This document shows positions 1 to 40,211 of a stretch of 40,211 bases of DNA, piece by piece (within the stretch, counting starts at the first letter, position 1; each line of letters starts with the position of its first letter). The notes beneath the pieces were generated by a model that was not told the origin of the DNA, made no database searches, and saw only the letters and a program-made list of their open reading frames with translations. Origin of the DNA: a virus; IMG/VR virus record IMGVR_UViG_3300024999_000215, positions 1 through 40,211 of that record, one strand, 5' to 3'. The position numbers and the translations under genes are program-made.

Positions 1-276
1 GGGTGCCCAGCTATTCATGCAGAACAAATGGCTCTTATGAAGGCTGGTAGTCATAACCTAAAAGGGGCTAAGCTTTATCTAGTAAGTAATGATGGCTTAA
101 ATGTAACATGCTGCCCTACCTGCCAAAACATAATGGATTGGTATAGAGTAGTCCAAATGCATGAGCCTTTAATTAATACTCCTATACTTAAGCCTAGGTC
201 AGAGGGTATTAATACTATGGAAGTCTTAGGCTGTTTTACGGGGTGTAAAGGTTGGCCCAAGGAGGATAGCCAATGA
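1..276 (+). CDS. dCMP/cytidine deaminase-like protein, C-terminal part (gene begins before the window)
   Basis: The frame is open from base 1, so the gene starts upstream; 91 residues are visible. Two zinc-site motifs of the cytidine/deoxycytidylate deaminase fold are seen: HAE at residues 6-8 (zinc ligand His plus catalytic Glu) and a CCPTC segment near residue 39 (the second and third ligands, normally PCxxC, here CPxC). Known family role: deamination of dCMP to dUMP for dTTP supply, common in large phages. That this protein acts on dCMP is inferred; a tRNA- or nucleoside-deaminase relative is possible. The stop overlaps the next start (ATGA), so the genes are translationally coupled. Confidence 0.7.
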   Translation, partial: GCPAIHAEQMALMKAGSHNLKGAKLYLVSNDGLNVTCCPTCQNIMDWYRVVQMHEPLINTPILKPRSEGINTMEVLGCFTGCKGWPKEDSQ

Positions 277-641
277 AAAAACTATTTAACTTGAGCCTAT
301 TTTTTCGTTGGTACGACTTATGGATGGGAGCTTTTACTGATATAAAGAACAGGGCAGTTTATATATGCCCTTTGCCAATGGTAGGTATAAAGCTAATCTA
401 CCCAAGTAAACATGATATTCTGTACCATTTCAAATGGAAAAAGCTATGTAGGTATGTAGCACCAGAAATTCATGACGATTCTGGATGCAGGTTCTGCACA
501 GATCCTAAGACTAAGCAACTTACCAAATGTAATAACTTTATAGTGTCCTACAATTACTGCTTAGCTACCTGCAATAGACGCCAAAAGATTAAAGCAGAGG
601 AAGACAGGGCTAAGTATATCTTTGGGATGTTTTACCGATGA
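273..641 (+). CDS. Hypothetical protein with Cys-rich C-terminal half
   Basis: 122 residues with no recognised family. The start overlaps the deaminase stop by ATGA and is preceded by GGAGG. The N-terminal half is aromatic and hydrophobic without a clear membrane helix. The C-terminal half has spaced cysteines (a CRFC pair near residue 72, then single Cys residues near 84, 93 and 97) that could bind a metal ion. It ends in a second ATGA overlap with the exonuclease gene, so it belongs to the same tightly coupled operon. Function unknown. Confidence 0.75.
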   Translation: MKKLFNLSLFFRWYDLWMGAFTDIKNRAVYICPLPMVGIKLIYPSKHDILYHFKWKKLCRYVAPEIHDDSGCRFCTDPKTKQLTKCNNFIVSYNYCLATCNRRQKIKAEEDRAKYIFGMFYR

Positions 642-1744
642 TTAGAGACTGGCATTGTCCTGAAGGATGTACGGGTGTAGGACTTTATCAAGGTGCGTGT
701 CCTGATGATCTAGGTCCAGATGAACCATGTGTTAATGGAATCCTTGATGATGAGGAGTACAAAGCTTCAGAAGATCCTAGGTATGATCCAATACTATTTA
801 TAACTGAGGAGGAGCTGCAAACTATGGTTGATTTTAATAAACTTAGAGCTGGTAGGGATAAACGAGATCAAAAAGTTCAACAAAGATCCGGAGCGGTCGT
901 TAAACCGCTCCCTCGGACCTTTTATGCAATTGATTTTGAGACGACAGGCTTTGACCGGGCTAATGACCGGATCATTGAAATAGGAGCGGTTCGGTTCACA
1001 GACGGTGAGCCTGTGGCTATATTTAATACCTTAGTTAACCCAGAAATGTTTATAAGTGAAGAGATAACTAAACTTACAGGGCATACCAACGAGGACCTTC
1101 TGAAGGGCATGAGTGAGGATCAGGCGATTATAACTCTAGTGTACTTTTTGCGAAGTGAGCCTATTGTTGGTCACAATGTTCTTTTTGATTATGAGCTATT
1201 CTACCGAGCTGCTGGTCGGATTGAGTGTGGTGTTTGTAACACCTTAATTGATACACTTACTATTGCACGAGACAGACACAAGTACCCTCATAAACTCCCA
1301 GATATGTGCAAGAAGTATAATGTGCCCCAAGAGGCCTGGCACAGTGCTTATTTCGACGCTCTGGCCTGCGGTAACCTACTCCTAGCCATGCATGCAGAGG
1401 ATAAAAACTACACCGAAGGAAAACAGGTGGCTGACTACCAAAATGTTGTTGGTTGGAAAAGGCAATATGGAGAACCCGAATGGAAACCCTCATGGATAAC
1501 ACTCAAAGGGCAGGGGGATATGCATGTTCAAGAAGGTCCTCGTAAGGCTAGGCAGATTATAAACCCTAGGGCTACTAAACCTGTAGAAGAGCTTAAGCCC
1601 CAATGGTTTGGTAAAGGGTGCCCGTATCAAACACCACCTGAAGAAGCTATTTGTAGTCATCCTGATAATCCTCATGGACATGAAGGAAACTGTGCTCCTA
1701 ATATGAATTGTCCTATGGGGCTATCAGATGATCTACCATTTTGA
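638..1744 (+). CDS. DnaQ-like (DEDDh) 3'-5' exonuclease
   Basis: 368 residues. The RNase H-fold exonuclease occupies about residues 92-255: Exo I is DFETTG (near 98-103), Exo II is GHNVLFDYELF (near 178), and Exo III is HSAYFDA (near 234), whose His and Asp define the DEDDh class. This family removes 3' nucleotides for proofreading or RNA/DNA trimming, using two metal ions. The N-terminal 90 residues are acidic and contain several Cys. The C-terminal 60 residues carry another Cys/His cluster (CPYQ, CSHP, CAPN, CPMG), so the exonuclease is flanked by probable zinc-binding extensions. No polymerase domain is fused. It may act as a phage DNA-metabolism nuclease; the partner polymerase is not in the window. 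Confidence 0.88.
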   Translation: MIRDWHCPEGCTGVGLYQGACPDDLGPDEPCVNGILDDEEYKASEDPRYDPILFITEEELQTMVDFNKLRAGRDKRDQKVQQRSGAVVKPLPRTFYAIDFETTGFDRANDRIIEIGAVRFTDGEPVAIFNTLVNPEMFISEEITKLTGHTNEDLLKGMSEDQAIITLVYFLRSEPIVGHNVLFDYELFYRAAGRIECGVCNTLIDTLTIARDRHKYPHKLPDMCKKYNVPQEAWHSAYFDALACGNLLLAMHAEDKNYTEGKQVADYQNVVGWKRQYGEPEWKPSWITLKGQGDMHVQEGPRKARQIINPRATKPVEELKPQWFGKGCPYQTPPEEAICSHPDNPHGHEGNCAPNMNCPMGLSDDLPF

Positions 1745-1765
1745 AAGAAAGGAGCGGGTGCTACT

Positions 1766-1954
1766 ATGGCAAATATTAAAATTGAGTACAATGTAACAGA
1801 CCTAAAAAATCTCGTACTGAAGGATTTACAAGGGAAGTTCCCAGGTCAAAAGATCGAGCTACACCAAGTGGCTATTGAAACTAAGTCTAAGCAGAACTAT
1901 AGAAGCGAATGGGAAACTGCTGATTTTAGGGCGAGCATTAATGTGAATATCTAA
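1766..1954 (+). CDS. Small hypothetical protein
   Basis: 62 residues, not recognised. AAAGGAG lies about 12 bases upstream of the ATG, and the gene sits 21 bases after the exonuclease stop. Predicted alternating beta and helix, no cysteines and no membrane segment. Charged residues are spread evenly. It is kept because spacing, ribosome site and codon use fit the operon around it. Confidence 0.65.
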   Translation: MANIKIEYNVTDLKNLVLKDLQGKFPGQKIELHQVAIETKSKQNYRSEWETADFRASINVNI

Positions 1955-1970
1955 AAGGAGATGAGGGCTG

Positions 1971-2231
1971 ATGCCTCACTGTGAATGCACGCAACCTGAG
2001 GACTTATGTAAGTGTAATGGATGTTTAGAGGCATTTGATTGCGACTTATGTCCTGAATACGGATGCAGAAAAAACCATGTAAAGGGTGTTAGGATAGGTA
2101 GAATCTTATGCCCATTTGCAATTAAGCCAGGGTACGCAGAGTCATGGATTAAACTACTTAAAGGAGTGGAAGACCGGAGAACGAAACCTTTCGCCAATTT
2201 ATTCAATACGGGGAGAAGGAATTTGGATTAG
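1971..2231 (+). CDS. Cys-rich hypothetical protein, probably frameshifted
   Basis: 86 residues as read. AAAGGAG precedes the ATG. The N-terminal 35 residues hold eight cysteines in a CxC...CxC...CxxC...C...CPExGC arrangement, shared with the gene at 2327 (both contain a CPE-x-GC box), so the two are likely paralogues with a small zinc-binding domain. The last 15 or so residues (basic, RRTKPF onward) look out of frame. A second frame overlapping this end carries a protein-like acidic tail running to a stop at 2311, just before the next ribosome site. A one-base indel near 2160-2175 would restore a protein of about 113 residues. Confidence 0.6.
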   Translation: MPHCECTQPEDLCKCNGCLEAFDCDLCPEYGCRKNHVKGVRIGRILCPFAIKPGYAESWIKLLKGVEDRRTKPFANLFNTGRRNLD

Positions 2232-2311
2232 AGCCCAAAGACTTAAATTCAATGTCCGAACAAGACTTAACCGATTACTTAGATTTAATAGACTACCTGT
2301 GGACTAAGTAA
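2174..2311 (+). other. Out-of-frame C-terminal remnant of the preceding Cys-rich gene
   Basis: This segment, in the -1 frame relative to the gene at 1971, reads PENETFRQFIQYG and continues for 45 residues to a TAA at 2309-2311. It has no usable start codon of its own: the frame opens only after a stop at 2159, and its first ATG is far inside. Composition (Asp, Glu, Leu, Tyr) is that of a normal phage protein. The stop lies directly before the AAAGGAG of the next gene, as at every other junction in this operon. A sequencing indel, a true frameshift mutation or programmed -1 shifting would all explain it. No classic slippery heptamer is seen. Confidence 0.6.
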
Positions 2312-2326
2312 AGGAGCTGAAGACCG

Positions 2327-2899
2327 ATGTCTAAAACATGTAATGAAGTTAAGATTGGGTTGGAAGGGGCATGCATCCAGCACGTAGAGGCTACCTGCTT
2401 ATGCTTAGATTGCTCAGAAAATGAAGATTGTATTCTATGCCCTGAGCATGGGTGCCCTAAGTACCCATTAATACCTGAACCTGAGAAATGGTCTTACAAT
2501 TTTAGTGAGGATGGTTTGTGGGACAATGAAGTCTTTGAAACAGGTGAAGAGGCCTATGAAGCTGGTAAAGATGCAGCCCTAGAGGATGGTTATGAAGTCT
2601 TCTACATTGGCCAGCTTGTGCCTATCACAATACCTCAAAATTATGTAATGGTTACTGATGAGGTATTACGCCAAGTGTCACAGTATTTAGACGATGAGTA
2701 TGGCAGTGAATTTGAGCATGGTGAACGGTGGTACGAGAAAATCACAGAAGATGAGAAGCTTACACTGGATGAGATGCTTAATAATGCACTCCAAGCATGG
2801 CTTGAAAAGACCCACAACCACCCGAAGACTCTAATGGTTACTGATATTGATGAGTACTGCAGGACTGATGGTACATGGATAAAAGAGCCCCAGGAATAG
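2327..2899 (+). CDS. Hypothetical protein, Cys-rich N-terminus and acidic C-terminus
   Basis: 190 residues; AAAGGAG is 12 bases before the ATG. Residues 5-46 carry eight Cys, with a CLCLDC and CPEHGC pattern like the gene at 1971. The remainder is acidic, with a helical stretch (EEAYEAGKDAALEDG near 84-98) and a long amphipathic region near 125-160. No enzymatic motif is recognised. Its last codons form the first arm of the downstream terminator, so it closes this transcription unit. Confidence 0.72.
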   Translation: MSKTCNEVKIGLEGACIQHVEATCLCLDCSENEDCILCPEHGCPKYPLIPEPEKWSYNFSEDGLWDNEVFETGEEAYEAGKDAALEDGYEVFYIGQLVPITIPQNYVMVTDEVLRQVSQYLDDEYGSEFEHGERWYEKITEDEKLTLDEMLNNALQAWLEKTHNHPKTLMVTDIDEYCRTDGTWIKEPQE

Positions 2900-2910
2900 G
2901 GGGCTCTTTT
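2881..2910 (+). terminator. Rho-independent terminator
   Basis: A perfect 11-bp stem (AAAAGAGCCCC pairing with GGGGCTCTTTT), an 8-base loop and a U-rich 3' side that continues into CCTTT. The first arm overlaps the end of the gene before it. Confidence 0.88.
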
Positions 2911-2962
2911 CCTTTACTTAGTATGTGGACAAGCCTACTAAAATAAAGGGAGTGGTTCGTAT

Positions 2963-3109
2963 ATGTTAGAGGGAATCGAAGGTATTATTGATATCTTTGT
3001 TGAGGTATTTAAAGATTCAAAAAAGTTTGTTAAATCATTCACTATAGGGGATGTCTGGGGTGGTATAGCCCTAGTGACTGTGCTGTTTGTGCTCAGTATT
3101 TTGCTCTAG
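2963..3109 (+). CDS. Small single-span membrane protein
   Basis: 48 residues. AAAGGGAG lies about 14 bases upstream of the ATG. The first 35 residues are amphipathic, with the sequence FVEVFKDSKKFVKSF. The last 15 or so (GGIALVTVLFVLSILL) form one hydrophobic span ending at the C-terminus, so it is a candidate tail-anchored membrane peptide. It could be a holin-like or host-membrane-directed peptide, but nothing in the sequence decides this. Confidence 0.6.
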   Translation: MLEGIEGIIDIFVEVFKDSKKFVKSFTIGDVWGGIALVTVLFVLSILL

Positions 3110-3113
3110 ATAC

Positions 3114-3142
3114 TTGTCTATACTTGTTCAGGGTTGTATACT
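3114..3142 (+). promoter_or_regulatory. Putative sigma-A-type promoter
   Basis: TTGTCT, a 17-base spacer and TATACT, followed by a short leader to the gene at 3201. It lies downstream of the terminator at 2881, which fits the start of a new unit. Confidence 0.55.
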
Positions 3143-3200
3143 ATAAATCAGGGGGATTTTGGGGGAGAACTAAAATTTTTAAAGGGATGGTGGACAAGCT

Positions 3201-3482
3201 ATGCCAGTTAGATATCCCAGACCACCAGCCGGGGCAATGGCTGAGCAAATAGATACTTATGTCAAAAAAGAAAGCCATCAGGAAGAGCTGGCTAAAAGTG
3301 TACGGAAGCCCAGTGTCACTAAGGCGGTGGAGCCTGTGACCGAGTGGTTCTTAATCAAAGCTGGGATTGTTTCCCATCGAGGGACTAAGAAAGGGTGCAT
3401 GGATGCTCTTGTATCCTACAGAAGGCTTAAGCCCAAGGATACAACTGAGATGTTCTTAGCCCATGGATTAAAGGTAATCTAA
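3201..3482 (+). CDS. Hypothetical protein
   Basis: 93 residues, no recognised domain. The N-terminus is proline-rich (RYPRPPAG), the middle is Lys/Glu-rich, and the C-terminal half (WFLIKAGIVSHRG to HGLKVI) looks globular. AAAGGGATGG precedes the ATG. First gene behind the promoter at 3114 and 23 bases ahead of the next gene, so the two probably work in one short operon. Confidence 0.65.
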   Translation: MPVRYPRPPAGAMAEQIDTYVKKESHQEELAKSVRKPSVTKAVEPVTEWFLIKAGIVSHRGTKKGCMDALVSYRRLKPKDTTEMFLAHGLKVI

Positions 3483-3505
3483 AGAGAGAAGAGGAGCTGG
3501 CGAAT

Positions 3506-3877
3506 ATGAAAGAGATGGATGTATTACTAGCACGGAAGTTGCTTGTTACTATGGGTGTACTTACTGAAGTTGATGAGCAGGAGAAGGGTGAGATTGTTGC
3601 TGTACTTACAGCTGAGGACATGGCTGCCTATGAGGGTCTTGCTTCACAGGCTTCAGAGATTCGTAGTTTAGAGAAACTACTAAAAGAGCTTAAGATCAAA
3701 ATCAATACGAAAGTGATCGTGCATAATGCCCGGCGGGATATGTGGTGGAATTGCATGGAAACACAGCATGGGGTGACAAAGGAGCAGAGCACCACTGGCT
3801 TGCACGTTGATCGAATAAATAAGGTTCTAAGGAAAGGGATATTGGCTGACAATACCTATGGTATTAATCGGACTTAA
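3506..3877 (+). CDS. Hypothetical helical protein
   Basis: 123 residues; GAGGAG precedes the ATG. Residues 35-75 are predicted to form a charged helix or short coiled coil (ASEIRSLEKLLKELKIKI). The C-terminal part (WWNCMETQHGVTKEQSTTG) is compact and polar. No catalytic or metal motif was recognised. It ends before a strong terminator, so the unit 3201-3877 stands alone. Confidence 0.68.
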   Translation: MKEMDVLLARKLLVTMGVLTEVDEQEKGEIVAVLTAEDMAAYEGLASQASEIRSLEKLLKELKIKINTKVIVHNARRDMWWNCMETQHGVTKEQSTTGLHVDRINKVLRKGILADNTYGINRT

Positions 3878-3893
3878 ATTATATAGAAGGCTT

Positions 3894-3928
3894 AAGCCCT
3901 AGTGCTGCAAGGCATTGGGGCTTTTCTT
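3894..3928 (+). terminator. Rho-independent terminator
   Basis: Stem AAGCCCTA/TGGGGCTT with an inner four-base extension (GTGC/GCAT, wobbles allowed), a small loop and TTTTCTT. It ends the unit before the large noncoding region. Confidence 0.8.
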
Positions 3929-3960
3929 ATGTGTAACCAATAGACTTCTTATGCCCTCCT

Positions 3961-4004
3961 ACACAGGCCTTTGACGAATGTAACACAGGCCTTCGACGAA
4001 TGTA
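3961..4004. repeat. Two tandem 22-bp direct repeats
   Basis: ACACAGGCCTTYGACGAATG plus TA occurs twice head to tail at 3961-3982 and 3983-4004, with one T/C difference. Nearby TGTAACATTC is close to the reverse complement of the repeat's 3' end. This is typical of protein-binding sites (terminase small subunit, initiator or repressor); which one is unknown. Confidence 0.8.
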
Positions 4005-4148
4005 ACATAATAACCTTGTGTAACATTCAGGTTTAAGGGGAGGTACTTTCATATTCCTAATACCACCTATAAATGGGTTAAAAATCCATGACAGAATAAT
4101 CTGACAGGGTTTATGCAGTCGAGTGCATAATTATGCATAGGTGTTTTA

Positions 4149-4177
4149 TTGCAATCTTTATAAGTCTGTAGTATAAT
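4149..4177 (+). promoter_or_regulatory. Strong putative sigma-A promoter inside the noncoding region
   Basis: TTGCAA, 17 bases, then a perfect TATAAT. A GAGGTG ribosome site follows at 4195-4200, but only a 17-codon frame starts behind it (GTG at 4208, stop at 4261). The transcript may be a small RNA or a leader. Confidence 0.6.
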
Positions 4178-4426
4178 ATAGGGATTTTTAAAATGAGGTG
4201 TTTTTAGGTGAAAAGTAAAAATATTACAAATGGCTGTGCGCCTAGGTATCACTGCGTTTGAGCATTTATTACAAAAATACCCATGTAAATAATTAGGATA
4301 TTTTGAGGCCGGGGTGAGAAGCTTGGAGAATTGGTCTGTTGGTCTGACCATTAGCAAGAGGAAATTACCAATAAGTGGAGCCAAGAATGGGGTCAAAAAA
4401 GGGCTTTTCCGAGCTTTTGAAAAAAA

Positions 4427-4639
4427 TTTTCTCGATTACGTACGAGTTGGTAAGGAATTGTTAAAGACACAAAAGAAAAAAGGGGTCTATAAAAAAAAAA
4501 ATTAGTTTTTGTACCAAAACTGCAAATTTGTTCATGGTTGTTCAGAAAAAAAGTGCAAAAAAAAAAAAAAAAAAAATTGCAAAAAATAAAAGCCGTGGCA
4601 CTTGATAATTACGTATCAACTCGTACGTAATCGAGAAAA
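4427..4639. repeat. 26-bp inverted repeat with arms 161 bp apart
   Basis: Arm 1 is 4427-4452 and arm 2 is 4614-4639; they are reverse complements with one mismatch. Each arm contains the self-complementary core CGTACG within ATTACGTACGAGTTG. The 161 bp between them include a 20-A tract. This could be a replication, recombination or packaging site. Confidence 0.8.
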
Positions 4640-4861
4640 CCTTGAAAACAGTAAAAATGACCTATTTTAAAAATATATTTTTAAAATGTAGTGCATAAAG
4701 TGCATAAAAATTCATAAGAAAACGACAAAGGAAATAAGTACTTTAAGGATCAAAAAATAGTTTATTTATATTAGGTTAATTTTTTATTTCTTCTTATATA
4801 TGTATTTTAAAATTGTTTGTTCAAACTTGTGAACTATTGTCTATTAATTTTCTTCTATATG

Positions 4862-4870
4862 TGGTAAAAT
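4862..4870 (+). promoter_or_regulatory. Possible extended -10 promoter for the small terminase gene
   Basis: TGGTAAAAT matches the TGn extended -10 pattern. No good -35 box is found at 17 bases. About 70 bases of leader with a small AGGG/CCCT hairpin follow before the ATG at 4940. Confidence 0.3.
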
Positions 4871-4939
4871 ACTCCATAGAGTTCGCTAGACGAAAGGGTT
4901 CAGAAGCCCTATACACCTAGGAGGGAGGCGATTTTACCC

Positions 4940-5764
4940 ATGGGGCACAAACTAATATCTAAAATAAAACAGGCTGCAAAACCTGTGAAAAATACGCCTG
5001 AGGAAATAGCTGCAGCAGAGGCCCCAAAAGCTACTAAAGGGAAAAAACTCCGTATGCAGTTAGATAAGCCCATGCCTACTACTCAGGGCAGGGTCATCGC
5101 TGTTAACAAAAAGCCAAAAAACCCTATAACATCCCGTAAAGTATTAACGGGTAAGGCTCCGAAGTATATACAGCTTGAGGTTAGAGGATCTGGTGATAAG
5201 GTGTACACAATTGTTGTCCCCGCCAGCTATAGGAATGTAATACCGAAGACATGGAGGTGGAACCCTAGGCGCTACAAGGCTGCAGACATGATAAGCGCTG
5301 GACATCCTATCACCCAAATAGCTAAGGAACTTGGTCTGCATAAATCCATGATCTATGCATGGCTGCAGCACCCGGAGTTCAAGGGCCATGTTAATGGGCT
5401 CGTAATGGAGACAGGATGGGCCAATAAGCAAGAGCGGATTGCGGGACTTAATAAAGTAACCCGCTTGCTCTTTGATAAGGTTGTGGCTGAGATTGATGGT
5501 GTTAATCTAACAGATAAGTCCATTGGCCCAGTGCTAACCGCCATTCAAACAATTGCCAAGCAAATCGCTCAAGAGAAAGATGAATTTGTAGAGCAGTCAA
5601 GAGTGGAACAGAACACAAGCATAAGCGGTCTGGTGGGTGTGGCTATAGCCAACATTGACACTATAATGGCAAGCAAAAGTGCCGAAGAACGAAGGGCTTT
5701 AGAAGCCCAATTCAAGGATGTCAGTGATGATGTGATCCGGGGTATCACTGGTGAAAAGGAGTAG
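4940..5764 (+). CDS. terS: Terminase small subunit (HTH DNA-binding)
   Basis: 274 residues; TAGGAGGGAGG precedes the ATG. Residues 1-60 are basic and low-complexity. Residues about 105-155 carry a helix-turn-helix (AADMISAGHPITQIAKELGL, then a recognition helix SMIYAWLQHPEF) of the kind found at the DNA-binding end of phage small terminases. The C-terminal half is helical (residues 160-230), suited to oligomer formation. Role in the family: recognition of the packaging site and loading of the large subunit. The large subunit is encoded about 2 kb downstream, beyond an accessory island. No other gene in the window fits this role. Confidence 0.78.
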   Translation: MGHKLISKIKQAAKPVKNTPEEIAAAEAPKATKGKKLRMQLDKPMPTTQGRVIAVNKKPKNPITSRKVLTGKAPKYIQLEVRGSGDKVYTIVVPASYRNVIPKTWRWNPRRYKAADMISAGHPITQIAKELGLHKSMIYAWLQHPEFKGHVNGLVMETGWANKQERIAGLNKVTRLLFDKVVAEIDGVNLTDKSIGPVLTAIQTIAKQIAQEKDEFVEQSRVEQNTSISGLVGVAIANIDTIMASKSAEERRALEAQFKDVSDDVIRGITGEKE

Positions 5765-5771
5765 AAAGCTT

Positions 5772-6050
5772 ATGAAAATATACATCGCTGGTAGTATAAC
5801 GGGTAATGAGAACTATCAAGCAGAATTTGCACGGGCTGAGAAAGCGCTGACAGAATCCGGAAACATAGCTCTTAATCCTGCGCTATTACCTAAAGGATTT
5901 ACACAAGAAGAGTATATGAGTGTGTGCATTCCGATGCTTAGTATCTGCGAAGCAATATATCTACTTCGTGGCTGGGAGCCTAGTATTGGGGCGAATATTG
6001 AAAAGCTACATGCAGAGCATACGGGAAAGATAGTTATCTTTGAGGAGTAG
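5772..6050 (+). CDS. DUF4406-like protein (nucleoside 2-deoxyribosyltransferase-like fold)
   Basis: 92 residues from the ATG at 5772, chosen because AAAGGAG sits 11 bases upstream; an in-frame GTG at 5751 has no ribosome site. The start KIYIAGSITGNENY, followed by the NPA segment near residue 38 and LLRGWEPSIGANIE near residue 66, follows the pattern of the DUF4406/nucleoside deoxyribosyltransferase-like family (a Rossmann-type fold with Gly-rich loop and a conserved Glu). Relatives cleave or transfer on N-glycosidic bonds. The phage role is unknown; nucleotide salvage or cofactor modification would be guesses. It overlaps the end region of the small terminase operon. Confidence 0.72.
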   Translation: MKIYIAGSITGNENYQAEFARAEKALTESGNIALNPALLPKGFTQEEYMSVCIPMLSICEAIYLLRGWEPSIGANIEKLHAEHTGKIVIFEE

Positions 6051-6136
6051 CTGTTAAACAACCTGTACAACGCTATAGAGTGGACAAACTATAGCTATGA
6101 GCGGGTTCGTGTTAAACGAATGAGTAAACAGGGGGA

Positions 6137-6325
6137 ATGATTGTCGTGCCTAAGATTTGCCAAGTGTGCAATGTGACCTACGGAAGTACCAACCAAACGA
6201 AATGCAGCTACTGTGAAAGACCTCTTCAGATCATATCCAGCCAGGGCATGTGCCCAAATAGCAGCCTTCAGATTCTTCAAGCGGATATGGAGCAGCATAA
6301 GAATCCATACTTTGGCACCCACTGA
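6137..6325 (+). CDS. Small zinc-finger protein
   Basis: 62 residues. Two CxxC pairs near the N-terminus (CQVC at 8-11 and CSYC at 23-26) form a likely zinc ribbon; a further Cys is at 39. The start is ATG at 6137 after AGGGGGA; a GTG at 6146 is an alternative. The last base of its stop is the first base of the next gene's ATG (TGATG), so translation is coupled. Function unknown. Confidence 0.65.
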   Translation: MIVVPKICQVCNVTYGSTNQTKCSYCERPLQIISSQGMCPNSSLQILQADMEQHKNPYFGTH

Positions 6326-6513
6326 TGGCTAGCATACTGCAGGAGAAACCTGCTATAGCCCATGTACGGAAGTCCAAGAAATGCAGCTACTGCAACGGCT
6401 CAGGTAAGGTCCCAGTGTCTTGGTCAATACAGAATAACCATGGGCTACCTACACGGCTAGAACTTAAGGAGTCGTGCCCAGTGTGTAAAAGACATGGGTT
6501 TGTGAAGGCATAA
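6325..6513 (+). CDS. Small DnaJ-type zinc-finger protein
   Basis: 62 residues. CSYCNGSGKVP (near 20) and CPVCKRHGFV (near 51) match the paired CxxCxGxG zinc-binding repeats of DnaJ-like proteins, so one zinc ion is expected. Such small proteins are common in Firmicute phages and usually have no known role. It ends the plus-strand operon just before a bidirectional terminator. Confidence 0.7.
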   Translation: MASILQEKPAIAHVRKSKKCSYCNGSGKVPVSWSIQNNHGLPTRLELKESCPVCKRHGFVKA

Positions 6514-6518
6514 AAAGA

Positions 6519-6549
6519 AGAAGATCAACCCACTAAGAGTTGATCTTCT
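6519..6549. terminator. Bidirectional terminator between convergent genes
   Basis: A perfect 11-bp stem (AGAAGATCAAC/GTTGATCTTCT) with a 9-base loop. On the minus strand it is followed by TTCTTTTT, a good terminator tail; on the plus strand by a weaker CTCTTTTC. It overlaps the 3' end of the minus-strand gene. Confidence 0.75.
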
Positions 6550-6704
6550 GAAGCTCTTTTCTTTTGGTACTTAGTCACAAGGTCTTCTACAGCCTCATCT
6601 ACTAGCCTAGATACTGGAATCTTTGTCTGTTTAGATAGCCCTCTCAGTATCTCAAGCAACTTATTATCCATATTTATACCTACTTTTGTTCTAGCGAGTA
6701 GCAT
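6525..6704 (-). CDS. Ribbon-helix-helix (CopG/Arc-type) regulator
   Basis: 59 residues and the only convincing minus-strand gene. The start is the ATG read from 6704, chosen because AAAGGAGG lies 7-8 bases upstream. Residues 5-10 (RTKVGI) form the beta strand that pairs in the dimer and enters the DNA major groove. Helix A (NKLLEILRGLSKQT) and helix B (VSRLVDEAVEDLVTKY) complete the fold. Such proteins repress by binding short inverted repeats. Divergent promoters and an 18-bp inverted repeat lie right behind its start, so self-regulation and control of the Rha gene are likely (inference). Confidence 0.78.
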   Translation of the reverse strand: MLLARTKVGINMDNKLLEILRGLSKQTKIPVSRLVDEAVEDLVTKYQKKRASEDQLLVG

Positions 6705-6728
6705 AAAGTTATACCTCCTTTTTAGAGT

Positions 6729-6757
6729 AGTATAGCACAATGTCATTGCTAATTAAA
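6729..6757 (-). promoter_or_regulatory. Putative promoter of the RHH gene
   Basis: Read on the minus strand: TTTAAT, 17 bases, TATACT. The -35 is weak. The -10 is followed by ACT, exactly as in the opposing promoter, giving matching TATACTACT half-sites. Confidence 0.45.
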
Positions 6758-6774
6758 CTACGCTATATTATACT
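6746..6774 (+). promoter_or_regulatory. Putative promoter of the Rha gene
   Basis: TTGCTA, 17-base spacer, TATACT. It overlaps the divergent RHH promoter, and the predicted start falls inside the 18-bp inverted repeat. Confidence 0.6.
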
Positions 6775-6813
6775 ACTTAATTAATGGAATACTTTTATTC
6801 CATTAATTAAGTA
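6774..6813. promoter_or_regulatory. Perfect 18-bp inverted repeat, likely operator or 5' hairpin
   Basis: Arms at 6774-6791 and 6796-6813 are exact reverse complements with a CTTT spacer. It begins at the last base of the plus -10 box and covers the expected transcription start. This fits an operator for the RHH protein, or a stable hairpin at the mRNA 5' end. Confidence 0.75.
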
Positions 6814-6829
6814 AAGAGGGTGATAGGCT

Positions 6830-7420
6830 ACGAATGAGCTAACAAAGATAGCAATTAATAATGGTACTGATACAGTAGATAGCCGTATTATTGCTGAAAA
6901 TTTTGAAAAGGTCCATAGGGATGTAGTACGCGCCATTGAAAATTTAATACCCAAAATAGATATGCGCAATTTTGCGCATATCTCAAAAGACTACTTTATC
7001 CTAAAAGAATACACAGATGCTCAAGGTAGAACACAAAGATTTTATGACATAACGTTTAAGGGTTTTATACTACTTGTAGGAGGATTTACTGGTAAAAAAG
7101 CACTGGATTGCAAACTAGACTACATCGATACTTTTATATGGTTGATACAGGAGTACCACAAAAAACCTGTAGTTCCAGAAATACCGCTCGTTAATCTGAC
7201 TACTACAAATGGAATGCCTATAGAAGTATTTGACTACTTAGTGCCTAAAGGCATGACATTTCGTGAGGGGTTCTTTTGGCTTAGCACAGATATGTACGAT
7301 ATGATACTAAAATTTAGAGACAAGGTGGCAACAAGAATAGAACGAAAACGCTTAAAGCAACAGACGAGGCTTGAAGCCAAGCAAAAGAAATTAGAAGCGG
7401 GTACAGAAGTCGAGGACTAA
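6830..7420 (+). CDS. Rha-family phage regulatory protein without a standard start codon
   Basis: The frame gives about 196 residues. NELTKIAINNG, then the family signature VDSRIIAENFEKVHRDVVRAI (split near residues 14-34), identify the Rha N-terminal DNA-binding region. FKGFILLVGGFTGKKAL near 76-92 is the second conserved block. The C-terminal quarter is Lys/Arg/Glu-rich and helical. No ATG, GTG or TTG precedes the conserved start: the codon in the usual Met position is ACG at 6830, behind AGAGGGTGA. The first ATG in frame (6962) would remove half the Rha domain. Either ACG is used at low efficiency or the gene is damaged. Rha proteins alter phage development in host-dependent ways (family knowledge). 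Confidence 0.72.
   Translation, partial: TNELTKIAINNGTDTVDSRIIAENFEKVHRDVVRAIENLIPKIDMRNFAHISKDYFILKEYTDAQGRTQRFYDITFKGFILLVGGFTGKKALDCKLDYIDTFIWLIQEYHKKPVVPEIPLVNLTTTNGMPIEVFDYLVPKGMTFREGFFWLSTDMYDMILKFRDKVATRIERKRLKQQTRLEAKQKKLEAGTEVED
6958..6983. repeat. Perfect 12-bp inverted repeat inside the Rha gene
   Basis: AGATATGCGCAA and its reverse complement are separated by only TT. It sits at codons for DMRNFAHI. In RNA it would form a tight hairpin; in DNA it could be a protein site. Confidence 0.7.
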
Positions 7421-7457
7421 GGTTAAATAGGTCAGAGCATAGAGGAGGAATACACCG

Positions 7458-7646
7458 ATGTATGATGCAGGGACAACTGTATCGATCATCATTGCACTTA
7501 CATTAGGACTTATGGTCGTCAGTCTAGTATTCGTGGTAGAGATCCTTAAGCTACGGAAGGTAGTCAAGTACTTAAGAGCTCGGTATATTAAGATCAAAAG
7601 CTTAGGCAGGAAGCCTAAGTATTATAATTGGCAGCAAGGGAAGTGA
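7458..7646 (+). CDS. Small membrane protein with basic tail
   Basis: 62 residues; AGAGGAGG is 10 bases before the ATG. Residues 7-30 form one hydrophobic span (SIIIALTLGLMVVSLVFVV), followed by a Lys/Arg-rich cytoplasmic-type tail. Paired with a second small membrane protein and placed directly ahead of the large terminase. Holin-like or superinfection roles are possible but not shown. Confidence 0.65.
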   Translation: MYDAGTTVSIIIALTLGLMVVSLVFVVEILKLRKVVKYLRARYIKIKSLGRKPKYYNWQQGK

Positions 7647-7650
7647 CATT

Positions 7651-7857
7651 ATGTTCAAGGTATCTGACACTTTACTACATGCGATCATTATCCTATCCTT
7701 AGCTGGACTCGCTGGTCTGCTCGTTGTGGGTGTATGCTATGCATGGGATTGGGCCTTTACTAAGCTACTAGAAGTACTTGGGCTTAAGAAAGAGTTCATC
7801 CAGTTTTTAATTGACAAGCATAGAAACAGAGCACCTAAGAAACGGAAGATGGAGTGA
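7651..7857 (+). CDS. Small membrane protein
   Basis: 68 residues. A strong hydrophobic span at about residues 9-31 (HAIIILSLAGLAGLLVVGVC) is followed by an amphipathic segment and a basic end (RNRAPKKRK). Starts four bases after the preceding gene; its stop overlaps a GTG that could begin the terminase gene. Unknown function. Confidence 0.65.
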   Translation: MFKVSDTLLHAIIILSLAGLAGLLVVGVCYAWDWAFTKLLEVLGLKKEFIQFLIDKHRNRAPKKRKME

Positions 7858-7862
7858 GCACT

Positions 7863-9683
7863 ATGGAGGGTTTTTCAAGACAGGAGATATTTGATTACCA
7901 AGTGCGCACCAGGCCCTCTATATGGGCTCAGTTTCACACTAAGCTAAGGGGAAAGCCTTATCGCTTCGAACAGCTTAATCCTGATGGCTCCTTGGACCTA
8001 CGGAAGCCCTTTCAGATATCACCTCAAGAGCAGAATATAGGGCTCCGTGGGCAGAGGCAGTTCCTTCAGCAGATGCTGGATGATCAGCACCCTTATAAAT
8101 CAGAGCAAAAGTCTCGGCAGTGTGGGGCCAGTGAGAATGAGGTTAGAGAAGTCCTATGGTTTGCAGATACACACCCCTATTCGTCTATTGTCTACGTCTT
8201 CCCAACGTTTGATCAGGTGGCAGACTTCTCAAAGACTCGTATTGAAGAGGTTATGAGAGAATCCCCCCATGTGAAGAGTCGTATGGGCTATGACCCAAAG
8301 ACAGGGAAAAAGAAGCAGGGTGAAGATCCTGTGGATAATGTACGCCTACGGAAGATGGGAGACAATAGCTGGCTCTACTTCCGTAGTGGTAGTACACCTA
8401 AGGCCGGAGAAGGTATACCCTGCGACGTTGTAGTGTTCGATGAGATTGACCGGATGGCACCCAACGTAATGATAGCATTCAACGAAACGCTATCATCCAG
8501 CGCCTATGGTTGGAGAAGGGATGTATCAACACCTAGTCTCCCAGGCGTCGGTGTGAATGCAAGCTTTAAAGATTCAGACCAGCAGCACTGGTTTATGAAG
8601 TGCCCGCACTGTGGCCACTGGACTACGATGATTCATGACTTTCCGAAGGGCATAGAGCAGCTTACTGTAGACCGTCATGATAGACCCAATCATAACCTGC
8701 ACCTAGTTTATGACTGGGTACAAGGGTCAGATAGATACATCTACATTTGTTTGAAGTGTAAGAGGCCTATCAGTGATGAGATGCGGATCAATGGTACATG
8801 GCAACCGCTCTACCCACATAGGGACCGAATCAGGGGTTATCAGATTAGCCAGCTCATGTGCCCATGGATTAGCGCTAGCCAACTCATGCAGAAGAAAGCT
8901 GACTACAAGCTAGAGCAGCTGTTCATGAACTATGTTATTGGCCTAACCTACCTCGGGGATAATATCATGGTATCAAAGGGAGATATCCTTAGATGCTGTG
9001 ACACGTCCCTCACAAATCCCTATGACCTTAGAAGGGATCGTGTGTGCTTAGGTGTAGACTGGGGGAACACATCATGGGGAATTGCTGGTATGCCCCATCC
9101 AGATAACCCGAGCAAGGTCATAATCCTAGACATATGGGACGTTAAAGACGAAGAAGCTGTGACTACAGATGGCCGGAAGAACAACCCACACATAACCAGA
9201 ACTGCTGATAAGATGCGACAGTGGGACGCACGGCGTGGAGTCTTTGACGCTGGCTATGGGAAGGACCGTAACTGGGAGCTCATGCAGGTATTCCCGGGTA
9301 AAGTCTTCAGCTGCTTTTACCCTAATTTATCAACGACCTCAACTAAGAATGTTGATGACCAATGGAGTGAAGACGATGCTAAGGTTAATGTAGACCGTAC
9401 ATTAGCTCTTAAGCTTATGGCCCGGGCCTTCCGTGAGGGACTCTTTGTAATACCTGCATGGGTTGTGCTAAATCCCCTCTTTGAAACCTTCTTTATCAAG
9501 CACTTGACAAACATTGTCTTGATACGCGATATCGAAGAGGATGAGAAGACTAAGAAAGAGATTATCACTGAGCGAGTTGGCTGTATGCCTGGTGGGGACC
9601 ATTTCGCCCATGCAGCGAATTACCTATCTATTGCTCTACGGAAGATTACAAAAAGCGGTGGTGGGGGAGACTTCTGGGTATAA
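7863..9683 (+). CDS. terL: Terminase large subunit (GpA-like ATPase/nuclease)
   Basis: About 606 residues from the ATG at 7863 (GGAG eight bases upstream); an in-frame GTG at 7854 is also possible. ATPase half: a degenerate Walker A (KSRQCGASE near 80-88) and Walker B CDVVVFDEIDRM near 186-197. A zinc ribbon follows (CPHCG near 246, CLKCK near 297), as in lambda GpA-type terminases. Nuclease half: GVDWGNTSWG near 397, FDAGYGKDRN near 461 and GGDHFAHAANY near 578 supply the acidic residues of the RNase H-like fold. It drives ATP-dependent packaging and cuts the concatemer, together with the product at 4940. Confidence 0.92.
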   Translation: MEGFSRQEIFDYQVRTRPSIWAQFHTKLRGKPYRFEQLNPDGSLDLRKPFQISPQEQNIGLRGQRQFLQQMLDDQHPYKSEQKSRQCGASENEVREVLWFADTHPYSSIVYVFPTFDQVADFSKTRIEEVMRESPHVKSRMGYDPKTGKKKQGEDPVDNVRLRKMGDNSWLYFRSGSTPKAGEGIPCDVVVFDEIDRMAPNVMIAFNETLSSSAYGWRRDVSTPSLPGVGVNASFKDSDQQHWFMKCPHCGHWTTMIHDFPKGIEQLTVDRHDRPNHNLHLVYDWVQGSDRYIYICLKCKRPISDEMRINGTWQPLYPHRDRIRGYQISQLMCPWISASQLMQKKADYKLEQLFMNYVIGLTYLGDNIMVSKGDILRCCDTSLTNPYDLRRDRVCLGVDWGNTSWGIAGMPHPDNPSKVIILDIWDVKDEEAVTTDGRKNNPHITRTADKMRQWDARRGVFDAGYGKDRNWELMQVFPGKVFSCFYPNLSTTSTKNVDDQWSEDDAKVNVDRTLALKLMARAFREGLFVIPAWVVLNPLFETFFIKHLTNIVLIRDIEEDEKTKKEIITERVGCMPGGDHFAHAANYLSIALRKITKSGGGGDFWV

Positions 9684-9700
9684 AAAGGAGGATGAAACAA

Positions 9701-10312
9701 ATGGATAAGTACATTGGATTTAAGATGATCGAGGCAAAGCCTATGACAGGAGAGGATGCAGCTAAGTTACTAAATAGGTTTATAGATGCGTCAAATGCAG
9801 ATGCAGAAGGTAATGGTTACTTAGTGAAGTACGAAGACGGGTACACTTCATGGTCCCCAAAAGCTCAGTTTGAGAAGGCATACACAAAAGCTGAGGCTCG
9901 TAGAACTATAGGGGCAGGTCTAGAAATACAACCGCTCGATTCGAGTGTTTTTCTAATCAAGTTAAAAGAAGATCCTTTACCTGAAGAGATCGAGGCACTC
10001 AAGAAAGCGTGGAGAACTGCTATGTGCTATGAAGGAGCACCTAAGGTAACAGCACTTCTTGCACCTAATACTATAAACATAAAGTCGCTAGATGGTGCAA
10101 CTTTTGATTTCACAATGGCTCTACAGCTTCTGAAGTTGGGGCATAAGATCACAAGGACCTACTGGATGGATGGGGATAATGCGGTCTATTGGTTAGAGCT
10201 CGTGGATAATGATATCAAAAAAGGCCGGATGTGCGATGGTAATCTAAGCTATTGGGATGATGCAGAGTCGGCAGCCCTGCTAGCCGAAGATTATAAGCTC
10301 ATGAAGAGCTAA
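9701..10312 (+). CDS. Two-domain phage protein with C-terminal DUF2829/Tad2-like domain
   Basis: 203 residues from the ATG at 9701, seven to eight bases after AAAAGGAGG; an ATG at 9692 touches the ribosome site. N-terminal domain, residues 1-65: YIGFKMIEAKPMTGEDAAK, then GYLVKYEDGYTSWSPKAQFE, a compact module widespread in Firmicute phage proteins. A middle domain spans about 75-130. The C-terminal 75 residues (DFTMALQLLKLGHKITRTYW, a polar core, and LSYWDDAESAALLAEDYKLM) match the DUF2829 pattern. Characterised DUF2829 members (Tad2) sequester the Thoeris signal molecule; that this fusion does so is inference. The gene sits between terminase and an Ig-like protein. Confidence 0.72.
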   Translation: MDKYIGFKMIEAKPMTGEDAAKLLNRFIDASNADAEGNGYLVKYEDGYTSWSPKAQFEKAYTKAEARRTIGAGLEIQPLDSSVFLIKLKEDPLPEEIEALKKAWRTAMCYEGAPKVTALLAPNTINIKSLDGATFDFTMALQLLKLGHKITRTYWMDGDNAVYWLELVDNDIKKGRMCDGNLSYWDDAESAALLAEDYKLMKS

Positions 10313-10328
10313 GAGGAGGAAGGGGAAT

Positions 10329-10601
10329 ATGGTAGACGTTGGATGGACTGTGCATGTCGGATGGGTTATACCCATACTACTAGCGGGGGTAATTATCGGT
10401 TGTCTAATCCTTGGATTCTTTGCAGGGGCAAAGGAGCCCAAGTGTGACAGGTGCATACTCGCTCTTAAGGACCGATGCGAAAAACAAAAGCCTAGCAAAC
10501 TCTGGCTAGAACCACCACCAAAGCATAACTGGGAGCTAACCCATATCGATAAGCCTACAAGAAGCCCATACCGTAGAAATGAGCGTCGTAGTAAAGTCTA
10601 A
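10329..10601 (+). CDS. Small membrane protein with Cys-containing tail
   Basis: 90 residues; AGAGGAGGA precedes the ATG. Residues 8-32 are a hydrophobic span (WVIPILLAGVIIGCLILGFF). The remainder is polar and basic, with CDRC near 39 and a third Cys near 50. The topology suggests an N-out, C-in single-span protein. Followed by a hairpin that may end the unit begun upstream. Function unknown. Confidence 0.65.
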   Translation: MVDVGWTVHVGWVIPILLAGVIIGCLILGFFAGAKEPKCDRCILALKDRCEKQKPSKLWLEPPPKHNWELTHIDKPTRSPYRRNERRSKV

Positions 10602-10627
10602 TAGTCTTCCGAAGTAAAAAGACTATT
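10600..10627 (+). terminator. Hairpin, possible weak terminator
   Basis: AATAGTCTT and AAGACTATT form a 9-bp stem around a 10-base loop. The downstream side is only moderately U-rich. The left arm contains an intergenic copy of CTTCCGAAG. Confidence 0.4.
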
Positions 10628-10685
10628 GATTTATCGTAAATAATGGTATTATTAGCTTAATACGTAAAGGGACGGAGGAATTTAT

Positions 10686-11420
10686 ATGACTCAAATCGGA
10701 GATACACGAGAATACACCAGCATTGATGAAAGTGCAAGTAAGCTGCTTGCTAAGTGTCCACAGTGTCAGGTAAAAGTCGTACCGAAGGGTATTAATTCAA
10801 CAAGGCCCGGAGCTGCAGGTGAGAAGCACTGCCCTAATTGTGGCCAGATCTTCGGAAGAGGAACTTTCCCTACGAAGGTGCTAACGGTCAATGTCACTGG
10901 AACTAGTGGTGCAGTAGCCATTGCCGTGGATAAGGCTAGGCTGCAGATGTTAGCTGAAGTTCTTCCGGCTATTGCTACGGATAAGTCAGTAGCATGGAGC
11001 GTTGCAGCTGGCACAGGAACAGCGGTAATTGGTGCTGATGGCTTATTACAGGCACTGACAGATGGAACGGTCACAGTGAAGGCAACGGCTAATGATGTGA
11101 CTAAGACCGCGGGTACTAAGGTAATCACCTTAAGTAATCAGAGTGTATGGGTACAGAGTCTAACAGTGACTGGAGCAGGGGATGCCACGACTATTGAAGT
11201 TGATGGAGGCACCCTAGAGATGCAGATTGATGCGCTGCCTGTTGGGGCAACAGATCGAACGGTTGTCCTTAGCGTTATACCAGGTACAGGGACCGCAGAG
11301 ATTAGCGCAGAAGGCATATTAACGGCGCTGACCAATGGTACAGTGACAGTTAAAGCCCTAGCTCATGATGGATCAGGAGTTATAGGCACTGCTGTAATTA
11401 CGATAAGTAATCAAGTATAA
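10686..11420 (+). CDS. Zinc-ribbon protein with two bacterial Ig-like (BIG2) domains
   Basis: 244 residues; ACGGAGGA precedes the ATG. Residues 20-58 hold a zinc ribbon (CPQC and CPNCG). Two homologous beta domains follow, about 60-152 and 156-244; each ends in the BIG2 signature (GADGLLQALTDGTVTVKATA and AEGILTALTNGTVTVKALA), then a VITLSNQ/VITISNQ strand. The gene stands between two hairpins, and a possible promoter lies upstream (TTGATT with a 15-base spacer to TATTAT, weak). BIG2 domains in phages usually decorate capsids or tails and bind surface sugars; a head-decoration protein is a reasonable guess given the neighbouring portal gene. Confidence 0.75.
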   Translation: MTQIGDTREYTSIDESASKLLAKCPQCQVKVVPKGINSTRPGAAGEKHCPNCGQIFGRGTFPTKVLTVNVTGTSGAVAIAVDKARLQMLAEVLPAIATDKSVAWSVAAGTGTAVIGADGLLQALTDGTVTVKATANDVTKTAGTKVITLSNQSVWVQSLTVTGAGDATTIEVDGGTLEMQIDALPVGATDRTVVLSVIPGTGTAEISAEGILTALTNGTVTVKALAHDGSGVIGTAVITISNQV

Positions 11421-11446
11421 GCTAACCACGACCCAGGGGGAATTAA

Positions 11447-11490
11447 AGAAAGAGCGGAGGAAGGGGACAACCTTCGTCTGCTCTTTTTGT
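11447..11490 (+). terminator. Rho-independent terminator
   Basis: A stem of about 16 pairs (AAAGAGCGGAGGAAGG against CCTTCGTCTGCTCTTT, one wobble and one mismatch) with a small loop and TTTTTGTTTT. It separates the Ig-like gene from the portal operon. Confidence 0.85.
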
Positions 11491-11512
11491 TTTAGATAAA
11501 GGAGGCATGACT

Positions 11513-11677
11513 ATGGGTGGGAAAACACTCAGAATACAGTGGGAGTATGAAGACAGGATAGCCGAAAGGGTTAACATCACTACAGGAATGTACAGTGCAA
11601 GCGTAGTAGATATTGTACGTCTGTACCCCTACGTCGAGATTGATGGTAAAAGATACTACATAGAGGAAGGGCACTAA
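11513..11677 (+). CDS. Small beta-rich hypothetical protein
   Basis: 54 residues. AAAGGAGG is seven bases before the second of two close ATGs, so 11513 is preferred to 11507. The sequence LRIQWEYEDRIAERV, followed by VRLYPYVEIDGKRYYIEEGH, suggests a small beta sheet. It ends 12 bases ahead of the portal start and shares its ribosome-site style; probably the first gene of the portal operon. Not recognised. Confidence 0.65.
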   Translation: MGGKTLRIQWEYEDRIAERVNITTGMYSASVVDIVRLYPYVEIDGKRYYIEEGH

Positions 11678-11689
11678 GGAGGTATGACG

Positions 11690-13495
11690 ATGGATAATAT
11701 ACTAGACATTTGTGCAACAGCTCCTAAGGCTGAAGAGCTTCTGAAGGCCTTCGCTAGTGGAGAGAGGATAAAGATGGGAAACCCTAAGTCTGCAATTATT
11801 GACCCCTATATGACAACAGGATCTAATGGGTTAAGGCAAAAGCCTACGGCTGTACCCTATTCTACCCTTAGGAGAATGGCTAAGATTCCGGCGGTTGCTG
11901 CAATCATTAACACGCGCCTTAATCAAGTAGCTCGTTTCTCTCGAAGGCCACGGTTCGAAGGGGATATGGGCTTTAAAATCGTACTGAAGGATCGAGAAGC
12001 TAAGATGAACGAGGCTCAGAAGAAGCGAGCCTTCGAGCTTGAAGAGTTCTTTATGACTACAGGTGCAGTACCCAATGCTAAGCGTAAGGATAACTTTGAT
12101 AAGTTCATGCGTAAGATTGTACGGGATACCTTGACGCTTGACGTTGTAACCTTTGAGAATGTAGGTAACCGCAAAGGAACCATAGCAGAGGTATGGGCTA
12201 TAGACGGTGCAACGATTGAGCTTGTAGCGAGTAATTTAGTAGGTGAAGAGCGGGAGATGCCTGTCTATGAACCAATGACTCGGGCCGGACAGTCAATTGC
12301 TAAGGATATATCCTATGTGCAGAGGGTTAATGGCCAGATCATTGCAGAGTTTACAGAAGACGAGTTGTGCTTTGCTATTCGTAATCCTCAGACAGATATC
12401 AACATGGTGGACTTCGGAATGTCAGAGCTTGAAACACTCATTGAGATTATCACAGGGATCATGAATAGCGTCCGGTATAATACAAGCTACTTTAGTGAAT
12501 CACATCTACCTCAGGGCATACTAGAGATTGTAGGCAGCTATGAAGACTCACACCTGGAGGGCTTTAAGAAGCACTGGAAGGCAATGACCAGTGGAGCATC
12601 CGGTAAGTGGGCTGTACCTGTGATGGCCTTGAAAGAGGGTCAAGGTTTTAAGTTCACAAACTTTAAAAACAATAATCGGGATATGGAGTTCAACGAATTC
12701 TTAGAATTCCTGTTCAATATCGCCTGTGCAGTGTATCAGATCGATCCCAATGAGGTGGGATTTAAGTCTTGGACCAGCGGTGGTAGTGGGACTATGAAGA
12801 GTGACAATACAGAAGTCAAGATAGACCAGTCAAAGGATAAAGGATTCGTCCCGCTCATGCAGTTCTTAGCCAATACCTTCAATTCAGAAATCGTGGACCG
12901 GATTGATGATCAGTACGCCTTCACTTGGATTGGTATTGATGAACAGGATGAGGAACAGAAGTGGGCTCGGTATAAGGAGCAGATCGATTCAGGTGTTGTC
13001 GTCGTCGCAGAGATCCGGAAAAAAGAAGACATGGATGAACTACTTGACGAAGAGGGTAAGCCAGCGCAGTGGACAACAGCCCCTGGTAACCCTACGCTGA
13101 TTCAAGTGTTTATGGCTGAAGTCAATGCTAAAATGGCAGAGGATCAGCAAGCACAGCAACAGCAACAAGGAGCTATTGATGGGGCTCAAGAGAAAATGAC
13201 CGCTGATGATGCCCACGGTAAGGCTTTAGAAGTCATGGATAAGCAGCACCAACAAGGCCTAGAGGCTAAGAAGCTGGATCAAGAACACCAGCTGGCGATG
13301 GCTGATAAGGCGCATAAGCAAGGCCTTGAAGGTAAACAACTTGACCAAAAGCATCAAACGAACATTGAGCAGATGAAAGCAAAGGCCCAGGCACAAGCTA
13401 AGAAGCCACCGCTCAAAAAGAGCTTAGATACTTCGGAAATGCTAAGTCCTGAAGAAGAGGAACTGCAGGTATCCATTGAATGGGGAGACTACTAA
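11690..13495 (+). CDS. Portal protein
   Basis: About 601 residues; the second ATG (11690) is chosen because AAGGAGG lies seven bases upstream of it and only one base from the first. The core (residues about 60-470) follows phage portal proteins: RMAKIPAVAAIINTRLNQVA near 64, a helical and beta mid-section, VYQIDPNEVGFKS near 360, a Gly/Ser-rich loop, then SKDKGFVPLMQFLANTFN, the long-helix region. The C-terminal 130 residues are a Gln/Lys-rich coiled coil with an internal repeat (HQQGLEAKKLDQEHQ and HKQGLEGKQLDQKHQ), ending in KKSLDTSEML. It forms the dodecameric DNA channel at the head vertex. Followed by MuF, the usual order. Confidence 0.85.
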   Translation: MDNILDICATAPKAEELLKAFASGERIKMGNPKSAIIDPYMTTGSNGLRQKPTAVPYSTLRRMAKIPAVAAIINTRLNQVARFSRRPRFEGDMGFKIVLKDREAKMNEAQKKRAFELEEFFMTTGAVPNAKRKDNFDKFMRKIVRDTLTLDVVTFENVGNRKGTIAEVWAIDGATIELVASNLVGEEREMPVYEPMTRAGQSIAKDISYVQRVNGQIIAEFTEDELCFAIRNPQTDINMVDFGMSELETLIEIITGIMNSVRYNTSYFSESHLPQGILEIVGSYEDSHLEGFKKHWKAMTSGASGKWAVPVMALKEGQGFKFTNFKNNNRDMEFNEFLEFLFNIACAVYQIDPNEVGFKSWTSGGSGTMKSDNTEVKIDQSKDKGFVPLMQFLANTFNSEIVDRIDDQYAFTWIGIDEQDEEQKWARYKEQIDSGVVVVAEIRKKEDMDELLDEEGKPAQWTTAPGNPTLIQVFMAEVNAKMAEDQQAQQQQQGAIDGAQEKMTADDAHGKALEVMDKQHQQGLEAKKLDQEHQLAMADKAHKQGLEGKQLDQKHQTNIEQMKAKAQAQAKKPPLKKSLDTSEMLSPEEEELQVSIEWGDY

Positions 13496-13519
13496 AAGGA
13501 GTTGAGGAGGTTGAAGCAA

Positions 13520-14770
13520 TTGAATATCGTACTTCCGAAGACCCTAAAAGATCTGTCAAATTTCCATAAACTTCAAATAGTCTCTGAGCTGTCTAAGGCC
13601 TTAAATGTTAAAAGTCCTAAGGCCTCTGGATTAGAGCGTACAGTGTGGACCACGAACGATGAGCAGCTATTAGGTGAAGCTGAAGATGAACTCTATGAAA
13701 TTCTAGTGGGTCCAGCAATGGAAAATATGGCAGAACTAATCGCAGCACTAGAGTTAAGCGATGAGCCAGTACAGCTACAGAAGGCCTTTAGTCCTGAGTT
13801 CTTAGCTTATGAGGATCAACTGTTTAAGGCCCTAGACAATGGAAAACACAAGCTTAGTGACCTTATCAACTTGTCGAAGACTAAGCGCAATGCTTTTGCT
13901 AAGCTACTGCAAGAGGGGACTGAGTGGACTAAAGCTAAGCTTAAGCAGATCGACGATATCATGAAACAGAAGCTACCAGACTACGCAAAATTAGCTGAAC
14001 AGTTTGCTATAAGAGCAGCCTTTATTGCTAAGATCAGAAGTCATGCAGACACTGAGATGCTGAGTACGGTTGGGGCCTTTGTGGACCGCTTTCCTTCGAC
14101 GATCAAAGAGGCAGAGCATGAAGGCCTAGTATTGACTCTCAAAGAGCAAGAGAGGGCTAAGGCTGAGGGTAGGACAGTAAAGATCCTTCCATTGCAACCC
14201 CAAGAGCTTAGAGCAGTAGAACATGCGAACCTACGAGCAGGGGACAAGATTCAAGAAATCAGTAATAAACACCGGGCAGGTGTCCGGCAACTAGTGATTA
14301 GAGCACAGAATGAGCGCTGGGGTGCTCAGAAGCTAGCTCAAGCCCTCTTTGATGCCTTCGGAGATCAGAACAGAGACTGGCGCAGAGTGGCTATTACAGA
14401 GCTTGCCATGGCTAGTTCAGATACTTTTATCGCGGGGTGCGCTGAAGGTACAGAAGTCTGGATACCGCCTGTTGAAGGGTCCTGTGATTACTGCAAAAAG
14501 TTAATCGAAGGAAAGACGTTCATAGTGACCTCAGACCCGGGTGCCGACCCTCTGAAGTACATATGGGTAGGTAAAAGTAATTACGGAAGACTAACAAAAG
14601 AGTGGATCCCCTGTGTTCCCTTACATCCATGTTGCCGGCATCGTTTGCATGCCTTTAGTCGTTTCTACAAGACTAATGCAGAGGGTAAGCCAGTACTGAA
14701 GACCACGGTTGAATTGATCCAAGAAGAGAGAGTTCGCCGAGGGATGGGAATCGATCCGAATCTCAAATAA
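13520..14770 (+). CDS. MuF-type phage head morphogenesis protein
   Basis: About 416 residues from TTG at 13520, with GAGGAGG nine bases upstream; TTG codons at 13502 and 13511 are alternatives. The N-terminal half is helical and includes LQKAFSPEF, a motif of the type shared with other head proteins here. The C-terminal MuF region (about 255-400) has RRVAITELAMASSDTF, then CDYCKKLIEGKTF, WIPCVPLHPCCRHRL and a tail of charged residues; the paired cysteines and His are the family's metal or core motif. MuF proteins sit inside the head at the portal and in Firmicutes often carry toxins; no toxin domain follows here, the giant proteins downstream may fill that role. Confidence 0.85.
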   Translation: MNIVLPKTLKDLSNFHKLQIVSELSKALNVKSPKASGLERTVWTTNDEQLLGEAEDELYEILVGPAMENMAELIAALELSDEPVQLQKAFSPEFLAYEDQLFKALDNGKHKLSDLINLSKTKRNAFAKLLQEGTEWTKAKLKQIDDIMKQKLPDYAKLAEQFAIRAAFIAKIRSHADTEMLSTVGAFVDRFPSTIKEAEHEGLVLTLKEQERAKAEGRTVKILPLQPQELRAVEHANLRAGDKIQEISNKHRAGVRQLVIRAQNERWGAQKLAQALFDAFGDQNRDWRRVAITELAMASSDTFIAGCAEGTEVWIPPVEGSCDYCKKLIEGKTFIVTSDPGADPLKYIWVGKSNYGRLTKEWIPCVPLHPCCRHRLHAFSRFYKTNAEGKPVLKTTVELIQEERVRRGMGIDPNLK

Positions 14771-14816
14771 TACGCTCACGTTTGAAACGTGATTGAAATA
14801 AAGGGGATGACAAACT

Positions 14817-15070
14817 ATGTTTTATCCGTGGTGGATTATAGCAGTGTATGTGATCTACGGTGCCTATCTATTCAGCAAAGAGCATGATGAAGCTATGGGG
14901 GCACATAGACCTAGAGAGCATGTTCATATTTTACTGTGTTATATGATTTTATGGGGGCACATAGACCTAGAGAGCATGTTCATATTTTACTGTGTTATAT
15001 GATTTTATGGGGACCGGCTGAGGTGGCTGCATGGTATAAGATACATAAAAGAGGAGCTGGCAAAGAATGA
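14817..15070 (+). pseudogene. Small membrane-protein gene disrupted by a 56-bp tandem duplication
   Basis: As read, ATG 14817 gives 61 residues ending at TGA 15000-15002. Residues 1-20 are hydrophobic (FYPWWIIAVYVIYGAYLF). The DNA holds two perfect 56-bp copies (14895-14950 and 14951-15006). Because 56 is not a multiple of three, the second copy is read out of frame and stops early. Removing one copy gives a continuous 65-residue protein ending WGPAEVAAWYKIHKRGAGKE, whose TGA overlaps the next ATG (ATGA), like many junctions here. So the duplication is recent and damaging, or an assembly error. Confidence 0.75.
14895..15006. repeat. Perfect 56-bp tandem duplication
   Basis: Two identical 56-bp units in direct tandem, followed by the first six bases of a third (ATGGGG at 15007-15012), the likely microhomology that allowed slippage. 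Confidence 0.95.
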
Positions 15071-15321
15071 AAAAACCTATTGATACACAGTTTATTGCTC
15101 AAACCATTGAACGACTGGTAAGAGGCACTGGCTACCCAGTAACCGCTCAAGTTCTGAAGGCTATTGATGTTGGCCGGGAGCAGCTTAGGCATATGGAGAG
15201 AAAAGGGCTAGTGAAGTCCATGGAATTACACTGCAGGGGACAGATGACTAAAGCCTACCACACGCCTAACGTGTGGCCATCGAAGATACCAGTGCAGGAA
15301 CCGGAGGTAGTTGAAGCATAA
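15067..15321 (+). CDS. Small HTH-like protein
   Basis: 84 residues. GAGGAG lies eight to ten bases before the ATG. The region TAQVLKAIDVGREQLRHMERKG followed by LVKSMEL resembles a winged helix in which a recognition helix precedes a wing (GQMTKAYHTP). This pattern is common in small phage DNA-binding proteins, but no exact family is recognised. It is directly followed by the giant gene, separated by the ribosome site only. Confidence 0.6.
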   Translation: MKKPIDTQFIAQTIERLVRGTGYPVTAQVLKAIDVGREQLRHMERKGLVKSMELHCRGQMTKAYHTPNVWPSKIPVQEPEVVEA

Positions 15322-15333
15322 GGAGGGATGAGC

Positions 15334-18300
15334 ATGGAGATACTTAACTTAAAAGACCTAGACATTATAAAGGGGTATTTTAAGCAAGAACTTCACCCGA
15401 GAGCAAGAGATGGAAAATTTGCTAAGAAGCATGAAGGTATTGTCTCTTCAGTTGTTAAGGAGGAGCCTAAAAAAGCACCTAAGACAAGTGCAAAGATAAA
15501 AGCTAAGGGGAGTACACCAAAAAAGTCTACCAAGAGCAAGGCTACCCCAAAAAAGACCGCTGGTAGCAAAGTAGCAACGACTAAGAAGACCACTAGCAAG
15601 AAAAAAGAGCTAGTGGTCAATGTTCCTGAAGTTAAGAAAGCAGCGGTTAAGAAAGCAGTGCCTAAAAAGCCTACACCTAAGAAATTCTTTGTTTACCATA
15701 TTGGATCAGGGACCTATAAAGAAGCCATCAATGCTAAAGAAGTTAAGCTGAAGTCTGTTAAGGGTTCCTTCTTCATGGAGCACCCAGACCCTGAGCATCC
15801 AGAAGATACGTATATCTACGAGGCTACAACAGGGACCAGAATAGTTTCATCCTACACAGGGGAAGAAGACGCTATTAAACACGCAGAGATTAGGCTTAGT
15901 GGTTGGGGTCAAGAATACTTCGATACCAAAATATCTGACCATAAGGCTATGAGAGGGCTATCACCTGGGCATAAAGAACCTAAACCAAAGGCTTCTAAAA
16001 AACCTACTGAAGCTAGTGAGGCAGCAGCCCCTAAGATGCCCCCAGTAATTGATAATCCAACTAAGAAACGAGTACCTAAGCCTAAGGTTGTTTCCCTACC
16101 TAAGACTAGCAATTCAGAATCTAGCGACCTAGTACCTGACTACCAAAACAAGGGGCGTGTAAGAGTCGTCGCTCGTCGAATAGGTAGTTATGCTGTGCCT
16201 AATATGCAGGTGAATAGCCGTGAAGACGTGGCCCAAGTTTTCGCTGATTTAACTGATTCAGATCGTGAGAAGAGCTATGTTATGGGAACCAAAGATGGGG
16301 AAGTCGTAGGTATTCACTGTGCTCACATAGGTAATGTTGATTCAAGTATTATTGATCCTAAAGACATGATGAAAGTACCGCTCCTATCCGGAGCAGATAC
16401 AGTTTATCTAATCCATAACCACCCAACAGGAGATAGCACCCCGAGTCAACCGGATGTGGCGGTTACCGAACGTTTTAGGGATGTAGCAGACCATATGGGT
16501 ATGAGGTTCGGTGGTCATGTTGTCATAGGGGATAATGAGTACACAGCCTTAAATGGCAATGGCAGCATTGTTGAGTTCAACAAGAATATGGATCGTTCTA
16601 AGATCATGAGAACTAAGCAGGCCCCTGTCTATGAAACCTACCAAGAAAAGGATGCCAGTGTACCGGGCCCTAGGATGAACGGTGTAGATGATGTAAAAGC
16701 CTACATCAAGAGTAATCTTAGTATTCATGATGCGGATAAATCAATCTACATCATTGGCGTTGACACAAAGAACGGGATTACCCATGCTGAGCCCCTTGAT
16801 GTAACTTTGCCACCAGATAAGCTTCGGAAGAAGGCCCTTGAAAGTTTGATTAAAGCTAACAGTAAAAGCTTTTTCATGTACACAGGCCTTGGGTCAAGTG
16901 AAGTCCTGCATAATGCAGGAATTCAAGGTGCCTCTAAAACTCTTAATATTCAGCTCTATGATGTCATTGTCCCTAATACCAATAGCAGGCAGGATATCGA
17001 TGCTGGGCACTGGGCATTCCGCTCGTATGCTGAGAGAAGTATCATGAGCGTAGTTAAAGGACTCTATATTGATCTTCAGAAGGCCCTTGCACCGGGTAAA
17101 GTGACTAAGACTCAGGCAAAGTCTCTGCACAAGGACCTGCCACCTGGTGGTGTGTGGCGCTCAATGAACGGGCACCATATCTATATTCTCAACGGTAAGG
17201 TATTGGCTGGTGCTATCCCGGGAGTGAAGAGTGCTAAGAAAGCGACGAAGGCCCATTTAGCTGAACATCAGGAAACCATAGACAAAGAAGCTAAGGCTGC
17301 TGCTGATGCTGCAAGAAAAGCCAAGAAGTCTACATCTAGTAAAGCTAAGCCCAAAACAGGTAAAGAGGCTATTGAAGACACGCTCAAAGGAGCTAATAAC
17401 AAAGAGTCCTCAACGAAACGAACCAAGGTAACACCTGAGTTCATGGCAAAGCAGAAGAAAGACGTGGATGCACTTGCTAAGAAGCCAAAAGCTAAGAGCA
17501 AGAAAGCAACGCTTGAAGAGCAGCAGAAAGCAGCCCATGAGATGCTTGGTACTAAGCCAGCTAAGGCCAAGGCTAAGGCTAAACCTATAGAGGATCCTAA
17601 AGACATTATGTCTATGATCCCTGATGCCTCAAGTTTTACACAGAGCAAAGAAGATTTAGGCCAAGCATGGAAACTTCCGTGGAGTAAGTACGCTGAAGCC
17701 CTCAAAAAGAGAAATGCTAATTTTAACCTTAACCTAGAGTCATTTAAGTCACAACACAAACGTCTGGTATCCAAGGCCTTAGACGAAGGGCAGAAGGTTC
17801 CTAAAGCTGTATTAGATGAGTACCCAGACCTTAAGCCTAAGAAGACTAAAAAGGGTGAAGTTGCGGATATTCGTACTGAAGCCCAGGTCAACAAAACAAC
17901 TGCTCGTGATGTTGGTCAGAAAGTTTGGGGATCTAAGAAGGATAAAGCTAGTCTACGGGCAGAATTTGCAGAAAAGCCAACGATGCAGGGGCTTGAAGCT
18001 TTAGAAGAAGTAGCTCCTGAAGTCGCGCAGACCTTGTGTGTTAAAAAGAATATTTTAGCACCTGTTGATTTCAAAGCTGAAATGGAGCGGGGAGTCGATG
18101 TCAATGTTGCTATGCTTAAGCAGCTCATCTATGATCGAATAGCAGCAAAGCCTCCTGAAGATACCCCCGTAGCAAGAGCTCACTATATGCGAGCTATTAA
18201 CGAGTTGCAGCGCCTACTTGAGCCTCATAAGACACAAGAGGAGTTCGATGGGGCTTATAGCTACTTAAGGAACTATATGAAAACGGAAGACCCTAAGTAT

Positions 18301-21300
18301 CTAAAAAATCAGCAAGGTATTCTCCATTATCAAGAAAGAGATTTAAGGGATGGGCCGTCACAATATGACCTAAGAACTAGCAGGCGTAATCCTAAAACAG
18401 GGGAACGGGAACCTGTAGACTTAACTCCTGAGCAATGGAGGGCCGAGAAGCAGGCACGTATTGACGAAATCAAAGCCAGTATAGCTATGTCTGAAACTTT
18501 AGCTAAGAAACCCTTCTTCCCACTCGGTGAGAAGCTAACAAAGTACTTCACAGATCATGAGAGTAAGGCAAGGACCAACCAGACCCTAAGAGACAAAAAG
18601 CTGACATGGGCTAAGTACTTCGGAAGTAAAGAAACTAAGAAACTAACCGATGAAGAAAAGAGCCAGCAATACTACCGAAAGGAGTCAACCAAGGGCACTA
18701 AGTTTGAACTAGCAAAAGATGCTACACCTATTGACATAGCCCCTAATATTGAGGCATTCCACTATGTTGATGCTAATGGTAAACACTTCATTCATGAAGT
18801 TAAGACAGGGATACCCCTATCTTCGGCCTACGGAAGAGCCACAAAAGAAGAAGCTATAGCTGGCGCTAAACGCTATGTTGAAAGTAATGGTAGTCGGCTT
18901 GACTCATGGCTGAAAAATCAAGTAGCTACAGGTAAAGTTAGTCCACGTTTTGCTAAGGAGAAAAAGGAAAGCGGAACAGCTGAAAAATGGGAAAAGGTGA
19001 TGCCTGAGAAGATACAGCGCATTGGTGGCCGTAAAACAAGTGTTCAGAAGCCTGAAGATATGGCTAAGACGTTCGGTTTCCGTGGGGTAGAGTTCGGGCA
19101 TTATGTTGATGATAAGTCAGGTAGCTTTCATCTTGTGAAGTCAGCTGAAGCAATGCATGACTTAGCAGATTTATTAGGCCTAGAGGATAAGGACATTTCA
19201 CTTAATGGTAAACTAGCAATGGCTTTTGGTGCTCGTGGTGGTGGCTGGGGATTAGCTCACTATGAACCTGATATGAAGGTTATCAATATCACGAAGAATG
19301 GTGGAGCGGGAAGTCTTGGACATGAATGGGGCCACGCCATGGACAATATCCTCTACCAGTACATGACAGGTAAAGCATCAACTAATTTAGCGTCTGACGA
19401 TAAAGGAGTTTTCTCAGAAAGTTCCTCACCTGAGCTGGCAAGTGCCTATAGAAGTCTTATGCAGGCTATTAAGGTAGGCGATGGTAAAGGTAAAGAGGCT
19501 ATCCATAACCAAAACCTTGAGTACTCAAGCTACCCTAGAAGCTGGAAAACAGCTTATGACACATTAGGATTAGATAAAGCTATTGAAGAAGTCACAAAAA
19601 CTATGAAAACCAGAAAAGACATTAATAGTGCAGTTCAGGTAATGGCATACCTACACAAGAAGGCAACTGGAGAAGCACCTGATACTCTTATGGTTAGTAC
19701 AGGACGATCACAGTATTACCTAGACTCTCTTCGAGTTGGTGGACTCAAAGAAAATAGCTATTGGGTACGACCGCATGAGTTATTTGCCCGGGCTTTTGAG
19801 ACACATCTTCAGCTGAAAATGGAGCAGAGTAAGAAGATCCACAATGACTATCTAGTTTATGGAGCTAAAGGTGTAGACCCAGGGTCCCCGTACCCAAGAG
19901 GTGAAGAAGCCGTAGCTATTAGTAAAGCCTTCGATAATCTTATGGACGTTGTAAAACGTGAGAAGGCCATCCAAAAAGGCCTAAGCTTTGATCTTCAGAA
20001 GGGTATTATCAGACGAAGTGATCTACAGAGGCCAGTAATCCCAAGTATAAGAAGCGCCTACCAAGTTGATGGATCATCCTTTGACAATCCCATAGATGAA
20101 ATACTCTATATCCCGACGAATAGACTTCAGACCCCTTTCCAGACGGACAAAGCCCTCGACTTTGATAAGGTACGTTCTCTCGTTACAAGAATGGAAGATG
20201 GGAGCCTTATAGCTCCTATCATTATTGGCTGGAACTATGAGGTCCATGACGGCCACCATAAGCTCGAAGCTAGTAAGATCAGAAATTACACCCACTGCCC
20301 GTGTATTATTGGGGAGTTCAACGACATTGACAAGCAGAGACTCTTTGAAGAGTACTCGGAGTTATGGAAATCCCTTAAAGATGATATAGCCACTACGGAC
20401 CTAGATGGAGAGAAGAAAGCAATTCTTGATTACTCTGAGCGCCTGAAACAGATCAAAGACCCTAAGATTCGGAAAGTTATCGCTGAGATTATCGCTGATG
20501 AGAAGAACCATGAGCATAACCTCAAGAAAGTCTTAGCTTATATGGCCGGGAATGAGGGGGCGCTTGATGATCTTCAGAAGTCATTGGTCTATCTACCAGA
20601 AGTAGACACTGGACTAAGCGCCTTCCCATATGACAACGCACCAGGAGTTATGTTTCGAGGCATAGGCCAAAAGGAATACGACTTTATTCAGAAGTCCGGA
20701 TACATCCAGACCAAGGGCAAAGGAAACGATGGGGACCAAGAAAATGTAGTTACTTGCTTCAGTACTCTTTTTAGCCAAGCAGAAGGGTATGCCCGCTCAA
20801 ACTATGACCTTTACCATGAGAAACAAGCTTATGTCTTAGCTGTAGAATACCAGGGAACAGAGAACGAATTAGGAGAAATTGAGGTTTTAGGAAAGATACC
20901 CGCTAGTTCAATTGTCGGGGTGGTGCTCGTTCCTAAGACACCGATTGTCAAAGGACTCTACATTGATCTTCAAAAGTCAATCACCCGCTCAGAGGCTAAA
21001 GGAGTGCATAAGGACCTTCCTGAGGGCGGGGTATGGAGGACCATGAGTGGTCACCACGTCTATATCAAGGATGGAAAGATCCTAGCTGGGTCAGTACCCG
21101 GGGCCAAAGGAGCAAAGAAGGCGACAAAATCCCATTTAGCTGAGCACCAGAAGACCGTGGATAAAGAGGCTAAGAAACCTGTCGTCCACAAATCCGAAAA
21201 GCCTATGTATGATAAGGCTAAGGGGGAGGGAACCTCCAAAACAAAAGGAGTGGACGCAAAGATGGGCGAAAGATTAAGTGCAACCAATGCTAAAAAACTT

Positions 21301-22803
21301 ATGGGTGAGTATGGTGTACCAGCAGGTCATAGGGAAGCTATTCTACAAACGTTGAAGCACAGTACAACGTCAAACAGTTTCAGTGCCCAAGGGCGGGATG
21401 AGTTAGATGCCACAGGAAGTAAAGAAGTTATAGGTCGTGAGTACAGTGCGGTGGATGTTCAGAAGGCCGTTGAAGCCTATAAAAAAGACAAAAAGTTTAC
21501 TAAAGACATTGCTGCTAAGGCAGTAGCCATAAATGAAGCTGCAAAGAGAGCTAAGCGGGCAAAAGCTGATGCTAAAGCTCAAAAAGAGCGGGAACACGAG
21601 GAATTCCTAGGTAAGGTCAAAGCAAACACTGAACAGATGTATAAAGATCAAGAGGCACGCGAGGCTAGGAAGAACAGGACTCCTGAGCAGATTGCTGCAG
21701 ATGAAAAAGCTTTCGCAGACTTTGACCCACTTGAACTACTGATGGCTGGTACTGAACCTAAGAAAGAGCCTTGGGAGATGACACCTGATGAATACTTCCA
21801 TGACAAGATGATTAAAATGGGGTACATGAAAGGGGCACAAGGTGAGTATGTAGGAGTTATACATGATCGATACAGGGAACACTTAGCAGGTAGTGCTAGT
21901 TTAGTACAGCAGAAGGAATGGTCAGATCAAGAACATAAAAAACTAGTACTCAAGCATCATGCAGAGACTACTTCCATGGCTGATGCCTTCAAGGAGTTTA
22001 TGGATGCTAATAAACCAAAAGAGGAGCCTAAGAAGGAAGAGCCTAAGATAAGTCAGTACTATAAGTCAAATAAATCTGTAGGGGATCACACAGGTAAGTT
22101 AACCTATGTACCTGTAGACGGTAAGAGGGTTGATGTAGGTGCTGGAGTCCACGCATTTATACACAAAGGAGCAGGTGATCAGAGATGGGTAGTTACAGAA
22201 GCTCAGACAGGTCTTTCACTCGCAGAGGGTAAAACTAGAGAATCCGCTATACAAGAGGCTACTAGAAGAACAGCTGAGCATGGGGTTACTAAACTTGTTG
22301 AATATATAAAGTCACATATCGAAAAACATGGGGAAAGCCCAGCAACAGCAGAACCAGGTAAAGCCGGGGTCATATTTGGATCTGAGCCAGAAGAAACCCC
22401 GTACCACATAGCTGTACCTAAAGGTAAAAGTGGAAAAGTTAAGTACATGCCAGTATATGAGCATGCAGAAAAGGTGAACGTAGGTAAAGGAGTTCATGCT
22501 TTTATCCATGGTAAAGATGGGGAATGGGTAGTTTCAGAAGCTCGCTCTGGTCTTAAAATTACAAGCGACAGCAGTAAGAATTTAGCTATAAAAGTAGCTA
22601 AAGATCTAATAGAGCGCAATAAGGGAAATATCAATGCTATGATTCAGAAGCACATTGAAAAACATGGCGAATCTCCTAAGACAGCCCCTACGTTTGATGA
22701 GTACGTCAAAAAAGAAGTCAAAGGATCTACGGATCATTTATCAGCAGAGGCATGGGGTAGCTACAGAAGAAGTTATGACTCCATCTACAACGGTAAAAGG
22801 TAG
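15334..22803 (+). CDS. Giant polyvalent protein (JAB/RadC, LPD1, ParB-like, ART-like and repeats)
   Basis: About 2489 residues; ATG 15334 fits the AGGAGGG spacing better than 15328. Domains (residues approximate, counted from 15328): 1-32 tag ending HPRARDGKF; 35-115 Lys/Ala/Pro-rich basic tail; 117-200, 1124-1210, 2254-2335 and 2366-2450 four copies of an xHAFIH...WVVxEAxTG module; 276-417 RadC-type JAB domain with HNHPTGD..PSQPD metal motif; 577-630 and 1874-1925 two copies of YIDLQK...GGVWR..GHH.YI; 821-835 a VPKAVLDEYPDL helix as in phage helicases; 1220-1370 LPD1 with HEWGHAMDN; 1594-1661 ParB-like with DGHHKLEAS; 1670-1745 helical ferritin-like; 1771-1870 ART-like (FRG, CFSTLFSQAEGYA, EIEV). 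Such polyvalent proteins are packed in capsids and injected to protect incoming DNA (family knowledge); delivery here is inferred. Confidence 0.85.
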   Translation: MEILNLKDLDIIKGYFKQELHPRARDGKFAKKHEGIVSSVVKEEPKKAPKTSAKIKAKGSTPKKSTKSKATPKKTAGSKVATTKKTTSKKKELVVNVPEVKKAAVKKAVPKKPTPKKFFVYHIGSGTYKEAINAKEVKLKSVKGSFFMEHPDPEHPEDTYIYEATTGTRIVSSYTGEEDAIKHAEIRLSGWGQEYFDTKISDHKAMRGLSPGHKEPKPKASKKPTEASEAAAPKMPPVIDNPTKKRVPKPKVVSLPKTSNSESSDLVPDYQNKGRVRVVARRIGSYAVPNMQVNSREDVAQVFADLTDSDREKSYVMGTKDGEVVGIHCAHIGNVDSSIIDPKDMMKVPLLSGADTVYLIHNHPTGDSTPSQPDVAVTERFRDVADHMGMRFGGHVVIGDNEYTALNGNGSIVEFNKNMDRSKIMRTKQAPVYETYQEKDASVPGPRMNGVDDVKAYIKSNLSIHDADKSIYIIGVDTKNGITHAEPLDVTLPPDKLRKKALESLIKANSKSFFMYTGLGSSEVLHNAGIQGASKTLNIQLYDVIVPNTNSRQDIDAGHWAFRSYAERSIMSVVKGLYIDLQKALAPGKVTKTQAKSLHKDLPPGGVWRSMNGHHIYILNGKVLAGAIPGVKSAKKATKAHLAEHQETIDKEAKAAADAARKAKKSTSSKAKPKTGKEAIEDTLKGANNKESSTKRTKVTPEFMAKQKKDVDALAKKPKAKSKKATLEEQQKAAHEMLGTKPAKAKAKAKPIEDPKDIMSMIPDASSFTQSKEDLGQAWKLPWSKYAEALKKRNANFNLNLESFKSQHKRLVSKALDEGQKVPKAVLDEYPDLKPKKTKKGEVADIRTEAQVNKTTARDVGQKVWGSKKDKASLRAEFAEKPTMQGLEALEEVAPEVAQTLCVKKNILAPVDFKAEMERGVDVNVAMLKQLIYDRIAAKPPEDTPVARAHYMRAINELQRLLEPHKTQEEFDGAYSYLRNYMKTEDPKYLKNQQGILHYQERDLRDGPSQYDLRTSRRNPKTGEREPVDLTPEQWRAEKQARIDEIKASIAMSETLAKKPFFPLGEKLTKYFTDHESKARTNQTLRDKKLTWAKYFGSKETKKLTDEEKSQQYYRKESTKGTKFELAKDATPIDIAPNIEAFHYVDANGKHFIHEVKTGIPLSSAYGRATKEEAIAGAKRYVESNGSRLDSWLKNQVATGKVSPRFAKEKKESGTAEKWEKVMPEKIQRIGGRKTSVQKPEDMAKTFGFRGVEFGHYVDDKSGSFHLVKSAEAMHDLADLLGLEDKDISLNGKLAMAFGARGGGWGLAHYEPDMKVINITKNGGAGSLGHEWGHAMDNILYQYMTGKASTNLASDDKGVFSESSSPELASAYRSLMQAIKVGDGKGKEAIHNQNLEYSSYPRSWKTAYDTLGLDKAIEEVTKTMKTRKDINSAVQVMAYLHKKATGEAPDTLMVSTGRSQYYLDSLRVGGLKENSYWVRPHELFARAFETHLQLKMEQSKKIHNDYLVYGAKGVDPGSPYPRGEEAVAISKAFDNLMDVVKREKAIQKGLSFDLQKGIIRRSDLQRPVIPSIRSAYQVDGSSFDNPIDEILYIPTNRLQTPFQTDKALDFDKVRSLVTRMEDGSLIAPIIIGWNYEVHDGHHKLEASKIRNYTHCPCIIGEFNDIDKQRLFEEYSELWKSLKDDIATTDLDGEKKAILDYSERLKQIKDPKIRKVIAEIIADEKNHEHNLKKVLAYMAGNEGALDDLQKSLVYLPEVDTGLSAFPYDNAPGVMFRGIGQKEYDFIQKSGYIQTKGKGNDGDQENVVTCFSTLFSQAEGYARSNYDLYHEKQAYVLAVEYQGTENELGEIEVLGKIPASSIVGVVLVPKTPIVKGLYIDLQKSITRSEAKGVHKDLPEGGVWRTMSGHHVYIKDGKILAGSVPGAKGAKKATKSHLAEHQKTVDKEAKKPVVHKSEKPMYDKAKGEGTSKTKGVDAKMGERLSATNAKKLMGEYGVPAGHREAILQTLKHSTTSNSFSAQGRDELDATGSKEVIGREYSAVDVQKAVEAYKKDKKFTKDIAAKAVAINEAAKRAKRAKADAKAQKEREHEEFLGKVKANTEQMYKDQEAREARKNRTPEQIAADEKAFADFDPLELLMAGTEPKKEPWEMTPDEYFHDKMIKMGYMKGAQGEYVGVIHDRYREHLAGSASLVQQKEWSDQEHKKLVLKHHAETTSMADAFKEFMDANKPKEEPKKEEPKISQYYKSNKSVGDHTGKLTYVPVDGKRVDVGAGVHAFIHKGAGDQRWVVTEAQTGLSLAEGKTRESAIQEATRRTAEHGVTKLVEYIKSHIEKHGESPATAEPGKAGVIFGSEPEETPYHIAVPKGKSGKVKYMPVYEHAEKVNVGKGVHAFIHGKDGEWVVSEARSGLKITSDSSKNLAIKVAKDLIERNKGNINAMIQKHIEKHGESPKTAPTFDEYVKKEVKGSTDHLSAEAWGSYRRSYDSIYNGKR

Positions 22804-22843
22804 GCTTCGGAAGTCTGTGTATAATTAATTACTAAAGTCTGGT

Positions 22844-22886
22844 AAAATGGGGCTAAGTGGCTTAAGGCTACTTAGCCCCATTTTTT
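22844..22886 (+). terminator. Rho-independent terminator between the giant genes
   Basis: A perfect 15-bp stem (AAAATGGGGCTAAGT/ACTTAGCCCCATTTT), 11-base loop, and a run of six T. The left arm's A-run would let it work on the other strand also. Confidence 0.9.
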
Positions 22887-22911
22887 ATTTGCCCAGAAGG
22901 AGGGGATTCAT

Positions 22912-25900
22912 ATGAATCTATACATAGATCTACAGAAGAGCGTTTCGTGGAAAGAGGACTTACACAAGCGGGATGAGTTCGGCAAGTTTACAACTATCAA
23001 AGGCGGGTCCAGTGTTGTTACAAGTACCGGAAAAACAGGAACCGTTGAAAAAATTACTGACAGCCATTATCACGTCCGTTTTTCCGACGGTAAGAAAGGG
23101 AAAGTAGCTAAGGGCAACACTATCCATGCATCAGATCATAGGAAGGTAATGGATGCCCAAGCAAAGACGAAGAAGCGGAAGGCCTCTGCTGCAGTTGGTC
23201 AAACGACCAAAGCAACGAATAAGGCCAATGGTGCAGGTAAAGCTACAGAGCCTAAACTAGTTTTGACCAGTGGCAAAAAGCAACAATCTACTAAGGTAAA
23301 AGCCATGGAACAGAAGGCCACAGCAGAAAATAAGGCTAATAGAAGAGCTAAAAAAGAGCGTGATCTTTCGGCCCCTGATATACTTCGGAAGCCTATTGAG
23401 CAGGGAACGACTGGACGATCCGCTACCCTAAAGAATACTGAGCAGAGTTCTCATGCAGTGGACTATAAAGATTTAGAGAACAGCCCTGAGGCTACGTCAA
23501 GGCTTGATGAAATGTGGAACTCCAAGGAAGCTAAGGCTCTTATGAAAAAAGAGCCGGGTAAACGCTCAGAGGCTGATATTCGCCGGATTGCTGGAGATAT
23601 GACTACTCAAAATGACCGCTTAGCCTACCACACGACTCTTCAGATGGGTAAGGCCCGGGGAATGAATCTCCTTAGCCAAGTTAATCGTATAGGTGACGTT
23701 GGCCCAAGTGGTGACGGTGAGGTCCATAATCAAGAGACAGGTTACTACGGGGATCTTCTTCAGACGGCCCGGGCTAGTATGTACGAAACTCTATACCGGG
23801 TCATGAGCGGGAGCCAGAACCCTGGTAAAGACACCAACATTGGAGCCCATGTTATATCCCGTATGAAGCAGAAGCTGCACAAGGATATGTATGCTCTTCT
23901 AAATGAGGTCCCGGCACCCCATGAAATCAGGGGAGCACTGGCAGACCTGCACAAGGGAAAAACAGAGCTAACCCAGAGTCTAGGCCACACACCATCAACG
24001 GAAGAACTTGCGAATCATTTGCAACAGACTTCAGCTAAGTTTAAAAACGCACCGATTATGGACAACCCAACCTATGATGAAAAAGCAGGGCAGTGGATAG
24101 CCACTAAGAAGCGAATCAGTGATCCGGTGGAACGCTTAAAGACCTTACAGGCCTACAGAGACAGGCAGAAGACCACCACCTTAGATAAAGATATCGATGG
24201 AGAAGAGGGTACTGCAGGCTCAGCAGCAGCTAACGTGAAGAGCACAGAAGCAACACCAGATGAACAGTATGAGCAGAAAGAACGCCAAAAAGAACTCAAG
24301 ACGGCAATACCTAAAGTTCTCCAAGACATCGGGCTAAGTAGTAAAGAAAAGATGGTCTTTATGGTCATGTTCGGAAGCCCTTCTGCTAAGATCAACAAAG
24401 GGAATATGACCCTTGACGAAGTAGCCGATGCTATTAATAAACAGGGTGGGTATGAAGGTGGTAAACAAGCCACCAAGGATTGGGTTAATAAATACTACAG
24501 AAGTGCTATGGTTAAGCTATCCGATGCTCGAACGAAGAATCATCCGGCCTTAAAAGAACTTGCTATGCTGAAGTCCTTAGTCTTTAACCTCATTATGAAA
24601 TCACTTTATGAGTATGATCTTGTGAAGTCCTTGAACTCATGGGGAATAGGTACTGATGTCTTGGTATACAAACAAACGAGGATTGCCACGGCAGATAACC
24701 TTCTTTCCCTGCAGAAGTCTATGGCACCTCAAGAGTACATTGGATCGTTAGTCTACACCGAGGGTGGAGAGCTCCATGCTCGAATTGTTGAGTTTGGACT
24801 ACCTGAGGATAATGAACTCTATAAAAGCTTCAACTCGTCCTTAGAGAAGTCCATGTTTCCCCATAAGGGTAAGCAGCATGAGGTCAATAAGAAGATGGGG
24901 GACTATATAAAGGCCAACTCAAAAAAGTACTCTAGCCTATCTGAAGCCCAGCATGGATCGGCTAGAAAAAAGAGTTCTGGGCATACATGGTCAGAAGAAC
25001 TCCTTCTGAAGAACCCAGGCAGTGCATGGGTTACGTGGGGCGGTAAACGGGTCTTAGTCAATACTTCTGATGGAAAGCTCATCTATGATTCGGCTAACTC
25101 TGTACACAGGGAAGAGCACAATGAGAGCGCTCCAGAGGATAAGATCGACTTCCACCATGAGCAGGACGCTGAGCATAAGGACGAGGGCATCGAAGCCTTT
25201 AAAGAAGACATGGAAACAATGCGCAAGGACTGGCGCGGTGACGAAACAGATAAGGACCTAGGCATACGGAAGACCTACTTAAGAGAGCATGAGCACAAAG
25301 GGCACCACGACTATGCCAACTTTACAGAAGACGAGCAAAAAGCTTATGAAACGATGAACGAGGACGAGCGTAAGAAGTTTCTAGGCAAACGTTATCTAGA
25401 AAAGGAAGGCGTTAAAGAAGCCCTACAGAAGTATCGTGACAGCGGAGATACTGAAGCAGACCGAAAAGAGATCATGGATGCCCTGTCTAAGTCTGGATCT
25501 ATGGCAGGTAAAAACGCAAAGATGATGGTCGGTAAAACAGGTAATAGTGGCCTACTAGCCCAAGTACGTAAAGGCGCTGATGAGGACACCATAGCCGACT
25601 TATTAGGCCAAAATGAGCTTACAAGGGCTAAGGAAGAGGCCAGTAAAAAGCTTTTGCCTGATGGTACATACCTCGTGGGTAATCCCCTCACGGGTAAAAC
25701 CATAGCCCTAAGAATTAAGAATGAAGTTACTAAGGCTGGTCAAGGTGGGGCCCATACTAGATTTGGTTCAACGATTGCTGAAGTCTTCGATCCTGATGGT
25801 GGTCAACATGAGGACCTAAACACATGGGGAGGCCTAGGAAAGGCTCTAGGGTACACAGGCGCTGATGCCTCAGGTCTTCAGGACATCTTAGCCAAGAAAG

Positions 25901-28900
25901 CAAACTCTGAGGGTGATAAGCCCTTTATGAAGCAGATCGATGAAGCTGAGTATGCTAAGGCACGGTCCAACACCAAGCTAGGGCTGCAAGAGGGCATGGC
26001 TCACAAAGACTTCAAGCTTGTTAACCAGAGTCGAAATAAAAAGGGCGAAGTAACGAGTCATACCTACGCACAGGACATGCCTGATGGCACCCAGAACACG
26101 GTCATGGTTGATGCTAAGGGGACGATCACAGATCCAGTCATGGCAAGGCTTCTGAAGCAGAGAAAGCCTATTATGAACGAAAAGGACCTCCATGAAGTCA
26201 TGAAAGGCGCTGTAGGTAATAGAGCATGGGTAACTGCGCATTCAGGGAGTGGAACTCATATTAGTGATTCTCTTGGCCACCACATTCAGCTAGAGTATGA
26301 TGGAAAAGGGGCTCCACGGGTAGTTGGTGGAGAGTATGATGGCTATCGATTCATGGATACCAATGACATACCAAAGGGAGCGGTAGATCCTGCTACAGGT
26401 GAACCGATCAAAGCCTTGTTCAAGGGAGGAAAGCTTGTAGATCGAGGTCTAACGACTAAGAACAAAGTAGCTATGAAGGAAGGAAACGCTGTTCTCTACC
26501 CAGGAGAAAAAGGCTTCAGAAAAGGTCGAATCCACTCTATTGAAGGAGACACCTACAAGGTAACCGATGGCAAAGGTCATGTCATAGGGATGTTCAAGAA
26601 GTCAGAGCTTAAACAAGCTTCTGAAGAAGGTCGAACCTTATCGGCTAGTGGTCAGGCTGTTGTAAAAACTGCGAAGACGGGTACACACCGGATGGATACT
26701 ACAAGTACCTTTAAAGCAGATAATCCTAAAGATCAGAAGAAAGTTGACAAGGTAAAAGAGCTCTTCAGTCAAGCGCTTCAGAAGGCAGGGATAAACAGTG
26801 CCTTTGATAAAGACGGTGTTATGAACATCCAACTTGAGCTATCAGATGCTATGATGAAGCAGCTAACCAAGCGCCTCGGTAGATCAAAAGCAGGTAAAGA
26901 GCTCCTTAAACAATTTAAGAGTGCTTATACAAAAGAGCTTGAGATTCATGTACCTGAAGCTATGAGGGACCAAGTGTCTACCTATGGGGTTAGAGTCTTG
27001 AACGATGGAACGGCTAAGATTTCAGCAGGTAAGTTCGAAGAGCTTAGGGAAGCCCTAGGAGGCCTGTCTGTAAGTCATGATGCTAGGGAACACCTAGCAG
27101 AGCATTTCAACCGCAAGGATCGTAAGCCTAAAAGTCCTGAAGAGCTTCAGAAGGCCTATCAGCCAAATGCTAGTGACTCAGAAAGTGCCTTTGGTCAGGC
27201 ATATAGAGCTCAGTTTAAGCCTGATAGTCGGATCATGGACAAAGGACTCTATGGTACACAGCTAGCGGGATTATCACATTTAGTTGAACGAGGGCGCGGT
27301 ATAGTGGGGCACGGGATGGGTACGGGGAAGACTATCACAGGGATGGCAGCAGCTTTGCACGAGAAAGCTAAGGCTATCTCTGAAGGTAGGAAACCTGGTA
27401 AAACTCTCATCGTCTCACCTGCTGGAATTCAATCGGACTGGGGTAAAGAGATAGGAAAAGAGACAAACTCCAGAGCTCTTTACATTGGATCCGAAGGTAG
27501 TCTTCGGAAGCGAGATAGTGGTGGTAACTGGATGAAGTCTGAGAATGATCGGCACATGTTTGGGATGGATGGTACTGAGCAAGAAGCTGTGAGTTCTAAG
27601 CACTTTGTAAATAACATGGGAAGCATCGGTTCAGAAGACCATGACTTTCATATTATGTCCTATGACCAGTTCATGAAGCACAGAGATGCTCTTTCGAAGT
27701 CCGGTTTGTATGATAACATCATCGTTGACGAAGTACATGCTTTTAAGAACCAAGGCCGGCAGCGTGGGAAGTCACTAGCTGAAACAACTGAGTCCTTTAA
27801 AAATGTCTGGGGGCTGTCAGGTACTCCTATGGAAAATGATGCTCGTGAAGTCCATAGCCTTATTGATACTGTTACAGGTGGAAGACATGAACTCGGTACA
27901 GCTAAGGAGTTTACAGAGAAGTTCCTTATGAAGGACAAGAATGGTAAAGTTATCGGAGTTAAGCCAACGATGGCTGATAAGCTCGGAGACATTGTAGCTA
28001 ACATTGTCCAGTTTAGGGGTTCAGAAGATGTTCAGTACAATGATGGATCTAAGATTCATTTTCCTCACATCGTTGGCAGTGACGCAGCCCAAAAGGAGAA
28101 TGCTCCTGAAGACTTCATGAGTAATATGGCAGACCGCAATCGTGATCAAAAGACAACAGATACTTATGGAACGAAACACAGTGTCTTCGACTACGAACCA
28201 GGGGCCATGCCCAATACCACATCTCCCACGAATCTAACCGATGACCAAAAAGATTTTTACGACGAGTATCGTAAGATTCAGAAACAGTACCTGCCAGATT
28301 CTAAACTTAGTGAACTTGTAAAGGCCAGTGAAACAGGTTATGACAATTCTGAAAAAGGTAAAGAGGGATCATCTAAGAACTATCTAACAGCTATACAGAA
28401 GCTTCAGAAGCACCTAAATGCACCGCTGGCTAGTAAGATGTATGTACCTGGTGGGGGAAGTGCACTAGATTCAGGAGATACAGACGCACAAGCAGAACCC
28501 GGGGCCAAAGTTAAGAAAGCGAAGGCCGGGGGATTAAAACCTTATAACCCAGTCACAGGTGAAGGCCACTATAAGGTTGATGAACACGGTGACAGGCGGT
28601 ACTTTGAAAGTGATGGAGAAGGTAGTTTTAAACGAAACAAAGACGGAAGTCCTAAGCTCATGGCACCGATGCACCACAATAATCCTAAGGCAGAGTATAT
28701 GAAACAGCGTATAAGCACCTACCTAGATTCATTAGCTACTGAGAACGAAGCCAGAGCTAAAGCAGGTAAACCAGAGTTGATGCCTAAAGTCGTTGTGAAG
28801 TCTAGTTACACTACTTTTGGAACCGATATTGCAGATGGAGTTATTCGTGATCTACAGCGTGAGCACCCGCACTTAGCGTACTGGGCAGATAAACTTGACC

Positions 28901-29514
28901 GACAAGGGCAAAGCTTAAGTTCTGGACAGTTTACCGGGGAGTCTAAGGAACGAGAAGAGATCAAATCGAGCTTCAGGGGTAGCAAGGAAGAAAACAGCTA
29001 TGCTAAGAACCAGGGTAATATGTGGGCCACCACAGTGTCCCCTGCAGGTAAAGAAGGCGTGGACCTCGGTAACGCACACTTAATGTTAATGATGGATCAA
29101 GACTGGAACCCCCAGAAAATGGCGCAGTTTACCGCCCGAGTAAGACGTTCAGACTCAGCATCAGGTGGGCATGCGCAAGTAGGACGAGCTAATAGCGTTC
29201 GCATTGAATCACTGCATATGCCCGGGACCATTGAAGACTTCATGTTCAACGCTGAAGACGCAAAGATGGGGGATATCAAAAGAGTCGCTAAGGCTACACG
29301 AGATGCTGAAGAGGTCACTAAGTTTGGAGATTCAGAGGCTAAGATTAGTTCAGCCAAGAACTTCACTCGTAGTCAGAAACGAAGAGCAGGTGCTAAGCCA
29401 AAGGGGACAACAGGTGACCCAGGTAGCATTCAAAGACCAAAGCCCAGCGAAAATCCCCCACCTCAAGTTGGTAGGCAGGTAGCTAAAGCACTTAAACTCG
29501 TTATTATTCTATAA
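22912..29514 (+). CDS. Giant polyvalent protein: sigma-70-like module fused to SNF2/DEAD-type helicase
   Basis: 2200 residues; AGAAGGAGGGG precedes the ATG. N-terminus: YIDLQKS tag and KRDEFGKF, then an SH3/KOW-like stretch (about 34-73). Residues 185-545 align with sigma-70: region 2-like GYYGDLLQTARASMYETLY and IGAHVISRMKQKL, region 3-like SLGHTPSTEELANHL, a linker TTLDKDIDGEEG, and region 4-like LSSKEKMVFMVMFG, MTLDEVADAIN, WVNKYYRSAMVKL. A middle region has a second SH3-like patch near 1193-1233. Helicase, 1440-2130: GMGTGKT (1469), VDEVHAF (1606), GLSGTPMEN (1634), a long insertion, AGKEGVDLG and QFTARVRR (2045-2080). Relatives (P1 DarB) are injected and counter restriction. A sigma domain in the same chain suggests action on host RNA polymerase as well. 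Confidence 0.85.
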   Translation: MNLYIDLQKSVSWKEDLHKRDEFGKFTTIKGGSSVVTSTGKTGTVEKITDSHYHVRFSDGKKGKVAKGNTIHASDHRKVMDAQAKTKKRKASAAVGQTTKATNKANGAGKATEPKLVLTSGKKQQSTKVKAMEQKATAENKANRRAKKERDLSAPDILRKPIEQGTTGRSATLKNTEQSSHAVDYKDLENSPEATSRLDEMWNSKEAKALMKKEPGKRSEADIRRIAGDMTTQNDRLAYHTTLQMGKARGMNLLSQVNRIGDVGPSGDGEVHNQETGYYGDLLQTARASMYETLYRVMSGSQNPGKDTNIGAHVISRMKQKLHKDMYALLNEVPAPHEIRGALADLHKGKTELTQSLGHTPSTEELANHLQQTSAKFKNAPIMDNPTYDEKAGQWIATKKRISDPVERLKTLQAYRDRQKTTTLDKDIDGEEGTAGSAAANVKSTEATPDEQYEQKERQKELKTAIPKVLQDIGLSSKEKMVFMVMFGSPSAKINKGNMTLDEVADAINKQGGYEGGKQATKDWVNKYYRSAMVKLSDARTKNHPALKELAMLKSLVFNLIMKSLYEYDLVKSLNSWGIGTDVLVYKQTRIATADNLLSLQKSMAPQEYIGSLVYTEGGELHARIVEFGLPEDNELYKSFNSSLEKSMFPHKGKQHEVNKKMGDYIKANSKKYSSLSEAQHGSARKKSSGHTWSEELLLKNPGSAWVTWGGKRVLVNTSDGKLIYDSANSVHREEHNESAPEDKIDFHHEQDAEHKDEGIEAFKEDMETMRKDWRGDETDKDLGIRKTYLREHEHKGHHDYANFTEDEQKAYETMNEDERKKFLGKRYLEKEGVKEALQKYRDSGDTEADRKEIMDALSKSGSMAGKNAKMMVGKTGNSGLLAQVRKGADEDTIADLLGQNELTRAKEEASKKLLPDGTYLVGNPLTGKTIALRIKNEVTKAGQGGAHTRFGSTIAEVFDPDGGQHEDLNTWGGLGKALGYTGADASGLQDILAKKANSEGDKPFMKQIDEAEYAKARSNTKLGLQEGMAHKDFKLVNQSRNKKGEVTSHTYAQDMPDGTQNTVMVDAKGTITDPVMARLLKQRKPIMNEKDLHEVMKGAVGNRAWVTAHSGSGTHISDSLGHHIQLEYDGKGAPRVVGGEYDGYRFMDTNDIPKGAVDPATGEPIKALFKGGKLVDRGLTTKNKVAMKEGNAVLYPGEKGFRKGRIHSIEGDTYKVTDGKGHVIGMFKKSELKQASEEGRTLSASGQAVVKTAKTGTHRMDTTSTFKADNPKDQKKVDKVKELFSQALQKAGINSAFDKDGVMNIQLELSDAMMKQLTKRLGRSKAGKELLKQFKSAYTKELEIHVPEAMRDQVSTYGVRVLNDGTAKISAGKFEELREALGGLSVSHDAREHLAEHFNRKDRKPKSPEELQKAYQPNASDSESAFGQAYRAQFKPDSRIMDKGLYGTQLAGLSHLVERGRGIVGHGMGTGKTITGMAAALHEKAKAISEGRKPGKTLIVSPAGIQSDWGKEIGKETNSRALYIGSEGSLRKRDSGGNWMKSENDRHMFGMDGTEQEAVSSKHFVNNMGSIGSEDHDFHIMSYDQFMKHRDALSKSGLYDNIIVDEVHAFKNQGRQRGKSLAETTESFKNVWGLSGTPMENDAREVHSLIDTVTGGRHELGTAKEFTEKFLMKDKNGKVIGVKPTMADKLGDIVANIVQFRGSEDVQYNDGSKIHFPHIVGSDAAQKENAPEDFMSNMADRNRDQKTTDTYGTKHSVFDYEPGAMPNTTSPTNLTDDQKDFYDEYRKIQKQYLPDSKLSELVKASETGYDNSEKGKEGSSKNYLTAIQKLQKHLNAPLASKMYVPGGGSALDSGDTDAQAEPGAKVKKAKAGGLKPYNPVTGEGHYKVDEHGDRRYFESDGEGSFKRNKDGSPKLMAPMHHNNPKAEYMKQRISTYLDSLATENEARAKAGKPELMPKVVVKSSYTTFGTDIADGVIRDLQREHPHLAYWADKLDRQGQSLSSGQFTGESKEREEIKSSFRGSKEENSYAKNQGNMWATTVSPAGKEGVDLGNAHLMLMMDQDWNPQKMAQFTARVRRSDSASGGHAQVGRANSVRIESLHMPGTIEDFMFNAEDAKMGDIKRVAKATRDAEEVTKFGDSEAKISSAKNFTRSQKRRAGAKPKGTTGDPGSIQRPKPSENPPPQVGRQVAKALKLVIIL

Positions 29515-29532
29515 AGTATGGAGGTTTAGGCT

Positions 29533-29784
29533 GTGGATGAACAAATGTTCAATGCTGATTCATTCGAGGAACTAAAAGATTCTTCTGAAGTTAAAGCAGC
29601 TGTACAATACTTAGCAAAAAATGAGGTAAAGTTCAGGCAAGAGTTATCTTCTGCGGGTATGGATTATGATACGATACAGACAGAGGTAGAAGTCTTGTGG
29701 GTAAGCCTTCTTAAGATGTGCGCTAAGTTTAAATACTCTGACTATCTAGTAGTCTCTAAAAAGGCCATATATAGTATTAAGTAA
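29533..29784 (+). CDS. Small hypothetical protein
   Basis: 83 residues starting at GTG, with GGAGG eight bases upstream. Mostly helical and acidic in the first half (DSFEELKDSSEVKAAVQYL). One Cys near 69. No known domain. It follows the giant gene after 18 bases and probably belongs to its transcript. Confidence 0.65.
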   Translation: MDEQMFNADSFEELKDSSEVKAAVQYLAKNEVKFRQELSSAGMDYDTIQTEVEVLWVSLLKMCAKFKYSDYLVVSKKAIYSIK

Positions 29785-29806
29785 CCTAAGTATGGGGGTG
29801 TAAGCT

Positions 29807-30013
29807 ATGGTGCAGTGTCCTGGGTGTAAGAGGATCATTATGGATTCAACGCAGAGTGGCGGGTACAAGATCCGCTCACGGATGATTCTATTCTCAGAGG
29901 GTAAAGCCATAGCTATATGCCCGACATGCAAAACACATGTTGAAGTCCCGATTATCCTAGGGGCTCTATCAGAAAAACCTGCTAAAAGTAAACTAGTTGT
30001 AAGGGGGTATTAA
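29807..30013 (+). CDS. Small zinc-ribbon protein
   Basis: 68 residues. Two CxxC pairs (CPGC near 4-7 and CPTC near 38-41) surround a beta-rich core, so a classic zinc ribbon is likely. The C-terminus is basic. Ends one base before the GTG of the spike-base-like gene. Function unknown. Confidence 0.68.
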   Translation: MVQCPGCKRIIMDSTQSGGYKIRSRMILFSEGKAIAICPTCKTHVEVPIILGALSEKPAKSKLVVRGY

Positions 30014-30014
30014 T

Positions 30015-30335
30015 GTGGCAGATGCTGAACGGTTTTGGAATCCTACTACATTCCAGTGGGAGGCTGCACAGGTTTCAGAAGGTGCTCAGAAAGTAATTGT
30101 TAATGATAACCTAGTAAAAAGAGCCTACCCAGTAGTTCCTTCAGATACTGAGGATCTGGCTCAAGGGCCAACGATTGGCCTGTACATCGGTGGCTTAGGC
30201 AATATCACGGTAGTACTATCTGGAGGTACGACAATTACTTTCGCTTCTCTATGTATTGGTGTTGTTCATCCTATATCAGTCAGACGAGTTAAGGCATCAG
30301 GCACAACAGCTGTAGGCATAGTGGCGGTGTATTGA
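30015..30335 (+). CDS. Spike-base-like virion protein
   Basis: 106 residues from GTG at 30015, after AAGGGGG. The C-terminal 75 residues follow the pattern of the RCAP_rcc01079-type spike base protein: PSDTEDL, then GLYIGGLGNITVVL, GGTTITF, HPISVRRVKASGTTAVGIVAVY. Known relatives sit at the base of capsid or tail spikes. The family is named from memory of its conserved segments; the structural role here fits the head module that follows. Confidence 0.65.
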   Translation: MADAERFWNPTTFQWEAAQVSEGAQKVIVNDNLVKRAYPVVPSDTEDLAQGPTIGLYIGGLGNITVVLSGGTTITFASLCIGVVHPISVRRVKASGTTAVGIVAVY

Positions 30336-30336
30336 T

Positions 30337-30495
30337 ATGGGTAGAATTGGTATAGGCGTGGGGCTAGGTATAGGCACTAATCAGCTTTCTGTAATTCAAG
30401 ATCTTCCAGATATGGTAAATAACCATTTAGAGCCTGTTACTGATGGGTACTTAGGGTTTATGCTCAATGAAAGTTTTATTGGCATAATTATTTAA
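30337..30495 (+). CDS. Small Gly-rich hypothetical protein
   Basis: 52 residues beginning GRIGIGVGLGIGTNQLS, a Gly/Ile repeat often seen in short proteins beside spike-base genes. The ATG is one base after the preceding stop; no strong separate ribosome site, so it depends on translational coupling. Short but with phage-like composition and an exact stop before the promoter at 30502. Confidence 0.6.
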   Translation: MGRIGIGVGLGIGTNQLSVIQDLPDMVNNHLEPVTDGYLGFMLNESFIGIII

Positions 30496-30501
30496 TTTAT
30501 C

Positions 30502-30530
30502 TTGCCATTTACTTCCGAAGTTGGTATATT
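30502..30530 (+). promoter_or_regulatory. Putative sigma-A promoter of the capsid operon
   Basis: TTGCCA, 17 bases, TATATT. The palindrome ACTTCCGAAGT sits inside the spacer, where a bound protein could block polymerase. Confidence 0.65.
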
Positions 30531-30576
30531 TAGCAGTAACTAAACACACAGGGCAACAAAATCCGTGTATAAACAC

Positions 30577-30661
30577 AGCTAGGATGGCCCAAGACACGTA
30601 GACTAGGCCAAGGTTTCGCCAGCTCACCTAGCCAAGCAGCGTGTCTTTGGCCATCCTAGCT
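30577..30661 (+). ncRNA. Long structured leader RNA before the capsid protease gene
   Basis: A 22-bp stem with one C/U mismatch joins 30577-30598 (AGCTAGGATGGCC...AAGACACG) to 30640-30661. Inside, CTAGG/CCTAG (30603-30607 with 30627-30631) forms a second helix holding a small GG-TTTCG-CC loop. It lies 40 bases after the predicted start and 37 bases before the protease start codon. No U-tail follows, so it is not a terminator. Family unknown. Confidence 0.6.
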
Positions 30662-30697
30662 TTCGGCTTACACTCACTTCGGAAGGTGGTGAAATAG

Positions 30698-32329
30698 TTG
30701 CTAGTTGATGAATCGCTACAAAATGATACATATTCTGCATGGGTGCCAATAGATGATGATATTGTAAAGTCCATTGAAATTGACGAAAATGGCGATTACA
30801 TTGTTACAGGGGTTATGACATCAGAGGTTAAAGATGAGGAAGACGATACTATCACTCCTGAAGGCATGGATTGCTCATATTTCCTCGAAAAGGGATGGGT
30901 AAAGTACGAACACGGTAACGCCCCAAGCCAGTTTATTGGGGAACCCTTAGAGGTTAAAATAGGTCAATTCACTCACCCAACGCGACATGAGGTAGTGAAA
31001 GGGATTTTTATAAAGTCAAAGCTTTTCGCACAAAGAAAACTTGCTCAAGAGGCTATCCAGGCGCTGCAGGATCTTCAGAAGTCTAATACCAAACGTATGA
31101 TGGGCTGGAGTATTGAAGGTAGTGTCAAAGAACGCAGTCGAACGACAGGCAAGATTATTAAGTCTGTACTTAGAAATGTTGTCCTAACAATGAATCCAGT
31201 GAACACCATGACTTGGGCAGAGCTTGCAAAGTCCTTTGATAAAAGTCATGAGTTAACTATTTCTATGGGCATGGAAAAATCAATGGACACTGCAGGAGCT
31301 GCAGCTATCATGCCTCAGTCTTTAGAAGGAACTACTCAAGATCCTCAAAGGGACTGGGTTAAACTTTTTAGGGAGTTTTGCAGAAGTAACTTTTTGCAGA
31401 AGTCCCTACGTAATAAGTTCGTCGCTGGCTCACCAGGCGCTGTAGGTACGATGACCTATGCATTTGCCCTGGAGAAGGGGCTAGATAACGAAGAGGCATA
31501 TACATTTGCCTCATATATATTAGACAGGCACGACATCTTAAAATCTATTTTTAATACAAATTTTGGGGGTGGGGCTATGGGTAAGACAGAAGATCTTGCA
31601 GGTCTGTTAGATGCGGATTTGGAGGAACTTAGGAAGTCCTTAAAGCTGGATACAGAAGATGATGAGGAGCTTGTGAAGTCCAGTAATAAGGATGAAGACG
31701 ACGACGAAAAGGGTGAAGACGACGATGGCGATGACGAATCCGGTGATGAAGACGAATCCGGTGATGAAGACGAATCCGGTGATGAAGACGAATCCGGTGA
31801 TGAAGACGATGAAATGAAAGACAAGTCTCTTCAGATGGACTTCCGGAAGTCCTTCGTAGCTAGTGAGGAAAATGCTCAGGCGCTCGAAGTATCTGATTTT
31901 TTGTCAAACATGGTGGACGAGCTTGGATACAGTATGGATGGCCTTTCGAAGTCCCTAGGCGTTGTGTCTAAGCAGCAAGTGACTATGACTAAAGCCCTCA
32001 TGGGTGCGTTTGACATTATAAAGAGCTTGACTGAAAAAGTTGAGGCAATGCAGACGGATAACAAAGATCTTAAGAAGTCTCTTGACGGTGTTATGAATCT
32101 CCCGATTGGGCGAAAAGGTGCTGTAAGCCAGCGAGAGGTCACAACCCTTAGTAAATCCATTGAAGGGGATAAGGGTGGCCTTACACGCAGGCAGGCCGGG
32201 GATATCCTTATGAAGTCCTTCGATGCCAAATTGATCCCGGGTTCAGCCGTTACAAGGTTTGAAGCAGGGACACCACTGCAGAACTTAGGTTTACCGGATT
32301 CAGTTAAAGCTGAACTGGGTATGCAGTAA
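30698..32329 (+). CDS. Capsid maturation (prohead) protease fused to scaffold-like domain
   Basis: 543 residues from TTG, with GGAAGGTGGTG seven bases upstream. Residues 1-185 resemble prohead serine proteases: VTGVMTSEVKDEEDD near 41, a His in WVKYEHGN near 69, the candidate nucleophile Ser in MMGWSIEG near 148, and LTMNPVNTMTWAELAKS near 168. The rest looks like scaffold: helical segments, an acidic tract (330-370, four exact GDEDES-type repeats) and coiled-coil (435-470). At least seven (L/F)xKS motifs are spread through it. The protease trims head proteins after assembly and usually degrades the scaffold. The next gene is the capsid protein, the standard order. Confidence 0.8.
   Translation: MLVDESLQNDTYSAWVPIDDDIVKSIEIDENGDYIVTGVMTSEVKDEEDDTITPEGMDCSYFLEKGWVKYEHGNAPSQFIGEPLEVKIGQFTHPTRHEVVKGIFIKSKLFAQRKLAQEAIQALQDLQKSNTKRMMGWSIEGSVKERSRTTGKIIKSVLRNVVLTMNPVNTMTWAELAKSFDKSHELTISMGMEKSMDTAGAAAIMPQSLEGTTQDPQRDWVKLFREFCRSNFLQKSLRNKFVAGSPGAVGTMTYAFALEKGLDNEEAYTFASYILDRHDILKSIFNTNFGGGAMGKTEDLAGLLDADLEELRKSLKLDTEDDEELVKSSNKDEDDDEKGEDDDGDDESGDEDESGDEDESGDEDESGDEDDEMKDKSLQMDFRKSFVASEENAQALEVSDFLSNMVDELGYSMDGLSKSLGVVSKQQVTMTKALMGAFDIIKSLTEKVEAMQTDNKDLKKSLDGVMNLPIGRKGAVSQREVTTLSKSIEGDKGGLTRRQAGDILMKSFDAKLIPGSAVTRFEAGTPLQNLGLPDSVKAELGMQ
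31733..31804. repeat. Four perfect 18-bp tandem repeats coding an acidic tract
   Basis: GACGAATCCGGTGATGAA is repeated four times without mismatch, then a partial fifth copy. In frame it codes DESGDE-type hexapeptides. Confidence 0.95.
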
Positions 32330-32369
32330 GTACTTATAAGCAATCAGCAATAGTAGAGGGGGTAAACCT

Positions 32370-33839
32370 ATGTTTGAAAACTTTAATGGCCTTGAAGACG
32401 GCTTTGGTCAAGGCACAGTAGGGGAACTTGAGGAGCTTAATAAAGCTCTAGGCACAGGGGAGCAGGGAGATGCATACGGTAGTTTTAATGACATGTCGGC
32501 GCTGCGCCCACAGTCTCTGGAAGCAACCCTTAAGGTGGTTACCGCAACAACAGACCAGATAAAGTTCTGGAGGCGCATTGGAAAGAAACAAGCGTTTAAC
32601 ACTGTTGAAGAGTTCAACGTAATGGACAGCATGGGGGGAAATTCTTCTCCGTTCTTCGTTGAGGGTGGCCTTCCGAATGAAGAAGATTCACACTACCTCC
32701 GTCAGAGCCAGTACGTTAAGTTCCTCGGAACGACTCGTGTTATCACACACCCTGCAACGTTAGTACGTAACACGGTCGGTGATATCGTTGCCCGGGAAAC
32801 TACGAATGGAACTTCTTGGCTCTTAATGCAGCTCGAAAAAGCACTGTACTTCGGTAACTCAGCTCTTGATCCACTATCCTTCGATGGTGTTATCACACAA
32901 GTTAAAAACTTTGTCGCTGGAAAAACGTATGCCAATCAGCATGTTATCGACATGAAGGGGCAGCCACTGGATGAGAATACCATGGAAGATGTTTCAGCGA
33001 TTATTGCTGATAACTTCGGAAGAGGAAAACTAGAGCTGCACTTAACAAATCAGGTTAATAAGGACCTATCTAAGCTTGTTATGGGCTCAAGTGGTCGTCA
33101 ACGGGTAATGATGGGTCAAGGACAAGAAATCATGTTGGGGCAACCTATCGGTGGCTACATGGCAAATGCTGGTCCGATTGAGTTTGTGAACAACATATTC
33201 CTTAAGCCACAGGCTACTGTATCCTCAGCTTCAGCTAAAGGAGCACCTGCTGTACCAACGTACCCGGTTGGTCAGGTAGTAGCTGGATCATCTGGGGCTA
33301 CAATCCCTTCAGGAACCTATTACTACTTCGTAACAGCTAAAAACAGCGCTGGAGAGTCTGCACCTGTTGCTATGGGCTCTGTAGCTGTTACCCTAGGACA
33401 AACAGTTACTTTAACGATTAATCGAGTTGTTGGTGATCCACCGGCGAAGTCTTACAAAGTCTACCGTGGTACGAAGTCTACAGCTGCTGATGCCCTATTT
33501 GCCTTTGAAATCAAGGATGCTGGTGCAGAGGTGACTCAAGCTATTATAGATACGAATGCTGATATCCCAGGAACACACACCGCAATGGCGCTAGATAATG
33601 ACTCAGAAAATGTTCTCTCCTTTAAGCAACTGGCTCCACTTATGAAGCTACCGTTAGCCCGCATTTCAGCTGCAGAACGCTTCATGATTCTGCTCTACGG
33701 TATGATTCAAGTGTACAACCCTCGGAGAATTGTCGTGCTTAAAAACATTGGGACACTTGGCCTCAACTCTAACCGTGAGCTCTTCACCCCGAACTATGAT
33801 GCTCCTAGCTTCGGTACAGTTCGCCCCAGCCTTCAGTAA
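32370..33839 (+). CDS. Major capsid protein (HK97-like fold) with inserted Ig-like domain
   Basis: 489 residues; AGAGGGGG precedes the ATG. Residues 1-45 are a hydrophilic delta-like N-arm. Residues 50-285 resemble capsid proteins of the SU10/DUF5309 group (ALRPQSLEATLKVVT, RQSQYVKFLGTTRVITHPA, LEKALYFGNSALDPLSFDG, VNKDLSKLVMG). Residues about 290-400 are a separate beta domain (GTYYYFVTAKNSAGESAP, SYKVYRGT), Fn3/Ig-like, exposed on capsid surfaces in known cases. The C-terminus returns to the fold (ARISAAERFMILLYGMIQVYN, IGTLGLN). Followed by a terminator, as expected for the most abundant virion protein. Confidence 0.88.
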   Translation: MFENFNGLEDGFGQGTVGELEELNKALGTGEQGDAYGSFNDMSALRPQSLEATLKVVTATTDQIKFWRRIGKKQAFNTVEEFNVMDSMGGNSSPFFVEGGLPNEEDSHYLRQSQYVKFLGTTRVITHPATLVRNTVGDIVARETTNGTSWLLMQLEKALYFGNSALDPLSFDGVITQVKNFVAGKTYANQHVIDMKGQPLDENTMEDVSAIIADNFGRGKLELHLTNQVNKDLSKLVMGSSGRQRVMMGQGQEIMLGQPIGGYMANAGPIEFVNNIFLKPQATVSSASAKGAPAVPTYPVGQVVAGSSGATIPSGTYYYFVTAKNSAGESAPVAMGSVAVTLGQTVTLTINRVVGDPPAKSYKVYRGTKSTAADALFAFEIKDAGAEVTQAIIDTNADIPGTHTAMALDNDSENVLSFKQLAPLMKLPLARISAAERFMILLYGMIQVYNPRRIVVLKNIGTLGLNSNRELFTPNYDAPSFGTVRPSLQ

Positions 33840-33862
33840 TACCATCTATTTAGTGTACACGA

Positions 33863-33897
33863 GTGAGGGCTAGGGCTAGAATCTAGCCCTCACTTTT
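33863..33897 (+). terminator. Rho-independent terminator after the capsid gene
   Basis: A perfect 11-bp stem (GTGAGGGCTAG/CTAGCCCTCAC), 9-base loop, and TTTT then ATTTT. Confidence 0.9.
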
Positions 33898-33922
33898 AGA
33901 TTTTGAAAGCGAGGTAAAAAGC

Positions 33923-34219
33923 ATGGCACAGTTTCAGAAGTGTTTCGGTGACCTACCAGAAGACGTTGTAGTCCTTTCAGAGGTCGTGTCTTTCGACTCA
34001 AATGGTTTCGCAGAAGTATCTGATGAAGTAGCGGAAGTCCTGGCTCAGGTTCCCGGGTATAAGGAAGTAGTGGAAGAAGAGGCTGCACCTCTTGAGCTTA
34101 AGGAGCAGATAGAACCTGAAAAGGCACCTAAAGATGAAAATGCATCTGCTCCACTTTCTGAAGAATCTTCTGAAGTACCTAAAAAGACGCCACAACGTAG
34201 AACAGCTGCTTCTAGATAA
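33923..34219 (+). CDS. Small acidic head-associated hypothetical protein
   Basis: 98 residues. Residues 1-50 (VVVLSEVVSFDSNGFAEVSD, VAEVLAQVPGYKEV) look like a small alpha/beta module common beside capsid genes. Residues 50-98 are a Glu/Pro/Ser-rich disordered tail ending basic (RRTAASR). GCGAGG is a weak ribosome site before the ATG. A head-to-neck accessory role is inferred from position. Confidence 0.68.
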   Translation: MAQFQKCFGDLPEDVVVLSEVVSFDSNGFAEVSDEVAEVLAQVPGYKEVVEEEAAPLELKEQIEPEKAPKDENASAPLSEESSEVPKKTPQRRTAASR

Positions 34220-34231
34220 GGGAGTGATAGT

Positions 34232-34489
34232 ATGTTAGGTGTAGCTGGTTTTAGGCAGCACAAAGTTATCACAGGTACAAGTGGGGTTCTTGGCACTCAG
34301 TATATTTATACCGAGGTCACTAATAATACAGGTGCAGACGTTTTGCTCTATCTTAATGATTTCCCTGAGGGTGGTCACCCGGCAACAGAGGGCATACCCA
34401 TTAAGGCTGGGACAACACGCCCTATTCCTATGAAGTGCCACAACTTCACAGCATCCGATGTTGTGACTGTCGTTGCATACGGAATGTAG
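34232..34489 (+). CDS. Small beta-rich structural hypothetical protein
   Basis: 85 residues; AAGGGAG precedes the ATG. Predicted beta sandwich (YIYTEVTNNTGADVLLYLND, GIPIKAGTTRPIPM, VVTVVAYGM). It resembles in style the spike-base-like protein at 30015, but no clear homology. Placed between capsid and connector genes, it may decorate the head. Confidence 0.65.
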   Translation: MLGVAGFRQHKVITGTSGVLGTQYIYTEVTNNTGADVLLYLNDFPEGGHPATEGIPIKAGTTRPIPMKCHNFTASDVVTVVAYGM

Positions 34490-34500
34490 GGGGATGTCTA

Positions 34501-35337
34501 ATGGCTATTGTAACTTATGCAGAGACTAACTTACCGGATATAGAGGAAATACAAAGTACATGGTGCTTCGGCCTTCCGTTCTTTGATAACTATGGTAACC
34601 CTATATCAGATGTTTCTGTTCAGAAGCTCATAGATGGGGCTAGACGTCAAGTAGAAAGGCACTTAGGTATCTTTCTGAAGCCTAAGCTAGTAGTCTCTAA
34701 TCCAGAAGAACGTGGTCTAGTCGAGGGCACAGACTATGAGGTAGCTGAGCCTCCCTATGACTATGATGCAAAGGCTTATGCTAACATGGGCTTTCTGCAG
34801 CTTAGGGAACGTCCGGTACAGAAGATCACAGGTTTAAAGTTAGTCCTGCCAAATGGTCAAGTTATCGTTGACTTCCTGACTAGGCCTGAGTGGGTAAAAC
34901 TCTACTCTAAATCAGGACAGTTTCAGATTGTCCCCTATGCTGGGGATCCAACGATCTTTAACCTTCTAGGTGGGACACAGATGGGGTATGGCTTTATGAC
35001 TGGACAGCTTAACCGCTCAGTACCTCAAATGTGGTACATCGACTATATTGCAGGCTATGCTAAGAACAGAATACCTGAAGACATCCGAAACATCGTTGCT
35101 AAAATGGTTGCAGTAGATGTTCTTGGTATCATCGGTGAAGCCTATAAGTCTGGTTTAACGAGTATGTCAACGTCGATTGACGGTCTATCTGAAAACGTGA
35201 GTTATACAACCTCTGCAAATAGTACCTTGTATAGTGCTCACATTAAGCAGTACAAAGAGGAAATAGCTGATTTCTTCGATGAACGGAAGTCAGGGGTCAG
35301 AAGCTCTGAGCGTGGTCTAACCTTTACAGTTCTCTAA
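34501..35337 (+). CDS. Head-tail connector (adaptor-type) protein
   Basis: 278 residues from the ATG at 34501, with AGGGGGATG upstream; an in-frame extension to 34435 overlaps the previous gene and adds an unlikely Cys-rich peptide. Residues about 35-60 (VQKLIDGARRQVERHLGIFL) resemble the first helix of gp6-like connectors. The middle is beta-rich. Residues 195-225 (EDIRNIVAKMVAVDVLGIIG) form the long helix typical of adaptors, then SENVSYTTSANSTLYSAHIK and a helix. Position after the capsid gene and before neck genes supports this. Confidence 0.7.
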   Translation: MAIVTYAETNLPDIEEIQSTWCFGLPFFDNYGNPISDVSVQKLIDGARRQVERHLGIFLKPKLVVSNPEERGLVEGTDYEVAEPPYDYDAKAYANMGFLQLRERPVQKITGLKLVLPNGQVIVDFLTRPEWVKLYSKSGQFQIVPYAGDPTIFNLLGGTQMGYGFMTGQLNRSVPQMWYIDYIAGYAKNRIPEDIRNIVAKMVAVDVLGIIGEAYKSGLTSMSTSIDGLSENVSYTTSANSTLYSAHIKQYKEEIADFFDERKSGVRSSERGLTFTVL

Positions 35338-35349
35338 GGGGGTGGACAT

Positions 35350-36084
35350 GTGCAAACTCCCATATTAAATGTTATCAAGATCGAAGACATGCTTGATCGT
35401 AGAGGTAGGCCTGTCAAGTGGCAAGAAACTATCATATGCTCCTGCTGGAACTCTGATAGCGGTTCTCCGGACTACACCTGCTTGGCTTGTCATGGTAAAG
35501 GACATGTGTATCAGACACCCATAGAATCTAAAGCCTTGATTACGAGTATCACACTGAGTAAAGACTTCGCAGAAATGGCCGGAGTATTTGAAGTTGGGGA
35601 TGCAGTAATGACCGTACCTAAACGAATTCCTATAAGGCACCCGGTAAACGGTATGCCAACAGGACAGCATACAAACAATCCGATCTTCGGTATTGGTATG
35701 TATGATAAAATTACGCTCCTTGATGATGACTTTAAGTCTTCTGAAGTTTTAGTTAAGAGTACACCGATCAACGCACGACCTCCAGACACCCTGCTTAACA
35801 CAGACGTGACTAGAATTAGGTCCATTCAAAAGTATGACTCTAGCACAGGAGATGTAGCCTTATACACACTCGGAGTAGACTTCGAAATGTTAGGGAATGT
35901 AGTGTCATGGTTGGAAGATGGACTGTCACCCGAAACAGGGGAGCAGTATAGTGTCGCCTATTACCACAGACCAACATATGTGGTTACAGCAACCCTACCG
36001 AAGCCTAGGCATCAAGACGGTCAAGACTTTCCACGTTATGTAGCGCTACGCTACTTATCTGGAGGAGTTGAACGCGTCGTATGA
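35350..36084 (+). CDS. Neck protein with zinc-binding motif, probable head-closure (stopper) protein
   Basis: 244 residues from GTG; AAGGGGGTGG precedes it. A metal motif lies near 30-50 (CSCWN ... CLACHGKGHVY), seen in several myovirus neck proteins. The rest is beta-strand rich (KALITSITLSKDF, DKITLLDDDFKSSEVLVKS, RYVALRYLSGG). Its stop overlaps the next gene by four bases (ATGA), as expected for neck genes made in step. The head-closure role is from gene order. Confidence 0.65.
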   Translation: MQTPILNVIKIEDMLDRRGRPVKWQETIICSCWNSDSGSPDYTCLACHGKGHVYQTPIESKALITSITLSKDFAEMAGVFEVGDAVMTVPKRIPIRHPVNGMPTGQHTNNPIFGIGMYDKITLLDDDFKSSEVLVKSTPINARPPDTLLNTDVTRIRSIQKYDSSTGDVALYTLGVDFEMLGNVVSWLEDGLSPETGEQYSVAYYHRPTYVVTATLPKPRHQDGQDFPRYVALRYLSGGVERVV

Positions 36085-36920
36085 GCTTACTAATAATCGC
36101 TGCAGATGTCCCTAACCTTGATAATGTGCTCAGATCCGTCGAAAGGGCGGGGCAGGGGAACCTTCCATATATTTCTGAAGCCGTGCGTGCAGCTCTTACC
36201 GATGTTATACAGAGGACTTGGATTGAGTATGCCTCTGGTGCTACAGTGACTTATTCAGGTGGAACATTCCATGTCAGAGTTGTTTCAGGGGAGTATACCC
36301 GAAGCATTCAAGAGGGTCTTAAGATGTTAGGGAATCTTACAGGTGAAATTATGACGACCTCAGGGCATGGGAGGCTCATTGAAGAGGGTATAAAACCCTA
36401 TGATCAGAAGATAGCTCTCCTAAGATCACCAAAGGCTAAAGTTGGAAAAGGTGGTTCTCGGTATATAACTGTTCCTTTCAGGCACGGAACACCAGGAACT
36501 GTTACTATGCCTGCAATGCCGACACATGTATATGAGCAAGCTAAAACCCTTGCATACAGCCGTAAGAATAACTTTCTAACAGCCCTAGTTACTGGACGAA
36601 AGTACAGTTGGGGAGGTCGCCTGCAGGAAACGTCTGAAGGGCAGCGTAGCCATATTAATCCTCACCCAGGTAGAGGTTATACATGGAAGACTGGGTTATT
36701 CAGTGGTATGGTAAAAATGGGTAAGGCAAATCATTCCCAGTACCTAACCTTCCGAAGAGTATCAACGAATTCTGATCCCGCGTCTTGGCAATTTCCCGGG
36801 GTTAAACCTAGGCCAATACGTGAGGCAGTTGTGGAAAACACGCGAGAAGAAATTTTACAGCTTATCCGAAGTGGTTTTGAGATGGACTTATACTTCATGG
36901 GTTTAGGGGGTGGCAAGTAG
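36081..36920 (+). CDS. Neck/tail-completion protein (HK97 gp10-like, tentative)
   Basis: 279 residues. The N-terminal helix (SERAGQ region, ISEAVRAALTDVIQRTWIEYA) and the central part resemble gp10-like neck proteins. The C-terminal FRRVSTNSDPASWQFPGVKPR recurs in neck proteins of Firmicute phages. Start overlaps upstream (ATGA) and the stop overlaps the next GTG (TAGTG). Role: joins head and tail; tentative. Confidence 0.62.
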   Translation: MSLLIIAADVPNLDNVLRSVERAGQGNLPYISEAVRAALTDVIQRTWIEYASGATVTYSGGTFHVRVVSGEYTRSIQEGLKMLGNLTGEIMTTSGHGRLIEEGIKPYDQKIALLRSPKAKVGKGGSRYITVPFRHGTPGTVTMPAMPTHVYEQAKTLAYSRKNNFLTALVTGRKYSWGGRLQETSEGQRSHINPHPGRGYTWKTGLFSGMVKMGKANHSQYLTFRRVSTNSDPASWQFPGVKPRPIREAVVENTREEILQLIRSGFEMDLYFMGLGGGK

Positions 36921-37471
36921 TGGCCTTTACATTTGAAACAGTGGATGTAAAACAGGAGCTTGTAGATAGACTTAAAACAGGTTTTTCTGATCTGGGTTAC
37001 ACGGGTAAAAACGTAGTAAAAGTCTTGAAAGCCGACCCACAAAGCCCGTCAGAAATCCCTTGCATTGGTATTAATAGGGCTGATGACTCTGAAAGTTCCC
37101 AGTCCATAGCTGATGGTCAAGGGACACTGTATGATCCAATCACAAAGCTAAACACAACGTTCTATGGTACATTTTTTGCTGAAGCCCAAGAGATACGTAT
37201 ATGGCACACTAACTCTGACGAGAGAGAAAAGCTATATCTAGTAACGAAGGCCCTACTCTTTGCCATGCGAAATGATCTAGCTGAAAAAGGGCTTATCAAC
37301 TTTAACCTACGAAGTGGCAAAGATGAGCAGGACAGTACTATGGCACAAGCGCCTATGGTGCTTTATTGGGCCTCAATAACCATGAGTTATCTAAATCCAC
37401 TGGATGTAACCTTTACAGAAGTCGTTGAACCTATCTCTGAGGTTACGGTTAATGAAATCTTAGGATCCTAA
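36920..37471 (+). CDS. Tail terminator-like protein (tentative)
   Basis: 183 residues from GTG, its first base shared with the previous stop. QELVDRLKTGFSDLGYTGK at the N-terminus, a beta core (TTFYGTFFAEAQEIRIWHTN), and a helix LYLVTKALLFAMRNDL match the layout of tail terminator proteins that cap the tail tube. It lies just ahead of sheath and tube genes. Confidence 0.62.
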   Translation: MAFTFETVDVKQELVDRLKTGFSDLGYTGKNVVKVLKADPQSPSEIPCIGINRADDSESSQSIADGQGTLYDPITKLNTTFYGTFFAEAQEIRIWHTNSDEREKLYLVTKALLFAMRNDLAEKGLINFNLRSGKDEQDSTMAQAPMVLYWASITMSYLNPLDVTFTEVVEPISEVTVNEILGS

Positions 37472-37490
37472 TAAGGAAGGAGGAGTATTT

Positions 37491-37688
37491 ATGCCAGTCG
37501 CAGTGGAAAAGACCGTAAGCCCAGAAGACTTGGCTCGTTCTATGTCCTTGGATGAGTTTATTGTGGAAAATAAACCGCATAAAGGCTTAGTCGCTAGTTT
37601 TAAGGTCGAGGCAAAGAACCTTGACCCTAGGAGTCAAACCGCGTGGGAAGAGGCGTTTAAGGCCCAATCTGAGCGCGTTTACAAGTAA
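37491..37688 (+). CDS. Small hypothetical protein ahead of the sheath gene
   Basis: 65 residues; AAGGAAGGAGG precedes the ATG. SPEDLARSMSLDEFIVENKP suggests a helical N-terminus; the rest is Lys/Glu-rich. Not recognised; such short proteins between tail terminator and sheath are common. Confidence 0.62.
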   Translation: MPVAVEKTVSPEDLARSMSLDEFIVENKPHKGLVASFKVEAKNLDPRSQTAWEEAFKAQSERVYK

Positions 37689-37712
37689 CAGGGGAGAGGG
37701 GGTATATAGACT

Positions 37713-39137
37713 ATGGCAATTAATATCTCATTTGGAGGAGCTAACATCAAGCGCCCAGGGGCTTACTCTGTTGTTGATTCGTCCAACATGTACCCAGCAT
37801 CAGCTGGGGGTTTTAAGGTCTTGGCTTGCATTGGTATCGTTCCTGGTCTTGCTGCCCAAGAAGAGACGGCAACAGTTGTTGGAACTATCAGTACAGCGGG
37901 AAATGTCACAGTAATAGTTACAGCCTTAGGTATGACAAACTCACCGAAGACTGTGAGTGTACCTGTCGTCTTAAATGATGCTGCAAATGCTGTTGCAGGC
38001 AAGATTATTGCTGCGCTTACTGCAGATGTTGATATCTCAGGGTTCTTTACTGTAGGTGGTTCTAATGCTTTAGTTACCCTAACTTCTAAAGTTACAGCGC
38101 TAAATGACAACTCTCTAAATATTAGCATAGCTAATGGTACAAGCGCTGGGTTAACGAACGCTCTTACATCAACTACGACAGCTGCAGGGGGTACAAGCGG
38201 GACACCTGTAGGAACGGTGTCTTACTTTAATAACCCTACTACTGCAGGGGCTAAGATAGCCTCTTGTGAACTTCTTGATCTTATTAAAATTAGTTGGGGG
38301 CATGGTGCTGACTTAATCGCAGTATCTCCGGTAGCTGCTTCAGGGACTGATTCAGACTGGCAGAATGCTATTGATATCCTACCTATGGAAGCTGTCAATG
38401 GGCTTATGGTCGCTAGTACAGCAGCAGCGATCCAAGCTAAAATTGACGCCCACTGCACATTAATGTCGAGCATTAAGAACCGGAGAGAGCGCCGAGCCTT
38501 CTACGGGCATGCCTCGGGCTTATCAATAGCTGCGATTAAAGCTTTACAAAGCGCTTTAAACAATGAGCTTGGTATGATGGCTACTCCTGAACCCTATACC
38601 TATGATTCGGTAGGTAATAAAGTCTTAAAGGCCTCTAACTATCTGGCTGCAGCTTACGCAGGCATATGGGCCAGTCAACCTTCACAAGAGCCTATCACCT
38701 ACAAGTATGTCAAGTTCCCCGGCCTAGGTAAGATATACACAGGGGACGAAATAGAAGATCTTCTCTCAGCACACATAGCACCTACAGAGTACGTACCAAA
38801 TGAAGGGTTCAGGATTGTTCAAGGTGTGACACTATCCTCTAGCTCTGACCTTACACAGCAGGAGCTTTCGGTTTCCTCTAGTAAGGTGGAGATGAATCAA
38901 ATTCTGAGAAGCTACTTTGAGAAGAAGTATGTAGGTAAAGCCGGCGTTGCTGGGGTCGAGGTCACTATGTACAATGACTTAATCACTCAACTTGAGGGTT
39001 TTATTAAGTCAGGTTTAATCACAGCTTACCTAAACCCTCAAGTCATTAAGATTGGGACCGCCTTCGCTACTGAATGGGAGGGTAAACCAACCCTACCAAT
39101 CAATAACTTCCTGATGACAACGCACCTAACTCTCTAA
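37713..39137 (+). CDS. Contractile tail sheath protein
   Basis: 474 residues; GGGGAGAGGGGG precedes the ATG. N-terminus NISFGGANIKRPGAYSVVD is the sheath start found in many myoviruses (the arm that links neighbouring subunits). An inserted beta domain lies at about 50-150 (TATVVGTISTAGNVTVIV, VNDAANAVAGKIIAALT-type pattern). The C-terminal domain (SYFEKKYVGKAGVAGVEVT, PLPINNFLMTTHLTL-like ending) matches the conserved sheath core. This gene identifies the phage as a myovirus. Directly followed by the tube gene. Confidence 0.85.
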   Translation: MAINISFGGANIKRPGAYSVVDSSNMYPASAGGFKVLACIGIVPGLAAQEETATVVGTISTAGNVTVIVTALGMTNSPKTVSVPVVLNDAANAVAGKIIAALTADVDISGFFTVGGSNALVTLTSKVTALNDNSLNISIANGTSAGLTNALTSTTTAAGGTSGTPVGTVSYFNNPTTAGAKIASCELLDLIKISWGHGADLIAVSPVAASGTDSDWQNAIDILPMEAVNGLMVASTAAAIQAKIDAHCTLMSSIKNRRERRAFYGHASGLSIAAIKALQSALNNELGMMATPEPYTYDSVGNKVLKASNYLAAAYAGIWASQPSQEPITYKYVKFPGLGKIYTGDEIEDLLSAHIAPTEYVPNEGFRIVQGVTLSSSSDLTQQELSVSSSKVEMNQILRSYFEKKYVGKAGVAGVEVTMYNDLITQLEGFIKSGLITAYLNPQVIKIGTAFATEWEGKPTLPINNFLMTTHLTL

Positions 39138-39163
39138 TTAACGGATGGAGGAGGTAGAAAACT

Positions 39164-39601
39164 ATGTCTAGTGCTGCAAAACAGACGGTTCATGCAGGTC
39201 ATACTATTAAATTTAAGATTGATGGCCAAGAAGTCGGACGTGGACAAAGGCTCAATGGGCGTAGATCCTTCGGGCAGCAGGGTCAGTATGAACTTAGCTC
39301 GATAATGCCTCAAGAGCACGTAGCCCTCCGTTACGAGGGATCGATATCTATGAATAAGTTTAGGATACGTGAAAAATCCTTAAAAGACTTAGGCTTAGCT
39401 GCTCTAGGCGTTGGCATCCTAAACATGGATGTAATTGACATTGAAATCACAGATAAGTACACAAAGGCTATTATCATTGTATACCGCGGTTGTTCTCTAG
39501 GGGAATACAGTGAAGACTTTAGCGTCGGAGCTATCGCTGGTGAAGACGCCACCTGGCAGTACCTTTCCGCTGACAAAGGAACGCCTGAAAAAGAAGATTA
39601 A
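39164..39601 (+). CDS. Tail tube protein
   Basis: 145 residues; GGAGGAGG precedes the ATG. The order of strands (HTIKFKIDGQEVGRGQ, ALRYEGSISMNKFRI, MDVIDIEITDKYTKAIIIV, YRGCSLGEYSEDFSVG) fits the myovirus tail tube fold. Position after the sheath supports this. It forms hexameric rings of the inner tube through which DNA passes. Confidence 0.8.
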   Translation: MSSAAKQTVHAGHTIKFKIDGQEVGRGQRLNGRRSFGQQGQYELSSIMPQEHVALRYEGSISMNKFRIREKSLKDLGLAALGVGILNMDVIDIEITDKYTKAIIIVYRGCSLGEYSEDFSVGAIAGEDATWQYLSADKGTPEKED

Positions 39602-39631
39602 CCATAGGCTAAATAGTACTTCCGAAGTAAA

Positions 39632-39656
39632 AACCCCTACCCAAAAGGTGGGGGTT
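39632..39656 (+). terminator. Hairpin after the tail tube gene, possible partial terminator
   Basis: A 10-bp stem (AACCCCTACC/GGTGGGGGTT, one wobble) with a CAAAA loop but no T-run. Immediately upstream is a CTTCCGAAG copy (39619-39627), and downstream TATAAT (39661) may be a -10 box. Reduced read-through after the abundant tube gene is plausible. Confidence 0.4.
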
Positions 39657-39698
39657 AACCTATAATAAGGATAAAATACAAACAAGGAGCTGGTAGAA

Positions 39699-40136
39699 AT
39701 GCCTAGGGAAGAAAACTTAGCACAAGTACGTGAGCTTATGGCAGGGGCCGACCAAATTAGACTAGGTGGAGAGCTTAAAGCTGGGGTTACCATCGACTAT
39801 GTGACAGACTTCGGAACTGAGATTAAAGGTAATGTAGTCTTCAAACGACCGACTATGGCCGACTATATGAAGATAGGCGCTGCTAAATCTGAGTACCTTC
39901 GGAAGGCTGGCGTTGTTGACGCTAATCTAGTAGATAATACCATTAAGTTCATGGCACATGTTATGGCTACTCTACAGATTATCGTTGTAAAGTGCCCTGA
40001 GTGGCTTATGGACTTAAACACCATTCAAGAGGCAGATATTCTATATCATGTTTTTGATCAGTACGAGGTATGGGAAAAATCCTTTCGAAAACTCTCTGCG
40101 GAACCGATACCTGGAGATAGCGGAGCTACCGAGTGA
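39699..40136 (+). CDS. Tail assembly chaperone
   Basis: 145 residues; AAGGAG precedes the ATG. Small, acidic, mostly helical protein, KRPTMADYMKIGAAKSEYL being typical of XkdN/gpG-like chaperones, encoded right after the tube gene. Its stop TGA overlaps a GTG (GTGA) that opens a 25-codon frame. In many phages the second chaperone is made by frameshifting; no slippery sequence is seen here and the -1 frame has a stop at 40118-40120. Confidence 0.72.
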   Translation: MPREENLAQVRELMAGADQIRLGGELKAGVTIDYVTDFGTEIKGNVVFKRPTMADYMKIGAAKSEYLRKAGVVDANLVDNTIKFMAHVMATLQIIVVKCPEWLMDLNTIQEADILYHVFDQYEVWEKSFRKLSAEPIPGDSGATE

Positions 40137-40210
40137 GCGGAAGATTTGGATTCTTAGAAGATTTTATGCTGGTGGGTCAGGCTGCTTGCCTCACACAGAC
40201 CCTAGGATAA
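40133..40210 (+). CDS. Very small ORF after the chaperone
   Basis: 25 residues from GTG (GRFGFLEDFMLVGQAACLTQ) to TAA 40208-40210. The peptide looks phage-like (FLEDFMLVGQA), and the start overlaps the chaperone stop. It may be the short second chaperone reading frame. Confidence 0.4.
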   Translation: MSGRFGFLEDFMLVGQAACLTQTLG

Positions 40211-40211
40211 C

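Follow-up and report, generated by a model that had tools for sequence, protein, structure and literature searches.

Does the long leader in front of a phage capsid protease gene act as a regulatory RNA, and is it part of a layered control of head-gene expression, as an initial annotation had proposed? The window, meaning the whole stretch of DNA analysed here, is a virus record of 40,211 bases (IMGVR_UViG_3300024999_000215). In it, the leader precedes a capsid protease-scaffold fusion gene with a TTG start (30698..32329, + strand; phrog_1028, E 8e-43; scaffold phrog_15087), followed by the major capsid protein gene (32370..33839, + strand; phrog_752, E 8e-81). The terminase, the portal and two giant polyvalent-type proteins are encoded upstream of the protease gene, the latter two (RadC, LPD1, helicase-like; 15328-22803 and 22912-29514) between portal and protease. 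The best Herelleviridae matches to the protease-scaffold and capsid proteins had 26–37% identity over the matched part, and among named genomes the closest relative was a Paenibacillus maysiensis contig with 54% capsid identity. The phage is a member of an uncultured Herelleviridae-like clade. A KS[LFIM]-type motif occurred about 15 times within the protease-scaffold protein (30698-32329) and is possibly this protein's own cleavage site. The protein encoded at 9692-10312 showed sub-threshold similarity to a Tad2-like (Thoeris anti-defence) domain.

Relatives gathered by capsid and protease searches fell into about ten distinct lineages. The initial annotation had placed a promoter with a palindrome in its spacer before the leader, and a second palindrome over the ribosome site of the TTG start; all of these were present. 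The promoter is of the sigma-70/A type (TTGCCA-N17-TATATT with an extended −10; 30502..30530, + strand), has 10 of 12 consensus matches with TG before the −10, and contains ACTTCCGAAGT at 30511..30521 (strand-neutral). Since promoter consensus matches in the region showed no excess over chance (17 found vs 19.4 expected), support for the promoter comes from its conservation: the same architecture was common to all ten lineages, upstream of the element. The second palindrome (CTTCGGAAG, 30677-30685) overlapped the ribosome-binding site GGAAGGTGGTGA (30681..30692, + strand), which precedes the start at 30698, and was not conserved in most lineages.

Downstream of the promoter, a conserved 5′ motif (GGGCAACAAAATCC, of the family GGGCAACRAARTCC; 30551..30564, + strand), unpaired in the model, is followed by helix P1 (30577..30661, + strand; arms 30577-30598 and 30640-30661). 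P1 has one internal mismatch and encloses helix P2 (30606..30633, + strand), which carries a CA/A internal loop and an apical loop CCAGCTC (30619..30625, + strand) that was invariant in 11 of 11 sequences. The annotated 22-bp stem and inner helix were thus borne out, with the P1 arms complementary at 21 of 22 positions and P2 formed by AGGT (30611-30614) with ACCT (30626-30629) and GGC (30606-30608) with GCC (30631-30633). The described extent had to be revised, as the structure is larger and begins with the 5′ motif, and the palindromes, although present, belong not to the leader RNA but to a separate word repeated across the genome. Folding energy gave a z-score of −4.9 over the whole leader (184 nt) and of −8.1 over its core. 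Of the 4010 overlapping 120-nt pieces into which the window was divided, both strands included, the one with the stem region was the most stable. It is not a terminator, in agreement with the initial annotation: a U-run is absent, the loop measures 41 nt, and the stem was not among the terminator-like sites.

All ten phage lineages, with capsid proteins 65–100% identical, carried the element before the same protease gene, and it was in the same place in every protease relative of the RNA-bearing clade with intact upstream sequence. In lineages with upstream sequence, the order before the protease was promoter, 5′ motif, P1, P2 capped by CCAGCTC, sometimes P3 (a variable third hairpin found in several relatives), ribosome site and start codon. 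The 5′ motif was nearly invariant, with AUACAACAAAACCA in the most divergent leader, L008. The P1 of L008 had almost no sequence in common with that of the window, while the helix was kept.

Compensatory changes in related phages, the test named in the initial annotation, were found. Since plain MAFFT alignments misplaced the helices, a structure-guided alignment of 11 leaders (A9) was used. In this alignment, which was hand-fitted to the fold and thereby favours it, 94.8% of the cells were paired and 30 of 34 pairs showed two-sided changes, each in at least one sequence. Its covariation was 0.573 vs 0.186 in shuffles, 0 of 500 shuffles reached the observed value, and slid controls collapsed. 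As a check of the fold independent of the hand-fitted alignment, a covariance model based on just three other relatives recovered both the window (E 8e-9) and L006 (5e-7). Covariance model R1 missed L008, which was aligned by hand, and model R2 was discarded because its source alignment contained antisense matches.

Relative to the start codon, the CCAGCTC loop fell in differing frames, most of them closed, which places the conservation at the RNA level. A frame open across the leader in L016, L017 and L020 could point to a leader peptide or an attenuator ORF, but this frame is broken in L006, L018, L026, L034, the window and others, and the conserved motifs shifted from frame to frame. Because reading frames were not conserved, this explanation is largely refuted and we regard it as extremely improbable. 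The excess of G-U over A-C cells in the alignment (8 vs 4) weakly fits a sense-strand RNA. RTCC of the 5′ motif is able to pair alternatively with GGAY in the 5′ arm of P1, and in the window lineage both changed together, in one event, GUCC/GGAC becoming AUCC/GGAU; judged from these sequences, the two may constitute an internal switch. Pairing between the P2 loop and the ribosome site was feasible in all leaders (−7 to −15 kcal/mol) and the leader's own partner was not preferred (permutation p 0.22). Simple Shine-Dalgarno sequestration by the P2 loop was set aside, since such pairing is possible everywhere and not partner-specific.

The P1 duplex of about 21 bp with its internal mismatch ends 25–37 nt upstream of the protease start codon across lineages, just beyond the ribosome footprint. 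It could serve, without any regulatory ligand, as an RNase III-type processing site or as a 5′ shield that keeps an abundant capsid mRNA stable. We consider this unlikely, since neither the 5′ motif nor the invariance of the CCAGCTC loop would be explained.

The capsid gene is followed by an intrinsic terminator (33861..33895, + strand) with a doubled GGGCTWGGGCTA-like 5′ arm/loop. Among 218 terminator-like sites, the GGGCT loop was limited to capsid-gene terminators. At this place the window and all nine relatives inspected (L006, L008, L016-L018, L020, L022, L026, L037) have a terminator, and promoter, leader, protease gene, capsid gene and terminator were retained together as a unit. An antitermination RNA resembling HK022 put would modify the polymerase to read through this terminator into the tail genes. 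The leader lies directly behind the promoter, the capsid gene of those relatives that were checked is closed by the conserved terminator with its unusual doubled arm, and AGCUC of the loop could base-pair with GGGCU in this terminator. The 5-bp loop-terminator complementarity, however, is not significant by itself, its two sides hardly vary, and none of the known antitermination RNAs in Rfam was matched, which makes this role doubtful.

The initial annotation had also offered a separate small RNA. Such a free-standing molecule, released from the leader and acting in regulation, head assembly or packaging, would suit an element that has its own promoter and in which P1 closes the entire fold like a stable independent RNA. 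No terminator follows it, however, and all its occurrences were at the protease gene, other pattern matches being unrelated; a small RNA of this kind is therefore improbable. A fast genome search with R1 showed a single element place per genome in five records and missed the window and L006-type leaders. The P2-loop DNA pattern also matched one unrelated coding sequence. The constant position of P1, the single protease-capsid unit and the closing terminator favour a leader acting in cis over an RNA acting in trans.

The element was absent from seven annotated-phage loci tested (six Herelleviridae, one Bacteroides phage) and from the next-nearest, Paenibacillus-associated clade (54% capsid identity), and thus marks the window's clade. 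In Rfam 15, no family scored above its curated cut-off for the window and related leaders, and nothing meaningful appeared at low thresholds. A group I intron (Rfam RF00028) was seen at L017 61-296. In searches of the open-access PMC literature, neither such a leader nor an iterated palindrome in these phages was described. The leader RNA is real, strongly selected and apparently uncatalogued.

The palindrome in the promoter spacer, a candidate operator, is a copy of the word CTTCSGAAG. With up to one mismatch, ACTTCSGAAGT occurred at 13 sites in the window (8377-39818) vs 0.42 expected. Exact CTTCSGAAG was present in 145, 151, 127 and 107 copies in four related records of 94–107 kb (G003-G006; 1.1–1.5 per kb), in 29 copies in a 102-kb near relative, in 14 in the window and in 1 in an 80-kb L008-type record, while a reversed control word had 0–12 copies in the same records. 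This corresponds to 20–70 times expectation; in most stretches tested, the word was about 25–65 times above a second-order expectation. The copies lay in every reading frame, in coding as well as intergenic DNA, had no strong flanking consensus, and in the four high-copy records nearly always had C or G at the centre. The excess was absent from other phages, including sister clades, and from the P. maysiensis genome. In a search for a host with the same palindrome, none of 398 genomes from the phylum to which the P. maysiensis relative belongs approached the phage density.

In eight of ten lineages the palindrome was located a few bases after the −35 of the protease promoter, and one more lineage had it with one mismatch. 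L008 has CCTTTCCAAAGT in this spacer and is without the word genome-wide; this joint loss, a single case, suggests that one DNA-binding factor reads both the promoter palindrome and the genome-wide copies. Promoters with a spacer palindrome elsewhere in these genomes were near the number expected by chance. Control at the DNA level is thus plausible for the promoter copy and not for the mostly unconserved copy at the ribosome site.

With a probability of roughly 0.6, we read the element as a cis-acting, conserved 5′-leader RNA of the protease-capsid transcription unit in one uncultured Herelleviridae-like clade. As in structured cis-regulatory leaders, its helices are kept by compensatory changes, and it occupies a constant place within the 5′ UTR of a single class of genes. 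Sequence comparison established how the leader folds, that its loop is invariant and its position fixed, and that a unit runs from promoter to terminator. The leader probably controls expression of the head genes. Transcription would start about 7 nt after 30530, and the nascent leader would fold into P1 holding P2 with its loop CCAGCUC, and P3 in several relatives. Recognition by a partner is implied by a loop that never changes while the stems vary freely. We infer that both the loop and the 5′ motif GGGCAACRAA are recognized by a phage or host RNA-binding protein. The bound leader would set how much the first gene is translated or how stable its message is, and so tune the supply of protease and capsid protein. 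The promoter palindrome would be read separately by a DNA-binding factor that binds the same word genome-wide. Of the layered head-gene control put forward in the initial annotation, the structured leader is upheld by compensatory changes, constant position and a conserved promoter; a DNA-level layer is plausible at the promoter palindrome only. A more elaborate and unlikely version is that this clade-defining RNA couples head-gene expression to assembly, through head-protein binding or the capsid-gene terminator, and that a phage-wide DNA-binding factor reading the roughly 100–150 CTTCSGAAG copies per genome gates the same promoter.

An RNA fold with an invariant loop before capsid genes points to undescribed RNA-level control of head production, and the leader defines a family open to searching and reporter testing. 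As a HIP1-like word, the iterated palindrome is unusual for phage genomes, and its natural loss in one relative makes the link to the promoter testable.

Like this leader, the put antitermination RNAs of HK022 are short, folded and located just behind a phage promoter, but their size and motifs differ, and antitermination is a property of put and only a candidate role here. GOLLD and ROOL are conserved structured noncoding RNAs, some of them phage-borne. They are large and ornate (PMC12286853), whereas the present element has about 110–165 nt and always lies in one leader. Ribosomal-protein-type autoregulatory leaders, such as the L10 leader of rplJL (PMC4538822), likewise place a structured RNA immediately 5′ of the gene they regulate; unlike these, our element precedes capsid genes and is without an Rfam match. 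HIP1, the highly iterated palindrome of cyanobacteria, and the stoperators of mycobacteriophages (PMC6604393, PMC9283540) are, like CTTCSGAAG, short genome-wide repeats; here the word also occurs at a promoter. CTTCSGAAG differs from both in sequence, is phage-borne, and is palindromic and more numerous than the mycobacteriophage stoperators.
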